NCBI GenBank assembly: GCA_019358895.1
Contig: JAHHIG010000007.1
Span: 124,001 to 188,000 of the forward strand
Source of the DNA: Tildeniella nuda ZEHNDER 1965/U140
Lineage (GTDB): Bacteria > Cyanobacteriota > Cyanobacteriia > Leptolyngbyales > Leptolyngbyaceae
DNA length: 64,000 nt
Direction: 5' to 3'
The translations under genes and the position numbers were made by a program. Below the pieces are notes generated by a model. It worked only from the letters and a program-made list of their open reading frames with translations, had not been told where the DNA came from and searched no databases. Positions 1 to 64,000 of this stretch are shown here, piece by piece (position 1 is the stretch's first letter; each line of letters begins with the position of its first letter).

Positions 1-1109
1 CTCAGCACCACACCGTCAAACTTTAAAGCTGATGGAACGGATTGACCCTGAAGCGAGAGAGCAACCCAGCGACCAGACTTGGTTCTCCACCAGCACTCGA
101 TCGCTGGCTGGTTAGCCTGAACGCCACTGAGCCATAGCTGCAACACGAGTTCAAACTCGTTGAAGTGGTTGGGGTGAAGGAGTTCTGTCACATGCCGACC
201 CCGCAACTCTTCTTCTCCATAGCCTAAAAGACGCTCGACAGCAGTACTGATGTAAACAATTTGTCCCGTATGACTGGTTTGAATAAAGAGGTAGGGGCTG
301 TTTAAGACAAAGGCTTTCCACTTTTCTTCTGTTCTGACTAGCGCATTGTAGACCTTCCGGCTCTCCGTTATGTCTTCCAGTGACACCGCAAAACAACACT
401 GGTGACGATCGGTGCAGTCATCCAATCTCGTCAAGGAAACACGAAGATTCATCCAAATAATGTCATTATCTTTAGCGATAAAGCGCTTTTCAACGGTGTA
501 AGAGTCGATCGCTCCATCCAGTAGTTGTTGCTTCAAGTCTGCATCAATCAAGCGATCATCTGGACACACCAAGTCTTCTAAGCAAAGGCTTTCGTGCTTT
601 GTTGTGTTGAGAAGTTCATGTAGGCGTTGATTACAGCGCATAATGACTCCTGCCTGATTAATCAGAGCAGTTGCCAGACTGGGGTGAAAGAGGGTAAACG
701 ATCGCTCGTATGCCTCTATAAGCGGTTGATCCACAGGCTGATGCAGCTTGTCATCTGACTTTATTGCTTGAGCCGTTAAGAAAACTGCATTTGCCTCTGC
801 ATTAAATTTTAGGGAACATTCCAGGCTCTTTCCGTCGTCTCTAGTTTTAGCAACGAAATTAACTGCTTTCCCCTGCAAAGCAAGCCCCCACAGATTTTCT
901 AGCAAAGCTTGCGAGGTTGACTTCGATCGGAAACAGGTAAAAAAATCAACCGCTTCTGTAACCGTTTGCAGTAGTTCTAAAAAGCGTTGACTGGCATAAA
1001 GGGTTTCCCCGCGATCGTTATACACACAGATTGGACCCAGCGATCGTTCCAGAAACTCCAATGATCCGTGAGAGCGTATCCCAGGAACATCCCAAAAAGT
1101 AGAAACCAT
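1..1109 (-). CDS. PAS-domain sensor protein, N-terminal part (cut by window edge)
   Basis: The frame is open from the ATG at 1109 to the left edge, 369 codons with no stop, so the C-terminus lies outside. The last third reads like a canonical PAS/PAC unit: a core with YISTAVERLLGYGEEELRG, then a segment of the form WWRTKSGRWVALSLQG. An upstream segment (about residues 160-265) carries PAC features such as FIAKDNDIIWMNLRVS and a DITE-like linker (EDITESRK). The first 150 residues are another, more divergent sensor-like region. Proteins of this build usually end in a histidine kinase or GGDEF output, which cannot be seen here. No membrane segment is evident, so it is probably cytosolic. It diverges from the kinase at 2145 across a 1 kb gap. 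Confidence 0.8.
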   Translation of the reverse strand, partial: MVSTFWDVPGIRSHGSLEFLERSLGPICVYNDRGETLYASQRFLELLQTVTEAVDFFTCFRSKSTSQALLENLWGLALQGKAVNFVAKTRDDGKSLECSLKFNAEANAVFLTAQAIKSDDKLHQPVDQPLIEAYERSFTLFHPSLATALINQAGVIMRCNQRLHELLNTTKHESLCLEDLVCPDDRLIDADLKQQLLDGAIDSYTVEKRFIAKDNDIIWMNLRVSLTRLDDCTDRHQCCFAVSLEDITESRKVYNALVRTEEKWKAFVLNSPYLFIQTSHTGQIVYISTAVERLLGYGEEELRGRHVTELLHPNHFNEFELVLQLWLSGVQANQPAIECWWRTKSGRWVALSLQGQSVPSALKFDGVVL

Positions 1110-1642
1110 AGTTCAGTGCATTCCTTGCATTTCAGATAGAGCTATACCAGAACAGAGTGACGCGTTCATTAGACGCTCTGCACTGGTTAAAAGAATCGTG
1201 ACTCAGATGCTGTTTGAGCACTTGAAGCAATGTGGGTTGAACAAGTTTTTCAGCATCCCGAACGCTGTCAATTCGCTACGATTCGTTTGCTTTCTGATCG
1301 ATGCACCCATGGAATTTATACAGGTACGCCTCTGAGTCGGGATGCCGTCTTTGCAACAGCAGCCCTCACAGTCGCCTCACAGCAGTAATTAGAAGCGGCA
1401 TCATCCGTACTAAAGGTTAATTTTCTTAGACTTTGCTCCTGACTACCAGATAACGGTTAGCTCTATGCACCCATTTAATTCGTTGGTGCGGTACTTCCTT
1501 CGTCACCCTGTCATTTTTGCAAACTCTAGTTACTGCGCTTTTATCTTTATGTAATCCTCTCCCACTGGATGTCTAGTATATGCTTGTTTGCAAATTGTCA
1601 CAGCGTTTTTCTCCTTGTGACAGTTAGCTGCTGCCGCTACGA

Positions 1643-1706
1643 GCGAAAACTAATTGGAACAGTAGCGCCAAGCGGGTTCCAGTTAGTCTCTGCTCACTGT
1701 TTTCGC
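1643..1706. repeat. long imperfect palindrome
   Basis: The outer arms GCGAAAAC (1643-1650) and GTTTTCGC (1699-1706) are perfect complements. The inner arms ACTAATTGGAAC (1649-1660) and GTTCCAGTTAGT (1676-1687) pair in 11 of 12 positions. No T-run follows, so an ordinary terminator is unlikely. An operator, an RNA structure or a miniature-element remnant are possible. Confidence 0.6.
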
Positions 1707-2120
1707 CACAGTTCTGGCATAAGGCGTGGACACTAGTGTTAGTGGCGATTATAATCTGTGGAGGCATCTATCTGTGGAGGCATTTAGCAGATGGACATAT
1801 TAACAGGCATTGCTACTAAGGTGTGATTGAACTAGAGTAAGCAAGGTTTCATCTACCGCTTCAACTGCATCCGCTTCAACGGATGTCATGAATGATTGAG
1901 AAGAGTGTGGCTTCCCTGACGTGAAGGAGTGAGCGCAGTGTTTACTGCGTCAGCATTATAGGTTTGATTACTGTTGCAGAATCGTTATGAGGCACTGCAC
2001 GATCGGCTGTAGGAGTGCAGAGATGTCATTCACCTAGAGCTAGAATCTGGCTGCAAGCAGACGAGCACTGCGACAACGATTTAGACCCACCGAACCCTTG
2101 CGAAGGAGCGGTGTAGGTAG

Positions 2121-2136
2121 AACCTCACAAAAGGTT
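2121..2136 (+). promoter_or_regulatory. possible hairpin over the ribosome-binding site of the kinase gene
   Basis: AACCT (2121-2125) and AGGTT (2132-2136) can pair, burying the purine stretch AAAGG (2130-2134) that lies about 10 bases before the ATG at 2145. The pairing is seen; any control of translation is inference. Confidence 0.35.
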
Positions 2137-2144
2137 GAATTGGC

Positions 2145-4070
2145 ATGATTGGGCAATTACTGACGGGACGCTATCTCATTCTAGAAAAGCTGGGAGCAGG
2201 CGGGTTTAGCGAAACCTATCTGGCTCGTGATAAATACCTTCCCCATCACCCGCTGTGTGTGGTTAAATCACTTCAACTATCGGTTAATAGCACTATTTCA
2301 CTAGAAGCCGCGCAGCAGTTGTTTGAGACCGAAGCAAAGCTTTTGGAAGGGTTAGGGCAACACCACACGCAAATTCCGACATTACTGGCTTATAGTCATG
2401 AACATGATCAAGCTTACTTAATTCAGGAATATGTTGAAGGCGAGAGCTTACGCAAGTGGCTCACCCGCAATCAGCGTTTGACCAGTGCGGCAGCCATCAA
2501 ATTGTTGTCAGAAATGCTATCGATTCTGACGTATCTTCACTCTCGTCGCATCGTCCATTGCGATCTTAAACCCAGCAACATTATTCGTCGTAAGCGAGAT
2601 GGCAAGCTGGTTCTGATTGACTTTGGGGCAGCCTGTCAGTTACCAGAAGCAGCCTCTAATACTGAATCTGGTAGCAATGACCTTGCGATGGCGATCGGGA
2701 CTCCAGACTACATGCCAGATGAGCAAAAATTAGGATGTGCCCAGTTGAATAGTGACCTTTATGCGCTAGGCATCTTGGTCGTTCACCTGTTGACGGGTGT
2801 GCATCCACGCGAGTTCAAACGCGATCTGATTTCGGGGCAATTGGACTGGCAGCGTCATCTGACGGATCAAGCCATCGAACCCAGCTTGATTGCTGTTCTC
2901 AATCGCATGGTGCAAAGCAATTTTCGCGATCGCTACCAGCAAGCAACAGAGGTGCTAGCAGACCTTCAGACATTACCCATCAACCGTTTTCGGCAGCGTG
3001 GCTCTGGTTGGCAAGGAGCGCTACCAAAACTCGTTGTGCCAGCAGTAGCAGGGATACTGTTGGGTGTTCTTGGCATCCAGTACGTTCGTGCCCAGGGTCA
3101 ACAGACTGTCTCCCTGCTCAGCCAGCTACAGCAGCGCTTTCACCCATCCGATGTGAACTTAACGATGGTGCGTGATGTGTCGATGCAGTCTGGAGTCGAT
3201 CGCATGGTGATTACGCCTAACAATCGCACTCTTGTGACAGCAGGGTCAGATCATGTCCTTCGCTTATGGTCGTTGACGACTGGAGCGATGCTCAAAACGC
3301 TGTCTGGGCATCGCGCTACTGTTACAGCCTTAAACGTTAGCCAAAACAGCAAGCTACTGGTGAGCGGTGGTGAAGATGGTACGGTTTATTTGTGGGATAC
3401 CGACACAGGTCGGTTACTGAGGGCGTTTGAAGGACATCGGCAGCCAGTCACAGCCGTTGCTATTAGTCCTGATGGCAGCACAATAGCGAGTGCTTGTAAA
3501 GAAGGCAGAATTCGTCGCTGGGATGTGCAAACTGGCATCCGTATGCAAAGCCTGAAGCTTTCTCATGGGGGGGTAACGGCACTGGCATATGGAGCGACCC
3601 CGGATCGCCTGATCAGTGCTAGCAATGATAGCGATCGCGCTGATGACTCAATGCGTCAGATTCAAATCTGGAATCTCAGCATCGGCAAGCTCGAACGTAC
3701 CTTTGCCGGACATACAGCCCCAATCGTGGGTTTGCAGGTAGCAGACGATCACATGCTTTTTAGCGTTGGCAAAGACCGGGGGCTAATGTGGGATCTCAAG
3801 CGCGAAGAGTTAGTCACTGTGTTTCCTCAAGACTCGGCGAACGCGATCGCCACTTCGTTTAACGAGCAAAACATCGTTACCGTTCATACCAACGGTAGCA
3901 TTCGCGTATGGATGCGTCAGGCAGGACAGTTAGTGCAAAGAAAGTCAGGCGCATTAGGGCGCGATTTAGATGTCGTGCTTAGCCCCAATCATCGCTATTT
4001 GGTGAGCTGGAGCGCCGATCGACGGTTGCGTGTCTGGCAGCTCAATGTGAGTGACATTCACTCAAAATAG
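2145..4070 (+). CDS. Ser/Thr protein kinase with C-terminal WD40 repeats
   Basis: A 641-residue eukaryotic-type kinase. The kinase domain spans about residues 9-275: glycine loop LGAGGFSETY at 16-25, invariant Lys41, catalytic loop HCDLKPSN with Asp140 and Asn145, metal-binding DFG at 159-161 and a GTPDYMPDE activation segment. The loop has Cys where HRD kinases have Arg, a change that is common in the bacterial DLKPSNI class. One membrane helix follows (about 296-315). About six WD40 blades (about 350-638), with recurring LWD/IWN/VW ends and GH starts, are then predicted outside the cytoplasm if the kinase is inside. The kinase phosphorylates Ser/Thr; the WD40 part probably binds proteins. 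It is followed on the same strand by a polyferredoxin and an FHA reductase, suggesting a shared redox-signalling job. Confidence 0.93.
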   Translation: MIGQLLTGRYLILEKLGAGGFSETYLARDKYLPHHPLCVVKSLQLSVNSTISLEAAQQLFETEAKLLEGLGQHHTQIPTLLAYSHEHDQAYLIQEYVEGESLRKWLTRNQRLTSAAAIKLLSEMLSILTYLHSRRIVHCDLKPSNIIRRKRDGKLVLIDFGAACQLPEAASNTESGSNDLAMAIGTPDYMPDEQKLGCAQLNSDLYALGILVVHLLTGVHPREFKRDLISGQLDWQRHLTDQAIEPSLIAVLNRMVQSNFRDRYQQATEVLADLQTLPINRFRQRGSGWQGALPKLVVPAVAGILLGVLGIQYVRAQGQQTVSLLSQLQQRFHPSDVNLTMVRDVSMQSGVDRMVITPNNRTLVTAGSDHVLRLWSLTTGAMLKTLSGHRATVTALNVSQNSKLLVSGGEDGTVYLWDTDTGRLLRAFEGHRQPVTAVAISPDGSTIASACKEGRIRRWDVQTGIRMQSLKLSHGGVTALAYGATPDRLISASNDSDRADDSMRQIQIWNLSIGKLERTFAGHTAPIVGLQVADDHMLFSVGKDRGLMWDLKREELVTVFPQDSANAIATSFNEQNIVTVHTNGSIRVWMRQAGQLVQRKSGALGRDLDVVLSPNHRYLVSWSADRRLRVWQLNVSDIHSK

Positions 4071-4174
4071 AGTGCATACGTTAGTAAGCCACATGCTAGA
4101 AAGCCTACGGTGATTGAATGCTAGCGCTTCATGGCTCCATCCCAAACTGACTATTCCAACACAAGGTAAGCCTT

Positions 4175-5905
4175 ATGCTGCATAACGTTTCCGAAACTAC
4201 CATGCACCGTGTCCGTTGGCTCATTACCCTCGGCTGGCTGCTCTTAATTGCTTCATTTTTCTATGATCCCATCACGCCGATGTTTACGGCTCCCGATGCC
4301 GTGTGGAGTCCATTCCATCTCCGTCCAGAAATCTATTTAGACCCAGAACGATGTGTCAAGATTCGAGATGTTTGTGTACCCGAAAAGCCCTTTTCGATGA
4401 GTGCCATCATGTGGTGGGCAATGATTGTGCCCGCTGGCATTTTCATTCTGTTGGTGTTTGGGCATGAGTTTTGGCGACGCATTTGTCCGCTCTCATTTAT
4501 GTCACAGATTCCTCGTGCTCTGGGGCTACAGCGCAAGCGGAAAGTAGTCGATCCAGTCACTGGGGAGACCCGTTGGGAGGTGGTTGTGATTGGCGAAAAA
4601 TCCTGGTTGGGACGCAATCATCTCTACGTGCAGTTTGGACTCTTTGTCGTGGGACTGACGCTCCGTATTCTCTATGTCAATTCCGATCGCATTGCGCTGG
4701 GCAGTTTCCTCATCTTCAGCATTCTTTGCTCCATGTTGGTTGGCATTCTCTATGCTGGAAAGAGTTGGTGTCAATACTTTTGCCCGATGGCGATCGTGCA
4801 AACAGTGTATACAGGACCGCGATCGCTCCTGGGCAGTCAGAATTATCTACAACCAAAAGCAGCGGTCACTCAATCCATGTGCCGCATGGTTGATCCAAAA
4901 ACGGGCAAAGAACAGAGTGCCTGTGTCAGTTGCAAAGCACCCTGCATTGACATTGATGCCGAAAAAACGTACTGGGCAGAATTAAATAAACCCGGTCGTC
5001 GGTTAGTGCAATATGGCTATCTGGGCATGGTGATTGCCTTCTACCTCTACTATTACCTCTACGCAGGTAATTGGGATTATTACTTTTCAGGTGCCTGGAC
5101 TCACGAAGAAGATCAGATTGCCAAAGTGATGGATTCAGGTTTTTATATCTATGGATACACCATTCCGATTCCCAAAGCAGCGGCAGTGCTCATCACCTAT
5201 GCTGTACTGGTTATCATCACCTTCACGATCGGTGTCATTGTTGAAAAACTCTGCCGTAGACTGACGATGCGCGGTCGTCCCATTTCAGCGGAACAGGCTC
5301 AGCACATTGCGTTTACGCTGTTTTCCATCACCTCGTTCTGGACGTTTTTCTCCTATGGGGCACGTCCTTCCTTGAACCGCCTGCCCTACTGGCCCCTGCT
5401 AGCATTCAACGCGCTGATTGTTCTAGTGGGTGCACTGTGGCTCTATCGCACCATCAAACGCACCCATGCTCAGTATGAACGTGAGCATATGGCAGTGAGC
5501 CTACGAAAGCAGTTGCAAAAGCTTGAGCTTGATCCGGAGTTATTGGAAGGGCGATCGATTGATGAATTGACTCCAGACGAAATCTATACACTTGTGAAAG
5601 TATTGCAGGGGTTCTCTCAACAGTTACGGCTACACACCTACACTGGGGTCGTGCTGGACTTATTGCAACAACAAGCAACGGATACATCCAGCAGCTTTGC
5701 GTTCTGCCAGAAACTCCGGCAAGACCTGAAACTGAAAGATGCCGATCATTTTGCGGCTCTTGAGGCGATCGCCGTTACCCATCCACAAATTTTCAGCGCG
5801 TCCGGCGCACGTCCAGTTTCTGCCCCCCTTCACGATGAAGATACACTGGCAAAAACGATCGCGAGACCGCTTAGACCAGCAACCCCTAACCCCATCGATC
5901 GCTGA
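4175..5905 (+). CDS. NapH/NosR-like membrane 4Fe-4S polyferredoxin
   Basis: A 576-residue membrane protein with about eight predicted helices (for example residues 15-30, 78-96, 150-169, 175-194, 276-298, 314-337, 355-373, 382-404) and a soluble tail of about 140 residues. Cysteines suit iron-sulphur binding: C104-P, C199-x3-C203-P, and C236 with C250-x2-C253-x3-C257, in loops as in the NapH/NosR/RdxA family of quinol- or ferredoxin-linked electron carriers. Two further cysteines, C60 and C67, lie in an early loop probably on the other face. The C-terminal tail is helical, with no recognised domain. It sits 104 bp after the WD40 kinase and about 170 bp before an FHA/flavin reductase/2Fe-2S fusion, its probable electron donor. 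The acceptor is unknown. An alternative start is the ATG at 4202. Confidence 0.85.
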   Translation: MLHNVSETTMHRVRWLITLGWLLLIASFFYDPITPMFTAPDAVWSPFHLRPEIYLDPERCVKIRDVCVPEKPFSMSAIMWWAMIVPAGIFILLVFGHEFWRRICPLSFMSQIPRALGLQRKRKVVDPVTGETRWEVVVIGEKSWLGRNHLYVQFGLFVVGLTLRILYVNSDRIALGSFLIFSILCSMLVGILYAGKSWCQYFCPMAIVQTVYTGPRSLLGSQNYLQPKAAVTQSMCRMVDPKTGKEQSACVSCKAPCIDIDAEKTYWAELNKPGRRLVQYGYLGMVIAFYLYYYLYAGNWDYYFSGAWTHEEDQIAKVMDSGFYIYGYTIPIPKAAAVLITYAVLVIITFTIGVIVEKLCRRLTMRGRPISAEQAQHIAFTLFSITSFWTFFSYGARPSLNRLPYWPLLAFNALIVLVGALWLYRTIKRTHAQYEREHMAVSLRKQLQKLELDPELLEGRSIDELTPDEIYTLVKVLQGFSQQLRLHTYTGVVLDLLQQQATDTSSSFAFCQKLRQDLKLKDADHFAALEAIAVTHPQIFSASGARPVSAPLHDEDTLAKTIARPLRPATPNPIDR

Positions 5906-6073
5906 AACTTCTAAGAAACAAACGACGACATTTTGCCTGTTTGCTTGAGGAGTGCAAAGCCTTGCGCCCCTACAGTGGGTAAAACCGTTCTTAGAAAACG
6001 CCTTGGAAATACCATACTCCAAGCCTGCGATCGCATCAATCCATACACCTTGTACCAGGGAATTCACACGCCT

Positions 6074-7633
6074 ATGTTGACCTTAAAGTCAATTAATTTT
6101 GAGCAGCAGCAGTTTCAAATTCATCACCTAAAGCAGACGCAGCCTGACAAGATGGAATGGTTGCTTGGACGTAGCACCGCCTGTGATTTGGTGCTGCCCA
6201 ATCCAGAGGTGAGCCGCGTACATGGAAAAATTGCCTATGTTGATGATGCCTACTACTTTATGGATATGGGCAGTAGCTTTGGGTCATCGCTCAACGGCAC
6301 CAGCGTTCCTGCAAATGAAAAGTATCAACTTAGCCTTGCCGATATTCTGCAATTGGGAGAAACCTTTCTCTATGTTGAAGGCATCACTGCCCCTTCCATC
6401 CCTCCGTCTGCTAATGAGGCAGAAACGTATACATCCGTTTCGCTGCCAGAGCAGCCGTGGGCAGGCGAAGATCTGCTGTGTCGGTGCTGTCGCATTATAG
6501 ACGAAACGCCTGATGTCAAGACCTTTAGCTTCATTGCAGAGCCGCCTGTACTGTTTACCTACAAACCTGGACAATTTGTGAATCTGGCGATCGACATTGA
6601 TGGCAAGCCTGTCGTTCGCTCTTATTCCATCTCATCGTCACCAACCCGTCCTTATCATCTCAGCCTGACGATCAAGCGTGTAGCCTCACCGCCCGACCAG
6701 CCAGATATCCCCTCTGGTCTGGTTTCTAACTGGATGCACAACCACCTTAAAGTCGGCGATCGTGTTCAGTTGATTGGCGGACCATTGGGACACTTCACCT
6801 GCTTACCCAACTTGCCCTCCAAGCTGATGCTCATTTCGGCTGGCAGCGGCATCACACCGATGATGTCTATGTCTCGGTGGGTGCAAGATACACTTGCCGA
6901 CTGTGATATCGTCTTTCTTCACTGCGCTCGCACACCAGACGACCTCATCTTTCGGACCGAATTAGAAACCATTGCTGCTCAATTACCCAACTTCCATCTG
7001 GCTGTTACCCTCACTCAGCAGCCGTTAGGACAGTCTTGGATGGGCTTAACCGGGCGAATTTCCAGCTCACTGTTGCAGATGGTTGCCCCAGATCTGCTCG
7101 AGCGATCGGTGTATGTTTGTGGTCCAGAAGGTTTTATGGAAAGCACTAAACTCCTGCTGGAAACCATGAAATTTCCCATGCAGAACTACCAGTCAGAAAG
7201 CTTTGGTCGCACCAAGAAGCCAAAGCCATCCTCCCAGGCGACACCTTCTGCGACCTGGCATCCGCAACCAGAGACCATCATGGCTCATAACGGCAATGGG
7301 CATCATGATGGTATAGCAACCAAGTCTGCCTCTACCCAGCTTGCTGCCCCTCCGACATCCGCTCAAGCGTCTCCTGTCGTTCACTTTATGAAAGCCGAGC
7401 GGCAGATACCCGTAGATGATAGTGCGTCCATTCTAGAATTAGCAGAGCAAGAAGGCATTCCAATCCGCTCGGCTTGCCGCGTTGGTGCGTGTGGTGCATG
7501 CAAAATTCGTGTCCATAAAGGACAGGTTCGTTACGACACACCACCCACAGCGTTGACAGACACAGATAAACAAGCAGGCTATGCTTTGGCGTGTGTCGCC
7601 TACCCAAACGGATCTCTGGCGATCGAAGCGTAG
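6074..7633 (+). CDS. FHA domain - flavin reductase - 2Fe-2S ferredoxin fusion
   Basis: The ATG at 6074 (519 residues) is chosen because the FHA fold begins directly after it; the frame is open upstream to an ATG at 5933, but that 47-residue extension is not domain-like. Residues about 27-100 are an FHA domain: GRSTACDLVL, then SRVHGKI, then the glycine-rich loop before the last strands. FHA domains bind phosphothreonine. Next comes an FNR-type module: RSYSIS for FAD, GSGITPMMS for the pyridine nucleotide and the end motif CGPEGFM. A low-complexity linker of about 60 residues leads to a plant-type [2Fe-2S] domain with C468-x4-C473-x2-C476 and C507. It should move electrons from NAD(P)H through FAD to 2Fe-2S, as in Hcr or class IA reductases. 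The FHA fusion is unusual and suggests docking to a phosphorylated partner. Confidence 0.92.
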   Translation: MLTLKSINFEQQQFQIHHLKQTQPDKMEWLLGRSTACDLVLPNPEVSRVHGKIAYVDDAYYFMDMGSSFGSSLNGTSVPANEKYQLSLADILQLGETFLYVEGITAPSIPPSANEAETYTSVSLPEQPWAGEDLLCRCCRIIDETPDVKTFSFIAEPPVLFTYKPGQFVNLAIDIDGKPVVRSYSISSSPTRPYHLSLTIKRVASPPDQPDIPSGLVSNWMHNHLKVGDRVQLIGGPLGHFTCLPNLPSKLMLISAGSGITPMMSMSRWVQDTLADCDIVFLHCARTPDDLIFRTELETIAAQLPNFHLAVTLTQQPLGQSWMGLTGRISSSLLQMVAPDLLERSVYVCGPEGFMESTKLLLETMKFPMQNYQSESFGRTKKPKPSSQATPSATWHPQPETIMAHNGNGHHDGIATKSASTQLAAPPTSAQASPVVHFMKAERQIPVDDSASILELAEQEGIPIRSACRVGACGACKIRVHKGQVRYDTPPTALTDTDKQAGYALACVAYPNGSLAIEA

Positions 7634-7648
7634 GAGTGGTTCAGCATG

Positions 7649-7690
7649 CAGCGATCAGCATTCAGCGATCAGCACTCAGCGATCAGCTAT
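7649..7690. repeat. three tandem 14-bp units
   Basis: The unit CAGCGATCAGCAYT occurs three times in a row with one or two changes per copy, directly after the reductase gene. It belongs to the GATCAGC/GACCGCT repeat vocabulary seen at several other gaps in this window. Confidence 0.8.
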
Positions 7691-7708
7691 GAATACAAGC
7701 TTGCCTCC

Positions 7709-7866
7709 TGCCTCTTCGCGGAAGTGAGGTGTGAGGTGTGAGGTGTGAGGAGTATTGGCTTCTGCCTTCTGCCTCTTCGCGGAAGTGAGGTGTGAGGTGT
7801 GAGGTGTCTTAGCTTCTGCCCCCTGCCCCCCTGCCTCCTGCCCCCTGCCCCCCTGCCCCCTGCCTC
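7709..7866. repeat. GAGGTGT and TGCCCCC low-complexity repeats
   Basis: Two copies of a block with CTGCCTCTTCGCGGAAG followed by repeated GTGAGGT heptamers lie here. They are followed by a pyrimidine-rich run of CTGCCCCC-type units. The same block recurs at about 57660-57765. The gap 7634-8025 holds no gene. Confidence 0.8.
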
Positions 7867-7976
7867 CTTACCCTGACCGCCAAAAGCGATCTACTGGCAG
7901 TGCCTGAGTCTCGTTACTGAGTGACACATGTATCGCGTTTGACCACACGTCTCCCAATTGCACAAGTGAGGAATGC

Positions 7977-8001
7977 CTGTTAATCTCCATAGAGATAACA
8001 G
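7977..8001 (+). promoter_or_regulatory. hairpin in the leader of the response-regulator gene
   Basis: CTGTTAATCTC (7977-7987) pairs with GAGATAACAG (7992-8001) around a CATA loop, with a single bulged A. It ends 24 bases before the GTG start at 8026. It could be an operator or a 5'-UTR structure; there is no T-run. Confidence 0.45.
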
Positions 8002-8025
8002 ACGTGTCAGGCTCCCAAAGCAGTT

Positions 8026-9912
8026 GTGAAAATTCTCTTAATAGAGGATGATGAGTCAGTCATTGCTCTACTCTTAGATGTACTCACGACACAACACTAT
8101 ACCGTCGATGTCGCAACAGATGGGCAAATTGGGCTGGAACTGGCAGTCACCTGGGATTATGAGCTAATCCTATTAGATCTGCTGATTCCCAAACTGGATG
8201 GAATTCATCTTTGCTGCAAACTGCGTACTCAAGGCTTCCAAAAACCAATTCTTTTGTTAACGGCAAAAGGCTCCAGTGCTGATGTTGTCAAAGGCTTGGA
8301 TGCGGGTGCCGATGATTATGTGACCAAACCATTCGCTTTAGTGGAGTTGCTGGCACGAGTGCGGGCATTGCTCCGTCGGCGAACAACGAGCCTAGCACCG
8401 CCTGTGTTGGTGTGGGAGAAGCTGCGGATGAATGTCGCGTCTGTAGAGGTCACCTATGCCGAAAAACCCCTCTCTCTGACACCCAAAGAATATGGTTTGC
8501 TGGGGCTGTTTTTACGCAATCCACAGCGGGCGTTTAGTCGCAGTGATATTCTCGATCGCCTCTGGTCGATCGATGCCTCACCCAGTGAAGGTACGGTTAC
8601 CAATCTCATCAAAGATTTGCGGCAAAAGCTCAAAGCGGCTGGGATGACGGCAGACTTACTGGAAACAGTCTACGGTCTAGGCTATCGGCTGAAACCACCA
8701 CCAAAACAGGATTGTGAGCAGGATGCCAGCGACTCAACGGCTCTCCCAGCGTCCGCTGTAGCACTGTTGACTCCCAAAAAAATAGCCTCAGTTAACAAGG
8801 TGCTGGAGCGCTATCAGCAAACCTTTGCTGCACGGGTGAGTGTGCTAGAGCAACTCGAAGCGTCGCTGCGACAGCAAAACGTTAGTCCTGCTTTATGCCA
8901 GGAGGCGGCACACGAAGCGCATAAATTGGCAGGCACGCTAGGCTCGTTTGGCTATGGCAAAGGCTCCGAGTTGGCAGGAGCGATCGAACAGTTGCTTCAG
9001 CCAAACACGCTAGAGCCGTCCGTAATCCCCTCACTTTCAGCCCTGATCGCGGCTCTTAAACAAACACTCACACGACCGCCAACGCCTCTTCTGGTTGAAC
9101 CCGTTGAGTCTGAACTTGTTGAACCCAACGCTACTCGCCTTGTATTGGTCATTGATGATGCGGCGATCGTGTCTCAAGCATGGCAGGCTGGTGTTGCCTG
9201 GGGGTTTCAAGTAGAGGTTGTGGCACTACAAACGGCACAACAGCGACTCAACGACGTTGCTCCAGATGCCATCCTGCTGAGTCTTAGTACAGAGACCGTA
9301 GACCAAACACTGACGCTTTTGCAAACCATCAAGGCGCAGATGCCGATCGTGCCCGTTTTAGTCATGACTGAACACGATCGCTTGATCGATCGCGTCATCG
9401 TTTCTCGGTTCGGTGTGCGGCGCTTTTTGCCGACCTCGATCGGTGTACCTCAAATTTTTGAGGCGTTAGCCCAAATGTTGTCTAGCGCTCCCACAGCAGA
9501 CGCGAACATCATGTTGGTGGATGATGATTCGATCGTCCTTGAGAGCTTGCGAAGTCACCTGCAACCTTGGGGACTGCACGTGACTAGCCTGCAAGATCCA
9601 GGTCAATTTTGGGATGTACTGACCGCTACCAAGCCTGATTTGTTGGTGATGGATCTCGAAATGCCCACATTCAGTGGGATCGACCTTTGTCGGGTAGTGC
9701 GTCAGGATTTACGCTGGGGAAATTTACCCATTCTAGTAGTGACTGCCCACACCGATATGGCATCCATTCAACAAGTTTTTGCGGCGGGTGCTGATGATTT
9801 CATCGGGAAGCCAGTAGTGGGTCCAGAGCTAGTGACGCGGGTGATCAGTCGTATCGAGCGATCGCGCTTGCAACACGAACTGGAGACAATGAAGCGGAGG
9901 CTAGGTACATGA
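8026..9912 (+). CDS. multi-domain response regulator: REC - winged helix - Hpt - pseudo-REC - REC
   Basis: A 628-residue regulator starting at GTG. REC1 (1-115) has acidic EDD at 7-9 and phospho-acceptor Asp51. An OmpR-type winged helix (about 128-225, ending ETVYGLGYRL) binds DNA. An Hpt-like segment (about 255-345) carries HEAHKLAG, with His299 as the likely phosphorylated residue. A second receiver-like domain (about 368-485) has Ser419 where Asp should be, so it is a pseudo-receiver. REC3 (about 500-618) is intact with Asp543. One chain therefore holds two working receivers, a phosphotransfer domain and a DNA-binding output, enough for an internal phosphorelay. The stop overlaps the start of the histidine kinase by 4 bp (ATGA), so the two are translationally coupled. 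Confidence 0.92.
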   Translation: MKILLIEDDESVIALLLDVLTTQHYTVDVATDGQIGLELAVTWDYELILLDLLIPKLDGIHLCCKLRTQGFQKPILLLTAKGSSADVVKGLDAGADDYVTKPFALVELLARVRALLRRRTTSLAPPVLVWEKLRMNVASVEVTYAEKPLSLTPKEYGLLGLFLRNPQRAFSRSDILDRLWSIDASPSEGTVTNLIKDLRQKLKAAGMTADLLETVYGLGYRLKPPPKQDCEQDASDSTALPASAVALLTPKKIASVNKVLERYQQTFAARVSVLEQLEASLRQQNVSPALCQEAAHEAHKLAGTLGSFGYGKGSELAGAIEQLLQPNTLEPSVIPSLSALIAALKQTLTRPPTPLLVEPVESELVEPNATRLVLVIDDAAIVSQAWQAGVAWGFQVEVVALQTAQQRLNDVAPDAILLSLSTETVDQTLTLLQTIKAQMPIVPVLVMTEHDRLIDRVIVSRFGVRRFLPTSIGVPQIFEALAQMLSSAPTADANIMLVDDDSIVLESLRSHLQPWGLHVTSLQDPGQFWDVLTATKPDLLVMDLEMPTFSGIDLCRVVRQDLRWGNLPILVVTAHTDMASIQQVFAAGADDFIGKPVVGPELVTRVISRIERSRLQHELETMKRRLGT

Positions 9913-12900
9913 CTTTAACCTGGCTCTCGTCTAAACACACGGTACGCGACAAAAAGCGCTACCAGCAGACAGCGATTCCCCTGCGGCTTGTGCTTGTTGT
10001 GCCGTTTGTTCTCCTCACAGTGGGAACTGTCGGGCTGGTGCAGTATCTCTCTCTTCGCAATCAGCAGCAGTCTGTTCAACAGCTTGCCCAGCAGTTAATG
10101 GGTGAGGTGAGCGATCGCGTTAACCTGTACCTCAGCCATTATCTGGAAACACCGCAGCAGGTCAACCGCTTGAATGCCAGCGCCATCCGCTTAGGTGAGA
10201 TCGATCGCACCGACCCCAAACGCCTGGAGCGCCATTTTTTGCAGCAGATTCAGGAGTTTGACGCACTCAGCCGCATCCATTTCAGCAATCCTCAGGGTGG
10301 CTATCTGTCGGTTGGCAATGATCAGCGTGGTCTCACTGTCGCAGCCACCGATCGGTTTGTCAGCGGTAAGCTGCGTGTGCATAGCGTGGATCAAACTGGT
10401 AGGCGAACTCACTTGCTGGTCGAGCGGCAACAGTATGATGCCCGCGATCGCCCCTTTTTTCAACGCGCGGTGGTGGTGGGTCAGCCGACCTGGACACCTG
10501 TTTATGTCTATCTTCCTGCTTCTTTGGGGCTAGGTATTGCCGCCAGCTACCCTCTCTACAATCAGGCACATCAGCTTGAAGGGGTTTTAGCCAGCGATCT
10601 GACGCTTGTGGCGCTCAATCAATACCTGAAGAACCTTAAAATCGGTGCTCATGGAACGGTGTTTATCATCGAACGATCGGGACTCCTGATCGCCTCTTCA
10701 ACGCCGGAAACACCCTTTTTTACCCGTGTCGATCGCACGCAACCTCACCGTCTTCCTGCCATTGAGAGTAAAGAACCACTGATTCGTCTCACAGCGCAGC
10801 ATTTAGTCTCTCAATTTGGTGCGTTTACCAAGATTGATACGACCAGGCAACTTCACTTCAAGGCGGCAAACAAACGGCAGTTTCTCCAGGTCACGCCATT
10901 TCGCGATCGCTTCGGTCTGGATTGGCTGGTCGTAGTGACGGTGCCAGAGTCGGACTTTACTGGATTCAGTGATGCCAATACGCAGACAGCCATCCTGCTG
11001 AGTGCGGGTGCATTGTTCGGTGCGATCGCCCTGGGTCTGCTCACCGCCCAGTGGATTGTCCAACCCATCCAACGGCTCAGTCGTGCCAGTCGTGCGTTGG
11101 CGCAAGGTGAATGGAATGAAACGCTCAAGGAAGACAGCGCGATCGCCGAGCTACAAGAGTTAACGCGCTCCTTCGACCAGACTGCCGAACAATTACAACG
11201 CTCCTTTGATCACGTTAGAGCTGCCCTACAAGCCTCAGAAGAACGCTTCACCAAAGTATTTCGTGTTAGCCCCGATCCAATTGCGATCGCCACTCCAGAG
11301 GGGCGGTACCTTGAAATCAATGATGCATTCACCAGCCTATTTGGTTACGCAAGAGAGGCGGTTCTCGGTCGTACTGTGGCAGAGGTGGGTCTATGGCTCA
11401 ATTCAGATGAACAAGAACGATCGGTAGAGCAAATTTTAGCGGGTGAAGGCGTTCACAACCTGGAATGTACGTTTCGGAGTCATGCGGGTGAGTTGCTGAC
11501 CGTGCTGTTTTCAGCCGAAAGCATTGAGATTCAGGGACAGCGTTGCATCATTGCCATGGCTAAAGAGATTACCGATCGTAAACAAGTTGAAGCCGCATTG
11601 CGTCAGAGTGAAGCCGCACTCCGCCGTGCCCAGCAGGTTGCCCATGTTGGCAGTTGGAACCTTGATCTAATCACAGGACAAGTAACCTGGTCAGAAGAAA
11701 GCTTCCACATCTTTGGTTGGGATATCACGCAGCCAGAGCCAACGCTCTCTCAATTTATGGCACTGCTGCATCCTGACGATCGTGACGTGTTGCAGCAATG
11801 CGTGACGCAGGCTATGACGACTGGAAGCTCCTACAGCGTAGATTTTCGCGCCATACAGCCAGATGGATCAATCCGCTATGTTGAAGCAAAAGGAGAAGCG
11901 ATCGTCAACCCAAACGGGCAGATTACTCAACTGATTGGCACCAATTTAGACATTACAAAGCACAAACAAGCAGAACTCGCCCTCCGTGAGAGCGAAGCCA
12001 CCAAAAATCAAATCTTAAAAGCCATTCCTGATTTGATTGTTTGGATGAAAGCCGATGGTACCTGCATTGATTTGATTGACGGACCTAGTATCACCAATCT
12101 CTATGAGAAGTCAGAAGCGGTTGGCAAAAATCTCTATGAACTTCTGCCCTTTGCATTGGCACAGGCAAGGATGAATGCCATTCAACAAGCGCTAACCACG
12201 GGTGATGTGACTGTTTATGAACATCAGGTGCAAGTGCAGGGAGAAACCAAACATGAAGAAGTCCGAGTAGTCAGCGTTGGCGGCGATCGCATCTTAGTGA
12301 TTGTCAGAGATATCACCACTCGTAAACGAGCAGAAGATGCTCTGCGACAATACGAGCGCATTGTTGCTGCCACCACAGATGGTATTTCACTGATTGACAA
12401 AGATTACACGTATCAAGTGATTAATCCGTCCTATCTCACCCGCTTTGATAAACAGCGCGATGAAATCATCGGGCACTCCGTCGCCGATCTCGTTGGTCAG
12501 CCTAGCTTTGAAGCGGTCATTAAAGAGCGTCTCGATCATTGCTTTGCCGGACAGACCGTGCAGTACGAAGCCTGGTTTGAGTATCCGACGATGGGTTCGC
12601 AATTTATGAGCGTTACCTACGATCCATACATTGAAGCCAATCAAACGATTTCTGGTGCCGTGGTGACAGTACGCAACCTCACTGAACTGAAACGGGCAGA
12701 AACAGCGTTGCGTGACAGTGAAGCGCGCTTTCGCAGTGCCTTCCATGATGCTCCGATCGGCATGGCGCTCATTAGCATGGACGATCGCTGGCTCAAAGTA
12801 AACCCCATGCTCTGTGGCATGCTGGGCTATGTCGAGGTGGAGTTACTCGCTCTGCCAGCGTCTGCTCTCGTGCATCCCGAAGACATAAAGCTGCTGCAAC

Positions 12901-13766
12901 AGGGTGTGGAGCAAGCGCTGTCGCAGCAGCGCAATGCCACCCAAACCGCCCTCCGCTATCAGTGTAAGGGTGGACGGACGGCTTGGGGACGACTGAGCCT
13001 ATCGCTTGTGCGCGATGCTCAAAACCAGCCGCTGTATTACGTGGCGCAAATTCAGGATGTCACAGAGCAGCAGGCAGTTGACCAGATGAAGAATGAATTC
13101 ATTGCCATTGTTAGTCACGAGCTACGGACACCGCTAACCGCTATCAAAGGCTTTCTGGGGTTGCTGCACACGGGCATCTACGCTGATAAGCCCGAAAAAG
13201 CGAAGCGCATGGTGGAACTGGCGCTGTCGAGCAGCGATCGCCTGGTACGGCTTGTGAACGATATTCTGGATTTGGAGCGGCTATCTTCGGGCAAAGTCGA
13301 ACTTGTGATGGAAACGTGTCAGGCAGATGATCTCGTGCAACGGGCTGTCGAAGGTGTGCAGTCGATCGCGGATGAAGCACAGGTCTCGCTGCTGGTTGTA
13401 CCATCATCGGCTCAGGTTTGGGCTGCCCCTGATGCCCTGATTCAAACCCTCACCAACTTGTTGAGCAATGCCATCAAATTCTCTCCAGCCCATGCGACCG
13501 TAACGCTATCCGTGCAAGCTCAGGCTAGTTCTGTGCTCTTTCAAGTGACTGATCAGGGCAGAGGCATTCCCCTAGACAAGCTGAAGACTATTTTTGGGCG
13601 CTTCCAGCAGGTTGATGTTTCTGATGCCCGCCAGCGCGGAGGCACAGGGTTAGGTCTGGCAATTTGCCAAAGTATTGTGCAACAGCACAACGGCAGCATT
13701 TGGGTTGAAAGCGCATTGGGTCAAGGCAGCACCTTCTTTTTCACCGTACCCATACCAGATGATTAG
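9909..13766 (+). CDS. sensor histidine kinase: Cache - HAMP - five PAS - HisKA - HATPase
   Basis: A 1285-residue membrane sensor kinase. Helix 1 is at about 25-46, a periplasmic Cache-type ligand domain at about 50-350, helix 2 at about 357-380 and HAMP at about 382-435. Five PAS/PAC units begin near residues 443, 576, 700, 815 and 941, joined by coiled linkers of the type DITxRKxAExALR. HisKA follows with SHELRTPLT and His1070. The HATPase domain (about 1170-1283) shows NLLSNAIKF, DQGRGIP and GTGLGL. It autophosphorylates His1070 and should pass phosphate to the coupled regulator that overlaps its start and/or to the REC protein at 13818. No receiver domain is attached. The ligand is unknown; Cache domains commonly bind small metabolites. 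Confidence 0.93.
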   Translation: MTLTWLSSKHTVRDKKRYQQTAIPLRLVLVVPFVLLTVGTVGLVQYLSLRNQQQSVQQLAQQLMGEVSDRVNLYLSHYLETPQQVNRLNASAIRLGEIDRTDPKRLERHFLQQIQEFDALSRIHFSNPQGGYLSVGNDQRGLTVAATDRFVSGKLRVHSVDQTGRRTHLLVERQQYDARDRPFFQRAVVVGQPTWTPVYVYLPASLGLGIAASYPLYNQAHQLEGVLASDLTLVALNQYLKNLKIGAHGTVFIIERSGLLIASSTPETPFFTRVDRTQPHRLPAIESKEPLIRLTAQHLVSQFGAFTKIDTTRQLHFKAANKRQFLQVTPFRDRFGLDWLVVVTVPESDFTGFSDANTQTAILLSAGALFGAIALGLLTAQWIVQPIQRLSRASRALAQGEWNETLKEDSAIAELQELTRSFDQTAEQLQRSFDHVRAALQASEERFTKVFRVSPDPIAIATPEGRYLEINDAFTSLFGYAREAVLGRTVAEVGLWLNSDEQERSVEQILAGEGVHNLECTFRSHAGELLTVLFSAESIEIQGQRCIIAMAKEITDRKQVEAALRQSEAALRRAQQVAHVGSWNLDLITGQVTWSEESFHIFGWDITQPEPTLSQFMALLHPDDRDVLQQCVTQAMTTGSSYSVDFRAIQPDGSIRYVEAKGEAIVNPNGQITQLIGTNLDITKHKQAELALRESEATKNQILKAIPDLIVWMKADGTCIDLIDGPSITNLYEKSEAVGKNLYELLPFALAQARMNAIQQALTTGDVTVYEHQVQVQGETKHEEVRVVSVGGDRILVIVRDITTRKRAEDALRQYERIVAATTDGISLIDKDYTYQVINPSYLTRFDKQRDEIIGHSVADLVGQPSFEAVIKERLDHCFAGQTVQYEAWFEYPTMGSQFMSVTYDPYIEANQTISGAVVTVRNLTELKRAETALRDSEARFRSAFHDAPIGMALISMDDRWLKVNPMLCGMLGYVEVELLALPASALVHPEDIKLLQQGVEQALSQQRNATQTALRYQCKGGRTAWGRLSLSLVRDAQNQPLYYVAQIQDVTEQQAVDQMKNEFIAIVSHELRTPLTAIKGFLGLLHTGIYADKPEKAKRMVELALSSSDRLVRLVNDILDLERLSSGKVELVMETCQADDLVQRAVEGVQSIADEAQVSLLVVPSSAQVWAAPDALIQTLTNLLSNAIKFSPAHATVTLSVQAQASSVLFQVTDQGRGIPLDKLKTIFGRFQQVDVSDARQRGGTGLGLAICQSIVQQHNGSIWVESALGQGSTFFFTVPIPDD

Positions 13767-13817
13767 CTTCCAGGTTTGGCTGTCTCTGTGACTTTGACTG
13801 CTTTGATAACAGGCACT

Positions 13818-14192
13818 ATGAACAAACGTATTCTGGTTGTTGATGATGAAGAAGCGTTGCGGGAGCTTGCCGTTACGTGCCTGGAAGATCTGGGTGTTTG
13901 GGCGGTAATCACCGCTGAGTCTGGGTCTGAAGGACTGAATAAAGCTGAAGCAAACAACGTGGATGCGATTCTGCTGGATGTTTCCATGCCTGTGATGGAT
14001 GGGTTTGCGGTCTATGAAACGCTGAAAAGCAATGTCATGCTGCAACATATTCCGATCGTCTTATTGACTGCTAAAGTGCTGCCAAGCGATCGTACTCGTT
14101 TCGCCCAAATGGAGATTGCTGGCGTGATTACAAAACCGTTCGACCCCATGCGTCTCTGCGTTCAACTAGCAACCCTGTTGGGCTGGGATTGA
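13818..14192 (+). CDS. single-domain response regulator (REC only)
   Basis: A 124-residue receiver: VVDDEE near the N-terminus, AILLDVSMPVMDG around the phospho-acceptor Asp, LLTAK, then the KPF Lys. The ATG at 13818 is preferred over the open-frame TTG at 13776, because the receiver fold begins there. It has no output domain, so it acts through protein contacts or as a phosphate shuttle. It follows the histidine kinase by 51 bp and is its likely partner. It resembles the REC protein at 15536 in length, in the phrase AILLD and in the C-terminal LGW. Confidence 0.9.
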   Translation: MNKRILVVDDEEALRELAVTCLEDLGVWAVITAESGSEGLNKAEANNVDAILLDVSMPVMDGFAVYETLKSNVMLQHIPIVLLTAKVLPSDRTRFAQMEIAGVITKPFDPMRLCVQLATLLGWD

Positions 14193-14483
14193 TCAGGATC
14201 AAGGCACCTATCAGTTCCTTATTTTTTTGTTTTAGTCTCTATCTATCAAGCACTCAAGCCTTTCGATCAGCACAGTTCCGCGTATTGCATAAAGCGTGAC
14301 GAGCTAAAGGGTACGGTCAATCGTTGATTTGCTGAGCGGTCGCTACACGGCTACCTACTGGCACAATTGGCTCGATCGCAACGCTAGTAGAGAAAGGCAC
14401 TGCGCTGATTCCTGGTATGCTACTCAGCGATCGCTCCGTTGAGTGCTTACTTTCCGCCACTGTAAATTTCGAGGAGATCTTAG

Positions 14484-15251
14484 ATGCCGCTCATCAAACG
14501 TTGCATTGCCGAATTTATCGGCACTTTTTGGTTGGTCTTTGGAGGCTGTGGCAGTGCCGTTCTCGCCGCTGCTTTCCCATACGATGCAAAGTTTCCGAAT
14601 TCTCCTAACTTCTTTGGTTTAGGCTTCTTGGGCGTTTCGCTTGCCTTTGGTCTAACCGTCTTAACGATGGCGTATGCGGTTGGTCACATTTCTGGTGGGC
14701 ACTTCAATCCTGCCGTCTCTTTTGGTCTGTGGGCAGGGAAGCGCTTTCCTGCCTCTGAATTGCTGCCTTACATCATCGCTCAAGTGTTGGGCGGCATCCT
14801 TGCAGGTGGAGCCATTTATACCATTGCCAGCGGTCGAGCAGGGTTTGCACTGACGGGCACCAATCCACTGGCAACGAATGGCTTTGGCGCTCATTCTCCG
14901 GGCGGCTACAGTCTGGCAGCGTGTTTTCTGGCAGAAGTGTTACTCACTTTCATGTTTTTGCTGATTATTCTAGGTGCGACCGATAACCGTGCACCTGTGG
15001 GCTTTGCGCCAGTGGCGATCGGGCTGGGTCTGACGCTCGTGCATCTCATCAGCATTCCTGTGACGAATACGTCTGTTAACCCTGCGCGCAGTACGGGTGT
15101 CGCACTGTTTGCAGGAGCAGAACTCTTTGGACAAGTCTGGCTGTTCTGGCTGGCTCCCATCATTGGTGCACTCCTTGCAGGCTGGTTCTACGCCAATGTT
15201 TTTGACGAGAACACTGTGGAAACATCCCGACGCGTCAGAGAGCCTGTCTAA
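14484..15251 (+). CDS. aqpZ: aquaporin Z-type water channel
   Basis: A 255-residue major intrinsic protein with six helices. Both NPA boxes are present, in GHFNPAVS and SVNPARSTG, and the N-terminus ([11 protein letters not shown]-like: [15 protein letters not shown]) matches AqpZ. The Arg after the second NPA is the selectivity-filter Arg. It allows rapid water flow across the plasma membrane in osmotic adjustment. GAGGAG lies about 7 bases before the ATG. It lies between two REC-only regulators, downstream of a Cache-domain kinase, which hints at control by osmotic or nutrient sensing. The upstream gap (14193-14483) shows no other gene. Confidence 0.95.
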
Positions 15252-15314
15252 GCGGTAAGTCGTTTATGGCGCTTTGCCTATAGCAGTCCTAAAGCATTCA
15301 AAAGTATGCAGTGG

Positions 15315-15368
15315 TTTCAGCATTCAGCGCTCACGCCCAGGCTGACGGCTGACCGCTGAATGCTGAAA
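15315..15368. repeat. 15-bp perfect inverted repeat
   Basis: TTTCAGCATTCAGCG (15315-15329) is the exact reverse complement of CGCTGAATGCTGAAA (15354-15368), with a GGCTGACGGCTGACC-type loop. It is built from the same GCTGA vocabulary as the heptamer tract at 19365. It could fold in the aqpZ 3' RNA. Confidence 0.75.
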
Positions 15369-15449
15369 GCTAAGAGCTGAAAGCTCACCCAGCACAACTT
15401 TCACAAATCAAATAAGACCGCTAGAGAAACCTGAAAAGCCACTGAAAAG

Positions 15450-15471
15450 GGGGCAATGATACCATTGCCCC
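15450..15471 (+). terminator. strong hairpin downstream of aqpZ
   Basis: GGGGCAATG (15450-15458) pairs perfectly with CATTGCCCC (15463-15471) over a 4-base loop. Only ACATTAAAA follows rather than a T-run, so factor-independent termination is uncertain; it could instead be a leader structure for the REC gene at 15536. Confidence 0.5.
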
Positions 15472-15535
15472 ACATTAAAAACGGATTTCTTCAAGCAACG
15501 GTTGAGCCTTGATACGCGCTTTTCGTGTGGAACGA

Positions 15536-15943
15536 ATGAGTGGCATTAAACCCCGTAAATCAATCTTACTGATCGATGATGAAGCTAGTATTCAAGAGCT
15601 TGTACAAGCCTGCTTGAGCGATTTAGCAGGATGGACTGTGATTACCGTCTCTTCTGCTCAAGAAGGGTTAAAGCGTTTAGCGGTCGAGCGTCCAGATGCC
15701 ATTCTGCTAGACATCCTAATGCCAGGAATGAATGGTACGACTTTCATCCACACGCTTCATGAAAACCCAGCCACCCGATCGATCCCTGTCATTCTCTTGA
15801 GTGTACAGGCGCGTTACTTTACGCCCCAAAAACTGCGGCGACTCGGTGTTGTTGACGCGATCGCCAAACCCTTCAATCCTGTAACCCTGCCAGAGACGAT
15901 CGCCCAGGCGCTCGGATGGCACATCACGCTTGAGGACGTATAG
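15536..15943 (+). CDS. single-domain response regulator (REC only)
   Basis: A 135-residue receiver: LLIDDE, then AILLDILMPGMNG around the phospho-acceptor Asp, LLSVQA in the Thr/Ser position, and AKPFNP with the conserved Lys. The ATG at 15536 is preferred over the TTG at 15509. It is paralogous in layout to the REC protein at 13818 (similar CLxDL, WxVIT and ALGW segments), and the two bracket aqpZ. There is no output domain, so the effector is unknown. Confidence 0.88.
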   Translation: MSGIKPRKSILLIDDEASIQELVQACLSDLAGWTVITVSSAQEGLKRLAVERPDAILLDILMPGMNGTTFIHTLHENPATRSIPVILLSVQARYFTPQKLRRLGVVDAIAKPFNPVTLPETIAQALGWHITLEDV

Positions 15944-15963
15944 CAGCCAATAGTCAGAAGAAA

Positions 15964-16000
15964 GCTGACCGCTGACCGCTGATTACTAACCGCTGACCGC
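15964..16000. repeat. short GCTGACC/GATTACTAACC repeat tract
   Basis: GCTGACC occurs twice in tandem, then again after GATTACTAACC. It lies between two convergent genes (REC + and argC -). Same family as the long tract at 19365. Confidence 0.75.
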
Positions 16001-16006
16001 TCATCA

Positions 16007-17068
16007 CTAAGGATAGAACGCCAGTTGCGGTAAACCCAACGTTTCATCCCAGCCCATCATGATATTGAGACATTGAATCGCCTGTCCCGCCTGTCCTTTC
16101 ATCAGGTTATCGATTGCGGACATGACAATCACGCGATCGGTGCGGGGATCAACTTCTAACCCGATGTAGCAAAGATTTGTGCCTGCTGCCCATTTCGTTT
16201 GGGGATAGATACCGCTGGGCAGCACTCTCACCCACGGAGCATTACGGTAAAAGGCATTGTAAATGGTCAGTAGATCTTCGCGCACCAGCCCAGGATCGCG
16301 TAGGGTGGCGTAGATTGTGGCTAAAATGCCCCGTACCATCGGCACGAGATGCGGCGTAAACTGAATCAACACCTCATGCCCTGCCAAGTCACTGCAAATT
16401 TGCTCAATTTCAGGGGTGTGACGATGATGCCCCGCGACGTTGTACGCTGCAAACGTGTTGTCTGCCTCTGCCAGCAACATCCCGACTTTTGCCTGTCTAC
16501 CGCCGCCAGAGGTGCCAGATTTTGCGTCGATAATGGCGGTTTCGGGTACCACTAACCCCTGTTTGAGCAATGGCGACAAGCCAAGCAAACTCGCGGTGGG
16601 ATAGCATCCGGGGCAGCCAACGAGCTGTGCTTCAGCAATGCGATCGCGGTACAGTTCCGGCAAGCCATAAACCGCCGTTTCAGCAATCGCCTGATCCGAT
16701 CGATCACCCCCATACCAGGCAGTGTAGGTCGCCAGATCTGAGAACCGATAGTCTGCCGACAGATCCAGCACTTTGCAGCCTTTTTCCAGTAGCGTAGGAG
16801 CCATCTTGTACGCCAAGCCGTTGGGCAGCGAGAGAAAGACGACCTGACAGCGATCGGCAATCTGATCCAGATCGAGCGGCTCGATCATCTGCTTGACGCG
16901 GTGCCCCAGATGAGGATAGAGTTCGGCAAATGCCTGTCCAGCACTACTTTCGCCGCCAAGGTAGGCAAGCTCCAGGCGCGGATGATCCATCAAAAGGCGC
17001 ACTAGCTGTACGCCACCGTAACCCGACGCACCGACAATGCCAACCGATATGCGTCCTGTATCACCCAT
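16007..17068 (-). CDS. argC: N-acetyl-gamma-glutamyl-phosphate reductase
   Basis: A 353-residue ArgC, full length for the family. It reduces N-acetylglutamyl phosphate to the semialdehyde with NADPH, the third step of arginine synthesis. The N-terminal [17 protein letters not shown] is the nucleotide-binding loop. [10 protein letters not shown] carries the catalytic Cys155. Later motifs include KSGTSGGGR and the His-rich GHHRHTPEI stretch. It is cytosolic and stands alone, divergent from ribBA across about 200 bp. Confidence 0.97.
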
Positions 17069-17266
17069 GATGCTTTACCTTCTTTACCGCTCGAACGACT
17101 CAATGTTTGCTGCATTGTAGTACCAGAGTTAGCGTTTGTGGGGGAAATCGGGTCGCCTTGTAGCAGGGATTGTTGACTTTTTAGTGCAAGCAACGATCGC
17201 ATGACCTGATCATCTGATCCTTCTATTCCTCAGTTACGGGTCAGGAGGGGCTGGGATCAGCCCTGT

Positions 17267-19075
17267 GTGCGTTTCAGCCCCAACCACTCTGTCACCAGGG
17301 CAAACAGACTACAATTTAAAGAGTACGTTCGCTTCAAAAAACTTTACGGTACTCCTGCCTTGAACGTTTCTGTCGATTCATCTCAACCCACCCTCTTCAC
17401 CTTTGATACCATCGAGACAGCGCTGGCTGATCTCAAATGCGGTCGGGCGATCGTTGTCGTCGATGATGAAAACCGCGAGAACGAAGGCGATCTGATTGCC
17501 GCCGCCCAATTTGCCACACCCGACATGATCAACTTTATGGCAGTAGAGGCGCGGGGGTTGATTTGTCTGGCAATGACGGGCGATCGACTGGATGAACTCG
17601 ATCTCCCGCTGATGGTGACCAACAACACAGATAGTAATCAGACTGCTTTCACCGTCAGCATTGATGCCTCCCCCAGCGCAGGTGTGACAACGGGCATTTC
17701 TGCCGAAGACCGCGCTCGCACCATTCAAATTGCCATCAACTCAGCCACACGCCCAAAAGATTTGCGTCGTCCCGGTCATGTGTTTCCGCTGCGTGCCAGA
17801 GAAGGCGGTGTGCTCAAACGGGCAGGGCACACAGAAGCCGCAGTCGATCTGTCACGGTTAGCAGGGCTGCATCCATCCGGTGTTATCTGTGAGATCCAAA
17901 ATGCTGATGGCTCAATGGCGCGTCTGCCTGAACTGATTGAGTATGCCAAGATTCATCAGCTCAAAATTATCAGCATTGCGGATTTGATCAGCTATCGGTT
18001 GGAGCATGAGCGACTCATTCAGCGGGAAGCGATCGCCGACTTGCCGACTGAATTTGGGCATTTCCAAATCTATGCGTACCGCCACACGGTTGATAACACG
18101 GAGCATGTGGCGATCGTCAAAGGTGATCCGTCAACCTTTCACGACGCGCCAGTGATGGTACGTATGCACTCTGAATGCCTGACGGGTGACGCGATCGGCT
18201 CTCTCCGCTGTGACTGCCGAATGCAGCTTCAAGCCGCCCTTAAAATGATTGAAAATGCAGGTCAGGGCGTGGTCGTTTACCTGCGGCAAGAAGGTCGTGG
18301 CATTGGTTTAGTCAACAAGCTCAAAGCCTATTCACTGCAAGATATGGGCTTGGATACGGTGGAAGCGAACGAACATCTGGGCTTTCCGGCTGATCTGCGA
18401 AACTATGGCATGGGCGCTCAAATTCTTAATGATTTAGGCATCCGTCAAATGCGGCTGATCACCAATAATCCCCGCAAAATTGCTGGACTCAAAGGCTACG
18501 AGCTAGAAGTGGTTGAACGAGTGCCGTTGCTCATCGAAGCCACTACTTACAATTCCAGTTATCTAGCGACTAAAGCCGAAAAGTTGGGTCACCTGTTTCT
18601 ACAGACCTATTTGGTCACAGTGGCGATTCGCTGGCAAGCCACCGCCGACACGGTTACAGAGCGCTACGATCGCCTGCAAAAGCTACGTTATGTAGCAAAA
18701 GCACACGACCTGCTGCTGCAAGAAGAAGTGCGCCCTGTCGCTAAGGCGCTGTTTGGCAACTCAGCGCTTATTGTCCATCTGGGCTTTGACCAACCGCTCT
18801 TGGGCAAGCCGGATTGGTATCAATCGCCAGAACACCCGTATGTGCAGGCGATCGCCAAAATTCTGGATAGCCTTGCTGCCTTGCCTAACCTGCAAAAGCT
18901 CGAATTTATCGTGTCTCCTGGCACCGATCCATTGATCGGTTTACAGGTGCAGCTCGATCGTCAGATGTTCTCATTTAACCAGAAGCCCTCCAGCCTTAGC
19001 GATAGACTGCAAACACAAACCATTTATAGCTTCACAGCCGATCTGGACATTGGGCAAACTAGCGAGAGTCATTAA
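17267..19075 (+). CDS. ribBA: bifunctional DHBP synthase / GTP cyclohydrolase II
   Basis: A 602-residue riboflavin-synthesis enzyme. The DHBP synthase half (about 46-252) has [11 protein letters not shown] and [10 protein letters not shown]; it makes 3,4-dihydroxybutanone phosphate from ribulose 5-phosphate. The cyclohydrolase II half (about 255-425) has zinc ligands C304, C315 and C317 and the RQEGRGIGL motif; it opens GTP. About 170 further residues with no recognised domain follow, an extension seen in cyanobacterial RibBA. No ATG lies between the GTG at 17267 and the first domain. The GTG has a GGAGGGG stretch about 16 bases upstream, a wide spacing, so a TTG near 17360 is an alternative start. 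Confidence 0.95.
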
Positions 19076-19168
19076 GCTGACGCAGAAACCGAGTTTTTTA
19101 ACGAGAAGATGCCGCCGAAAAGCTCGATCGCCTTTAAATACCCGCAGAAATGATGCATTTTGACTAAG

Positions 19169-19232
19169 ACCTCGGAGGTTTAAGCCACTAGGTTAGTCAC
19201 GATGCTTGATTCTTGGTTGAAACCTCCGAGGT
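19169..19232. repeat. inverted pair of ACCTCGGAGGTTT elements
   Basis: ACCTCGGAGGTTT (19169-19181) and AAACCTCCGAGGT (19220-19232) are exact reverse complements, and each arm is itself a near-palindrome. Such repeats are typical of cyanobacterial extragenic palindromes. It may also stop transcription from ribBA. Confidence 0.7.
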
Positions 19233-19364
19233 TTGCGTAAGCCCTTGCGATGTTTCGTTAGCTTGGAGTGTCCCTCAATCATTTGCAACCAAGATTCAAT
19301 CATTTAGCGATCGATTTTTAGTTATACCAATCCTACAAAATCGCCCTACAGATTCGTTCTTGCT

Positions 19365-19443
<79 letters not shown>

Positions 19444-19739
19444 CAGCCGAAGCTTGTTTGTGTAGCCACAGTTTAGTGAAATGGTATTACCTTCTGGCTC
19501 TTGACTTGTGACTCCTGAAACCAAGCTATTTCTTACTGCTTAAAGAGGATTGCCAACCGTCAGAACATTGGTTGATCCTTGCTTTTACGTTTTCAGCAAA
19601 AGTTATCGTTCAACTCAGGGAAAACTCATTTTTTCTAGCTGATTGCGCTTAGAGTGAAGCGATAGAACAATTTTGTCACGTTACAGCCAGGTAAAGGAAA
19701 TGCGTCAGTGTTTGCCTTACCTACTCCAGGAGCAATAGG

Positions 19740-20417
19740 ATGGCAGCCCATATTCTTTTAGTCGAAGATGAAGTTAAGTTAGCTCGCTTTGTGGAATTGG
19801 AATTGAGCAGCGAAGGCTATCGCGTCAGTGTTGCGCATGATGGCATGTCGGGGCTATCTCTGGCGCGTGAGTCTGAACCAGATTTAGCCATTCTGGATTG
19901 GATGCTGCCTGGATTGACGGGTGTGGAGCTATGCCGACGTTTGCGCGCAACGGGCAGCAAAGTGCCTGTTATTTTGTTGACCGCGCGGGATGAAGTCGGC
20001 GATCGCGTCACAGGGCTAGATGCAGGTGCGGATGATTATGTCGTCAAACCCTTCAGCATTGAGGAACTGCTGGCAAGAATTCGTGCTCATTTGCGTCGCA
20101 CCCAGGAAGCAGACGAAGACGTAGCGCAATTTGAAGATCTCAGCCTCAATCGTCGTACTCGTGAAGTGCGTCGGGGTGAACGATCGATCGATCTCACGGC
20201 AAAAGAGTTTGATTTACTAGAATACCTGTTAAACCATCCCCGTCAGGTTTATACGCGCGACCAGATTCTCGAAAAGGTTTGGGGTTACGACTTTATGGGC
20301 GACTCCAACATCATCGAAGTGTATGTCCGCTATCTGCGCCTGAAATTAGAAGAGAAGGGTGAAAAGCGGTTGATCCACACTGTAAGAGGCGTGGGATACG
20401 CCTTGCGAGAGCAGTAG
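19740..20417 (+). CDS. OmpR/PhoB-family response regulator
   Basis: A 225-residue two-domain regulator. The receiver (about 1-118) has VEDE at 8-11, AILDWMLPG with the phospho-acceptor Asp, LLTARD and the VVKPF Lys. The winged helix (about 128-224) shows [12 protein letters not shown], the recognition segment [15 protein letters not shown] and [15 protein letters not shown] lies 7 bases before the ATG. No histidine kinase is adjacent. A peroxiredoxin fusion follows 26 bp later on the same strand and may be co-transcribed, pointing to redox-linked control. It could be a known cyanobacterial Rre protein, but the sequence alone does not settle which. Confidence 0.93.
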
Positions 20418-20443
20418 AAATAAGACGTGCAGAAGCAGTAAAG

Positions 20444-21274
20444 ATGACAACGAATCTTCAAGTGGGCGATCGCTTTCCCAACGTAGCGTTGCCAAACCAT
20501 CAAAAGGAACTCACGCAGTTGTCCCAATTCACGCAGCCTGGATTGATCGATCAAAAGCTGGGCTTTTTGGATGGTTATCCCTTGATTGTGGTGTTTTACA
20601 GAGGCTTCTTTTGTCCCCGCGATCGTCAGCAGTTTCGTCAACTGGTGCAGTTTCAAGATGAACTGATGGTCAACTATGGCAAACTGGCTGCCATCAGCGC
20701 TGATCCGCCGCTTGTGCAGGCTGCTTTTCGCGCAGGCTTGGGGGCACAGTGGCAATTCTTAGCCGATGAACAGCGAGAAGTCATTAAACAAATTAACATT
20801 CTCGACGAAACAGAAGGTGAGTATGCCGATCGCGCTCAGCCTTATACGTTTGTCCTTCGTTCTGACCTCAGCATCTACAAAATCTACAACGGCTGGTTTT
20901 TTGTCGGCAGACCAACCCTTGAAGAACTGCGACACGATTTGCGTACCTTGATGGAAACGCGATCGGACTACCGCTACGAGGCATATAACACTCCAGATGT
21001 GAAACAGATTCGTATTCCCCAGCAGGCATGGGCAGAGGGCGCACCGACCCTGGGTGCAAATGGGCTACCCGTCGAGCAAGGGATTGTACGCTGGTTTGAT
21101 CTGCAATCAGGCAACGGCGCTATTGCTAAAGACGGCACGGACGATGAAATTTTCTTTAATTTCACAGCTATTCCCGGTGAGGGCTATCGCACTCTGAAGC
21201 CAGGAAGTCGAGTCAAGTTTGAACTGGTTGACAGCAACACTGGTTTGACCGCTCGTAATATTCAAACAGAATGA
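20444..21274 (+). CDS. peroxiredoxin-like protein with C-terminal cold-shock-like domain
   Basis: A 276-residue protein. Residues about 5-185 are an AhpC/TSA-type thioredoxin fold with FYRGFFCPRD, giving Cys57 as the likely peroxidatic residue. No second resolving Cys is seen, so it would work as a 1-Cys type or with a partner. Residues about 213-276 resemble a cold-shock domain: GIVRWFD at the start, GNGAI and EIFFNF in the places of RNP1 and RNP2, and VKFEL near the end. RNP1 lacks its usual aromatic residues, so nucleic-acid binding may be weak. It follows the OmpR regulator by 26 bp and is likely in its operon. Redoxin function is well supported; RNA or DNA binding is inference. Confidence 0.85.
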   Translation: MTTNLQVGDRFPNVALPNHQKELTQLSQFTQPGLIDQKLGFLDGYPLIVVFYRGFFCPRDRQQFRQLVQFQDELMVNYGKLAAISADPPLVQAAFRAGLGAQWQFLADEQREVIKQINILDETEGEYADRAQPYTFVLRSDLSIYKIYNGWFFVGRPTLEELRHDLRTLMETRSDYRYEAYNTPDVKQIRIPQQAWAEGAPTLGANGLPVEQGIVRWFDLQSGNGAIAKDGTDDEIFFNFTAIPGEGYRTLKPGSRVKFELVDSNTGLTARNIQTE

Positions 21275-21316
21275 CGTTTAGTGAAGCGATCGCTCCATCC
21301 AGCTCGAAACGAGAAC

Positions 21317-21607
21317 TTACCACTTACTGTAAGCCTGAGAAACGCTTTTCCAGGGAGCATTGCCTTCAAACAAGACTTGTCGCAACGTTTGAGGTACACG
21401 GCTCACCTGATGCACGATTTGATCGGGACTCACGCCAAAAAGAACAATTAAAATCAGGGAGGCAATGATGCCGATCGCGGCGATCGAAAGTGCCGCTCGA
21501 AAGGTGATTTGCACCAACGTTAATAGCCAACCAAACAGTGGAATGGCGACCAGAATTGCAAGCAAAAGAATCACAAGATTGAGCGGTTCTCGAATGAGTT
21601 CATCCAT
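21317..21607 (-). CDS. small membrane protein of unknown function
   Basis: 96 residues with two predicted helices (about 9-33 and 37-57) and a soluble C-terminal tail (DQIVHQVSRVPQTLRQ). No family is recognised with confidence. It is the last gene of a - strand group running from 24254 to 21317 and lies 26 bp after the DUF4079 gene. It is convergent with the peroxiredoxin fusion. Confidence 0.7.
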   Translation of the reverse strand: MDELIREPLNLVILLLAILVAIPLFGWLLTLVQITFRAALSIAAIGIIASLILIVLFGVSPDQIVHQVSRVPQTLRQVLFEGNAPWKSVSQAYSKW

Positions 21608-21633
21608 AGGTCTGAGTGTTCAATAGCAGCGCG

Positions 21634-22167
21634 TTAGGCAGTTTTAAGCATCTCGCCGATCATTTTTTGCACAATCTGTAGCCCTGTCACCGTTTGAGCG
21701 AGAAAGCAACCGAGGACTAACGTTGTAAATGTGATGTGCAGCAGCCTTGCCCATTCCTTACCCTGCTGCATGAGAGGGACAAACATCGCTGCGAGTGCCG
21801 CAAAGCAGATGGTACTCAAGCCAACGAGCAAATGTGGACTAACAAACAGTTTGTGGTACAGCAAATAGGTTGCACCCATACCACCAACCGCTCCCATCAC
21901 CCAAACTGTCAGCAACAGTGCGCCTAGCTGAAAGTGCCGCTGATTGTATTTCTCCTTAATCATCTGCTTGCGGGTTTCGGCATCAGCACTGCGGGTACGC
22001 CTGACTAACAAACCCAAATACAACGCGTAAAAGGCTGCCAGCAGAGCACCCAGCATCAAGACTGGATGCGTAAACGAAATGACCGCTTTTAAGAAAGGCG
22101 AAAATTCAGTGTTCATGGGCTGCGGTGCGACTAGATGAGCAAGCCGCATGGGAAGAAAAGCAATCAT
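21634..22167 (-). CDS. DUF4079 family membrane protein
   Basis: 177 residues with four predicted helices (about 28-52, 76-100, 108-130 and 140-165) and His residues in or near helices, as in cytochrome b561-like folds. The pattern FxHPxLM...YNQRHFQLG matches DUF4079, a family common in cyanobacteria and plastids with no settled role. The ATG at 22167 leaves 6 bp to the stop of the upstream gene; ATGs at 22149 and 22116 are alternatives. Confidence 0.8.
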   Translation of the reverse strand: MIAFLPMRLAHLVAPQPMNTEFSPFLKAVISFTHPVLMLGALLAAFYALYLGLLVRRTRSADAETRKQMIKEKYNQRHFQLGALLLTVWVMGAVGGMGATYLLYHKLFVSPHLLVGLSTICFAALAAMFVPLMQQGKEWARLLHITFTTLVLGCFLAQTVTGLQIVQKMIGEMLKTA

Positions 22168-22173
22168 TGCACC

Positions 22174-22785
22174 TTACTCTGCCACGTTGCTCTCGATCGC
22201 GTTGAGCGCTTCAGTTGCCTTTTCACCCACTGGAGTAGGCGCTGCTTTGGCGGCTGCCTTCTCTTCCGCCAGTTTCATTTTGGCGCTAATTTTCTGGCTA
22301 ATTTCTTCTGCGGTTGGCATCATTGCCCCTTTCTCTTTCGCCATTTTCATCTTGGCATTAATCTTGTCGCTAATGGCTTCTGGCGTGGGCATGAAGTCTT
22401 TCTTGGAGAAAAGCCCCTTCTTCTGTTCGGGTGTCAGCGTCGCAAGAATGTCCTTCTTGGGCAGTGACTTAAACGCCATAGCAAGCTTCGTCTTCTGGTC
22501 AATGGACAGCGCCAGTTTCTTGAACGCTTTACGGAGACTGACCTTTTCATCAACAATCTCAGCCTGAAGTCGATCGCGCTGTTCAGGGCTTAAAATGCTC
22601 TCAAACTGAGGCAAGATCTGGTTTTTGACTTGCTCAAGGATTGCGTCAGGAGAGGCAGTTGTTTCAGCACCCAGTAGTGGCAACAGCCCTGCTACAGCAG
22701 GTTGCATCTGGGCAACGCCAACCGCACCCACGAGGCTGAGCGTCATGATGGCACAGGCAACAATCGTGATCAAGAGGCGTTTCAT
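22174..22785 (-). CDS. exported Spy/CpxP-like helical protein
   Basis: 203 residues with a signal peptide (MKRLLITIVACAIMTLSLVG, cleavage near AVAG). The mature part is helical and charged. It has two LTPEQ-type motifs, LSPEQRDRL and LTPEQKKGL, as in periplasmic LTxxQ proteins such as Spy. An internal duplication follows: MPTPEAISDKINAKMKMA and MPTAEEISQKISAKMKLA. The tail is rich in Ala and Lys. A periplasmic chaperone or stress role is possible by analogy, but the match is to motifs only. Confidence 0.7.
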   Translation of the reverse strand: MKRLLITIVACAIMTLSLVGAVGVAQMQPAVAGLLPLLGAETTASPDAILEQVKNQILPQFESILSPEQRDRLQAEIVDEKVSLRKAFKKLALSIDQKTKLAMAFKSLPKKDILATLTPEQKKGLFSKKDFMPTPEAISDKINAKMKMAKEKGAMMPTAEEISQKISAKMKLAEEKAAAKAAPTPVGEKATEALNAIESNVAE

Positions 22786-22842
22786 CGGCGGTTTCCTTAC
22801 TTATTGAAACTTACTTGTTAAAACAATGGTAGCTGACAGCAA

Positions 22843-23631
22843 TCAGTGATCCAGTCTTGGCGCAGGTTCGTGCTGCAGGTAAGCCGCGATCGCCAGGGTA
22901 GAAATCACCAGTAATGGAAAGACCAGACTCCACCAGGATTCTGACAGCAACACAAAAAACGCGGCTGCAAAGCCACCCAGCGCAAAGCCTGCAATGACCG
23001 GAACAAAACGCCCCATCCGCTCTAGTGCCTCCGCCGCTTCCAGCTTTGTTAACTCACTAGGAGGTGATAGCTTGGCGCTCAAAAACTGTACCAGATCGAT
23101 CGTCAGTTGCGTGGTATTGCCCGTCATCACCGTGGTTGGAATATAGCTCTTGAACACGCCTTTTGACTCTTTCATCAGCGCATTTTGAATTGCCATTGCC
23201 ACCACCCCTGCCATGCCGATCGGCAGAATATATTCTTCCTGTACATCCAGCAGCAAAGCGGGTGAAAGATTGGTGCCAATGATTAGAAAAATGCTAAGCG
23301 CGATCGCTTCTGCCGTTAGTAGCACGGCAAATACAGACCACTGCTTACCACGGGCGTAACGCGCCAGTAGAGACGTTAACGCCACAGTCAGCATAAAGGT
23401 TGGTAACATCAACAGGCGCGTAATGGTCGTGCCTTCATCAGCGGCGACAAACGACGATCCTGCTAAAGCAATGTTGCCTGTTACATGGGCAGTGAAAATG
23501 CCAAATAAAATAATAAAGGCAGAGGTGTCAACAAACCCTGCGACCCAACTCAGCAAGAAACCAGCAGGTCCGTCGCTGATGAGAAACGCACTCAGGCTAA
23601 ACGATGGCTCGTTACGTGGAACGACAGTCAT
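22843..23631 (-). CDS. DUF1275 (YoaK-like) membrane protein
   Basis: 262 residues with about six helices. The N-terminal helix region has SWVAGFVDTSAFIILFGIFTAH with TGN soon after, and VMTGNTTQLTIDL recurs later; both are characteristic of DUF1275. The family is of unknown function in the inner membrane, and transport has been suggested. Same strand as the exported proteins on either side, with a 57-bp gap to the next. Confidence 0.88.
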   Translation of the reverse strand: MTVVPRNEPSFSLSAFLISDGPAGFLLSWVAGFVDTSAFIILFGIFTAHVTGNIALAGSSFVAADEGTTITRLLMLPTFMLTVALTSLLARYARGKQWSVFAVLLTAEAIALSIFLIIGTNLSPALLLDVQEEYILPIGMAGVVAMAIQNALMKESKGVFKSYIPTTVMTGNTTQLTIDLVQFLSAKLSPPSELTKLEAAEALERMGRFVPVIAGFALGGFAAAFFVLLSESWWSLVFPLLVISTLAIAAYLQHEPAPRLDH

Positions 23632-23750
23632 TGCTCTTCCTTGCTCAGAGGCAATAGGGTGCTTTGAGAATGAATAGCGCCTGATAGCATTGAGACGGCG
23701 GTAGACGACTCAGACTGAGTGCGCTCAAGAGCGATCGACAAGGCAGAAAC

Positions 23751-24254
23751 CTACGAGGCAGCGCTCGCCTCAGGCGTTGTCTTCAACTTTTCTGCTTCTG
23801 CTTTAGCGGCTGCTTTCGCCTTTTTTGCCTCTAATTTAGCTGCGTCTTTGGCGGCTTTTGCTTCGGCTTTGGCGGCTTCTTTCGCGGCTTTCGCTTCCGC
23901 CTTCAACTTTTTGGCTGCCTCTTTGGCTTCTGCTTTAGCCTTTTTGGCGGCTGCCTTTTCCGCTTCCTTCAGCTTTTTGGCTTCTGCCTTTACGGTCTCT
24001 TCTGCTGCGTCTTCAGCCACTTGCGCGTCTTTTGCCGCTGCTGCTTGATCCACAACCGGATCATCGGCAACGACTGCTGCATCTGCTAACAAGCCAGACT
24101 CGCCGACGATGACTTGCGGCTGACTGAGCACTACAAAGCTTGAATCACCAGGAGCGATCGCTCCTGCAAAACCGGGGTAGCCAATGACAGTGCCCAGCAA
24201 CAGTACAAACGACAGCACAAAGGCACTCAATCTACGGGTAACAAATTTGAGCAT
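23751..24254 (-). CDS. exported Ala/Lys-rich helical protein
   Basis: The ATG at 24254 gives 167 residues (an in-frame ATG at 24272 adds six). A signal peptide (KFVTRRLSAFVLSFVLLLG, cleavage near AGA) precedes a short acidic segment. About 100 residues of Ala, Lys and Glu repeats (AEAKAAKEAAKAEAK style) then form a long predicted helix like histone H1 or TolA linkers. No family is recognised. It could bind acidic surfaces or span the periplasm. Composition makes database matches unreliable. Confidence 0.7.
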   Translation of the reverse strand: MLKFVTRRLSAFVLSFVLLLGTVIGYPGFAGAIAPGDSSFVVLSQPQVIVGESGLLADAAVVADDPVVDQAAAAKDAQVAEDAAEETVKAEAKKLKEAEKAAAKKAKAEAKEAAKKLKAEAKAAKEAAKAEAKAAKDAAKLEAKKAKAAAKAEAEKLKTTPEASAAS

Positions 24255-24429
24255 GACTCTCTCCAATAACAATGACTAACAAGCGACTCAGATGCTGATC
24301 ACGATACCAGTTTACAGTTCACGATCGAAGAATCTGCTCACCCTGATAACAAAGCTTGGTGCCATCAGGACAGACTTTCGGAATGTGACCGAGCGATCGA
24401 TACCACGACCTGGCAGGGCGGCAACGTGT

Positions 24430-25890
24430 CTAGACATCCGCAACCCCTGCATTTTCTGACACGGCGGCATCCGTCTGCGTTGAGGGCTGGGGTAGCAACC
24501 AACTGAGCAAGATGGCAGTTAAACCACCGGTCGAAGTAGCAGAAGCAAACATATTTTTGATGAGGGCAGGCTGATTGTTAAACAACTCGGGTACGAACAC
24601 CACACCTAACCCCAGCGCTAACGAAACGGCAATGATAATCGTGGCACGACGATCGAGAGTTTCAGAGGCAATAATCTTGACTCCAGCTACCGCGATCGAA
24701 CCGAACATGACCGTCGTTGCGCCACCAAGAACAGGCTGAGGAATGGACTGAAACGCACCGCTGACAATGGGCAACAGTCCTAGCAGCGCCAGAATGCCTG
24801 CCACAAAAAAGCCCACATAGCGACTACCCACCCCTGTCATTTGGATAACGCCTGTGTTTTGGCTGAAGGTGGTGATGGGAAAGGTATTGAGCAATGCTGC
24901 TAGAGACGAGTTCAAACCGTCTGCCAGCACTCCAGCTTTAATCCGGCGAACATAAACGGGACCCGTGATGGGTTCTTTAGACACCATAGAAGTGGCAGTC
25001 ATGTCACCCACCGATTCAATGGCAGTCAGCGGATAGAGAATGAGAAAGGGAATCAAGGCACTGAACTCAAAACTCATACCGTAGCGGAAGGGCACAGGCA
25101 AGCTGACGATCGAGAGTTTGCTGAAAATGCTGAAATCAACCATGCCCATGAAGGCAGAGACGACATAACCCACGAATAAGCCAATCGCGATCGCGCCCAT
25201 CCGCACATATTGATTCTTCGCCAGCGTCAAAATGATCACGATCAAAAAGACCCCAAAGCCGAGTGCCATATTCTGAGCATTGGCAAATGTATTCGCCTTT
25301 AATGCCGCTGTGCCACCCGCCATACTGGTAATGCCTGTTTTGAGCAGACTCAGTCCAATGAGCATGACCAACGTTCCCGACACGATCGGCGTGACGATTT
25401 TGCTCAACAGATGCAAAAAGCGGCTCAACATCACATTCGCAAACGCACCAAAAAAGCAAACGCCGAAAATTAGCGACAGCGCCTGTTCGGGTGTCCTTCC
25501 GGCTTGAATCGCCGTGCCTCCTACGCCCAAAATGGCACCCAGAAAGGCAAAACTAGTGCCCTGCAAGCTGAGTAAACCTGAGCCGACAGGACCAAACGTT
25601 TTGCATTGAATAAAGGTGCAAATACCAGAGGCAAGCAGCGACATACTGATGATGAAACTGGTGTTAGCCGCATCAAGCCCCAGGCTGGTACAAATGATCA
25701 GCGGCGGTGTCACAATGCCGACAAACGCGGCTAAAACGTGCTGCACAGCGACAAAAAACGACTCGACCACGGGTGGTCTGTCATATAGCCCATAGATCAG
25801 TTCCGAACTGGTTGCCCCTAGATCTGGAAAACCTTCAGCCTCAGCTAAACCAGATTCCCGCAAAGTACTACTCTCTTCTCGCTGTGCCAT
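24430..25890 (-). CDS. nucleobase:cation symporter-2 (uracil/xanthine permease)
   Basis: 486 residues, 12-14 helices. The NAT signature appears as QNTGVIQMTGVGSR, and the N-terminal YGLYDRPP and QHVLAAFVGIVTPPLII are typical of the xanthine/urate branch. It imports a purine or pyrimidine base with protons across the inner membrane; xanthine or uric acid is more likely than uracil by the QN-T-G form, but specificity is not proven. The leader holds a GTATACCGTATAC palindrome (25988-26000). The porin gene lies upstream on the same strand with about 300 bp between. Confidence 0.92.
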   Translation of the reverse strand: MAQREESSTLRESGLAEAEGFPDLGATSSELIYGLYDRPPVVESFFVAVQHVLAAFVGIVTPPLIICTSLGLDAANTSFIISMSLLASGICTFIQCKTFGPVGSGLLSLQGTSFAFLGAILGVGGTAIQAGRTPEQALSLIFGVCFFGAFANVMLSRFLHLLSKIVTPIVSGTLVMLIGLSLLKTGITSMAGGTAALKANTFANAQNMALGFGVFLIVIILTLAKNQYVRMGAIAIGLFVGYVVSAFMGMVDFSIFSKLSIVSLPVPFRYGMSFEFSALIPFLILYPLTAIESVGDMTATSMVSKEPITGPVYVRRIKAGVLADGLNSSLAALLNTFPITTFSQNTGVIQMTGVGSRYVGFFVAGILALLGLLPIVSGAFQSIPQPVLGGATTVMFGSIAVAGVKIIASETLDRRATIIIAVSLALGLGVVFVPELFNNQPALIKNMFASATSTGGLTAILLSWLLPQPSTQTDAAVSENAGVADV

Positions 25891-25987
25891 GTTTTTACGA
25901 TCGCCCCCTTAAACTTCCCTAACGTTGCTCAAAGCCAACTAGTGATCACCTTGACTGATGCAATCTCTGTGCTGCTCACAAATTCTT

Positions 25988-26000
25988 GTATACCGTATAC
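25988..26000 (-). promoter_or_regulatory. candidate operator upstream of the permease
   Basis: GTATAC-C-GTATAC, two palindromic hexamers, lies 98 bp before the permease start and is followed on the + strand by GATAGTCAG. A similar GATAGTGAG follows CATACAA in the porin leader (28176-28191). Such sites suit a dimeric repressor, possibly GntR-type. The gap 25891-26193 holds nothing else clear. Confidence 0.45.
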
Positions 26001-26193
26001 GATAGTCAGTCTAGTGACAGATTAGTGTGTATGGTGCTACAAACTCCTCCCTCTACAGTAAGGTTGCTTGCTATCTTGCCCATGTCTCTGGCACTTAAGG
26101 AGTAGTGCTTTTAACACTTTTGCTTTGTGATGGGTCTATTTCCCGCTCCGATATGCCTCTTTGCGAGACGAGTTGCGGCTTTACGCTTTCTAG

Positions 26194-28065
26194 CTAAAAG
26201 CTAAACTGGGCACGAAGATTGCCAACAAACACAGTCGGGTTGCTGCTAAAACTATTCGGGTTCCAGATGGCGTAAAAGGCAGGGACGATCGCAATATTGT
26301 TCGTCAACGGGTAATAGTAGGAGGCTTCTAGCTCATATTGCGTGCTACCATCGCCACCGCCAGCTAGCAAAAAGCGCTGTCCGCTTAGATAATCGTGGGG
26401 CACCAGAAACGAAAGCACACCTAGCGCTCCTTTTTTGCCCAAGTCGGGAAAGCCGAAGCCAAATTGAATCGACTGCACATCGACATCACCGCCCGATCGC
26501 GCCGCATTCACCGGATCAATTTCGGTACTGCCGTAGGAATAGCGCCCAAAGATGCCAAAACCTGGAGTGATCAGCCAGTCAAAATTAAGCACAACCGCGT
26601 CCGCATTGGCATCATTCACTCGTCCACCAAAGCCATCGTCAGCGTAGCCATAGGGCAGCGGTTCCCCAACCGACCCACCAATAAAGCCGTTGTATGCCTT
26701 GATGTTAGAACGGGTGTAGAGCAGCCGTAGATTAAAGTTTTTGCTGGGTGAAAAGGCAAGCTCACCCGTAATCGTGTTGGTGCTGTTAAACAAGCCAGCC
26801 GAGGGATCACTGGACGTATTGAAGCCACCAGAGGGACTCAAAAATTCAGTGTTCTCAGCCAGGTATGCGGCTGTAAAGCGCAACTGTGGGTTGAGATTCC
26901 AGACGATGACGGCTCCAGACCCACGATCGACGGCGTTAGAAAGGGTGCTGCCATTTGAGTTGTAGCTGGTCGCTCCAGTGAGAAAGAACGTAAAGCGGTT
27001 TTGATCAAAGTAACGGTAAAAGTTGATACGAGGACCGACAATAACGCGCACGCTCTGACCAACCGGAAAAGCATAAGACAACTCACGCACCACTACTGAC
27101 CCGGCTGTCAGAGTACCTGTTTGATCCAGAAAAGGAGTGCCCCAGGAGTTGAAGAAACCTGCTGAAACGAATTCGTTGGCAGGAGAGTTGCCGTTGCCTA
27201 CAGCTAATTGAGTGATGAGCGAATCTTTGCCACTAAAGGAGGTAGTGAGCGTGAGAAACGAATAGTAGCTCAACGTGACTTCTGGCTCCTCGCGCTGTAC
27301 TCGTGACGGCACCAATGTCACCGGGTTGCGAGTGGGCGCAGCAAACGCATTGTTGGCAAAGCGCCGTTCAGCCGTAACGGAACGGTCTGAAAACGCTCCA
27401 GTTAAGTTAAACCACACCAACCCATTCAGCTTCGTTGTAGTGGAAAACTGCTGTTTTTCCAACGTGATGGTGCGTGTTTCCAACGTCGCTACTCGACCGC
27501 GCAGCGTTGCCAGTTCTGCCGCAAACTCTTCCTGTAGCTTTTGCAGTGCGACCAGATCCTCTTTTTTTACCAGATCGGCTGTTCCGGCAGTAATCAATTC
27601 GTTCACCCGATCGAGACATGCATTCAACCCTGCGGCAAATTCATACCGAGTGAGCGCACGATCGCCGCGATAGGTGCGATCAGGATAGCCAACGATGCAG
27701 CCATACCGTTCTACCAGCGATTGCAGCGCCTGAAAAGCCCAATCAGTCGGTTTGACATCACCTAACTGTGAAACGGATGTCACTTGTGTCGCTTGCTCCA
27801 TGACCGGAATCATGGGAGGCATTTGAGTATACGAGCTTGCCTGTTCCAATGAGACTTGTCCCAATGAGATTGGCGCTGTCGTTGGTCTGCTTTGCTCTGT
27901 CTCTGAAGGCGCTGCCACTAAATTTGTCGGTTGTACAGCATCTGGTTTAGGAAGCGTCTGCTGCGGTGCAGTTTCGGCAACTACCGTCAATGACGCTTGG
28001 GCAAGCAAACTCAACGTTAAGGGCGCTGCTAGTAAAAGACGTTGCACGATCGCTGCTTTGAACAT
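26194..28065 (-). CDS. outer-membrane porin with SLH domain
   Basis: 623 residues. A signal peptide is followed by a linker, an S-layer homology domain (about 100-160: VSQLGDVKPTDWAFQALQSL, then GYPDRTYRGDRALTRYEFA), a short coiled coil (about 175-205) and an OprB-like beta barrel (about 215-623) ending in Phe (LRAQFSF), the usual outer-membrane signal. This layout is the standard cyanobacterial porin, with SLH anchoring to peptidoglycan-linked polysaccharide. Many are annotated as iron-uptake porins, but solute specificity cannot be read here. GAGGAG precedes the ATG by 3 bases. Its leader shares a motif with the nucleobase permease leader. Confidence 0.93.
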   Translation of the reverse strand: MFKAAIVQRLLLAAPLTLSLLAQASLTVVAETAPQQTLPKPDAVQPTNLVAAPSETEQSRPTTAPISLGQVSLEQASSYTQMPPMIPVMEQATQVTSVSQLGDVKPTDWAFQALQSLVERYGCIVGYPDRTYRGDRALTRYEFAAGLNACLDRVNELITAGTADLVKKEDLVALQKLQEEFAAELATLRGRVATLETRTITLEKQQFSTTTKLNGLVWFNLTGAFSDRSVTAERRFANNAFAAPTRNPVTLVPSRVQREEPEVTLSYYSFLTLTTSFSGKDSLITQLAVGNGNSPANEFVSAGFFNSWGTPFLDQTGTLTAGSVVVRELSYAFPVGQSVRVIVGPRINFYRYFDQNRFTFFLTGATSYNSNGSTLSNAVDRGSGAVIVWNLNPQLRFTAAYLAENTEFLSPSGGFNTSSDPSAGLFNSTNTITGELAFSPSKNFNLRLLYTRSNIKAYNGFIGGSVGEPLPYGYADDGFGGRVNDANADAVVLNFDWLITPGFGIFGRYSYGSTEIDPVNAARSGGDVDVQSIQFGFGFPDLGKKGALGVLSFLVPHDYLSGQRFLLAGGGDGSTQYELEASYYYPLTNNIAIVPAFYAIWNPNSFSSNPTVFVGNLRAQFSF

Positions 28066-28146
28066 GACTCCTCACACTGGTAAACGAACGGACTTGCGCA
28101 CCATCGCTCGATGCCCTAGCGAACAACAAACTAAGAAGGCTAAAGT

Positions 28147-28182
28147 TTGTATGCAGTACGCAGACCCATACATGCCATACAA
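28147..28182 (-). promoter_or_regulatory. candidate operator upstream of the porin
   Basis: TTGTATG (28147-28153) and CATACAA (28176-28182) form an inverted repeat; CCATAC occurs twice inside it. GATAGTGAG follows directly (28183-28191), close to GATAGTCAG at the permease. The role is inferred. Confidence 0.4.
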
Positions 28183-28334
28183 GATAGTGAGCTGAGTCGG
28201 TGCGTGATGTAATTCACGCTACAAACGATCAATGCGATCGCTCTACGCGTACTGGTTGACCCACAGCGTTGGTAAAGCATTAGGACTAACTTAATTGCCT
28301 CTACCCTTACCAGAAACCAAGCTCGGTCTATGGA

Positions 28335-29891
28335 TTAAGGGTCAAACGCTTTTTGCATGATGGGGATTGGCGAGGCTTTTAACAAGCCAGACTGGACGAA
28401 CTTGGTGTAAATATTGGCTTCGATCGCCAACAGTTCTTTTTGATGTTGTTGCACGCTAAAGGCTTGCAGTTGCGGATGCTGTTCTTGCATCTGCTGAATA
28501 TCAATGTGGAGTTGTTGAAGTTGTTGCTGTACAAAAGCTTGTTGCGATGCTTGTAGCGTAGAACTAATCGTTAGCTGATCGCTTATTTGCGTTAGATGGG
28601 TCGCCACCTGACACAAGGCATCACGACGAGCAATGAGCGCTAAATATTGTTGTTGCAGCGATTGATCTTCTAAGAGCTTCAAACTGCCTAACAGTAGTTT
28701 TACAGTCAATCCCTGTACCAATAGCGTAAACCACACGACACCAAAGGAATTGGCAATAATCTCTTCACGCCCCATCACCACGATCGGGATACTCAGTGCC
28801 AGCGAGATCGAGACGGAGCCGCGCAATCCTGACCACCACAAAACGGTTTGTTCACGCCAGGGAATGTCGGTTTTGGCAAGCCCATTGGTGAGCGCACTAA
28901 AGCCGTAGATAGTGATAGCACGTGACAGGACGATCGCCGCGATCGCAATGCTGGTAGTACCAATGTTGCGCACCAGATTCGGCAAGTGAATTTGATCACC
29001 GAGCAGCAGAAATAAGATGGAATTCACAAAAAAGACGGCGAATTCCCAAAATTCAATCATGGTCGATCGCTTCACAGGTACAACACCCGTTTTAGCGCTG
29101 AAATTGCCAATCACTAAACCAGTTGTCACTACGCCAATCACTCCAGAACCACCCAGTTCTTCGACCAGTAAATAGGTGCCATAAGCCGTGACGAGCGTCA
29201 GCGATTGCTCCACCCAGGACAACTCATATCGCTGCGTCAAAAAAGCAACACAAACGCCGATGAGTCCACCAATACCCAATCCAATACCTGTCACAACTAG
29301 AAAGCGCAACACTGTAGTAGAAACTTGTACAGGCTGTGGATTAACTGCCAGTTCTACCAGAACGCCAAACGCAACTACTGCCGCGCCATCGTTAAATAAG
29401 CTCTCGCCTTCAAGCAGCGTGGTCAAACGTTTTCCGGCTCCCACTTCACGAAACAGCCCAATGACCGCCGCAGAATCGGTGGCTGAAAGACACGCACCCA
29501 CAAGCAATGCCGTCATCCAGGGAACATGCGCGAAGGCGTGGAGTGCCCATCCCACAGTGGCGATCGACAGCACGACTCCACCCACTGCATAAAGACCGCT
29601 CGGCAGTAGCTCTTCCTTTAGCTTCGACCATTTCATGTTCCACGCCGCTTCAAACAAGAGCGGCGGCAGAAAAATCATCAGAATCATCCCCGGGGACAAA
29701 TCTAGCAGTCGCACATCTACCAGCGCTAACCCTAAACCGACCATCACCAGCAGCAGCGTGTAGGGCACCTGCCGCAGCGACGAAAAAATCTTGGGTAGAC
29801 CCGCAGCACTCAGAGCAACCAGCAGAATGAACAAAAATTGCTTGAGATTTTTTTCGATCGCAACATCGGTAGCGCTGGTCAGAAAGCTCAT
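28335..29891 (-). CDS. Na+/H+ antiporter, CPA1 (NhaP-like) family
   Basis: 518 residues. About 12 helices fill residues 20-395, with GACLSATDSAAVIGL and EGESLFNDGAAVVAF, the ion-binding and EGxSLxNDG motifs of CPA1 exchangers, and WWSGLRGSVSISLAL later. A soluble, Gln-rich helical tail (about 405-518) follows. It exchanges Na+ or K+ for H+ across the plasma or thylakoid membrane for pH and salt balance. It lies 117 bp downstream of the PEP-CTERM protein gene; a link is not obvious. Confidence 0.94.
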   Translation of the reverse strand: MSFLTSATDVAIEKNLKQFLFILLVALSAAGLPKIFSSLRQVPYTLLLVMVGLGLALVDVRLLDLSPGMILMIFLPPLLFEAAWNMKWSKLKEELLPSGLYAVGGVVLSIATVGWALHAFAHVPWMTALLVGACLSATDSAAVIGLFREVGAGKRLTTLLEGESLFNDGAAVVAFGVLVELAVNPQPVQVSTTVLRFLVVTGIGLGIGGLIGVCVAFLTQRYELSWVEQSLTLVTAYGTYLLVEELGGSGVIGVVTTGLVIGNFSAKTGVVPVKRSTMIEFWEFAVFFVNSILFLLLGDQIHLPNLVRNIGTTSIAIAAIVLSRAITIYGFSALTNGLAKTDIPWREQTVLWWSGLRGSVSISLALSIPIVVMGREEIIANSFGVVWFTLLVQGLTVKLLLGSLKLLEDQSLQQQYLALIARRDALCQVATHLTQISDQLTISSTLQASQQAFVQQQLQQLHIDIQQMQEQHPQLQAFSVQQHQKELLAIEANIYTKFVQSGLLKASPIPIMQKAFDP

Positions 29892-30008
29892 AAAGCACTG
29901 CTAATCACGTCAGGACTCCCTATCTTGGTAGATGGTTTAATGCCAAACCGTGCTTCTCACTACCAAACGCCTGCCTCACTAAAGACTGGGTAAGGAGGGC
30001 AGTGGGTT

Positions 30009-32750
30009 TCAGCCGCCATTTTGATCCTCCAGGCTGCCCATTATGAGACTCAAAAAAGGTTTCTGCGTCACCAGGGTTACCAGGTTAATTTTCTGAAAAT
30101 CGCCCTGGCTACATTTAACCTGTCTGTAACCCCAGAGCAGTCCCGCACCAACTAGAAGCAACAGCCACTCAGCAGGTTCAGGCACAGCGCTAACGTTCGG
30201 TTTGGGCTGGGGTAGCTGTGAGTCTTCGACCTCTCGGTTGAAGCGATCGGACTGCTGTTCCGCCCGTTTCAACTCGTTGCGCTGTTGGTCATTCACCAGC
30301 ACCAGCATGGATGAGTAGGGTGTCACAATACCGTATTGCTTGGCAGCCGCGTGAATTGCATCTAACTCGGTTAGCTTATTCGGTTGCAAGTAGCGGCTGA
30401 GATGAGTCGTCCACTGACGAGCCGCCAAAGCACCAAATGCCTCATTCGCAGACCCAGCACCATTCTTAGTCAGAAACCAGGCATAGCCATCCACCAGATT
30501 TAGAAACGAAGTGCCTGCGCCACGGGATGGTTGGGTTGCAAGCCGCTGCATTACGGTTTGCATCTGGGTTGCCACACCACCGTCGCTTTCCTGTATTGCC
30601 TTCAACGTCGCGTCATCATACGCGAATGCCAGACCACCCAGATGCACAAACCATACTGGGGCTGGCAATGTCCCTGAGAGTTTGGTGTCATTGTTGAGTT
30701 CGTAGCTGCCAGCATCAGTGATGACGAGAATGGCATCGTAGGAGCGATCGCCGCGCAACTGCTGGAATTGCGTCAGCATCTCCTTGGGCTGCACTATGCC
30801 GTAGTAAACAGTATTTGATGGATCAAAATTGCTCTGCTGCAAGTTCTCAAGGCGTTGGGTTTGGGCGGGGGCGATCGCCGTGAGATATAAATCCGCACTA
30901 TTTTGCGGCAGAATCTTGTCTTGCAGCCAGCGGAAACTTTCTGTTACCTCCTGTCGATGTGCCTCCATGCTGCGAGATCGATCGAGAATCACTGCAAAGC
31001 GCTTACCCTGCGGTAACTGGTAGTCGGTTTGAGCGACGGGCGTTGCCAGCACATGGGCACCCCACGGGAGGGTCATCTCATGCGAAGTAGGCAGTGTGTT
31101 CTCAGCCGGAAGCGTTGCTGGCAGCCACTGATCGGAGGCAGCAACCGTCTTGCCATTGACTATCCGCTTGGTTGCGCCCGTCCAGAAGACGTTGCGCTGT
31201 TCTCGCAGCGTGGGTAACTGCCAACCCGATGGTTGCTTCAGCACGTTGTATTGCAGCCAAAGGTATAGCTTCGGTGGCTCCTGCGAACCAGGGATGACCG
31301 ACATACCCGGCACTGGAAATGCCCGCAGACGATACTGCTGGGGACCAACCTGTTCCAAGAGGGCTGGATCAACGCTCCGCTGCACCTGGTTGGTATACAC
31401 CTGTTGGGCGGCTCCACGTGGGGCGATCGCAAACGGGTACTTCTTGGGCACTTTCGCCTCATCGCTGAGCCATAAACCTGTAACAGCAGCGCTTTCCGGC
31501 AGTGAGAAGTAGTAAAGGACTTCCTCCGGCAGGGCTGTCTTGTTTTGGTACACCTCAGAGATTTCGACCTCTGCCCAATCGCCCTGCGGCGTGACAGTGA
31601 TGTTCTGTGACTCCAGCCACACTCGTTTCTGATTGATGTCATCCAATCCTGCTTTTGCCTCGCCCCGGTTAAATGTGGACTGTAAAGCGGTTTGGATAGT
31701 GGCACGTTCGCTTCGCAAAATCGGCGCATCAAAAAACTGAGTGTAGAGCTGAGACGCTTTGTCGATGTCTGTCTCGGCGCCCTGGTAGGTAAATGGAGCC
31801 GTCAGAGCATTGAAACTAGATTGAACTGTCTGCGCGAAGCTGTCTGGAACGTAAAGTGTATTTTGGTAGAACTCCTGCATACCAGTGTTGTTCGATCGCG
31901 GGTAGCGATACCGAGACAGGTAGGCATTCAGCAAACCGCTGCGAATCGTGTTCGACTGTTGCAGCACTGCTTGCCGCTGCTGATCGCTTTGCGGTGCAGG
32001 GTTTAGCAGGCGAAAGGCGGCAATTTGAGGCTGCTGCTGCAACAGCAGAAAGGCTCCTAACCCGCCTGCTAAAACGACTCCCGTAAACGCCTTTACCTGA
32101 CGTTCGCCATAGCGAGTGCCCAGTTGCTGCACGGTGCCGTACAGCGATCGCCCATACATCACCACCATGCCAAGCGGCAGCGTACATAAGCCACCGATCA
32201 GAATGGACAAAGGCAGCAGTACAAACGCAAAGGGCAGCAGGGTTGGCAATGCTACTACTATGACCGCGAACGTTGGCGGCACGTAAAAGGCAAGGATTGC
32301 TGTGAGATAGAGCGCGATCGCTAACACCAGCACCTGTCCTGCCAGATGCCAGAGGCTCGCTCGCATCACATTCTCCCGCCGACTCAGCAGCCAGTGTCCT
32401 GTGGCGATCGCGCCTAACAGCAGCGTCAGTAGCAGACCTGTCGTGAGCGGGGTGAGATCGTGCAACCAGAAAAACCGCGCCATACAAACGACTAACAGCG
32501 GTGCTTCAATGCCATAAAACAGCTCAACCAGCGTCATCGGTTGCTGCACTTTGGTACGGAAGCCCGTAATGGTACAGGCAGTCGGCACACCGATTAAGCC
32601 CACGAACGTCACCAGAAAGTTGAGTGGCACCTGCCCGGTAGCCGCATCGCTCAGGAGCGCTAAGCCCATAAAGGGCAACACGCCCAGGTACACGATCGCC
32701 AGCAGCGTCATGTTGAAGATCCAGAAAAAAGCGGTAAAGAGGTTTTTCAT
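30009..32750 (-). CDS. PEP-CTERM integral membrane protein with VIT/VWA region
   Basis: 913 residues, matching the TIGR02921-type PEP-CTERM integral membrane family. About six helices lie in residues 1-245. A long exported part contains a VIT-like segment (about 375-430) and a VWA domain whose DRSRS MIDAS motif begins at Asp590. The sorting signal VPEPAEWLLLLVGAG plus a basic YRQVK ends near residue 879. Unusually, 34 more residues (starting CSQGDF) follow before the stop; the codon after that Lys is TGT, one change from TGA, so an original stop may have been lost. The exosortase gene ends 32 bp upstream on the same strand, and this protein is its likely substrate. The function of the VWA part is unknown; protein binding is likely. 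Confidence 0.88.
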   Translation of the reverse strand: MKNLFTAFFWIFNMTLLAIVYLGVLPFMGLALLSDAATGQVPLNFLVTFVGLIGVPTACTITGFRTKVQQPMTLVELFYGIEAPLLVVCMARFFWLHDLTPLTTGLLLTLLLGAIATGHWLLSRRENVMRASLWHLAGQVLVLAIALYLTAILAFYVPPTFAVIVVALPTLLPFAFVLLPLSILIGGLCTLPLGMVVMYGRSLYGTVQQLGTRYGERQVKAFTGVVLAGGLGAFLLLQQQPQIAAFRLLNPAPQSDQQRQAVLQQSNTIRSGLLNAYLSRYRYPRSNNTGMQEFYQNTLYVPDSFAQTVQSSFNALTAPFTYQGAETDIDKASQLYTQFFDAPILRSERATIQTALQSTFNRGEAKAGLDDINQKRVWLESQNITVTPQGDWAEVEISEVYQNKTALPEEVLYYFSLPESAAVTGLWLSDEAKVPKKYPFAIAPRGAAQQVYTNQVQRSVDPALLEQVGPQQYRLRAFPVPGMSVIPGSQEPPKLYLWLQYNVLKQPSGWQLPTLREQRNVFWTGATKRIVNGKTVAASDQWLPATLPAENTLPTSHEMTLPWGAHVLATPVAQTDYQLPQGKRFAVILDRSRSMEAHRQEVTESFRWLQDKILPQNSADLYLTAIAPAQTQRLENLQQSNFDPSNTVYYGIVQPKEMLTQFQQLRGDRSYDAILVITDAGSYELNNDTKLSGTLPAPVWFVHLGGLAFAYDDATLKAIQESDGGVATQMQTVMQRLATQPSRGAGTSFLNLVDGYAWFLTKNGAGSANEAFGALAARQWTTHLSRYLQPNKLTELDAIHAAAKQYGIVTPYSSMLVLVNDQQRNELKRAEQQSDRFNREVEDSQLPQPKPNVSAVPEPAEWLLLLVGAGLLWGYRQVKCSQGDFQKINLVTLVTQKPFLSLIMGSLEDQNGG

Positions 32751-32782
32751 GGCGTTGAAGATAGGCAGCTTAGCTAAAGAAC

Positions 32783-34276
32783 TCAGGCTTTTTGCAGAAT
32801 CTGACCGAGCGATCGATAGATGTCTGTGACCAACACTTGCAGCGTTGGATTATCAGGGGTGTGGTATTCATCCAGCAAGATCGAAACCAGCGTCCAGGAC
32901 GACTCATGCCGTGAGGCTTCTTGCCAAAACCGAGTCAGAAAATCTCCCGTTGTTTGATGCGGTGCTTGAAACCAGTAGACAGCCGTTTGGGTTTGATCAT
33001 CTAACGACAGCCAGCGTGCTAATGGTCCCGCTGTAAACTGCTGTGGAGCAATGTGATCCAGGTGAAAGCCGCTACCAATCAAGCAGAGTTCGGGAGCGTG
33101 ATGCGCCTGCAAACTGGTACTGGTGACCAACAAAACCGATCCAGTAAGTCCCTCATACGCGAAGCGCTGTTTGTGCGCGACGACACCGGGATAACTGGCA
33201 AAAAAGTTTTGCTCAGTAGGTGTCAGTGGAATTGTTTCAGTCTGGGCGGCGATCGTCCAGTGCAACTTCGTCACATCGGGCGGAGCCGCAGGAGCAGGGG
33301 GATGAGGTATCAGCGTGAATGCCAGTAGACAAGCGGCAAGCAGAAAGGGGAGTTTAGCGTTTGAACGCACGTTGGTATGCTCACGATCGCTCTGGAGGGA
33401 CGCGATCGATCGAGGTACCCAGCGCAGCAGGAGCAACGTAAACCCACAGGCGGCAACAAACGTCATGACTCCCAGCGGCACATGCAGTATTTCTGCTAGA
33501 GCAGTCTGGTGCCAGTGCGTCACCAGCACCAGCATCAGGACGCGAGCGACGTTGGCGATCGCCAGAAGCCCCAGGTTGACCACAAACACAACGAGCCAAC
33601 GTAGTCCAAACTGTCGTCGTTCCAGCCAGGTTGTCACCAACAAAAACAGCGTCCCTGTCCACAAACTTTTCAGCCCGCTACAGGGTAAATCGATCTGAGC
33701 AACGCCCGTATCGAGCACAATAATGTCCTCAGAGGACAGCGCAGCAACGTGCCAGGTTCTCAGCAGAAACTCAACAACGTGGGCAGTCAAAATGCGAGTA
33801 GGAAACCCCAACCCCGTGCTGTATTGCACCCCAAACGGCACAATGAGCGCGATCGCTGCTCCCAGCGGCAAGCCTTTTCGCCAAACAGCCGACTCCAGAA
33901 ACAGCCCCAGTAAGCCATACGTGCCCAGTAGCGCGAATACAACGGGCACTTGATCGAGCATGAGTAGCCACTGAGCAGCGATCGTGCCAATGGCACCACC
34001 TATGAGTAGAAGCAGCGGACTCCAACCCCAAACAGGCACTGCTGAGAAGCGGAACTGCTGCCGATGGCGGACTCCTTGAAACAGCAGGAGTACGACTCCA
34101 GCCAGTAAAATAATTTGGTTAAACAGTGAAATCTCTTGAACTGTGTGGACAAGCCAACTCAACGTCGTTTTATGGAGCAGCAGCCAACTTAACAGCAGGG
34201 CGATCGTGCCTGCTTGTTCCAGGTTGCCAGGGGAGTGCGATCGACGATCCAGACGCACTAGATGATCGCTGGTCAT
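32783..34276 (-). CDS. xrtO: exosortase fused to an EpsI-like domain (XrtO type)
   Basis: The ATG at 34276 is chosen because GGGAGG lies 9 bases before it (497 residues); the frame extends upstream to 34375 without a site. The N-terminal about 310 residues hold eight or so helices and the exosortase triad: Cys199 in DLPCSGLKS, Arg245 in ANVARVL and His265 in LHVPLG. It is a membrane transpeptidase that cuts PEP-CTERM tails. The C-terminal about 150 residues resemble EpsI (DUF3485), with HHAPELCLIGSGF. EpsI is usually a separate gene. Exosortase O proteins of cyanobacteria are recalled to pair with TIGR02921 targets, and just such a target follows 32 bp later. Confidence 0.87.
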   Translation of the reverse strand: MTSDHLVRLDRRSHSPGNLEQAGTIALLLSWLLLHKTTLSWLVHTVQEISLFNQIILLAGVVLLLFQGVRHRQQFRFSAVPVWGWSPLLLLIGGAIGTIAAQWLLMLDQVPVVFALLGTYGLLGLFLESAVWRKGLPLGAAIALIVPFGVQYSTGLGFPTRILTAHVVEFLLRTWHVAALSSEDIIVLDTGVAQIDLPCSGLKSLWTGTLFLLVTTWLERRQFGLRWLVVFVVNLGLLAIANVARVLMLVLVTHWHQTALAEILHVPLGVMTFVAACGFTLLLLRWVPRSIASLQSDREHTNVRSNAKLPFLLAACLLAFTLIPHPPAPAAPPDVTKLHWTIAAQTETIPLTPTEQNFFASYPGVVAHKQRFAYEGLTGSVLLVTSTSLQAHHAPELCLIGSGFHLDHIAPQQFTAGPLARWLSLDDQTQTAVYWFQAPHQTTGDFLTRFWQEASRHESSWTLVSILLDEYHTPDNPTLQVLVTDIYRSLGQILQKA

Positions 34277-34558
34277 GCAGGGGTTCCTCCCGATTTGATG
34301 GTGACTCAGTGCTAACAGACAAACGCAACAAACGCGATGAGTAGATCCCTGAAAATTTGTTGCCGCTGACTTCACACACGCTGAGGACTATTTCGGAAAG
34401 CCATCGTCAAACCACGCAAACTTGATTGGTTTGTGAAGTTTTTGCAAACCCCTGCCCTGTGACGCTTGACGCGTTCAGCAAGGTGCCTCTCAGGTAGTCG
34501 TAGGGGCGGGTCTTGCCATGAAACAACAGCACCAATCACATACCGCCCAAACCTGCTT

Positions 34559-35434
34559 CTACAACTGACTTCTGTAAGCAGTCGGTGTCACGCCCGTACC
34601 TTGCCGAAACTGCTTGCTTAAATGACTATGGCTATTGAATCCACACAAAAAAGCAATGTCCATAATCGATCGGTCTGTTTGCTTCAATAGCTGTTTTGCC
34701 CGTTCAATCCGTTGCTGAAGCAGATATTGATAGGGAGCAGTGCCGATCGCCTGTTTGAACGCATGGCTGAAATGAAATTGACTCATACCCAACAATTGAG
34801 CCAAATCCGCAAGTTTGATCGGTTGATCCAGACGGTCATTCATGTAGTCCAACACTTGCAGCAGTTGACGCTCAGGTAAGCCACCCTCGTAAATGGCAAG
34901 GTGAGGTTTAACAGCCGCGTACTGTCTGAGTAAATGCACTGCCAACACATTTGCTAGCGACTCAATGTACAGCCTGCCGCCCAAGTTTTCCTGTTTGAGT
35001 TCAGCCAGCAGCATGAGACCGATCGCTTCAATCTGTGGATCACGAGTCCGAAATTCAGGCACTAATTCAAGCTGGTCAGAATTGATCGCAAGGGTTTCTC
35101 TCGCAACGCTTTGGATAAAGCGAGACGCAAGGCGAATTTGCAAGTAGTCGTCATCGCCATCCCAACGGGCAAAAAACGGCATCTTGGCAGGCGTGATCGA
35201 AAGATCACCTTTCCCATACAGCCCTGCATAGGTTTTGCCGCCCCTGATTTGCATCAAGCGAACAGGGCGCGATGCAAGCGATAAACAAATGGCATGTTCA
35301 TCACTGTAATGACAGTTTCCCTCACCCGGTGGATACTGAAAGCGCTCGACCAGAATATTCTCCCAACCCTGATTTTGACTAGACAGGATGGGCAAGCAGG
35401 TAGTTTCAGTCTGATGGGTAGCAGGAGTCTTCAT
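34559..35434 (-). CDS. AraC-family transcriptional regulator
   Basis: The ATG at 35434 gives 291 residues; an in-frame ATG at 35557 would add 41 residues unlike the family. The C-terminal about 100 residues are a double helix-turn-helix: LADLAQLLGMSQFHFSHAFK, then IMDIAFLCGFNSHSHLSKQF and GVTPTAYR. The N-terminal part is a cupin-like ligand region. It diverges from the azoreductase/DUF1772 pair with a 160-bp gap, the usual arrangement for a regulator and its target. The inducer is unknown. The gap upstream of the exosortase (34277-34558) is otherwise empty. Confidence 0.93.
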   Translation of the reverse strand: MKTPATHQTETTCLPILSSQNQGWENILVERFQYPPGEGNCHYSDEHAICLSLASRPVRLMQIRGGKTYAGLYGKGDLSITPAKMPFFARWDGDDDYLQIRLASRFIQSVARETLAINSDQLELVPEFRTRDPQIEAIGLMLLAELKQENLGGRLYIESLANVLAVHLLRQYAAVKPHLAIYEGGLPERQLLQVLDYMNDRLDQPIKLADLAQLLGMSQFHFSHAFKQAIGTAPYQYLLQQRIERAKQLLKQTDRSIMDIAFLCGFNSHSHLSKQFRQGTGVTPTAYRSQL

Positions 35435-35594
35435 CGTGCAAACCAGTTCGCCTGGTTCTGATTGTAGGCATTTTGCGTCACTCCTAGTAAGCAGCCTGAA
35501 AAATAACCGCAAGATTGTGATAGTGGCACAGGAATTAGATAGCTGGCTATAAGGCATTTACCTATGCTGAAAGGGTCATTGTTGAAGAGGCTGT

Positions 35595-36251
35595 ATGGCA
35601 CATCTATTGCATATTGATTCCAGTCCACGTGGTGAACGTTGGCAAAGCCCCTCGGAACGAGGCTCGCACTCTCGCAGACTGACCAGAGAATTCGTCGAGT
35701 CCTGGAAGCAGGCGCATCCGGCGGATCTCGTGACTTATCGAGATGTTGGTCGCCATCCCGTACCTCATGTCGATGAACCGTGGATTGCAGCAGCTTACAC
35801 ACCGCTAGAGCAACGTACCCCTCAGCTTCAGGAAGCGATTCGTGTGAGCGATCGTTTGATAGACGAGTTCTTAGCGGCGGATGTCTACGTCATCGGCGTT
35901 CCTATGTACAATTTCAGCGTTCCCAGTACCTTTAAAGCGTACATCGATCAGATTGTGCGTCCGGGGCGAACGTTTGACTTTGATCCGGTTGCAACCACCA
36001 ATCGGTACAAACCACTCGTATTGGGTAAGAAGATGGTGATCATCACAGCGCGTGGTGATTCTGGCTTTGGAGTAGGAGAGCGTAACGAAAAGATGAACTA
36101 TCAAGACCCGTATTTAAGCCTGATTTTTGGGTTTATGGGCATCACTGATATCACCTTTATTTCTGTTGAGAATGATGAGTTTGGTGGTGCAAGTTTGGCG
36201 CAATCGATCGCCTCTGCTCGTACCAAAGTTGCTCAATTAGTGAACATGTAA
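35595..36251 (+). CDS. FMN-dependent NADH-azoreductase family protein
   Basis: 218 residues of flavodoxin-like fold. HIDSSPRGERWQSPSERGSHSR is the AzoR phosphate-binding start (shown split: HIDSSPRGE, then SHSRRLT). VPMYNFSVPSTFKAYIDQI is the FMN-contacting segment. It carries out two-electron reduction of quinones or azo compounds with NAD(P)H, which protects against quinone stress. It is divergent from the AraC regulator and followed after 4 bp by the DUF1772 gene. Confidence 0.92.
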   Translation: MAHLLHIDSSPRGERWQSPSERGSHSRRLTREFVESWKQAHPADLVTYRDVGRHPVPHVDEPWIAAAYTPLEQRTPQLQEAIRVSDRLIDEFLAADVYVIGVPMYNFSVPSTFKAYIDQIVRPGRTFDFDPVATTNRYKPLVLGKKMVIITARGDSGFGVGERNEKMNYQDPYLSLIFGFMGITDITFISVENDEFGGASLAQSIASARTKVAQLVNM

Positions 36252-36255
36252 GCCG

Positions 36256-36762
36256 ATGCTGCAACATCTGATGACTCAACAGCCCTATTTTGCGTTGAAG
36301 CTTCTCGCGGCACTGGGCTGCGGACTGGTAGCAGGCGTTTTCTTTGCGTTCTCAACGTTTGTGATGAATGCTCTTGCTCGACTTGAACCCAAACAGGGCA
36401 TTGGCGCTATGCAAGCCATTAATATCACAGCGATTAATCTATTGTTTATGTTGGTGCTGTTTGGTACGGCTGCGCTGTGTCTTCTTTTAGCAGTCTCTTC
36501 TTTTTTCACGTGGCATCAACCTGGTGCCGTCTACCTGCTGGTTGGTAGCCTGCTGTATCTCATCGGCACAGTAATAGTGACGATCGCCTTCAATGTGCCG
36601 CTCAATGATGCGTTGGCAACCGTCAAACCAGACAGTGCTGACGGGGCAAGCCTGTGGTCTCACTACCTGACTCATTGGACAACCTGGAATCACATTCGGA
36701 CGGTAGCGGCACTGGCAGCGTCAGCAGTGCTTACCATTGCACTTTGCGATCGAGCGGCATAG
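36256..36762 (+). CDS. DUF1772 / anthrone-oxygenase-like membrane protein
   Basis: 168 residues with four helices. VAGVFFAFSTFVMNALARL near the N-terminus, MQAINITAIN, VPLNDAL and a C-terminal WTTWNHIRTV are characteristic of DUF1772, which includes fungal anthrone oxygenases acting on aromatic polyketides. It lies 4 bp behind the azoreductase, so it is probably co-transcribed and may share a quinone-detoxifying task. That pairing is inference. Confidence 0.9.
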   Translation: MLQHLMTQQPYFALKLLAALGCGLVAGVFFAFSTFVMNALARLEPKQGIGAMQAINITAINLLFMLVLFGTAALCLLLAVSSFFTWHQPGAVYLLVGSLLYLIGTVIVTIAFNVPLNDALATVKPDSADGASLWSHYLTHWTTWNHIRTVAALAASAVLTIALCDRAA

Positions 36763-36889
36763 GTGTGAGGCTGGAGCCGGGATTAGGGACAAATCTAGGC
36801 TCTGTGGCTGATCTGGCGCTACTAAGTGGCGATCGCGTGTCTCCTGCCCTATACTCATCCGTGAGAAATTACATAGTGCGGCGAAAATC

Positions 36890-38605
36890 ATGGCGAATCG
36901 GGTAGGCAAGCAGGTCGCACATTTTTTATGTCTGAGTCTTCTTGGTATAGGCGGTGCAAGTTTACTTCAGGTGCCGAGCCTGGGGGCAGAGCGCATCATT
37001 GCCTCAGTGGGTGAACAGACTCTATCAGTACCAGTTAGTGTGTTGGCTCAATTTGCCAAAACGGGTGACATCAGTCCAGAGTTTGCACCGTTAGCAGCAG
37101 CGTTGGGTAAACCGACACTGACTCAACTACAAGGACTCTTGCTACAACGCTTCCCGACTGGAAATCCTGTCGAATTTGGACGGTTGATGTCGATTCCGCT
37201 GACAGAACCACTCTTAAAGAACATCAGCAAAGCACTGCGATCGCCCTCTGGCAAAGAAGACGTACCTGCTGTGCGGGCTGCTGTTATTCGGGCGGCTGCC
37301 ACAGGAGAGGGATTGACGTTACTGAATGTGCTGCGGCAGTTTCCGGGTGAAGTGGTCAATGTTGATGTGGTCTATACCATCAAGCTGGCAACCGAAATCG
37401 CAACGCTGACGAATTATCGAGATGCGGCAGTCAAAGCAGTGATGCAAGAATCCCAAAAGGAAGCAGCCGCATCGTCTAAAGCTAGTTTTGCTAAACTGCC
37501 AGATTTGCGCCGACCCGGTGCGTTCAAGGTGGAGCGGCGATCGCTTATGTTCAAAATTGATTCCTACCGTCCCACTCAAGCAGGTCTGGTAAAAGGCTAT
37601 ACCTTACCTATAGATTTGTATTTGCCAGAAGGATCAAAGCAAGCGGTGCCGTTAGTTGTGTTTTCCCACGGCTTTGGTGCCAATCGAGATGCTTACACCT
37701 ATCTGGCAAACCATCTCGCCTCGCATGGCATCGCGGTTGCCGCACCTCAGCATCTGGGTAGTGATTTGCAGTACCGCACGCTTTTCCTGAGCGGTAGGTT
37801 TGACTCTCTAGTCGCACCCCAAGAATACATCAGCCGATCGCTCGATATCACGTTTATGCTCAACGAACTGGAGAAGTTGGTGCTCCAGAAACCTGAACTC
37901 AAGGGCAGGCTGAACTTAAAGCAAGTAGGCGTAGTAGGCAATTCTCTGGGTGGCACAACGGCGCTCTCAGTAGCGGGTGCACCGATTAATATCGATCGCC
38001 TGCGTCACGATTGCAATGACGATCGGTTGTCGTTGAGCACCTCATTTTTGGTACAGTGTCGCGCTCAGACTGCTGCTAGACAGAATGCTGCTTTGGGCGA
38101 TCGTCGCATCAAAGCAGTGCTGGCTGCCTATCCGCTGACAAGCAGTATTTTTGGTCCCGAAAGCATAAGCAAAATCATGGTGCCGACCATAATTGTTGCA
38201 GGCAGCCAGGATGCGTTTTCGTCGCCTGTGCGAGACCAGATTCATCCCTTTCTCTGGCTCAAAACCCCACAGAAATATCTGCTCGTCATGCGACCTGGCA
38301 CTCACTTCTCGACCAGTGAAGATGCCCATGTTTCGGGCTTTCCCAAAAGCATTGTGGGCGTAGGGTTGGATGTTGGACGCAGCTACCTGCAAGCAATGAG
38401 TGTTGCCTTTTTCAAAACCTACTTAAGCGACTCGCCACAGCAATCAAACAACCTGCCGTACTTGAGTGCTGCCTACGCTAAAACCATCAGCCGCGAACCG
38501 TTGCAGTTAGACCTGATTCAAGCGCTCACACCTGCTCAACTGGAACAGGCATATGGCAACAAGCTACCTATCCCGATCGTTCCTAGCCCGATCACGACCC
38601 AGTGA
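36890..38605 (+). CDS. exported alpha/beta hydrolase with DUF1400 domain
   Basis: 571 residues. A signal peptide (about 1-32, ending GAERI) precedes a cyanobacterial DUF1400 domain (about 33-160). An alpha/beta hydrolase follows: FSHGFGANRD for the oxyanion region, nucleophile Ser352 in GNSLGG, and GSQDAF and GTHFS around the likely Asp and His. It resembles dienelactone or platelet-activating-factor hydrolases and probably cleaves an ester in the periplasm. The substrate is unknown. It stands 127 bp after the DUF1772 gene. Confidence 0.9.
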   Translation: MANRVGKQVAHFLCLSLLGIGGASLLQVPSLGAERIIASVGEQTLSVPVSVLAQFAKTGDISPEFAPLAAALGKPTLTQLQGLLLQRFPTGNPVEFGRLMSIPLTEPLLKNISKALRSPSGKEDVPAVRAAVIRAAATGEGLTLLNVLRQFPGEVVNVDVVYTIKLATEIATLTNYRDAAVKAVMQESQKEAAASSKASFAKLPDLRRPGAFKVERRSLMFKIDSYRPTQAGLVKGYTLPIDLYLPEGSKQAVPLVVFSHGFGANRDAYTYLANHLASHGIAVAAPQHLGSDLQYRTLFLSGRFDSLVAPQEYISRSLDITFMLNELEKLVLQKPELKGRLNLKQVGVVGNSLGGTTALSVAGAPINIDRLRHDCNDDRLSLSTSFLVQCRAQTAARQNAALGDRRIKAVLAAYPLTSSIFGPESISKIMVPTIIVAGSQDAFSSPVRDQIHPFLWLKTPQKYLLVMRPGTHFSTSEDAHVSGFPKSIVGVGLDVGRSYLQAMSVAFFKTYLSDSPQQSNNLPYLSAAYAKTISREPLQLDLIQALTPAQLEQAYGNKLPIPIVPSPITTQ

Positions 38606-38711
38606 ATGGCTAAATCGAAGCGACCTTGTCTCAATTTTAATGCCACCTGGCTACTTACCAGCCTAGTGCAGCGTCACGACTAGAACTTAGGGTTGGCAAA
38701 TCGGTTGTGCA

Positions 38712-39415
38712 TCAGACAATCGTGGGATAGGTTAAAAGGTCATGCCAAGTCCAGGGCTGTACTGCTAACCTGGCTCGTTGGGCTGCTGTTGTCTTAAACC
38801 GACTATGCTGCCAAATCCAGTTGAAGTAGCTCACGACCAATCGGGTTGTTACCTTCGTTTGTTACCAGACTTTGCCAAACTTGTTCTGTCGTCGATGCCA
38901 GCATCCAGTTTGCTGCCGAACAATGCCATTAGTGCGCTCCAATCGTTGTGTCTTGTCCTTGCCAATAGAGTGGAGGATCTCGGGGGGCAAGATTCGCTCG
39001 TAGCCGCCCCAGTCATCGCTGTTCCATTGCTTACAGTCCGTTTTTCCCTCACTGCTAACGACCAACGCTGCAATCAGCTCATCGGTATGGTTTCCCACGC
39101 TTGCCGCTAGAATCAATCCACTCAAATCCGCCAAGCTCACACCAATCCAGCAGTCACCGACCGCTAATGCACCGGGGAAACACTGCTTTTGTTTTTTTGC
39201 ACAAAAGACCACAATGCATCCGCACTGACTACCTCGGTTTGCACGGCTTGCACTGCCGCATTATGCACCGATTGAGCTTGTTGGCTCCCTGTCCGGACAA
39301 GGCTCACAACCGTATTGTAGGCAAGCCCACTAGTGCAGCTCATGCCTCTGAGTCTACTGCCTTCGCTATGCGCTGGTAACACTTGCCGAATCTGTTCGGG
39401 AGTGATTTGGCGATG
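38712..39415 (-). pseudogene. IS1-family transposase remnant
   Basis: The translated frame reads RQITPEQIRQVLPAHSEG, then GLAYNTVVSLVR, SADALWSFVQK, GDCWIGVSLADLSGLILAA, SDDWGGYERILPPE, RLERTNGIVRQQTG and SYFNWIWQHSRFKTTAAQ, ending TYPTIV before TGA at 38712-38714. This is the C-terminal three quarters of an IS1 transposase with its DDE-type core. The N-terminal zinc finger is missing. A TAA interrupts the frame just after NKFGKVW, near 38862. A frame change at about 39191-39198 coincides with a slippery site and may be natural. Terminal inverted repeats were not found. It lies between the hydrolase gene and a zone of broken or small genes. Confidence 0.88.
39191..39197 (-). other. slippery heptamer A AAA AAC in the IS1 remnant
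   Basis: In the upstream frame the codons are CAA AAA AAC, so the heptamer is in the correct register for a -1 shift. A -1 shift gives KKQKQCFPG and joins the two halves of the transposase. IS1 elements are known to use A6C for this purpose. Confidence 0.75.
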
Positions 39416-39794
39416 ATATGCAGTTGGCTCAACATGTCCGAAAATGAACTCAGTGCGCTTACCCAGCAGTGTGTCAGTGGCAGATGCTTTGGAGATATCG
39501 AAACTTTGCGTGACGAAACTGCGGCTTGGTCAACCGATGTCAAGATCGTAAGCAATTACCGTTGACTGCCCGCTATCCCAAAAGGAGTTGTTACCCAGGG
39601 GCATTAGCCACGATGTTTCAAGAAAAACGTGTCGATCGCTGTGCGTGATGCGACGTGGTCAGGTCGTTGAACGGTGTTGTTGTTTATCACAGCAATTTGC
39701 CCGTGGCAGCATCAAGGATCTGGAGCGACGCGATTGACACTACCTTGTAGTATCCCTATCGTGATGATCGCAAAGATCGGCAAACCTGTGTGGA
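39416..39794. other. intergenic region upstream of the IS1 remnant
   Basis: No gene is supported. An open frame on the - strand continues beyond the transposase homology to about 39530, but the residues are not recognised and it lacks a start. Confidence 0.5.
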
Positions 39795-40100
39795 ATGATT
39801 CGTATGCTTTCGGGTCTCGGCTTTCTGGTTTGCCTGGTGTTAAGTGCAGCGCTGACATTTTATCTGGTCATTTTGGGAATGACACCTGCCGGACTGCATC
39901 TTGGACTCACTAAGAGTTTGATCTACGGTACACCCGGATTCTTCAGCTTGATCATTGGGTGGTTCGCGGCGATCGTTCTGTATATTGCAGGCTGGCAAAA
40001 CAGCGCGCCCCTTCGGGTACGGAACACCCGCTTTGCCTGGTTCGCTCTTGTCGCGCTCCTGATCCTACAGCTAGGCATCCTTGTAGACTACGGTGATTGA
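39795..40100 (+). CDS. small membrane protein of unknown function
   Basis: 101 residues with three predicted helices (about 7-29, 47-67 and 79-96) joined by short loops. No family is recognised. Its last 149 bases overlap the antisense Imm1-like frame. Hydrophobicity and start position support a real gene, but conservation is untested. Confidence 0.55.
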   Translation: MIRMLSGLGFLVCLVLSAALTFYLVILGMTPAGLHLGLTKSLIYGTPGFFSLIIGWFAAIVLYIAGWQNSAPLRVRNTRFAWFALVALLILQLGILVDYGD

Positions 40101-40353
40101 CTGTAGTGCTTGGCAAGGCACACTGAACAGAATACTCGTTCCGCTGCCCGTTGCTTAAGAAGAACGCCACTTTAGCATCCGGCAACCTGGTAGCGTCAGG
40201 GTTACGAGAACTAAAGCCAGCATCACCCTCCGATCGCAAGAACATCAGCCACGCCTGATCTCGGTTGACCAAGACGCATGCCGCCCCATCAACTCGCTTG
40301 AGCCGCAGTTCAGCGTCATCGGATGCGGTGCCATTTGGTACTTTGTTTACCAT
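39952..40353 (-). pseudogene. Imm1-like immunity protein, apparently C-terminally broken
   Basis: 133 codons with an AGGA about 10 bases before the ATG. Residues about 13-85 resemble the Imm1 family: LRLKRVDGAACVLVN, LMFLRSEGDAGFSSRNP, ALPSTTV near the end. Imm1 proteins neutralise polymorphic toxins. The resemblance stops near 40100, where the sequence becomes antisense to the membrane gene at 39795 and reads like noise. This suggests that the original 3' part was lost. No toxin gene is nearby. The family call rests on recalled motif patterns and needs a profile search. Confidence 0.45.
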
Positions 40354-40452
40354 TACAACGCATCCTTACTTGTTTAGCACTACCCTTGAAGTGAAACGCA
40401 CTACACTTTTTATCAAACTATTTATTTTTTGCAGCATCACTATTCACCTCTT

Positions 40453-41856
40453 ATGCAAGTTGATACCTTACGTCGATCGCCACTATTCTCAAACCTGAGC
40501 GATGAGCAGTTGCAATGCATCGCGGGATTGGGAACTGAGATCAAGCTCGATCGCGGAACTCAGATCGCCAAGCAGGGCGATCCACCTGACGGGTTCTACA
40601 TCATTCTCGAAGGGCAAACCGAATGGACTCGTAACGTTGGTGGAGAGACTGTTCCAGCAATGACATTGGGTGCAGGAGAGGTGTTTGCCGAACTGATTTT
40701 GCTGTTGGATGAGCCATATCCCACCAGCGGACGGACGCTTACTGAGGTGCAGTTGTATAAGCTCACGCCGGATGATTTTTGGAAAATGCTGGCGCTGTGT
40801 CCTGATGTGATGCGACGGATTCTTAAAATTGCTGTGCAGCGATCGCAAATCCACGAAACCGTGACGCAACAGCAGGCAAAATTAATTTCTCTCGGTACCT
40901 TATCGGCAGGTCTTGCCCACGAGTTGAACAATCCTGCCGCTGCCGTTCGCAGCAACGTCAAAAATCTGGAAGCCACTCTACAAACGCTACCATCGCTGGC
41001 GCTCAAGCTACACCAGCAGCCAATGACAGAAAAGCAGATCGCCTTTTTAAGTGATTTGTATGAGCGCACTACAACCTCTGCGCTTCGTGCCGTTTCACTC
41101 GATACGATCGCCCACAGCGAAGCCGAAGATACCATCACAGATTGGTTAGAAGCGCATGAGGTAGCGGCTGCCTGGAAACTGGCTCCCATGTTGGTGACCG
41201 CCGGACTGGACATAGCGCAGTTGGATGAAATAACCACTCATGTTGCGCCCGATTGTTTAGGCTGCGTGCTGACCTGGCTGGAAACCACGCTCACAGGCAT
41301 CAAGCTGTTAGAAGACATCAAGCTTGGCTCAACACGAATTTCAGAGCTAATTACCGCAATGAAAAACTACTCCTACATGGATCAAGCATCGTTGCAAGCG
41401 ATCGATGTGCATGAGGGCATTGAGAACACGCTCACCATCTTAAAACACAAACTGAAGTACGGCGTGGTAGTGGAACGTGAGTATGGAGCACTGCCGCGCA
41501 TCTGTGCTTATGGTCCGCAACTCAATCAGGTGTGGACAAATTTGATTGATAATGCCATAGATGCTACTAACGGCAAAGGACATCTGTGGATTCGCACCTC
41601 ACTGGAAGGGGAGTACATCCTGGTAGAAATTGCTGATGACGGTGCTGGTATTCTACCTGAGGTACAATCGCGGATCTTCGACCAGTTTTTTACCACCAAA
41701 GAAGTCGGCAAAGGCACTGGATTAGGACTGGACATCGCTCGTCGCATTGTCATCGGACAGCATAAGGGTAAAATCAGCGTTGAGTCCAAGCCTGGAAACA
41801 CTCGCTTTCAAGTGCGACTACCCACCAATTTAGCTAGCAAAACTAACGCGAAATAA
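40453..41856 (+). CDS. histidine kinase with N-terminal cyclic-nucleotide-binding-like domain
   Basis: 467 residues from the ATG at 40453 (a TTG at 40429 is the only earlier start). Residues about 8-125 are a cNMP-type beta-roll: LFSNLSDEQLQ, GDPPDGFYIILEGQ and GEVFAELILLLDEPYPTSGR. A DHp helix follows with GTLSAGLAHELNNPAAAV, whose His is the phosphorylation site. About 130 residues of helical spacer lead to the ATPase domain: NLIDNAIDAT, ADDGAGI and GKGTGLGL. There are no membrane helices. It is probably a cytosolic sensor of a nucleotide or redox signal. The UBP zinc-finger gene starts 2 bp after its stop, so the two are coupled. No response regulator is adjacent. Confidence 0.92.
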   Translation: MQVDTLRRSPLFSNLSDEQLQCIAGLGTEIKLDRGTQIAKQGDPPDGFYIILEGQTEWTRNVGGETVPAMTLGAGEVFAELILLLDEPYPTSGRTLTEVQLYKLTPDDFWKMLALCPDVMRRILKIAVQRSQIHETVTQQQAKLISLGTLSAGLAHELNNPAAAVRSNVKNLEATLQTLPSLALKLHQQPMTEKQIAFLSDLYERTTTSALRAVSLDTIAHSEAEDTITDWLEAHEVAAAWKLAPMLVTAGLDIAQLDEITTHVAPDCLGCVLTWLETTLTGIKLLEDIKLGSTRISELITAMKNYSYMDQASLQAIDVHEGIENTLTILKHKLKYGVVVEREYGALPRICAYGPQLNQVWTNLIDNAIDATNGKGHLWIRTSLEGEYILVEIADDGAGILPEVQSRIFDQFFTTKEVGKGTGLGLDIARRIVIGQHKGKISVESKPGNTRFQVRLPTNLASKTNAK

Positions 41857-41858
41857 CC

Positions 41859-42116
41859 ATGAGTACACCCTGCACGCATCTTGACCAAATCCATCCAGTG
41901 ACACCGAGCGCTGATGGCTGTGAAGAATGTCTGACAATGGGCGATCGCTGGGTTCATCTACGCCTCTGCCAAACCTGCGGACATGTTGGCTGCTGCGATT
42001 CGTCGAAAAACAAACACGCCACTAAGCATTTTCATGCGACCAAGCATCCGATCGTCAAGTCGCTAGAGCGTGGCGAAGATTGGCGTTGGTGCTATATCGA
42101 CAATACGATCGTGTAA
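41859..42116 (+). CDS. UBP-type zinc-finger protein
   Basis: 85 residues that are almost entirely a zf-UBP domain: C5 and H7 near the start, CEECLTMGDRW, LCQTCGHVGCCDSSKNKHATKHFH and WCYIDN. In eukaryotes this fold binds the free tail of ubiquitin. Bacterial stand-alone copies are common beside cNMP histidine kinases and redox enzymes, with unknown role. It is separated from the kinase gene by 2 bp. Confidence 0.93.
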   Translation: MSTPCTHLDQIHPVTPSADGCEECLTMGDRWVHLRLCQTCGHVGCCDSSKNKHATKHFHATKHPIVKSLERGEDWRWCYIDNTIV

Positions 42117-42193
42117 TGGTGCGATCGTGTCATGGCTTACATCATCCAACCAATTTTGGAACCGCGTTGACACTGTGCCGCGATCGAACTGTA

Positions 42194-42232
42194 GCAGCCA
42201 AGGGAACTGTAGGGAATCAGGAGCTTGGCTGC
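42194..42232. terminator. hairpin between convergent UBP and glmU genes
   Basis: GCAGCCAAG (42194-42202) pairs with CTTGGCTGC (42224-42232), spanning the glmU stop codon. No T-run is present, so a terminator role is tentative. Confidence 0.35.
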
Positions 42233-43602
42233 CCATCAGACTTAGCTTTAAGCTGCCAGCCTGGTTTGATAACCTGACGAGCGCGGGCAATTACCAGACA
42301 ATCGTTGGGTACATCTTCAGTCACCGTTGAGCCAGCGGCGATGTTAACATTTTCGCCGATCGTAATGGGTGCCACTAAAACGCTGTTAGCGCCTGTTTTG
42401 GTACGATCGCCAAGCTGTGTCCGGTGCTTTTTCACGCCATCATAGTTGGCTGTAATCGTGCCCGCGCCCACGTTAACCTGACTCCCGGCAGTCGTATCAC
42501 CGAGATACGATAAGTGCGCGATGTTGGTGCGATCGCCTAGCTTTGTGTTCTTTAATTCCACAAAATTACCAATACGACAACCAGAGCCTGTTTCCACTTG
42601 CCCCCGCAAATGCGCGTAGGGACCAATGCGAGTGTTTGCTGCCACTATGCTGTCAGTAATAACTGAGTACAGCACCGTCACCTGCTTACCGATCTGGCTA
42701 TTCTCAATCAAGCTACCAGGACCAATGCGACTGCCAGCCTGGATGGTCGTTCTACCACGTAGATGGGTTTGTGGCTCGATCACGACATCCGCTTCTAGCG
42801 TCACGGTATCGTCGATCGTAATGCTGTCTGGGTCAATGAACGTCACGCCCGCTGCCATCCAGTCATCCTTAATGCGCGTTTGCAAAATGTCATAGGCGGT
42901 AGCAAGCTGTTTGCGATCGTTGATGCCTAGAATCTCCTGATAGTCCTCTACATCAACAGCCATCACTGGATCGAGGAAGTTGACGGCATCTGTCAGGTAA
43001 TATTCTTTCTGATCATTGTTAGCCGTTAGCTTGGGAAGCGCTTCTGCTAAATCAGCCCAACGGAAGCAATAAACGCCAGCATTAATCCGGCGGTTCTGCT
43101 TTTGTGCAGGCGTACAGTCTCGGTCTTCCACGATTTGCTGCAACACATTTTGGCTATTGCAAAACACCCGCCCATAGCCTTTAGGGTTGGGTAGCTGAGC
43201 GGTCAAGATCGTCGCTGCATTATGGTGTTCTCGATGAGTTTGCAGGAGGTGCTTTAACGTTTGAGGACGCAATAACGGCACATCGCCATTTAAGATAAGC
43301 AAATCACCTTGAAAGTCCTTCAAAGGCGACAGTAACTGCTGCACAGCATGTCCGGTGCCCAGTTGTACTGTCTGCTCGACAAACTCAATGTTCGTTGAGC
43401 CATCCTCGCTCTCAGTAAGCGCTTGTGTGATCAGTTCACCCCGGTAGCCCACAATCACCAACCGTCTAGTTATTTCAACGTCTGACAAACTACCAAGTAC
43501 CCACTTGACCAGGGACTTTCCGCCCAACTGATGGAGCACTTTGGGTAAGTCGGATTTCATCCGTGTGCCGCGTCCAGCAGCCAAAATTGCAACTGCTACC
43601 AT
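42217..43602 (-). CDS. glmU: bifunctional GlmU: N-acetyltransferase / uridylyltransferase
   Basis: 461 residues, full length. The N-terminal uridylyltransferase has [18 protein letters not shown] (residues about 7-24) and LNGDVPLL. The C-terminal half (about 250-450) is a left-handed beta helix of hexapeptide repeats with [14 protein letters not shown] and [13 protein letters not shown], which acetylates glucosamine 1-phosphate. The product, UDP-N-acetylglucosamine, feeds peptidoglycan and lipopolysaccharide synthesis. It is cytosolic and monocistronic here. Confidence 0.97.
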
Positions 43603-43722
43603 TGTTGTCTGCGCTACCTATAGTTGCAATTGAGAGGAGTGCGATCGTTCGCGTCTGTCTCTCCACCATTTCACGCTCTACAGAATACCATTCATTCCTG
43701 GTAGCGTAGGAATCAGCAGCGA

Positions 43723-44769
43723 TTAAGCAGTTTGAGGCAAAGACGCTAATGCCAGCGCTAATTCGGTTGGTTCTGTTTGGAGGGCATGAATAAATTCTTC
43801 AAACTGATGCACCAATTTCGGATTGCGCCAGCCTTTTGCGGTTTCTTCTTGCAAAATGGCAAGTGCTTCGATCGGAGTAAAGGCTTTCTTGTAAGGACGT
43901 TCACTGGTCAGAGCGTCGTAGATATCAATGATTTGAAAGATCTGAGCTAAAACCGGAATTTGCTCTCCTAAAAGATTGTCTGGGTAGCCCGTTCCGTCCC
44001 AGCGCTCGTGGTGATGACGAATAATTGGCAACACGCCGCGCATGGTTCGCAGTGGTTGGCAAATCTTCACGCCAATCAGCACGTGCTGCTGCATGACTGT
44101 CCATTCTTCGGGCGTAAATTTACCTGGTTTCAGCAAAACAGCATCAGGAATGCCGACCTTGCCAATGTCATGTAGATAGCCGCCCCACATAAGATCGCGG
44201 ATTTCGATACGGGATAGTCCGAGAAACTCCCCAAAGGCTCGACCGTGAGCCATGAGGCGTTCGCAGTGGTCACCTGTGTTAGGATCACGGCTTTCTACCG
44301 TCTGCGCGATTGAAAAGAGGACTTGTTCGGCATGGTCAAGATCTTCGTTGAGGCGTTTTTGGCGAATGAGTGATTTGACGCGGGCAGAGAGTTCAAGCTG
44401 ATCAAAGGGCTTGGTCAAGAAGTCATCGCCGCCTGCCTCAATGCCTTTGAGTCGAGCACGGCGATCGTCCAGCGCTGTGACAAACACTACAGGAGTCAGC
44501 CGCGTTTGCTCGTCTTGTTTAAGACGACGGCACACTTCAAAGCCGTCCATCCCAGGCATCATGACATCGAGCAGAATCAAGTCGGGGTTGGTTGCAGCCA
44601 TAGAGTCTAACGCTGCTGGACCACTGTCCGCCTCCAACACGTCGTAGCCTTCAACTGAAAGCAAAGCAACGGCTGTTAGCCGACTGGAGGGGTTATCATC
44701 AACAACAAGCACTCTGGGTCGCTCTGTATAGAGGCGGTTCACTAAAGCAGACCTCACTATAAGGATCAC
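43723..44769 (-). CDS. response regulator with HD-GYP phosphodiesterase output
   Basis: 348 residues from GTG at 44769; a GTG at 44742 is an equally good start. The receiver (about 15-135) has VVDDN, LILLDVMMPGMDG and FLTKPF. The HD-GYP domain (about 150-335) has HDIGKVG, HHERWDGTGYP and DIYDALTSERPYK, the metal-binding and GYP motifs. It should hydrolyse cyclic di-GMP under control of a phosphorelay. No kinase is adjacent; the nearest is the cNMP kinase at 40453. Confidence 0.94.
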   Translation of the reverse strand: MILIVRSALVNRLYTERPRVLVVDDNPSSRLTAVALLSVEGYDVLEADSGPAALDSMAATNPDLILLDVMMPGMDGFEVCRRLKQDEQTRLTPVVFVTALDDRRARLKGIEAGGDDFLTKPFDQLELSARVKSLIRQKRLNEDLDHAEQVLFSIAQTVESRDPNTGDHCERLMAHGRAFGEFLGLSRIEIRDLMWGGYLHDIGKVGIPDAVLLKPGKFTPEEWTVMQQHVLIGVKICQPLRTMRGVLPIIRHHHERWDGTGYPDNLLGEQIPVLAQIFQIIDIYDALTSERPYKKAFTPIEALAILQEETAKGWRNPKLVHQFEEFIHALQTEPTELALALASLPQTA

Positions 44770-44952
44770 GCCACCTGCTTAATGGTGCACAATCAAGCAG
44801 ACGTTGTATTGGTTTATTGGCATCGAACTCTAGTATGAGCCTTCGGTTGGAGCGAGAAATCGGGTTTTCTACGGAAGTTGGTGGCGCTACGAGTTGAGTA
44901 AGTCTACTGGATCAGCGTAGATCTGACCACACCACATAGCGATCGATCGTTG

Positions 44953-45056
44953 TAGACAAGACTCGCTTCTGCGGGTTAAGGCAAGCTTAATCAGTCTGCG
45001 AAGGCAGACTTCGCCGTGTAGGCGCGGTCTCAACGACCAACCGCAGGAGTTCTGCC
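44953..45056. repeat. mobile-repeat-like palindromic element (copy A)
   Basis: CAGTCTGCGAAGGCAGACTT forms a hairpin, followed by GTGTAGGCGCGGTCTCAACG, close to GTGTAGCCGCGACTTCAGTC in the repeat near 61715. It fills most of the 335-bp gap between the HD-GYP regulator and the zinc-ribbon gene; nothing else is seen there. Confidence 0.6.
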
Positions 45057-45104
45057 AGTCAATCAGGGTAAAGCAAGTGCAAGTAATTGAGCCGATCGAC
45101 GTGG

Positions 45105-45335
45105 CTAAACTTCGGTGGTGATCGGAGGGGGCTGTTTGCTAGGACGACTGGAGCCATCATACTGGAGTGCTGGCAACCACTCAAGCGAAATCTGTGATAA
45201 AGGCAGACTACTCGAGTCGCAAATGGGAGCGCTCTTATCTAAAAGCTCAAGGCGACAACGGCGGCAAAGCCAGTAGGATTTACCAGAGCGGATGTGCCGC
45301 AGTAAAATATCGGAACACAAGGGGCAGCTTGCCAT
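45105..45335 (-). CDS. small zinc-ribbon protein
   Basis: 76 residues. CPLC near the N-terminus and CRRC at about 29-32 make a four-Cys zinc ribbon around LLRHIRSGKSYWL, a pattern seen in small cyanobacterial proteins. The Pro/Ser-rich tail has no recognised fold. The function is unknown. Confidence 0.65.
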   Translation of the reverse strand: MASCPLCSDILLRHIRSGKSYWLCRRCRLELLDKSAPICDSSSLPLSQISLEWLPALQYDGSSRPSKQPPPITTEV

Positions 45336-45835
45336 TTTATGACCAGTTGAATTTTTGTTTTTAAAATCGATACGTCAGGAGTGCTACTTTGACTATGGCA
45401 GGCGGGCGATCGCGCAGCTACGCTCTGTGGATATATCTTCTCCACATACTGTTTCCCGTTGTCGGGATCATTGAGTGGCGAGTGATCCCCCTTGGCAATT
45501 CAGATGCTTATACTGACTATTCTTGCTGCACAAACACGAAGACACCGTATATGCAACTACAACTTAAACTAACTTTATAAGTCTAACAAAAGCCTACAAA
45601 ACCCTGTTTTTTCACGCTTTAACGGTTGCTGCTTCACGGCTGAAGCATTCAAGCAACGTCAAACTCCCTATAACGGTTCCTAGCTAAGTGAAGTACAGTC
45701 GTGAATGGGCAGGCAGAGGCAGAAGCAAAGAGGGTTAGAGCTTTCTTGCTGCCTTTTGCTGCCTTAAAACCTAAGCACTTGTACTGCACTCAAGCGAGAA
45801 CCACTCGATCAACATCTTTTAGCTTCACCAGTCTT
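45336..45835. other. intergenic region
   Basis: Short frames only; none has a domain or a good ribosome-binding site. The start of the next gene is uncertain, and a GTG at 45701 could extend it into this region. Confidence 0.4.
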
Positions 45836-46129
45836 ATGAGAGCCAGAATCGAGCATGACGTTGTGTTTTTGCATCATGAGGATGTGCCGGAATACAAAAA
45901 AGGTGGTTCGGTCGTGAGGAATAGCTATTTTTGGGCGCTGCGATCGATTGCTGCTCGATCGTATCGTCAGCGTGACTGGGAATACGAATCGGAGGTATGG
46001 CTGGCACTCCAGCGGATGTTGCTCTCGTTTACTGAATCGGGCTATTTGGGGTTGCGAGAAACGCAACTGGAGTTTCCGGTTGAGGTAGAAATACCAGCCG
46101 TGTTAAAGCCGATCGCAACCTGGGAATGA
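45836..46129 (+). CDS. hypothetical protein
   Basis: 97 residues from the ATG at 45836; the in-frame GTG at 45701 would add 45 low-complexity residues. The protein is rich in Arg, Glu and Trp (RSIAARSYRQRDWEYESEVW) and looks soluble and globular. No family is recognised. It lies 46 bp before crcB on the same strand. Confidence 0.5.
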   Translation: MRARIEHDVVFLHHEDVPEYKKGGSVVRNSYFWALRSIAARSYRQRDWEYESEVWLALQRMLLSFTESGYLGLRETQLEFPVEVEIPAVLKPIATWE

Positions 46130-46175
46130 TGCTTGGCAGCGGTCGTTCTAACACTAACGGCTCAGGAGTGGCAGG

Positions 46176-46631
46176 ATGTTACTGACCCTCTTTCACCACG
46201 TCTTAAACGGTTTGAACAAAATGTTAGGGCTTGTGTCTGCGATCGATCCTGCACTGCGCGCACCTTTGGCAGTGAGTTTGGGTGCTATTCCGGGTGCGTT
46301 AAGTCGTTATTATTTGACGCTGGCATTTGCCCGGTGGTTGGGAGCTAGTTTCCCCTACGGCACGTTTGTTATCAACATCACTGGCTCACTGGTAATGGGC
46401 TTTTTTATCACGTTGACCTTGGAGCGCATGATGACTTCACCAGAGTTGCGGTTGCTGGTTGCGACTGGTTTTTTAGGATCGTACACAACTTTTTCCAGCT
46501 ATGAGTTGGATACATTCAACCTGCTACAAGCAGGCAACAGGAGCTTGGCATTGGTTTATTGGTTGGGCAGCGCGGTTTTGGGCTTTGTGGGTCTAGAGTT
46601 CGGCAACCTGTTGGCAAGACGGTTGTCATGA
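46176..46631 (+). CDS. crcB: CrcB/Fluc fluoride channel
   Basis: 151 residues with four helices. Family motifs are present: [27 protein letters not shown] with the conserved Asn, and [15 protein letters not shown]. It forms a dual-topology dimer that exports fluoride. AGGAG lies 8 bases before the ATG at 46176, supporting this start over the Met at 46221. No fluoride riboswitch was recognised upstream. Confidence 0.93.
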
Positions 46632-46772
46632 GTTCGTAAAGACACTCGCGATCGGTGATAGTGAACCCAAACTAGACAGAGAAAGCAGTATGAAATGATC
46701 TGTAGCGTCTATTTTTGGATTTGGTATGACCCGATTTTGTTAACGACCTTAAACCTGATGGCTGCTGTTCTG

Positions 46773-48527
46773 CTACGGTCTAATTAAATATTGCTCGACT
46801 CTGCGATCGTCTGACTGTCGCTTGACGCGTTTTGAGGTGCCATAGAGAATGGCAGCGGCAGCTAGCAAACTGCTGCCGACAAGAAAGGTCAGAATGAATG
46901 GGTTCAAAAAGCCCAGGATCAGACCAAAGCCTAAACTATTTCCTAATGCTGCGATGAGAAGGGTCATACCAATCGTTGCCCGCTGGCTCATCCCCTTCTC
47001 AAGTGAGTGTTCGACTGCCGCTCCGGTTGCCACTCCAACCATACCCCCACCAACTAGCCCAATACCAGCACCGATGAGGGCAGCACTGCTAACCGCTTCC
47101 ACTACCTCAAATAGACTGATATCAAGGGCTACAACACCACTGACGATGCCAGCGATCGCTCCTGCCGTTGCTCCTGCCGTTGCCCCCGCTGTTGTCATGA
47201 TCCAGGCAGCGACCTCAAACCCGATCGTGCCACCAATAGCGGCTCCAAGTACTGCTGTTAAAGGGGCGTTGGTTACCGTTCCAGCAATCAAAACTAACCA
47301 GGCAATGACCCATGACGTTGCTAGGGTAAAGATAAACAATAAACCTAACAGTTGAAAAGGGAACCGAGGAGACTGCGATCGCGGGGCGGTCTGAAGCTGA
47401 ACTTCCAGAGAGTATGTTTCCTGAGATGTATTGGCATGAAGCAGAATCTTGCGGCGGTAGGTCTTATTGTCCATCAACTTGCTTGTGTTAAAGCTGATTT
47501 GACAATCCGTTTGGTTGGCTGCAAATTGAGCGGGCTGGACTGAAATCCACGCATGGGAACTGGGACTGTGGGGTGGATCGCTGGGATGAGGCGCAATTTC
47601 CCAGGTGCCTTCTAGTAATGTCTCAGGCACTAAGTTGCTGAGGCTGATGGTTTGGTTTAGCGTTTCCCCAGCTCTACTGGCAACGACCTTCAGGCTAGAG
47701 TGGCTGAAGGTCGCTTCGGCTAGTCGCATCGGATGCAGGGGAATTGCTGCCAGCGCTTCTGTGGCATTGGCAAAGCGGTCTTTCAGTCGAGGCTCAACCA
47801 TTTTTTCTAGCCAGTTGACCCAGCCCTGACTGAGCTTAGGCAACAACTGCTTGAAGTTGACCCGGTAAGTGATGTCAATTAAGTTACCTACTTCTGTGGA
47901 TTTTGTGCCTGTCAATAAACAGATGAGCGTAATGCCAAGTCCATACAGATCAGACGCTTCTGTCAGTTGGCGGTTAAAGAGTTGCTCAGGCGGCATAAAG
48001 CCTAGCGTTCCTTTGACCACGCTGCTAATGCCCACTTCGCCATTGCCAACGCGAGCAAACCCAAAGTCAATCAGGTAGACATTCATCTGGTCATCCACCA
48101 GAATATTTTCAAGTTTAATATCCCGGTGAATGACTACAGGAAGGCGGTTTTGCAGGTAAATCAGGATGTTGAGGAGCGCGATCGCAATGTGCCGAATTTC
48201 CTCTGGGTTAAAACTGCGCGTCGCGCTTAATGACAATGCGGGTTTGTACTCCTGCACCATGCAGAACCCGCTTGGTGTTGGAAAAGAGTCTAAATAGCAA
48301 GGGATGCCTGGATGCTCCAAGCCACGAAGCACTTGAATTTCACGCTCATAGCTATCGTAGTCTGACCAGTTTGACCCTGCCTTCGCAAACTGAAACTGCT
48401 TGATCACTACCTGCTGTTGCGTCTGGATGTTTGTTGCCAGATAAGTAACTCGTCCGCCAGAGCGGTTGTGCCCTAGTTCTTGCTCAATCTGGTAGCCCTG
48501 CTCAGAAAGCTCTGGAAAGTCACTCAT
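46773..48527 (-). CDS. Ser/Thr protein kinase with glycine-zipper membrane domain
   Basis: 584 residues from the ATG at 48527 (two earlier Met codons add nine). The kinase domain (about 10-265) has HRDIKLENIL, DFGFARVG and GTLGFMPPEQ. An Ig-like beta region follows (about 275-385: TLNQTISLSN, then ISVQPAQF). The last about 190 residues hold six or so helices rich in small residues, with GATAGATAGAIAG and GAGIGLVGGGMVGVATGAA, a glycine-zipper pattern that can form tight helix packing or pores. The kinase is intact; the membrane part is unusual and of unknown role. It stands alone on the - strand. Confidence 0.9.
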   Translation of the reverse strand: MSDFPELSEQGYQIEQELGHNRSGGRVTYLATNIQTQQQVVIKQFQFAKAGSNWSDYDSYEREIQVLRGLEHPGIPCYLDSFPTPSGFCMVQEYKPALSLSATRSFNPEEIRHIAIALLNILIYLQNRLPVVIHRDIKLENILVDDQMNVYLIDFGFARVGNGEVGISSVVKGTLGFMPPEQLFNRQLTEASDLYGLGITLICLLTGTKSTEVGNLIDITYRVNFKQLLPKLSQGWVNWLEKMVEPRLKDRFANATEALAAIPLHPMRLAEATFSHSSLKVVASRAGETLNQTISLSNLVPETLLEGTWEIAPHPSDPPHSPSSHAWISVQPAQFAANQTDCQISFNTSKLMDNKTYRRKILLHANTSQETYSLEVQLQTAPRSQSPRFPFQLLGLLFIFTLATSWVIAWLVLIAGTVTNAPLTAVLGAAIGGTIGFEVAAWIMTTAGATAGATAGAIAGIVSGVVALDISLFEVVEAVSSAALIGAGIGLVGGGMVGVATGAAVEHSLEKGMSQRATIGMTLLIAALGNSLGFGLILGFLNPFILTFLVGSSLLAAAAILYGTSKRVKRQSDDRRVEQYLIRP

Positions 48528-48730
48528 CATGTGTCTAATCAACAATCCCATCAACAGTATACGTCTAGGGGTTCGATCGGCTTACAGGTTTAGTTGTAAA
48601 AGCCAGGAGAGGCATCCAAACGGCGTTTTCACTTTCAGACTGCTGCGATTATGGTCTATCTCTATCCGTAATTTTGCCATAGCTCACGGAAATCGATTGT
48701 GCTTATCCTCACTCTTAAGAATAGGTTCTG

Positions 48731-49861
48731 TTACCGTAACGAATTGCTGGCTGTGGACGCGAGTTCTTCGGCGATCGCACTCCCCTCCCCAACACGTGCC
48801 CTTTCTGCTCTGGCTTCAGCGATGCGCTTTGGTCTGATGTAGAGATTCTCCAGGAGGACAGCCGCTCCAGCGATCCAGGGCGGCACAATAATGGCACCCA
48901 GAATTCCCAGCACTTGCGTACCGCCAAACACGGCTAGGAGTTGATACAGCGGATGCACATTCACAGATGACCCAACCAACAGCGGATCAAGAATGTAGCT
49001 TTCGAGGTTTTGGACGATCGCAAACAGCAACAGCACCCAAAGCCAGGTAACTCCACCCATTGATAGCGCCACGATCAGAGCCGGAATCGCTCCCAGAAAT
49101 GGACCCACAAAGGGGATCAGGTTGGTGAATCCAGCGATGACACCCAGCGCTAGAGATACTTCCGACAAGCCCAGGATGTTCAAACCCACCGTCGTCACAA
49201 CGCCCAAAATAGCCGATACGACCACTCGACCTTGAATAAAGCCGCCCATCCGCTGACTGACGGGTTTGACCTGCGCCAAGAGTCGACGATCCCAGGGCTG
49301 CGGGAAGAGCTGAACGACTCCCTGAATGAGCGTTTTGCTACCTGCGACCATGTAACCGGAAATGAGCAGGATCAAAATCACGCTGAATAGCGCGCCCACA
49401 ATATTCTTCGTCAAGCCAAACGATCGCAGTAACACCTGTTGACTGGAGCGAATCACCCAATTAGTCAATGCTTGGGGATTCACCAACTGCGGCACCAGTT
49501 CTGGATGAGAGGTGTTCAGCCGCAGCGCGAGTCCTTGAAACCAGTTGAATAGGGCTTCTGAATAAACGGGAATTTGAGTGATCAGGCGATCGGTTTGCTC
49601 TACAACCGTAGGACCAATCAATACCCCAACGCCGACAAAGCCGCCAATGAGCGTCAAGTAAACGGCAATGACAGCCAGCCAGCGAGGCACCCGACGACTT
49701 TCTGCCCAGTTAACGATCGGGCTAAGTGTCGCCGCCAACACCACCGAAATCATCAGCACAATCAGTAAACTCTGCAACTGCCACAGCAAGATCAACAGCA
49801 GCACGGTCAACAAAATGCTGAAGATGGTAGAAAGCGAAATGGTAATGCGCTGGTCAGACAT
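48731..49861 (-). CDS. AI-2E family (PerM-like) membrane protein
   Basis: 376 residues with about eight helices in the usual pattern: three near the N-terminus, a soluble stretch (about 90-150), then five. FIQGRVVVSAILG, GFTNLIPFVGPFLGAIPA and LDPLLVGSSVNVHPL are family hallmarks. Members have been linked to autoinducer-2 or metabolite export and to Na+/H+ exchange; the substrate here is unknown. Confidence 0.93.
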   Translation of the reverse strand: MSDQRITISLSTIFSILLTVLLLILLWQLQSLLIVLMISVVLAATLSPIVNWAESRRVPRWLAVIAVYLTLIGGFVGVGVLIGPTVVEQTDRLITQIPVYSEALFNWFQGLALRLNTSHPELVPQLVNPQALTNWVIRSSQQVLLRSFGLTKNIVGALFSVILILLISGYMVAGSKTLIQGVVQLFPQPWDRRLLAQVKPVSQRMGGFIQGRVVVSAILGVVTTVGLNILGLSEVSLALGVIAGFTNLIPFVGPFLGAIPALIVALSMGGVTWLWVLLLFAIVQNLESYILDPLLVGSSVNVHPLYQLLAVFGGTQVLGILGAIIVPPWIAGAAVLLENLYIRPKRIAEARAERARVGEGSAIAEELASTASNSLR

Positions 49862-49947
49862 GGGGAAAGTTGTTAGTGGTTGGTTGGTTGTTTTTAGATT
49901 GAAAATACCCTAAAGCCCTAACAACTAAAAACTAACAACTAAAAACT

Positions 49948-51465
49948 CTAGTTGCGGTGCCATCGCGTCACGCCGTCCTTGTGATCAATCAAGGTAACGC
50001 CCTGTGCCTGAAGTTCGTTGCGGATGCGATCGCTCTCTGCCCAGTTCTTCGCCTGCCGTGCCTCTTGCCGTTGCTGGACAAGTGCATCAACTTCGGCATC
50101 AGTTAACCCAACAGCAAAAGTTCCACCATCACCAAATATCTCCAGCAGCCCCGGTTGCCCCGTACGAACGACAAATCTTGAAGGTTGCTGCACGTCTAAT
50201 CCTAAAACCTTTAAAAGGCTGATAAAGGTCTGCCATTGACGCTGTAGTTGAGCGATCGGCAGATCTGGCTTACCCTGATGGACGAGCTGGTTACCTTCAC
50301 GAGTGAGCGTCTTTGCTAGCTCAAAGATTACAGAAAGCGCGATCGGTGTGTTGAAGTCGTCGTCCATCGCTTCGTTAAAGCGATCGACGGCTTCCTGATC
50401 TAGCTCGACAGACTTCTGACTTAGCTCAGTTGCATTAACAGGCGACCATCCTGATAACGCTGCAAACTGCATTTCAAACTGGAGCGCTTCTTTCAACGTT
50501 TTCCAGCCGTTTTCAGCAGCCTCTAGAGCATCAGAGGTAAAGTCGATCGGCTTTCGGTATTGTGCTTGTAAGACAAAGAGCCGAAATGCCATTGGGTCAT
50601 ACTTCGCTAACAAATCGCGCGTCAGGCGAAAGTTGCCCAGCGATTTGGACATCTTCTCGCCATCCATATTGATGAAGCCATTGTGCAGCCAGTACCGCGC
50701 CAATGGTTTACCCGTCACTGCTTCGCTTTGGGCAATTTCGTTTTCGTGGTGCGGAAAGGTCAAATCCATGCCGCCTGCGTGGATGTCGATCAACTCGCCC
50801 AGTTCATCGCGCACCATTGCCGAGCATTCGACGTGCCAGCCCGGTCTACCGTTTCCCCAGGGTGATTCCCAGGACGGTTCGCCCGGTTTGGCAGCTTTCC
50901 ATAGCGCAAAATCAGCGGGATCTTTCTTCTTGTCAGCGTCTTCTTCAACATCCACACGACCGCTCGCGCCTGCCTGCATCTCGTCCAGCTTGCGCCCCGA
51001 CAGTTTGCCGTACTCTGGAAACTGGCGTACCGCATAGTAAACATCGCCATCGGCAGCATAGGCATACTGGCGTTGCTCCAGTTCGTGGATCAAACGCTGA
51101 ATGCCGTCGATCGTGTGCGTCGCGCGTGGATAAGCGTCGGCACGGAGAATATTCAGGCGATCGGCATCCTCAAAATAGGCAGCGATGAAGCGATCGGCGA
51201 TCGCCTGCATCGTCGTGCCATCCGCCACTGCTCGGTTCAAAATCTTGTCGTCAATGTCGGTAAAATTCTGGACGTAGCGCACTTCGTAGCCGAGCCACTG
51301 CAAATAACGTCGCACCACGTCAAAAATTACAAAGACTCTGGCATTACCCACATGAAAGTAGTTGTATGCCGTGATGCCACACACATACATTCGCACCTTA
51401 CCCGGTTCAATGGGTGCAAACGGTTCCTTGCGACGGGTAAGCGTGTTGTAAAGCGTTAATGGCAT
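49948..51465 (-). CDS. cysS: cysteinyl-tRNA synthetase
   Basis: 505 residues from the ATG at 51465 (a TTG at 51477 adds four). Class I motifs are FHVGNA in the HIGH position and GEKMSKSLGNF. Zinc-binding residues include CGITAYN near the start and WHVECSAM. It charges tRNA-Cys. It diverges from the COG0523 GTPase gene across about 185 bp. Confidence 0.97.
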   Translation of the reverse strand: MPLTLYNTLTRRKEPFAPIEPGKVRMYVCGITAYNYFHVGNARVFVIFDVVRRYLQWLGYEVRYVQNFTDIDDKILNRAVADGTTMQAIADRFIAAYFEDADRLNILRADAYPRATHTIDGIQRLIHELEQRQYAYAADGDVYYAVRQFPEYGKLSGRKLDEMQAGASGRVDVEEDADKKKDPADFALWKAAKPGEPSWESPWGNGRPGWHVECSAMVRDELGELIDIHAGGMDLTFPHHENEIAQSEAVTGKPLARYWLHNGFINMDGEKMSKSLGNFRLTRDLLAKYDPMAFRLFVLQAQYRKPIDFTSDALEAAENGWKTLKEALQFEMQFAALSGWSPVNATELSQKSVELDQEAVDRFNEAMDDDFNTPIALSVIFELAKTLTREGNQLVHQGKPDLPIAQLQRQWQTFISLLKVLGLDVQQPSRFVVRTGQPGLLEIFGDGGTFAVGLTDAEVDALVQQRQEARQAKNWAESDRIRNELQAQGVTLIDHKDGVTRWHRN

Positions 51466-51650
51466 GGCAATATTCAAGCAAAAAAGGTAGGGTTATTGAG
51501 TTGGCGATCGGTTAATCAGCGACCGACCAACAACCTAGCCCAGATCGGTGATAATGGGAAAAGTGGATCGATGTTGAACGTTGCATCCTGCGATTCACAA
51601 TCACTACCGACGCGCTTTCTCTATTTTCTGACATCTCGGACATTTGCGAT

Positions 51651-52802
51651 ATGCAATCAGCGGTCACTCCTGCCTCTTCCTCTGCGATCGATGCTCCCAA
51701 GCATGGCTTACCTGTCACTATCATTACAGGGTTTTTGGGCAGCGGCAAAACAACGCTACTTAACCACATTCTGACCAATCAGCAAGGCGTGAAAACAGCC
51801 GTTTTGGTCAACGAATTCGGTGAAATCGGCATCGACAACGAACTCATCATCACCACAGGCGAAGATATGGTGGAGCTGAGCAATGGCTGTATCTGCTGCA
51901 CTATTAACAACGATTTGGTAGAAGCCGTTTACAAAGTCCTGGAGCGGCAAGATGCGGTTGATTATCTGGTGGTTGAAACGACCGGACTCGCTGATCCGCT
52001 GCCCGTTGCGCTGACGTTCCTGGGGACTGAACTGCGCGATCTGACGCGGCTAGACTCGATCATTACCCTGGTCGATGCTGAAAATTTTAGCCTGGATTTG
52101 TTTAATAGCGAAGCTGCCTACAGCCAGATTAGCTACGGCGACATCATTCTGCTCAACAAATCCGATCTGGTAGACGAAGCGAATCTGGATGCGCTGGAGG
52201 TCAGAATCCGCGACATCAAAGAAGGGGCAAGAATCCTGCGAACCGTGAAAGGGCAGGTACCTTTGGCAATGCTGCTGAGTGTCGGGCTGTTTGAATCAGA
52301 CAAGTATTTTGATGCCGCTGACACAGCACACGAGCACGAGCATCATGAGACTCATGCTCATGAGCATGAGTCTCATGAGCATCACGAGCACGAGCATGAC
52401 CACGCTGATCACGCTGCCTGCGATCACGATCATGGTCACTGCGAACACGATCACGACCATGCGCATCATTCTCACCATTTAGAGAACGACGGTTTTACCT
52501 CTGTCTCCTTTGCCAGCGACAAACCGTTTGATATCCGTAAATTTCAATTCTTTCTTGACAACCAGCTACCCACCAACGTGTTTCGCGCCAAAGGCATTCT
52601 GTGGTTCAGCGAAAGCCCGAAACGTCATATCTTTCATCTCAGCGGCAAACGGTTCTCTCTGGATGATGATGATTGGAAGGGCGAACCCAAAAATCAGCTT
52701 GTGTTGATTGGTCAAAATCTAGATCACGACGCATTGCGATCGCAAGTCGAAAACTGCCTCACCGTCGCGTCTGCCAGTCGTGGCAAAGGCTTCGGAAAAT
52801 AA
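51651..52802 (+). CDS. COG0523 (CobW-like) GTPase with His-rich metal-binding loop
   Basis: 383 residues. The G domain (about 20-215) has Walker A GFLGSGKTTLLNHIL, the metal-binding CICCTI motif and NKSDLVD. Residues 227-276 contain 24 His among Glu and Asp, a strong metal-binding loop. The CobW C-terminal domain (about 290-375) follows. Such proteins hand zinc or other metals to client enzymes using GTP, often under zinc shortage. The His loop suggests zinc or nickel storage. An Fe-S ferredoxin follows 65 bp later beyond a hairpin. No Zur box was convincing. Confidence 0.94.
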   Translation: MQSAVTPASSSAIDAPKHGLPVTIITGFLGSGKTTLLNHILTNQQGVKTAVLVNEFGEIGIDNELIITTGEDMVELSNGCICCTINNDLVEAVYKVLERQDAVDYLVVETTGLADPLPVALTFLGTELRDLTRLDSIITLVDAENFSLDLFNSEAAYSQISYGDIILLNKSDLVDEANLDALEVRIRDIKEGARILRTVKGQVPLAMLLSVGLFESDKYFDAADTAHEHEHHETHAHEHESHEHHEHEHDHADHAACDHDHGHCEHDHDHAHHSHHLENDGFTSVSFASDKPFDIRKFQFFLDNQLPTNVFRAKGILWFSESPKRHIFHLSGKRFSLDDDDWKGEPKNQLVLIGQNLDHDALRSQVENCLTVASASRGKGFGK

Positions 52803-52806
52803 TGTT

Positions 52807-52849
52807 GAGTGTGAGTTCTCAACGGCTCGTCACTTAGAACTCAACACTC
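52807..52849 (+). terminator. imperfect hairpin after the COG0523 gene
   Basis: GAGTGTGAGTTCT (52807-52819) pairs with AGAACTCAACACTC (52836-52849) with one bulged A. No T-run is present. It may end or attenuate transcription before the ferredoxin. Confidence 0.45.
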
Positions 52850-52867
52850 ATAACGTCTAACATTCAT

Positions 52868-53155
52868 ATGGATTCCAGCCGTCAGATTCTTGTCTGCCAG
52901 TACACCAATTGCCTGAGAAATGGTTCTGCTGCGGTGCTGGCAGCCTTTCAAGGCTATTCAGTAGCGGGTGCTATGATTATCGGCTGTGGCTGTCAGGGGC
53001 AATGCAATATGGGAGCAACCGTGCGTGTGTTGCCGGATGACACCTGGTACTGCCGCGTGAAGCCTGAAGACGTGAAGGCGATCGTCGAATACCATCTCAA
53101 GCAGGGTAGCCCTGTGACAGCACTCCTCCATCCACGGTTGCATCCCCGTGGCTAG
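52868..53155 (+). CDS. thioredoxin-like [2Fe-2S] ferredoxin
   Basis: 95 residues: CQYTNCLRNGSAAVLAAF at the N-terminus, GCGCQGQCNMGATVRVLPD in the middle and WYCRVKPEDV. The first Cys and the CGCQGQC group match the four ligands of thioredoxin-like 2Fe-2S ferredoxins. It carries electrons or delivers Fe-S in the cytosol. Proximity to a metallochaperone suggests metal homeostasis, by inference. Confidence 0.9.
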   Translation: MDSSRQILVCQYTNCLRNGSAAVLAAFQGYSVAGAMIIGCGCQGQCNMGATVRVLPDDTWYCRVKPEDVKAIVEYHLKQGSPVTALLHPRLHPRG

Positions 53156-53426
53156 GTTCTTGGTCGAGCAAGCACCATTCCCTTTTTTAAACGCTAAGTC
53201 AAACGCTAATCTTTGTCAGTAATCTCTGGCATTTGCATCCATTTTGGACGGTTTAGTTCGGTAATTCCCCAATTAAATCGACCGTTTTGAGGAATTGCTT
53301 GTCATCGCATTGGAGTATGCTAATATCAATGGCTGGAAAGGCTGCTTCCCGCTCATAGCATTCATCTACACGTTGCCGAGATTTTATTGGGAAGCGCCAA
53401 ACAGAGTATTTACACAATTCAACGAC

Positions 53427-53663
53427 ATGACCAAAAACGGTATGAGCCAGCAGGTTATTCACCCAATGGTGAAATTGCAGCGTCAGGTGCGCTCGCTCGT
53501 CGATGGCAAGCTGATGAAACCAACAGACAGCATCTGGAAAATTGCGCTTCTTTATGGAGACGACTGGTCTCACTGGAAGCAGGAGTTGCTGGCGTTTGAA
53601 TTTACGATGCAAGACCCGGTGAGCGATCTGCTTGCGGTAGAAAGCTGGGAAGAGGAAGAGTAG
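53427..53663 (+). CDS. small conserved-looking hypothetical protein
   Basis: 78 residues from the ATG at 53427; the frame is open to a TTG at 53295, but the upstream part is less protein-like. It has KLQRQVRSLVDGKLMK, then WKIALLYGDDW and an acidic end (EEEE). It appears soluble and helical. No function is known. It resembles short cyanobacterial hypothetical proteins, but this is from memory. It ends just before a bidirectional terminator. Confidence 0.6.
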   Translation: MTKNGMSQQVIHPMVKLQRQVRSLVDGKLMKPTDSIWKIALLYGDDWSHWKQELLAFEFTMQDPVSDLLAVESWEEEE

Positions 53664-53676
53664 CAAGAAAGGCTAA

Positions 53677-53712
53677 AGGCTAAAAGGATTCTCATCATTC
53701 ATCCTTTAGCCT
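53677..53712. terminator. bidirectional terminator between convergent genes
   Basis: AGGCTAAAAGGAT (53677-53689) pairs with ATCCTTTAGCCT (53701-53712) with one extra A, placed exactly between two converging stops (53663 and 53716). A-rich and T-rich flanks suit use from both sides. Confidence 0.6.
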
Positions 53713-53715
53713 CGC

Positions 53716-55014
53716 TTAAAGACAGGCTGACAGTGCCTGACTTAACTCTTGCGCTGTTTGGTAGCGATCGCTAACACGTGGTTGAGTGACCCGATCGATA
53801 ACCCGACGCAAGGCTGTCGTAATCTCTGGATAGTCATCCAGCATGAAGCGATAGCCCTGGCTACCTTTTTTGTAGAGGCGGCTTGGGTTTTCACCCGTGA
53901 TGAGGAAGATGAGGCTAGGACCGATCGGATAGAGGTCAGATTGGGTGACGGGTCGCCCTTGCGCTTGTTCTGGGGCTGCATAGCCCTCTGCGCCGATACG
54001 GGTGCCAGAAGGGATGCCGACTGCTTTGACGGCTCCGAAATCCAGCACTGCAATGCGGTTAGTGACTGTTTGTACTAACAGGTTGCCGGGCTTGATGTCG
54101 CGATGGATGATTGGCGTTCTGCGGGTGTGGAGATACGTCAAAACGTCGCAGGTTTGAATCATCCAGGCGATCGCCTGCTGACCAGAGACAGCCCCGTGTT
54201 GGCGAATCCGCCTGTCCAAATCTTGACCGTGCAGCAACGCCATTACCAGGTACTTTTTGCCTGCCTCAACGAAAAAGTCATAAAACTGGGGAATACCTGG
54301 ATGGCTGAGCGTTTGCAGGGTGCTTGCCTCCCGTTCAAACAGCTCTTGCGCCTTGGGGATTTTAGCCATGTCCGCATTCATCTCTTTGAGCACCCGGAGT
54401 GCATTCTGCGGTTGCCCGGATGATGGTATAACGTCCGGATGCCACACAAGGTAGGTCGTGCCCATACCGCCCTTACCCAGCACCCGCAGCACCTGATACT
54501 GACGAATCGTTTTCTCGACCTTGACGGGCAAGCCACAATGCACACAAAAAAGGTTATCGGGTGGGTTGCCAGCATGAGTGCAGGGCTGCCTCTGCTGCCT
54601 GCTCAACTGTGGCGATTTAGGAAGGGCGGGTAGTTGGGGCGCTTTAGCGATCGCCAATACATTCATTGATGCATCACCTGTTGCTGCCAGAATCTGTAGT
54701 TTCAGCAGCGGACCACCCTGCGCTAACTGAAGCAACGCATTCGTTGAAATCAGCCCCTGTGACATCACAGCGCCGTTGACATACGTGCCATTAGAACTGT
54801 GATTGACCAGATGCCACGAAACAGTCCTTTCAGACATAGCAGCAGCAGGCATGTCAATCTGACGCAAATCCAGGTGGTGCCGAGAAACCAAGAGATCGTC
54901 GAGGATCACATGGTTTCCCGGTGCACGACCAATCTGAATGAGCGGTTCACTTTTGAAACTCCACTGCCTGAGAGGAGTTCTGTGCTGAGGATGAAGGAGG
55001 GTCAGGATGACCAT
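53716..55014 (-). CDS. FHA-domain Ser/Thr protein kinase with zinc-binding linker
   Basis: 432 residues. The N-terminal FHA domain (about 25-105) has IGRAPGNHVIL, SRHHLDL and NHSSNGTYVN, all conserved phosphothreonine-binding positions. A short zinc-ribbon-like segment has C145, C157 and C160. The kinase domain (about 172-430) has LGKGGMGTTYL, VLK at about 208-210, HRDIKPGN and DFGAV. It can bind a phosphorylated partner and phosphorylate it or itself. The PP2C phosphatase gene is next upstream on the same strand (286-bp gap), its likely opponent. The gap 55015-55300 holds no gene. Confidence 0.94.
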   Translation of the reverse strand: MVILTLLHPQHRTPLRQWSFKSEPLIQIGRAPGNHVILDDLLVSRHHLDLRQIDMPAAAMSERTVSWHLVNHSSNGTYVNGAVMSQGLISTNALLQLAQGGPLLKLQILAATGDASMNVLAIAKAPQLPALPKSPQLSRQQRQPCTHAGNPPDNLFCVHCGLPVKVEKTIRQYQVLRVLGKGGMGTTYLVWHPDVIPSSGQPQNALRVLKEMNADMAKIPKAQELFEREASTLQTLSHPGIPQFYDFFVEAGKKYLVMALLHGQDLDRRIRQHGAVSGQQAIAWMIQTCDVLTYLHTRRTPIIHRDIKPGNLLVQTVTNRIAVLDFGAVKAVGIPSGTRIGAEGYAAPEQAQGRPVTQSDLYPIGPSLIFLITGENPSRLYKKGSQGYRFMLDDYPEITTALRRVIDRVTQPRVSDRYQTAQELSQALSACL

Positions 55015-55300
55015 GTGAAGGTTAGACTCTAGACGTTAGACTCTAAGCTGCGGATTGTCTAAGTAATTCTGTAGGGTGCGTATAGCCGTTCCGGCATTCA
55101 AGAAAAGTGCAACGTAACGTACCCATCGATCAGCGTTTGGGGCGCTACGGCGTTGCCTTTAGCGAAGCCATGCCATAGCTTGCTTCTCGAAGAGTAGGCT
55201 TTACACACCCTACTTTATTAAATCCACGATCCTCAGCGCTGTTCAAAGTTAACAGTAGCCGTCTAGCGATCGGTCAATGATCGACTCACAGCGCCAAATG

Positions 55301-57409
55301 TTAACGTAAATGGTCAAGATTGGGGCGAACTTTAGCGCGGATTGCGATCGCTGTAATGTTGTCGTGACCGTTGTATTGGTTCGCCAGTTCAACCAGTTGA
55401 GTCACGCCCTGCTCCAAATTGGCTTGCGAACTGAGCAGTGGCTCCACATGAGTGCGCCAATGTGTTTCCAGGAGATCATTGTCGGTTAGCCCATCGGAGC
55501 ACAGCAGCAGCAGGGTATCTTCGTTCAGCTCAACGTACTGAATGTCAGGTTTAATGAAATGCTCATCGCGGGGTCCTAGCGCCTGGGTTAACTGATAGGC
55601 ATCGGGACGAGCGTAGGCAATATCAGGATCAACGCCTCGTTGGATCTCACGCTGACCCACTTCGTGATCGATCGTAATCTGCTCCAAGCCCCGTTTACGA
55701 GTGTAGCGATACAGGCGACTATCACCAACATGAGCGATCGCCGCTTCCGTATCTTGAATGAGCAAGACGACTAGCGTTGTGCCCATGCGCCCACTGCCTG
55801 AGCGGGCATTTTGCTGATTGACATCATAAATGGCTTTGTTAGCAAGCTGCACGGCATCAATCAAGACCTCTGGTCCAGGCAGTTTGTTCGCGGTACTGTC
55901 AGAAAAGGGGGTGCTTTGCCACTTTTCTTTAAAGTAGCGGCGCAGGGTATCGACCGCTAGAGCACTGGCAACTTCACCGCCTGCATGTCCTCCCATACCA
56001 TCACACAAAATGTAGAGGTTTCGGGCATGGACTGTCTTACCAGAAGGGCTTTCAAGCTTTGCCGTTTGGGTTTCGATGCCAAAGTAATCTTCGTTGTGAT
56101 CTCGCTGCCGCCCAATGTCCGTCCGCCCAGCGTCCTCCAGATTAAACAACTGCATGGGCAAAACGACCGTTGGCAGATCATCACTATCGCCGTCGCTCTC
56201 TACATCTGGCGGCAGTGTTGGCTCTGGAAGAGGTACTTCTAAACGGGTTGAGGCATCGGCTGTACTAAGATCTGCTGCGCTGGATGAAGGTGATCGTTCT
56301 GGGTTGCTCATCGGATCGCTAATAGCGGCATCAGACGGTTCAAAGTTCTCAAGATCGGGCATCATCTCGGTTTCAGGTTGGTTTGCCTGGAGTTCGTGGG
56401 CAATTTCCTCAATGCGCGATCGCACATCGGCTACGGTTTCTAGCTTGCCAGCCTCTAAATCGGCTAACAGAACATAGATGGCACCAATTTGCGTACGCTG
56501 CGATTGAGCGAACAAAGTCTGCCACAGTTGCCCTAGATCTTGCAAGGTCACTGGTACATCCGGCAGGTTTGAGTACAGGCGTTGCAGACAGATTGCCTGA
56601 TCTTCGTCTATCCTCAAGTTTTCAATTTCTAACAGACTGCGGCAGGCGTGCCATGCGTCCAACGCGCTCCACAGTTCTACCATTTCGTAGAGCCAATGCA
56701 ATAGCTGTAAGGCTGGCAAGGCAAGATCATCATCCAGCCACAAATCAATGAGTCGCGGTAAGAGCGCCCGGTCTTCTAACAGAATAATTTGCTGCCCGTC
56801 TTGCTGCCACGCATCGTGAATGATCGGTAAAGCTTGATGAAATTTGCTGCCTAATGCCAGGTAAGGTTGAGCGATCGCAGGCACTGCTATGGACTGCACT
56901 GAAGGCAAGCGAGTACCCGCTAATGACATCGGCTCACCCTCTGCCGCATCAGCTTGACGCTCACCTGGAGGAAGACCGATCGACTCGTCTGCCCCTTGCT
57001 TTGCCAGCGCCTCTAAGAGCGACATTTGAAACGGCTGGCAATCCAACACCCGGACGTGCGTTTCTATCTTGGCTTCATCTGGCGACGGTAATACCTCCAA
57101 AAGCCGATAGCGCTGACGGCGATCGAGATAGGTAGATTCTTCGCTACTAATCTTTTCCAAAGGCTCGTCAGCCGTCGCTGTTGCCGTAGCCGTGATAGAA
57201 GGCAGTTTATCTGTTCGCGATGGGTCAGCCACTATAAGCGCCCACCAGATGACACCTGCAAGCGCGCCGCACTCCTGGCACTGCACTGCATCAAAAGGCA
57301 CAAGGCTATCACAGTCAGGGCAAGTATTTTGAGTCAGCGATGTGCCGCACTCCTGGCAAAACTTGTTGGTGTTGGGGTTTTCAAACTGGCATTGAGGACA
57401 GACAAGCAT
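55301..57409 (-). CDS. PP2C-family phosphatase with N-terminal double zinc ribbon
   Basis: 702 residues. Residues 4-50 hold paired CxxC units (CPQCQF, CQECG, CPDCDS, CQECG), a double zinc ribbon. A long helical, acidic region of no known family (about 60-400) follows. The PP2C domain (about 430-690) has DIGRQRDHNED, LCDGMGGHAGGE, HVGDSRLYR, LLLCSDGLTDN and GHDNITA; the Asp residues bind the two metal ions. It removes phosphate from Ser/Thr. It shares the strand and the zinc-ribbon feature with the FHA kinase downstream. Confidence 0.94.
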   Translation of the reverse strand: MLVCPQCQFENPNTNKFCQECGTSLTQNTCPDCDSLVPFDAVQCQECGALAGVIWWALIVADPSRTDKLPSITATATATADEPLEKISSEESTYLDRRQRYRLLEVLPSPDEAKIETHVRVLDCQPFQMSLLEALAKQGADESIGLPPGERQADAAEGEPMSLAGTRLPSVQSIAVPAIAQPYLALGSKFHQALPIIHDAWQQDGQQIILLEDRALLPRLIDLWLDDDLALPALQLLHWLYEMVELWSALDAWHACRSLLEIENLRIDEDQAICLQRLYSNLPDVPVTLQDLGQLWQTLFAQSQRTQIGAIYVLLADLEAGKLETVADVRSRIEEIAHELQANQPETEMMPDLENFEPSDAAISDPMSNPERSPSSSAADLSTADASTRLEVPLPEPTLPPDVESDGDSDDLPTVVLPMQLFNLEDAGRTDIGRQRDHNEDYFGIETQTAKLESPSGKTVHARNLYILCDGMGGHAGGEVASALAVDTLRRYFKEKWQSTPFSDSTANKLPGPEVLIDAVQLANKAIYDVNQQNARSGSGRMGTTLVVLLIQDTEAAIAHVGDSRLYRYTRKRGLEQITIDHEVGQREIQRGVDPDIAYARPDAYQLTQALGPRDEHFIKPDIQYVELNEDTLLLLCSDGLTDNDLLETHWRTHVEPLLSSQANLEQGVTQLVELANQYNGHDNITAIAIRAKVRPNLDHLR

Positions 57410-57764
57410 GGTGGGACTTCCTTCATTCCCCGTTGGGGAGGCTCAGGGTGGGGCATCGGCTACAGAGGCAAACCAGCGTCGGTCACAGGGTTAGATCGAG
57501 TTGCGACCGTTAGGGGCGATCGAGTCTTGTCAGACAAAACTGTAGCCTATTTAAGCAGAATTCCCAAAACTGCTCCTCTGCATACAGCTTATCTGAATGT
57601 TTGGCACTCGGCATCTTTAAGAAAAGAGAGAAAGAACGTTTTGAGTCCTGAGCCAATCCTGCCTTCTGCCTCTTCGCAGAAGTGAGGTGTGAGGTGTGAG
57701 GAGTATTAGCTTCTGCCCTCTGCCTTCTGCCCTCTGCCTTCTACCCTCTGCCTTCTGCCTTCTT
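57410..57764. repeat. intergenic region with GAGGTGT / CTGCCTT repeats
   Basis: The part from about 57660 repeats the block seen at 7709: CTGCCTCTTCGCAGAAG, then GTGAGGT heptamers, then a run of CTGCCYTCTGCCTT units. No gene is seen. The rest should hold the PP2C promoter. Confidence 0.75.
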
Positions 57765-59399
57765 TTACAAACTTGAAACAGCCAGCTTCTTCAACCGATA
57801 GTCCGCACCGCGTTTCGCAGCACAAAAGCCCAAGTCAACCGACTGGTTCGGCTCAATTACCCGTCCCCATTCGGGTGGATCAACCGTGTATCGGGAACCT
57901 TGGCGGGCAAACGTGCCATTCCAACTGTTGCGGATGGTTGCCTGGTTCATCTGAAACTTCAGCCGCCAGTTGCGACTGCTGGCGCTGCCACGATTCGTCA
58001 CTCGAATAGCGGTACAAAACCCAGTCTGCCAGTCTGATTGCACGATCGCTTCTACCTGTAGTTTGCTATCAGAGCTGGAAGGCACGATCGCGGCTGAAGG
58101 ACGGGGCGACGGCAAGACCGTAGGGGAAAGTGGCGGTACTGATGGTCTCACTGCTACTGTAAGCGGTGGCGCTCCAAGCGACGATAGGAGCTGGCTGAGC
58201 AATTGCTGCTTGGCTTGATCCACCGTGCGCCAGTCATTCTGCAAGATGCCGCCTGTATCGCTACTGTCGGGGTTCCAGCTCCAGTAGGCAAAGTGCAGCT
58301 TTTTTTGCTGGATGAAATTGACGAACTGACGTTGCCAGATGCCTTCTTTAGAACTAGCATCCACTTGTCGTCCGCCAAATTCACCAATCAGAACGGGCGC
58401 AATCTTTCGACTGGCAAGGTAGTTGAAGCCCACTTCCCAGCGGTTGAGCAAATTTTTTGGAAAGGCGGCTTCCGAAAACCAGGGCTGGTTGAAGACACCC
58501 GGACCATACTCGTGAGGCGAATAAACCAACTTACGTGCTTTGTTGAGGCGCACCGGATAACGTCCTGCGCCTTCCAGATTGCCACCCTGCCAGTGCCCTG
58601 TTAGCCGTTGTCCGGGGACGTTCTTTTCCACGCCTTCCACGACGATGAGCCAGTGGGGAGCGATCGCCAAAACAGCATTACCCGCTCGTTCCGCTGCCAG
58701 CCGCCAGTCGGTTGCCCGGTCATTGGTGCCCCAACTGGCGCGACCGTGAGGTTCGTTTTTCAAGTCGGCTCCAATCACGTTGGGCTGCTTTTGATAGCGC
58801 GTTGCCAGCAGTTTCCAGGTGTCAAGCCAGTCTGCTTCGGTGAACCCATCACCATACCAAAGCTCAGGAATCCGCTGATTGTTCAGGCGATGGCTATCCA
58901 GCAGGATCATCAATCCCTGGCGCTGCGCTTCTTGAATGATCAGATCCATTGCTTCCAATGGCGTTTTGCCTTGCAGGTCGCGGTTGTTGCCAAGGCTGAA
59001 ATCGACTCCGCTGATAGTGGAGGCACGCAAGCTCTGCACTGCATACGGTAATCGAATGAGGTTGTAGCCCAGACTCTTGATTTGCGCCAACATCTCTTTG
59101 TAGTCACGCGCCCAGAGACCATGAGGCACCTGTGTTTCGGTTTCGATGCCGAACCAATTCACGCCTCGTAGCAAGACAGGCTGACCGCTGGCATCGACGA
59201 TTTGAGCACCGCTGGTGGAGAGGGGAAACTGCATGGCAGCGTCTGCTGGATTGAGTCGATGCAGCGATAGGCTCAGGAAGAGGGTCGAGAAGACAAGTCC
59301 AGTACAGAGCCAGCGCAAGCGCGTTTGTAGCGATCGCCAGCCGTTATGCCCTTTTGCGAAATTGCCCAGCCGTCGAAGCCATCGCTCAAGTTGACTCAT
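57765..59399 (-). CDS. secreted GH5 cellulase with CBM2-like domain
   Basis: 544 residues from the ATG at 59399 (a GTG at 59432 is the other start). A long basic N-terminus and one helix (about 33-50, ending PADAA) look like a signal peptide or anchor. The GH5 domain (about 65-395) has RGVNWFGIE, NLIRLPY, acid/base Glu216 in LKNEPHG, HEYGPG and nucleophile Glu340 in IGEFGG. A Pro/Ser linker leads to a C-terminal CBM2-type cellulose-binding domain with paired Cys and NRGSASSRNW. It cuts beta-1,4-glucans. In a cyanobacterium it may trim self-made cellulose or sheath polysaccharide. Confidence 0.93.
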   Translation of the reverse strand: MSQLERWLRRLGNFAKGHNGWRSLQTRLRWLCTGLVFSTLFLSLSLHRLNPADAAMQFPLSTSGAQIVDASGQPVLLRGVNWFGIETETQVPHGLWARDYKEMLAQIKSLGYNLIRLPYAVQSLRASTISGVDFSLGNNRDLQGKTPLEAMDLIIQEAQRQGLMILLDSHRLNNQRIPELWYGDGFTEADWLDTWKLLATRYQKQPNVIGADLKNEPHGRASWGTNDRATDWRLAAERAGNAVLAIAPHWLIVVEGVEKNVPGQRLTGHWQGGNLEGAGRYPVRLNKARKLVYSPHEYGPGVFNQPWFSEAAFPKNLLNRWEVGFNYLASRKIAPVLIGEFGGRQVDASSKEGIWQRQFVNFIQQKKLHFAYWSWNPDSSDTGGILQNDWRTVDQAKQQLLSQLLSSLGAPPLTVAVRPSVPPLSPTVLPSPRPSAAIVPSSSDSKLQVEAIVQSDWQTGFCTAIRVTNRGSASSRNWRLKFQMNQATIRNSWNGTFARQGSRYTVDPPEWGRVIEPNQSVDLGFCAAKRGADYRLKKLAVSSL

Positions 59400-59567
59400 A
59401 TGCCCTACCGGATTTGCAAACCGTTGATTCACATTGATCAGACATGCGGATGCTGTAGAGGCTGACGCTAATCACCCTCAAAAGGTGCCTCAAAGCCACC
59501 CGCAAAATTCATCACAGACGTTCTCTCTGTATAATTTCAGGAGATTCTTCAGCGATCGCCAACCGCC

Positions 59568-61133
59568 ATGATCGACTCCTTGCTCATTGCCAAAACCGCT
59601 TCAGCCCAGAGTAGCCGTTGTTGCCTCATACCTGCGATGGCGAATCGTCACGGCTTGATTGCTGGAGCAACAGGCACGGGCAAAACAGTAACACTGCAAG
59701 TGATGGCTGAACGGTTTAGCCAGATTGGGATACCCGTCTTTGTGGCAGATGTTAAGGGCGATCTGTCTGGTCTGAGTCAAGCAGGGAGTGACAAGCCGAA
59801 GCTTCGCGATCGCATCCAGCAGCTTGAGTTACCAGACTTTCAGTTTGTCAGTTGCCCGGTCGAGTTTTGGGATGTGTTTGGCGAACAGGGTCATCCCTTA
59901 CGCACCACGATATCAGAGATGGGTCCGTTGCTGTTGGCACGCCTGCTCAACCTGAACGAAACACAAGCTGGAGTGCTGAACATTGCCTTTCAAATTGCTG
60001 ACGATTTGGGGCTGCTACTGCTCGACCTTAAAGATCTGCGATCGCTCTTACAGTTCGTTGGCGACAAGGCGAAAGACTTTAAAACGGAGTATGGCAACAT
60101 CTCTGCTGCCAGTGTGGGTGCAATCCAGCGAGGTCTCCTGACTTTAGACCAGCAGGGGGGCGATCGGTTTTTTGGCGAACCCGCGCTTGACCTCATGGAT
60201 TTGCTGCAAACCGATGCGAATGGTCACGGCGTAGTCAACATCCTCGCCGCTGATCGGCTCATACAGGCACCCAAACTGTATGCTACCTTCCTACTCTGGC
60301 TGCTTTCTGAATTGTTTGAGCAGTTGCCTGAAGTGGGTGATCTGGACAAACCAAAGCTGGTATTCTTCTTTGACGAGGCACATCTCCTCTTTGCTGATGC
60401 CTCCAGCGCCCTCCAAGACAAGCTGGAACAGGTCGTCCGGCTGATTCGCTCCAAAGGCGTTGGCATCTATTTCTGCACTCAAAATCCAACCGATGTGCCG
60501 CTAAAAGTGCTGGGGCAATTGGGTCATCGGTTGCAGCACGCGCTTCGCGCCTTTACACCACTTGACCAGAAAGCCGTCAAAGCCGCTGCTACAACCTTCC
60601 GCCCCAACCCATCCTTAAAAGTCGAGCAGGTCATTACAGAGTTGGGCATCGGCGAGGTGCTGGTGTCTTTCCTGGATGCAGAAGGCATACCGACGATCGT
60701 GGAACGTGCGTTTGTATTACCACCTCAGAGTCAGATCGGCGCGATCGACCCTCAACAGCGTCAGCAGCAGATTCGCGGCTCAGTGCTGTACGGACACTAC
60801 GAAGCAATCGAAGATCGTGAGTCAGCTTACGAGCTGCTGCAAGCGAAGGCAACTGAAGCCGCTAAAGCAACTGCCACCGCTACCGCTCAAGCTCAAGCTG
60901 AAAAGCTGGCAGAGAAGGAACGTCAACAGGCTGAGAAAGAAGCTGCTCAGGCACAAAAACAGGCAGATAAAGTGGCAGCAGCCGAGGCAAAGGAAGACGC
61001 TCGTCTGGCGCGTGAGCGTGAGAAGTTCCTCGTCAACCTGGCTGGAAGTGCAGCCCAAGCGATCGGCGGCTCTCAGGGGAAAAGTATTGTGCGGGGTGTG
61101 TTAGGGGGAATTCTTGGCACCAGACGACGGTAG
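59568..61133 (+). CDS. HerA-like / DUF853 ATPase
   Basis: 521 residues. Walker A is in [17 protein letters not shown] (about 25-40) and Walker B in [12 protein letters not shown] (about 265-276); CTQNPTDVP is the sensor segment. This is the YjgR/DUF853 branch of HerA-FtsK helicase-like ATPases, whose role is unclear. The last about 110 residues are an Ala/Gln/Lys/Glu coiled coil ending in a short glycine-rich region. No nuclease such as NurA is nearby. It is convergent with the SUI1 gene (16 bp). Confidence 0.92.
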
Positions 61134-61149
61134 CGTCCTTGCAACGGTT

Positions 61150-61524
61150 CTAGCCGCCACTACTTTTTGCTTTGTAGCCAAGCTTGATCAGAAACTCGAC
61201 CACCTTTTGCTTATGATCGCCCTGGATTTCAAGCTCGTTTTCTTTCAGCGTACCGCCAGCACCACAGTGCGCCTTGAGCTGTTTGAGCAACTCTGTCAAA
61301 GTGTCTGCATTGGCTTGAAAGCCGCGTACGATCGTGACCGTTTTACCTTTCCGTCCAGCCCGCGAGGCTTCAACTCTCAGGTTTTGCTGGTTGGGTGGCA
61401 GGTCGGGGACAGCTCGTTTGAACGCCTCAGCATTGTCAGCGTTGCCAAACTCAGAGTAAACAATCCGCCCTTTATCGGCGGGTTTTGTAGAAGAGGTATT
61501 AATAGGCTTTTGCTTGGAAGACAT
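61150..61524 (-). CDS. SUI1/eIF1-like translation factor (YciH type)
   Basis: 124 residues from the ATG at 61524. A disordered N-terminus precedes the SUI1 domain: VTIVRGF, LLKQLKAHCGAGGTLKENELEIQGDH and LIKLGYKAK, the positions that bind the ribosome in eIF1. In bacteria, YciH proteins influence start-site fidelity or stress translation. It stands alone, next to a mobile repeat upstream. Confidence 0.94.
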   Translation of the reverse strand: MSSKQKPINTSSTKPADKGRIVYSEFGNADNAEAFKRAVPDLPPNQQNLRVEASRAGRKGKTVTIVRGFQANADTLTELLKQLKAHCGAGGTLKENELEIQGDHKQKVVEFLIKLGYKAKSSGG

Positions 61525-61623
61525 GGCGAGGCGCGCAGGATAACCATTGCAAGGTGCTAGCAACTACAATACTAGCGGCAATCGCTGCGATCGAGTCTTA
61601 AGAGGCTGTTTGAAAAGCGTCTG

Positions 61624-61742
61624 GCGGTTAAAACCGCGACTACGTAAACAAAGTCCGCCGACACGGACTACCGAAACGCGAGGGCTTTATAACCTGCGAC
61701 GGCAGGTTTTGTCCGTGTAGCCGCGACTTCAGTCGCCAAGGC
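61624..61742 (+). repeat. mobile-repeat-like element (copy B)
   Basis: GGTTAAAACCGCGACTACGT starts the copy; GACTACCGAAA, ATAACCTGCG and GTCCGTGTAGC follow. The left end is an inverted copy of 62936-62958. Many internal short palindromes, such as AACCTGCGACGGCAGGTT, suggest a miniature mobile element. Confidence 0.75.
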
Positions 61743-61771
61743 TACAAGTATACGGACTTTTAAAACGTCCT

Positions 61772-62515
61772 CTAAGGCTTTGATACAGAGGCTTTGCCCG
61801 TGTTACCAATCTCCTGAATGCGATCGCGTACGCGCTGTTCTTCTTTTCCGCGCCCACTTGCCCGATACAGATCGGCAGCTCGCAGTAAGGAAATCAGCCC
61901 ATTCCGTGCGTCTCCCTGAATAATCTGTCTGCTAGCGATCGCCTCATAGGTTTCAGGGGGCTGCGGAAGCGGTGGTGTTGATACCAGCGTTTGACTTCTG
62001 CTAACGCTCAGTTCAGCGGCTGTGGGTGCATCGGCAATGAACAACCGACTGGGAAACGTGGTAAACACACGACCATCCCAACTAGCGACACGCCCTACAA
62101 CACAAATGGGACCTTCATCCACTTGAATGCCCCAATCGCTAGTGTAGTTATCGGCACCTAATAGATAGCTCTTGCCTGGTTCGGCGTACCAGTACTTAAA
62201 GATCCGCTTGGGCGCATCAGGATGGTAGAGCGAAATGACCGTCGCCGTTTCGGTGTTATTGATGACTTTGATCGGTCCGATTCTGCTGTCTAACAAGCCT
62301 GACTTGGTGCGCTGCGACAGTGCGCCAGGCTCATACGAAGTCGCACAGCTCTGTGCCTGAGCGCTTAGAGGATGAGCGGTAAAAAGGACAATTGTTGCAG
62401 GTGTAAAGACGGCGATCGTCAGAAGCCTTCTTAAAGTAACGGTAAGAATCTTCGCAACAGGGCTACAAGACTGTAGAAGGCAGCCTGCCTGAAGAAAAGT
62501 CTTTTGGTCTATCAT
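61772..62515 (-). CDS. exported hypothetical protein
   Basis: 247 residues. A signal peptide (about 25-55, ending LSAQAQS) precedes a folded part (about 60-160) with IKVINNTETATVISLYHP and GKSYLLGADNYTSDWGIQVD, then a Pro-rich stretch and a helical, TPR-like tail (LISLLRAADLYRASGRGKEEQ). No family is recognised. Inverted repeat copies B and C lie on either side, at 61624 and 62847. Confidence 0.7.
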   Translation of the reverse strand: MIDQKTFLQAGCLLQSCSPVAKILTVTLRRLLTIAVFTPATIVLFTAHPLSAQAQSCATSYEPGALSQRTKSGLLDSRIGPIKVINNTETATVISLYHPDAPKRIFKYWYAEPGKSYLLGADNYTSDWGIQVDEGPICVVGRVASWDGRVFTTFPSRLFIADAPTAAELSVSRSQTLVSTPPLPQPPETYEAIASRQIIQGDARNGLISLLRAADLYRASGRGKEEQRVRDRIQEIGNTGKASVSKP

Positions 62516-62981
62516 TTTTTACACTCATGAACGCAAGCAAAAGCACACCATTTGTTAAGTTCTTTGAAGGCTGATGCCGTCAAAGAAGTCATCAACCTAT
62601 GCAAATGCCTAACTAACCTCTCCTTTCTACAGACAAAGCGATCGCTATCAGGATGCTGAGGCTAATCTTTAAGATAGTTTTGCAATTAGAGACCGTTGCT
62701 TTGTCGTAACTTCGCCAGATAGGTACTGATTCGCCTGCTTAACATAGCTTCCGTACCCAAGAAGATGTTTGAAAAGTCAAAACCCTGTAGCTTCACCAAC
62801 AGAGATGCTTCGCTTTTTTTGCTGACAAAGGCTTTACACAGCTACACGGACACTAGCGTAACCATGCTCGAAGGGCTATAGCCCGCCAACGTAGGTTATA
62901 GCCTTGTCTTTCGGTAGTCTGCGTCGGGGGATTTTTTTACGTAGTCGCGGTTTTAACTACCAAAGACGCTCCAAACAATCT
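62516..62981. other. intergenic region with repeat copy C
   Basis: Apart from the repeat at 62847-62960, nothing recognisable is seen; the first 200 bases probably hold the promoter of the exported protein. Confidence 0.5.
62847..62960 (-). repeat. mobile-repeat-like element (copy C), inverted to copy B
   Basis: Read on the - strand it runs AGTTAAAACCGCGACTACGT, then GACTACCGAAAG, CTATAACCTACG and GTCCGTGTAGC, matching copy B in order. It also holds GGCTATAGCC-type palindromes. Confidence 0.75.
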
Positions 62982-64000
62982 CTAACGCTGCTTAGACGGA
63001 ACTTCCTTACTGGTTGGAAGAGAACTATCGGGATCAGTATCCGGGACATCCGCGAGCTTTGGCTTGTAGGGTCCGCGTCGATACCGCGCTTCAGCCGTTT
63101 TGATAACGATATAGAGGATTGGCACAACAAAGAGACTGAGGATAGTGGCAACGCACATCCCGCCAACGGTCGCCGCTCCCAACGATCGGCGAGCAGCAGC
63201 ACCCGCCCCGGTTGCAATCAGAAGGGGAACAGCACCCACAATGGCAGAGATTGCAGTCATCAAAATGGGTCGTAGTCGCTCTTGCGAGGCCTCCACGGCT
63301 GCTTTTGTAATGCTCCAGCCTTCCTCATAGAGCTGGTTCGCAAATTCCACGATGAGAATACCGTTTTTACTTGCCATCCCAATTAGCATGACAAAGCCAA
63401 TCTGAGTGTAAACATCGTTAGCCGTGCCGTTCAGCAAAATAGCAACCAACGCGCCCAGAATTGCCAACGGCACCGTCAGCAGAATAATGAAGGGATCAAT
63501 GTAGCTCTCGTATTGAGCTGCCAGAGTCAGATAGACGAAAACAACCCCCAGCGCAAAGATAAAGATGGCACTGCCGCCAGATTCAATTTCTTCCAACGAC
63601 AACCCAGACCATTGATAACCAAAGCCCCTGGGTAACGTTTCTTTCGCTACCGCTTCCATTGCTTGTAGCGCTTGCCCAGAGCTAACGCCGGGTGCCGGTG
63701 CCCCTGTAATTTCGACAGAGCGATACAGGTTGTAATGAGTGATGATGGACGGACCGATCGTCTGAGTAATCGTCACCAGGTTACTAAGCGGAATCATTCT
63801 GCCCGTTTGCGATCGCACATACAGCCGCTTAATGTCCTCTGGGTTTGAGCGAAACTGCTTGTCCGCCTGCACATAAACCCGATAGGTGCGTTCAAACTGG
63901 TTGAAGTCGTTGACGTAAGTTGAACCCAATGACGTTTGCAGCGTGTTGAAGATATCTTCTAACGGTACCTGGAGTTGATTTGCCCGCGTACGATCAACCT
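62982..64000 (-). CDS. RND efflux pump, AcrB/HAE1-type, C-terminal part
   Basis: The frame is open to the right edge; the first visible residues are VDRTRANQLQVPLEDIFNTL, the AcrB-like porter segment, then LGSTYVNDFNQF and YVQADKQFRSNPEDIKRLYV. Later come GYQWSGLSLEE, the helices AIFIFALGVVFVYLTLAAQYES and IGFVMLIGMASKNGILIVEFAN, RLRPILMTA and a basic tail. This is about the last 340 residues of a roughly 1050-residue proton-driven inner-membrane exporter. Its adaptor and outer-membrane partner would lie outside the window. Confidence 0.95.
   Translation of the reverse strand, partial: VDRTRANQLQVPLEDIFNTLQTSLGSTYVNDFNQFERTYRVYVQADKQFRSNPEDIKRLYVRSQTGRMIPLSNLVTITQTIGPSIITHYNLYRSVEITGAPAPGVSSGQALQAMEAVAKETLPRGFGYQWSGLSLEEIESGGSAIFIFALGVVFVYLTLAAQYESYIDPFIILLTVPLAILGALVAILLNGTANDVYTQIGFVMLIGMASKNGILIVEFANQLYEEGWSITKAAVEASQERLRPILMTAISAIVGAVPLLIATGAGAAARRSLGAATVGGMCVATILSLFVVPILYIVIKTAEARYRRGPYKPKLADVPDTDPDSSLPTSKEVPSKQR

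Follow-up and report, generated by a model that had tools for sequence, protein, structure and literature searches.

NapH-like proteins (Fer4_5 superfamily, PF12801; NapH, NosR, PceC, CcoG) are thought to carry electrons across or along the membrane. NapH, NosR and CcoG are defined by two CX3CP motifs, and NosR has an extracytosolic FMN-binding domain. Such a domain is reported for most flavinylated NapH-like proteins, while components of extracytosolic flavinylation are described as strikingly underrepresented in Cyanobacteria (PMC8238504). On the signalling side, the canonical FHA phosphothreonine reader is given as having Gly, Arg, Ser, His and Asn (PMC4037201), and Rv1747 is cited as a regulatory example of a Ser/Thr kinase (STK) acting with FHA (PMC5549992). 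WD40, FHA and CHASE2 kinases are known from a survey of cyanobacterial Ser/Thr kinases, in which the word ferredoxin is absent (PMC2176072).

Here we analyse a gene cluster in the window, a 64,000-nt stretch of DNA from the cyanobacterium Tildeniella nuda, that puts a kinase beside a membrane iron-sulfur protein (called pfd below) and an FHA-bearing reductase. Among the titles and abstract openings listed by a literature search with few subscription journals in its scope, there was no description of the cluster or of an FHA-FNR-2Fe2S fusion. For most Ser/Thr kinases of cyanobacteria no target is known, and an NAD(P)H-fed electron-transfer pair under direct control of a kinase would not be a textbook arrangement for bacteria. 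Many cyanobacteria group genes for a membrane Fe-S protein, a flavin enzyme expected to supply it with electrons and a kinase that could switch both, and this grouping suggests a signal-controlled electron valve, of which we found no description.

The three-gene cluster

The first-pass annotation of this DNA had claimed three co-directional genes with intact motifs, and both the ORF check of the window and the Pfam domains bear this out. The genes, all on the + strand, encode a Ser/Thr kinase with a C-terminal WD40 propeller (2145..4070, 641 aa; Pfam Pkinase and WD40), pfd, a predicted 8-TM protein of the NapH-like superfamily (4175..5905, 576 aa), and an FHA-FAD/NAD(P)H-2Fe2S reductase (6074..7633, 519 aa; Pfam). 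The analysis confirms them as genuine, intact genes that form a conserved unit. The open frame of the reductase (5933-7633, +) opens with TTG at 5933, but translation probably starts at ATG 6074, where the window reads MLTLK, because several related reductases open alike (MLKLK, MLKIK or MLKLR in L168, L169 and L171).

The window kinase has its catalytic residues at K41, D140 and D159. G17, K41, D140 and D159 are present in 26/26 WD40 cluster kinases and N145 in 23, the window included, so judged by residues it has what an active Hanks-type kinase is expected to carry (Gly loop, Lys, catalytic Asp and Asn, DFG Asp). A hydrophobic segment (residues 296-314, window 3030-3086) lies between its kinase and WD40 domains, and a hydropathy peak of at least 1.6 occupies that place in 14 of the 26 cluster orthologues.

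In the reductase, an FHA domain (6158..6358, +; Pfam FHA 2.2e-14) precedes FNR-type FAD- and NAD(P)H-binding domains (6506..7147, +; FAD_binding_6 7.5e-12, NAD_binding_1 1.6e-19) and a plant-type 2Fe-2S ferredoxin domain (7397..7606, +; Fer2 5.5e-16). Each of the four Fer2 cysteines is found in 54/55 reductases, the miss being L095, whose frame runs to the contig end. Among chains of solved structure, NqrF is one of the nearest to the FNR part. The FHA counts use 55 of 56 reductases, that of L129 being split over frames. Conservation of the phosphate-contacting residues across homologues, on which the first-pass annotation had staked its reading, holds for Gly, Arg and Ser (55/55) and for His (54/55) but fails for Asn, described as the residue in contact with the peptide backbone, which is replaced in 52/55; the window is not among the three that keep it. 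For want of this Asn the reductase FHA departs from the canonical phosphothreonine reader. Two genomes carry the reductase well away from pfd (L169, L170), and there its FHA domain is without Arg and Ser.

Distribution and gene linkage

Our genome survey covered the window's phylum, and the contig profile scan the best 80 of 439 relatives. At least 50 of 386 cyanobacterial genomes hold pfd and at least 15 the reductase, both lower bounds because scoring took in no more than three first-look candidates per phylum genome listed. All 15 fall among the 50 (hypergeometric 6e-15, a figure that ignores relatedness), and the association of the pair is beyond chance. Co-occurrence of the three genes in related genomes had been set as a test, and within the window's 30-member pfd clade their order is conserved, with the reductase downstream in 30/30 and the WD40 kinase upstream in 26/30; three of the four kinase-less members have a contig end within 700 bp. 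Over all reductase-bearing loci the reductase is downstream of pfd on the same strand in 56/56, 54 of them within 700 bp.

The kinase is less constant. It is found in 37/56 reductase-bearing loci versus 0/25 loci without reductase (seven of these are covered over at most 2.5 kb downstream). A first locus set, which overlaps the second in five records, has it in 0/32 loci without adjacent reductase. These kinase counts are lower bounds: L033, which covers a longer stretch of the record also listed as L120, shows a kinase, L137 ends within a CHASE2-family ORF, and L105 begins within a WD40-kinase-family ORF. A kinase as universal part of the cluster was rejected, as it is absent at L110 and at the Moorena loci L156-L158 despite room (about 7.9 kb on each side in the latter). 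Across seven independent pairs the kinase and reductase changed the same way in 1.7, oppositely in 0.0 and showed no difference in 5.3 (median p 0.5), so that only some two independent events underlie their link; six of 116 pfd rows, with no reductase seen and at most 2.5 kb downstream, were left out of these tree-based counts, leaving 110.

Nostocales keep the pfd-reductase pair and have a kinase of other architecture, CHASE2-STK, downstream of it (11 loci). The WD40 cluster kinases form one clade (100* in the kinase tree) separate from the CHASE2-STK clade, from which we infer two recruitments of kinases to the pair.

Three loci without reductase blur a clean split. At L149 a CHASE2-family ORF (no kinase match) lies at a distance of 2.4 kb; at L146 and L153 the ORFs that cluster with the WD40-kinase family are over 5.7 kb distant. 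The Nostocales clusters include a Cu/Zn superoxide dismutase gene. L113 carries the label Gracilibacteria but probably comes from a cyanobacterium and was binned wrongly.

The membrane protein

The window pfd itself has no Pfam match at E<=0.01, although 37/40 members of the pfd alignment match Fer4_5 at that threshold (best 1.3e-7). Seven cysteines (C104, C199, C203, C236, C250, C253, C257) are invariant in 116/116 relatives, from a core alignment of 121 rows reduced to 116 by merging identical cores (at L112, where pfd, like the kinase, is divided between two frames, one part was kept). Three motifs hold them, each in 116/116 relatives: WRRICP (4472..4489, +; W100, C104 and P105 invariant), a degenerate first CX3CP that reads WX3CP; an intact second CX3CP, C199/C203 (4769..4786, +); and CX13CX2CX3C, C236/C250/C253/C257 (4880..4945, +). 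We read these seven as one complete [4Fe-4S] site plus a putative second site that would need a non-Cys ligand. A further pair, C60/C67 (4352..4375, +), in a loop predicted to be extracytoplasmic, is Cys in 107/116 and 112/116 relatives.

Against the NCBIfam model of NapH (TIGR02163, cut-off 213.05) two homologues score 18.5 (P0002) and 13.7 bits (P0006), and against CcoG (TIGR02745, cut-off 316.7) two score 12.0 and 12.5, the window pfd matching neither; Pfam found no NosR-type FMN-binding domain in it (E<=0.01) or in eight homologues (E<=0.1). By these sequence comparisons pfd belongs with NapH-like proteins of the Fer4_5 superfamily but is not NapH, NosR or CcoG. Of its earlier labels, 'NapH/NosR-type' stands at superfamily level only, and 'polyferredoxin' is generous, with seven invariant Cys and WX3CP for the first CX3CP.

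The predicted topology draws on the positive-inside charge distribution across relatives and an AlphaFold2 model (pLDDT 78.7). Foldseek with this model gave no match at E<=0.001, which implies neither a new fold nor exclusion of a NapH-like one; a second structural aligner, re-aligning the Foldseek candidates only, gave nothing above Z 5.7, over short pieces. Sequence searches of the PDB returned no relative of pfd, the one weak match (E 0.48) lying outside the Cys region.

The C-terminus varies among relatives. Unfused pfd ends in a disordered tail (pLDDT<50 over 542-576 in the AlphaFold2 model) that carries a conserved TLA[KR]T[IV]A[KR] amid unconserved flanks and is predicted to lie on the cytoplasmic side. 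In the window the motif reads DEDTLAKTIAR (5834..5866, +), a candidate phosphosite and FHA dock. Within the window's clade T557 is kept in 29/30 tails and T561 in 28/30, the commonest residue at flank positions 541-552 occurs in only 5-13/30, and T[ILVM][AGVLI][KR] is present in 28/30 versus a shuffled mean of 1.09. The guess of phosphosites in this tail gains support from the motif, and the sites remain candidates. No such motif was seen in the Nostocales-type pfd linkers inspected. Other relatives bear HEAT, FHA, cNMP-binding, EF-hand or 2Fe-2S domains at the C-terminus. Slr0593 of Synechocystis, tabulated as 'cAMP binding membrane protein' (PMC3516471), may be a cNMP-type pfd, a guess by that description only. 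We rejected a pfd-reductase fusion split in the window, a candidate raised by frames of about 1100 aa at pfd, since those frames that were submitted to Pfam consist of pfd with FHA and/or cNMP modules, while a gene of its own encodes the reductase.

A proposed phosphothreonine-gated electron chain

We propose, at about an even chance of being right, that a cyanobacterial membrane holds an electron chain driven by NAD(P)H and controlled by the kinase. NAD(P)H would reduce FAD in the soluble reductase, whose 2Fe-2S centre would pass the electrons to the cytoplasm-facing Fe-S centre(s) of pfd and these on to quinone or to an acceptor across the membrane. The kinase would phosphorylate T557, T561 or both, and the reductase FHA would read the phosphorylated tail, or an autophosphorylated kinase site, and so bring the reductase to pfd or hold it off. 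In relatives, the C-terminal slot would be taken by built-in FHA, cNMP-binding or EF-hand modules. If so, kinase, phosphothreonine-reader-like domain and electron-transfer enzyme in one conserved cluster would link signalling to electron flow in a way open to genetic tests, the cyclic-nucleotide and calcium-type domains of relatives would extend this link, and the tail motif names exact residues for mutation.

For this chain speak the gene linkage, the nesting of 15/15 reductase genomes among those with pfd, the two kinase architectures, the FHA Gly/Arg/Ser, the Thr motif, the modular C-termini and L069, where a Fer2 domain fused to pfd supports transfer from 2Fe-2S to pfd. Against it stand the Asn loss, the kinase-less loci, the roughly two kinase events, L169/L170, the motif-less Nostocales linkers and the want of a PDB relative. 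The electron path with kinase-switched docking that the first-pass annotation had drawn is thus favoured by linkage and Thr motif and weakened by the missing Asn and a kinase that is not universal. No single docking scheme can fit all loci, because the Nostocales-type pfd has an FHA domain of its own.

The points against gating would fit a chain in which the FHA is a constitutive, phosphate-independent dock and the kinase acts elsewhere or regulates expression: Asn is lost in 52/55 domains, some loci do without kinase, and the two unlinked reductases lack Arg and Ser. We hold this unlikely, as all 55 linked reductases retain Arg and Ser, the tail keeps its Thr motif, and the same pair was joined by two different kinases. 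Less probable still is a reverse or different flow, in which pfd takes electrons from plastoquinol or photosynthetic carriers to the soluble reductase or to cytosolic enzymes, for example in nitrate assimilation. A cNMP-type or truncated pfd does lie directly downstream of nrtD in 4/31 reductase-free loci, and nrtC is found in 6/31 (L032, with a broken pfd, being left out), and NapH-like proteins elsewhere are reported as probably quinol-fed in some cases (PMC8238504). In the six nrt-linked genomes searched, however, the molybdopterin oxidoreductase genes (PF00384, a family that would include narB) lie either on a different contig or at a distance above 200 kb. Domains in the order FNR-2Fe2S, moreover, usually serve to reduce an acceptor from NAD(P)H. 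Very improbable is a role of the reductase like that of GbcB or Hcr, for an oxygenase or a hybrid-cluster protein elsewhere, with its pfd linkage incidental: among NCBIfam models it scores best against GbcB (339.5 bits, cut-off 500) and NADH oxidoreductase PRK10684 (198.3 bits, cut-off 383), both under cut-off, but 15/15 reductase genomes hold pfd and the 12 recurring neighbour families inspected (five also scanned) include no oxygenase.

Returning to the gated chain, a tentative and rather doubtful extension would make it one of a family of signal-gated membrane electron valves in cyanobacteria, with an Fe-S core, a cytoplasmic C-terminus serving as exchangeable input slot (phosphothreonine/FHA, cyclic nucleotide or calcium/EF-hand), in some clades a dedicated NAD(P)H reductase with an FHA domain, sensor kinases (WD40-STK and CHASE2-STK) recruited at least twice, and electrons leaving on the far side. 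The conserved Cys pair on the extracytoplasmic side and the superoxide dismutase gene of Nostocales would both be in keeping with such an exit.

Comparison with known systems

With NapH-like proteins pfd shares multiple TM segments and CX3CP plus further Cys motifs, predicted in pfd to face the cytoplasm; it differs in its WX3CP first motif, the FMN-binding domain not found, its eight predicted TM segments, the HEAT, FHA, cNMP and EF-hand modules of its relatives and an NAD(P)H reductase as partner. Subunit F of Na+-NQR follows a like logic, from NADH over FAD and 2Fe-2S to a membrane carrier, but its 2Fe-2S domain is N-terminal, and the searches made showed no relation of pfd to Nqr membrane subunits. 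The order FAD, NAD, C-terminal 2Fe-2S is common to the cluster reductase and GbcB, PaaE and Hcr, whereas the N-terminal FHA and the linkage to pfd, rather than to an oxygenase or hybrid-cluster protein, set it apart. Pairs such as those with GarA or OdhI, where Ser/Thr kinase signalling is read by an FHA protein, resemble the cluster in principle; here the canonical Asn is absent in most members, and the FHA domain is fused to an electron-transfer enzyme.

The three-gene cluster

Three co-directional genes occupy positions 2145-7633 of the window. The first encodes a Ser/Thr kinase of 641 aa that carries a WD40 propeller, the second the membrane protein pfd (576 aa), and the third a reductase that joins FHA, FAD, NAD(P)H and 2Fe-2S domains. 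The reductase likely starts at ATG 6074, because related reductases begin MLKLK, MLKIK or MLKLR. Of 439 confirmed pfd relatives in GTDB genomes the best 80 were kept, and the nearest among these are from Stenomitos frigidus (91%) and a Leptolyngbya MAG (90%). Past the reductase, the intergenic stretch 7640-7870 is by eye repetitive (GCCTCTTCGCGGAAGTGAGGTGTGAGG and similar). After the cluster (8026-14192) comes a response regulator in which Pfam finds an Hpt domain and three receiver matches; by eye, the next genes encode a large protein resembling a sensor histidine kinase and then a receiver protein. A PAS-domain ORF family, of which one member was scanned, occurs at 17 of 81 loci, including window 1-1109.

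Linkage of pfd and reductase

Among 386 cyanobacterial genomes pfd was detected in 50, part of these matches being fragments, and the reductase (E<=1e-60) in 15, all within those 50; scoring was limited to three first-look candidates or fewer in each listed genome, so absences are uncertain. The hypergeometric probability of this nesting, ignoring relatedness, is 6e-15. Reductase and pfd are adjacent by coordinates in 10 of the 15 reductase genomes.

A second locus set, of 81, comprises the window and the 80 best relatives (of 439) from the GTDB genome scan, each with its flanks. The reductase is present at 56 loci, on the same strand as pfd in all 56 and within 700 bp in 54; at the other 25 none was seen, with downstream sequence of at most 2.5 kb in 7. 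Kinase matches above 100 bits accompany 37 of the 56 reductase-bearing loci, against 0 of the 25 without. The first set comprises 40 neighbourhoods and shares five records with the second; in it a kinase match lies only near loci L031 and L033, and near none of the 32 without an adjacent reductase. In a tree test over seven independent pairs, too few events, the kinase goes with the reductase in 1.7 pairs on average and opposite to it in 0.0 (median p 0.5).

Locus L174 (9431-11285) carries a 138-aa pfd fragment beside a reductase frame without an FHA match, possibly a case of co-decay. Locus L113, on a contig labelled Candidatus Gracilibacteria that is probably misbinned, codes for a cyanobacterial-type pfd (61%).

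Two kinase types

A quick tree built from 116 pfd proteins places the window's in a clade of 30 members (support 100), with a reductase in 30/30 and the WD40 kinase upstream in 26/30. Three of the four exceptions (L097, L105, L106) have just 218-661 bp of upstream sequence, and that of L105 starts within a WD40-kinase-family ORF; at L110 the kinase is absent despite 5.6 kb. A Nostocales clade combines a pfd bearing C-terminal FHA and cNMP modules with the reductase and a downstream kinase at at least 11 loci; the sole kinase of this type scanned, from L144, is CHASE2 plus Pkinase (Pfam).

A quick kinase-domain tree included 26 WD40 cluster kinases, 11 CHASE2-type kinases and 19 own-genome paralogues. 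The WD40 cluster kinases form one clade (support 100) and the CHASE2-type kinases another (99), the latter grouping with five own-genome paralogues away from the former (98). Because these clades are separate, we read the kinases as having joined the pfd-reductase pair by two recruitments. By a crude hydropathy scan, 14 of the 26 WD40 cluster kinases may have a TM segment separating the kinase domain from WD40, so that WD40 is possibly a far-side sensor, though not in general. Counting the window kinase, 21 kinase-domain matches at E<=1e-20 are present in the window's genome.

The membrane protein

Seven Cys of pfd, together with E98, W100, R101, R102, D259, D261 and E263, are invariant (116/116); the Cys at C60 is shared by 107 of the 116 and that at C67 by 112. 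The structure model (pLDDT 78.7) has eight helices within residues 7-427, which we read as TM; pLDDT is below 50 at 228-242 and 244-259, most of the main Cys loop. By the positive-inside rule (K+R 27.7 per 173 positions inside versus 5.0 per 93 outside), the Cys motifs and tail are predicted to be cytoplasmic and C60/C67 outside.

A candidate switch

The C-terminal stretch of pfd is 36 residues in the window (27-51 across its clade, n=30), variable outside the T557/T561 motif and there predicted to be disordered in the window's model. Thr occupies T557 in 29/30 and T561 in 28/30, whereas the commonest residue at 541-552 reaches just 5-13/30. T[ILVM][AGVLI][KR] matches 28/30 tails (shuffled mean 1.09, maximum 6/30) and TxA[KR]T[ILV]x[KR] 22/30 (shuffled mean 0.01, maximum 1), although the patterns were picked after viewing the tails, whose sequences are related, so that the shuffles overstate significance; the conservation of Thr relative to its flanks is the better evidence for a motif. 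Outside the clade, the four Moorena tails fit the pattern with TILR, and L162 has no match; judged by eye, the L068 tail (genome G091) also has RTILR, and nothing in L065 fits. One of five short pfds tested that lack a reductase matches (L163, TLAK).

The conserved FHA set is Gly, Arg, Ser, His and Asn, with Asn touching the peptide backbone, according to PMC4037201 and PMC5549992. Reductase FHA domains have Gly, Arg and Ser in 55/55, His in 54/55 and Asn in 3/55. Among five reductases far from pfd, Arg and Ser are kept by eye in L168, L171 and L172, and these phosphate contacts are missing in L169 (8886-10712) and L170 (9328-11208). Of 34 FHA domains within pfd, 32 keep the Arg, 27 the Ser and 21 the Asn. 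Taken together, these observations make phospho-reading plausible, not established.

C-terminal modules and neighbouring genes

The pfd C-terminus carries no module, cNMP-binding, FHA plus cNMP, FHA, EF-hand or Fer2, as scored partly with small custom profiles, 'none' meaning none detected. Across 110 scored proteins the reductase adjoins 37/48 pfds with no detected module, 23/28 with FHA plus cNMP, 1/25 with cNMP only, 0/5 with EF-hand, 0/3 with FHA only and 0/1 with Fer2. In L069 (9178-11046) pfd is fused C-terminally to a plant-type 2Fe-2S ferredoxin domain.

Four of 31 reductase-free loci have pfd directly behind nrtD, with gaps of 33-278 bp (cNMP-type in L053, L060 and L066; no module detected in L067), and nrtC is present in six. 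Nitrate-transporter identity exceeded the NCBIfam cut-off for 8 of 10 proteins scanned; two taken for NrtA had no NCBIfam match. Beyond these four, cNMP-type pfds also lie near nrt genes in L048 and L042. In textbook nitrate-transporter operons narB follows nrtD; molybdopterin oxidoreductase genes of the nrt-linked genomes, presumably including narB, are on other contigs or >200 kb off.

In Nostocales, a gene family typed as Cu/Zn superoxide dismutase (SOD) from a single scanned member follows the reductase at 13 loci (L117, L120-L122, L124-L127, L132-L134, L137, L155), preceding any kinase that is seen; genes of a second family, typed likewise from one member as DUF928, are upstream of pfd, within 900 bp of its start in 18 loci and at 4.8 kb in one.

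Proposed chain and known systems

Our favoured mechanism, to which we give an even chance, is a chain in which NAD(P)H would reduce the reductase FAD, electrons would pass to its 2Fe-2S domain and on to the Fe-S of pfd, and phosphothreonine would gate the flow. The L069 fusion is the best hint for the step from 2Fe-2S to pfd. Candidate acceptors are a quinone, a far-side acceptor (because of the Cys pair and the SOD gene) or nitrogen assimilation (because of the nrt linkage).

The single parts are already known; their combination (kinase, pfd and FHA reductase) was not found described among the literature matches listed. Fer4_5, the mark of NapH-like proteins, is common to 37 of 40 aligned pfd members, and models of NapH and CcoG score far below cut-off on the family. 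PMC8238504 deals with those NapH-like systems that are tied to flavinylated proteins and describes such flavinylation as strikingly underrepresented in Cyanobacteria; the pfd family, in which no FMN-binding domain was found, has another partner.
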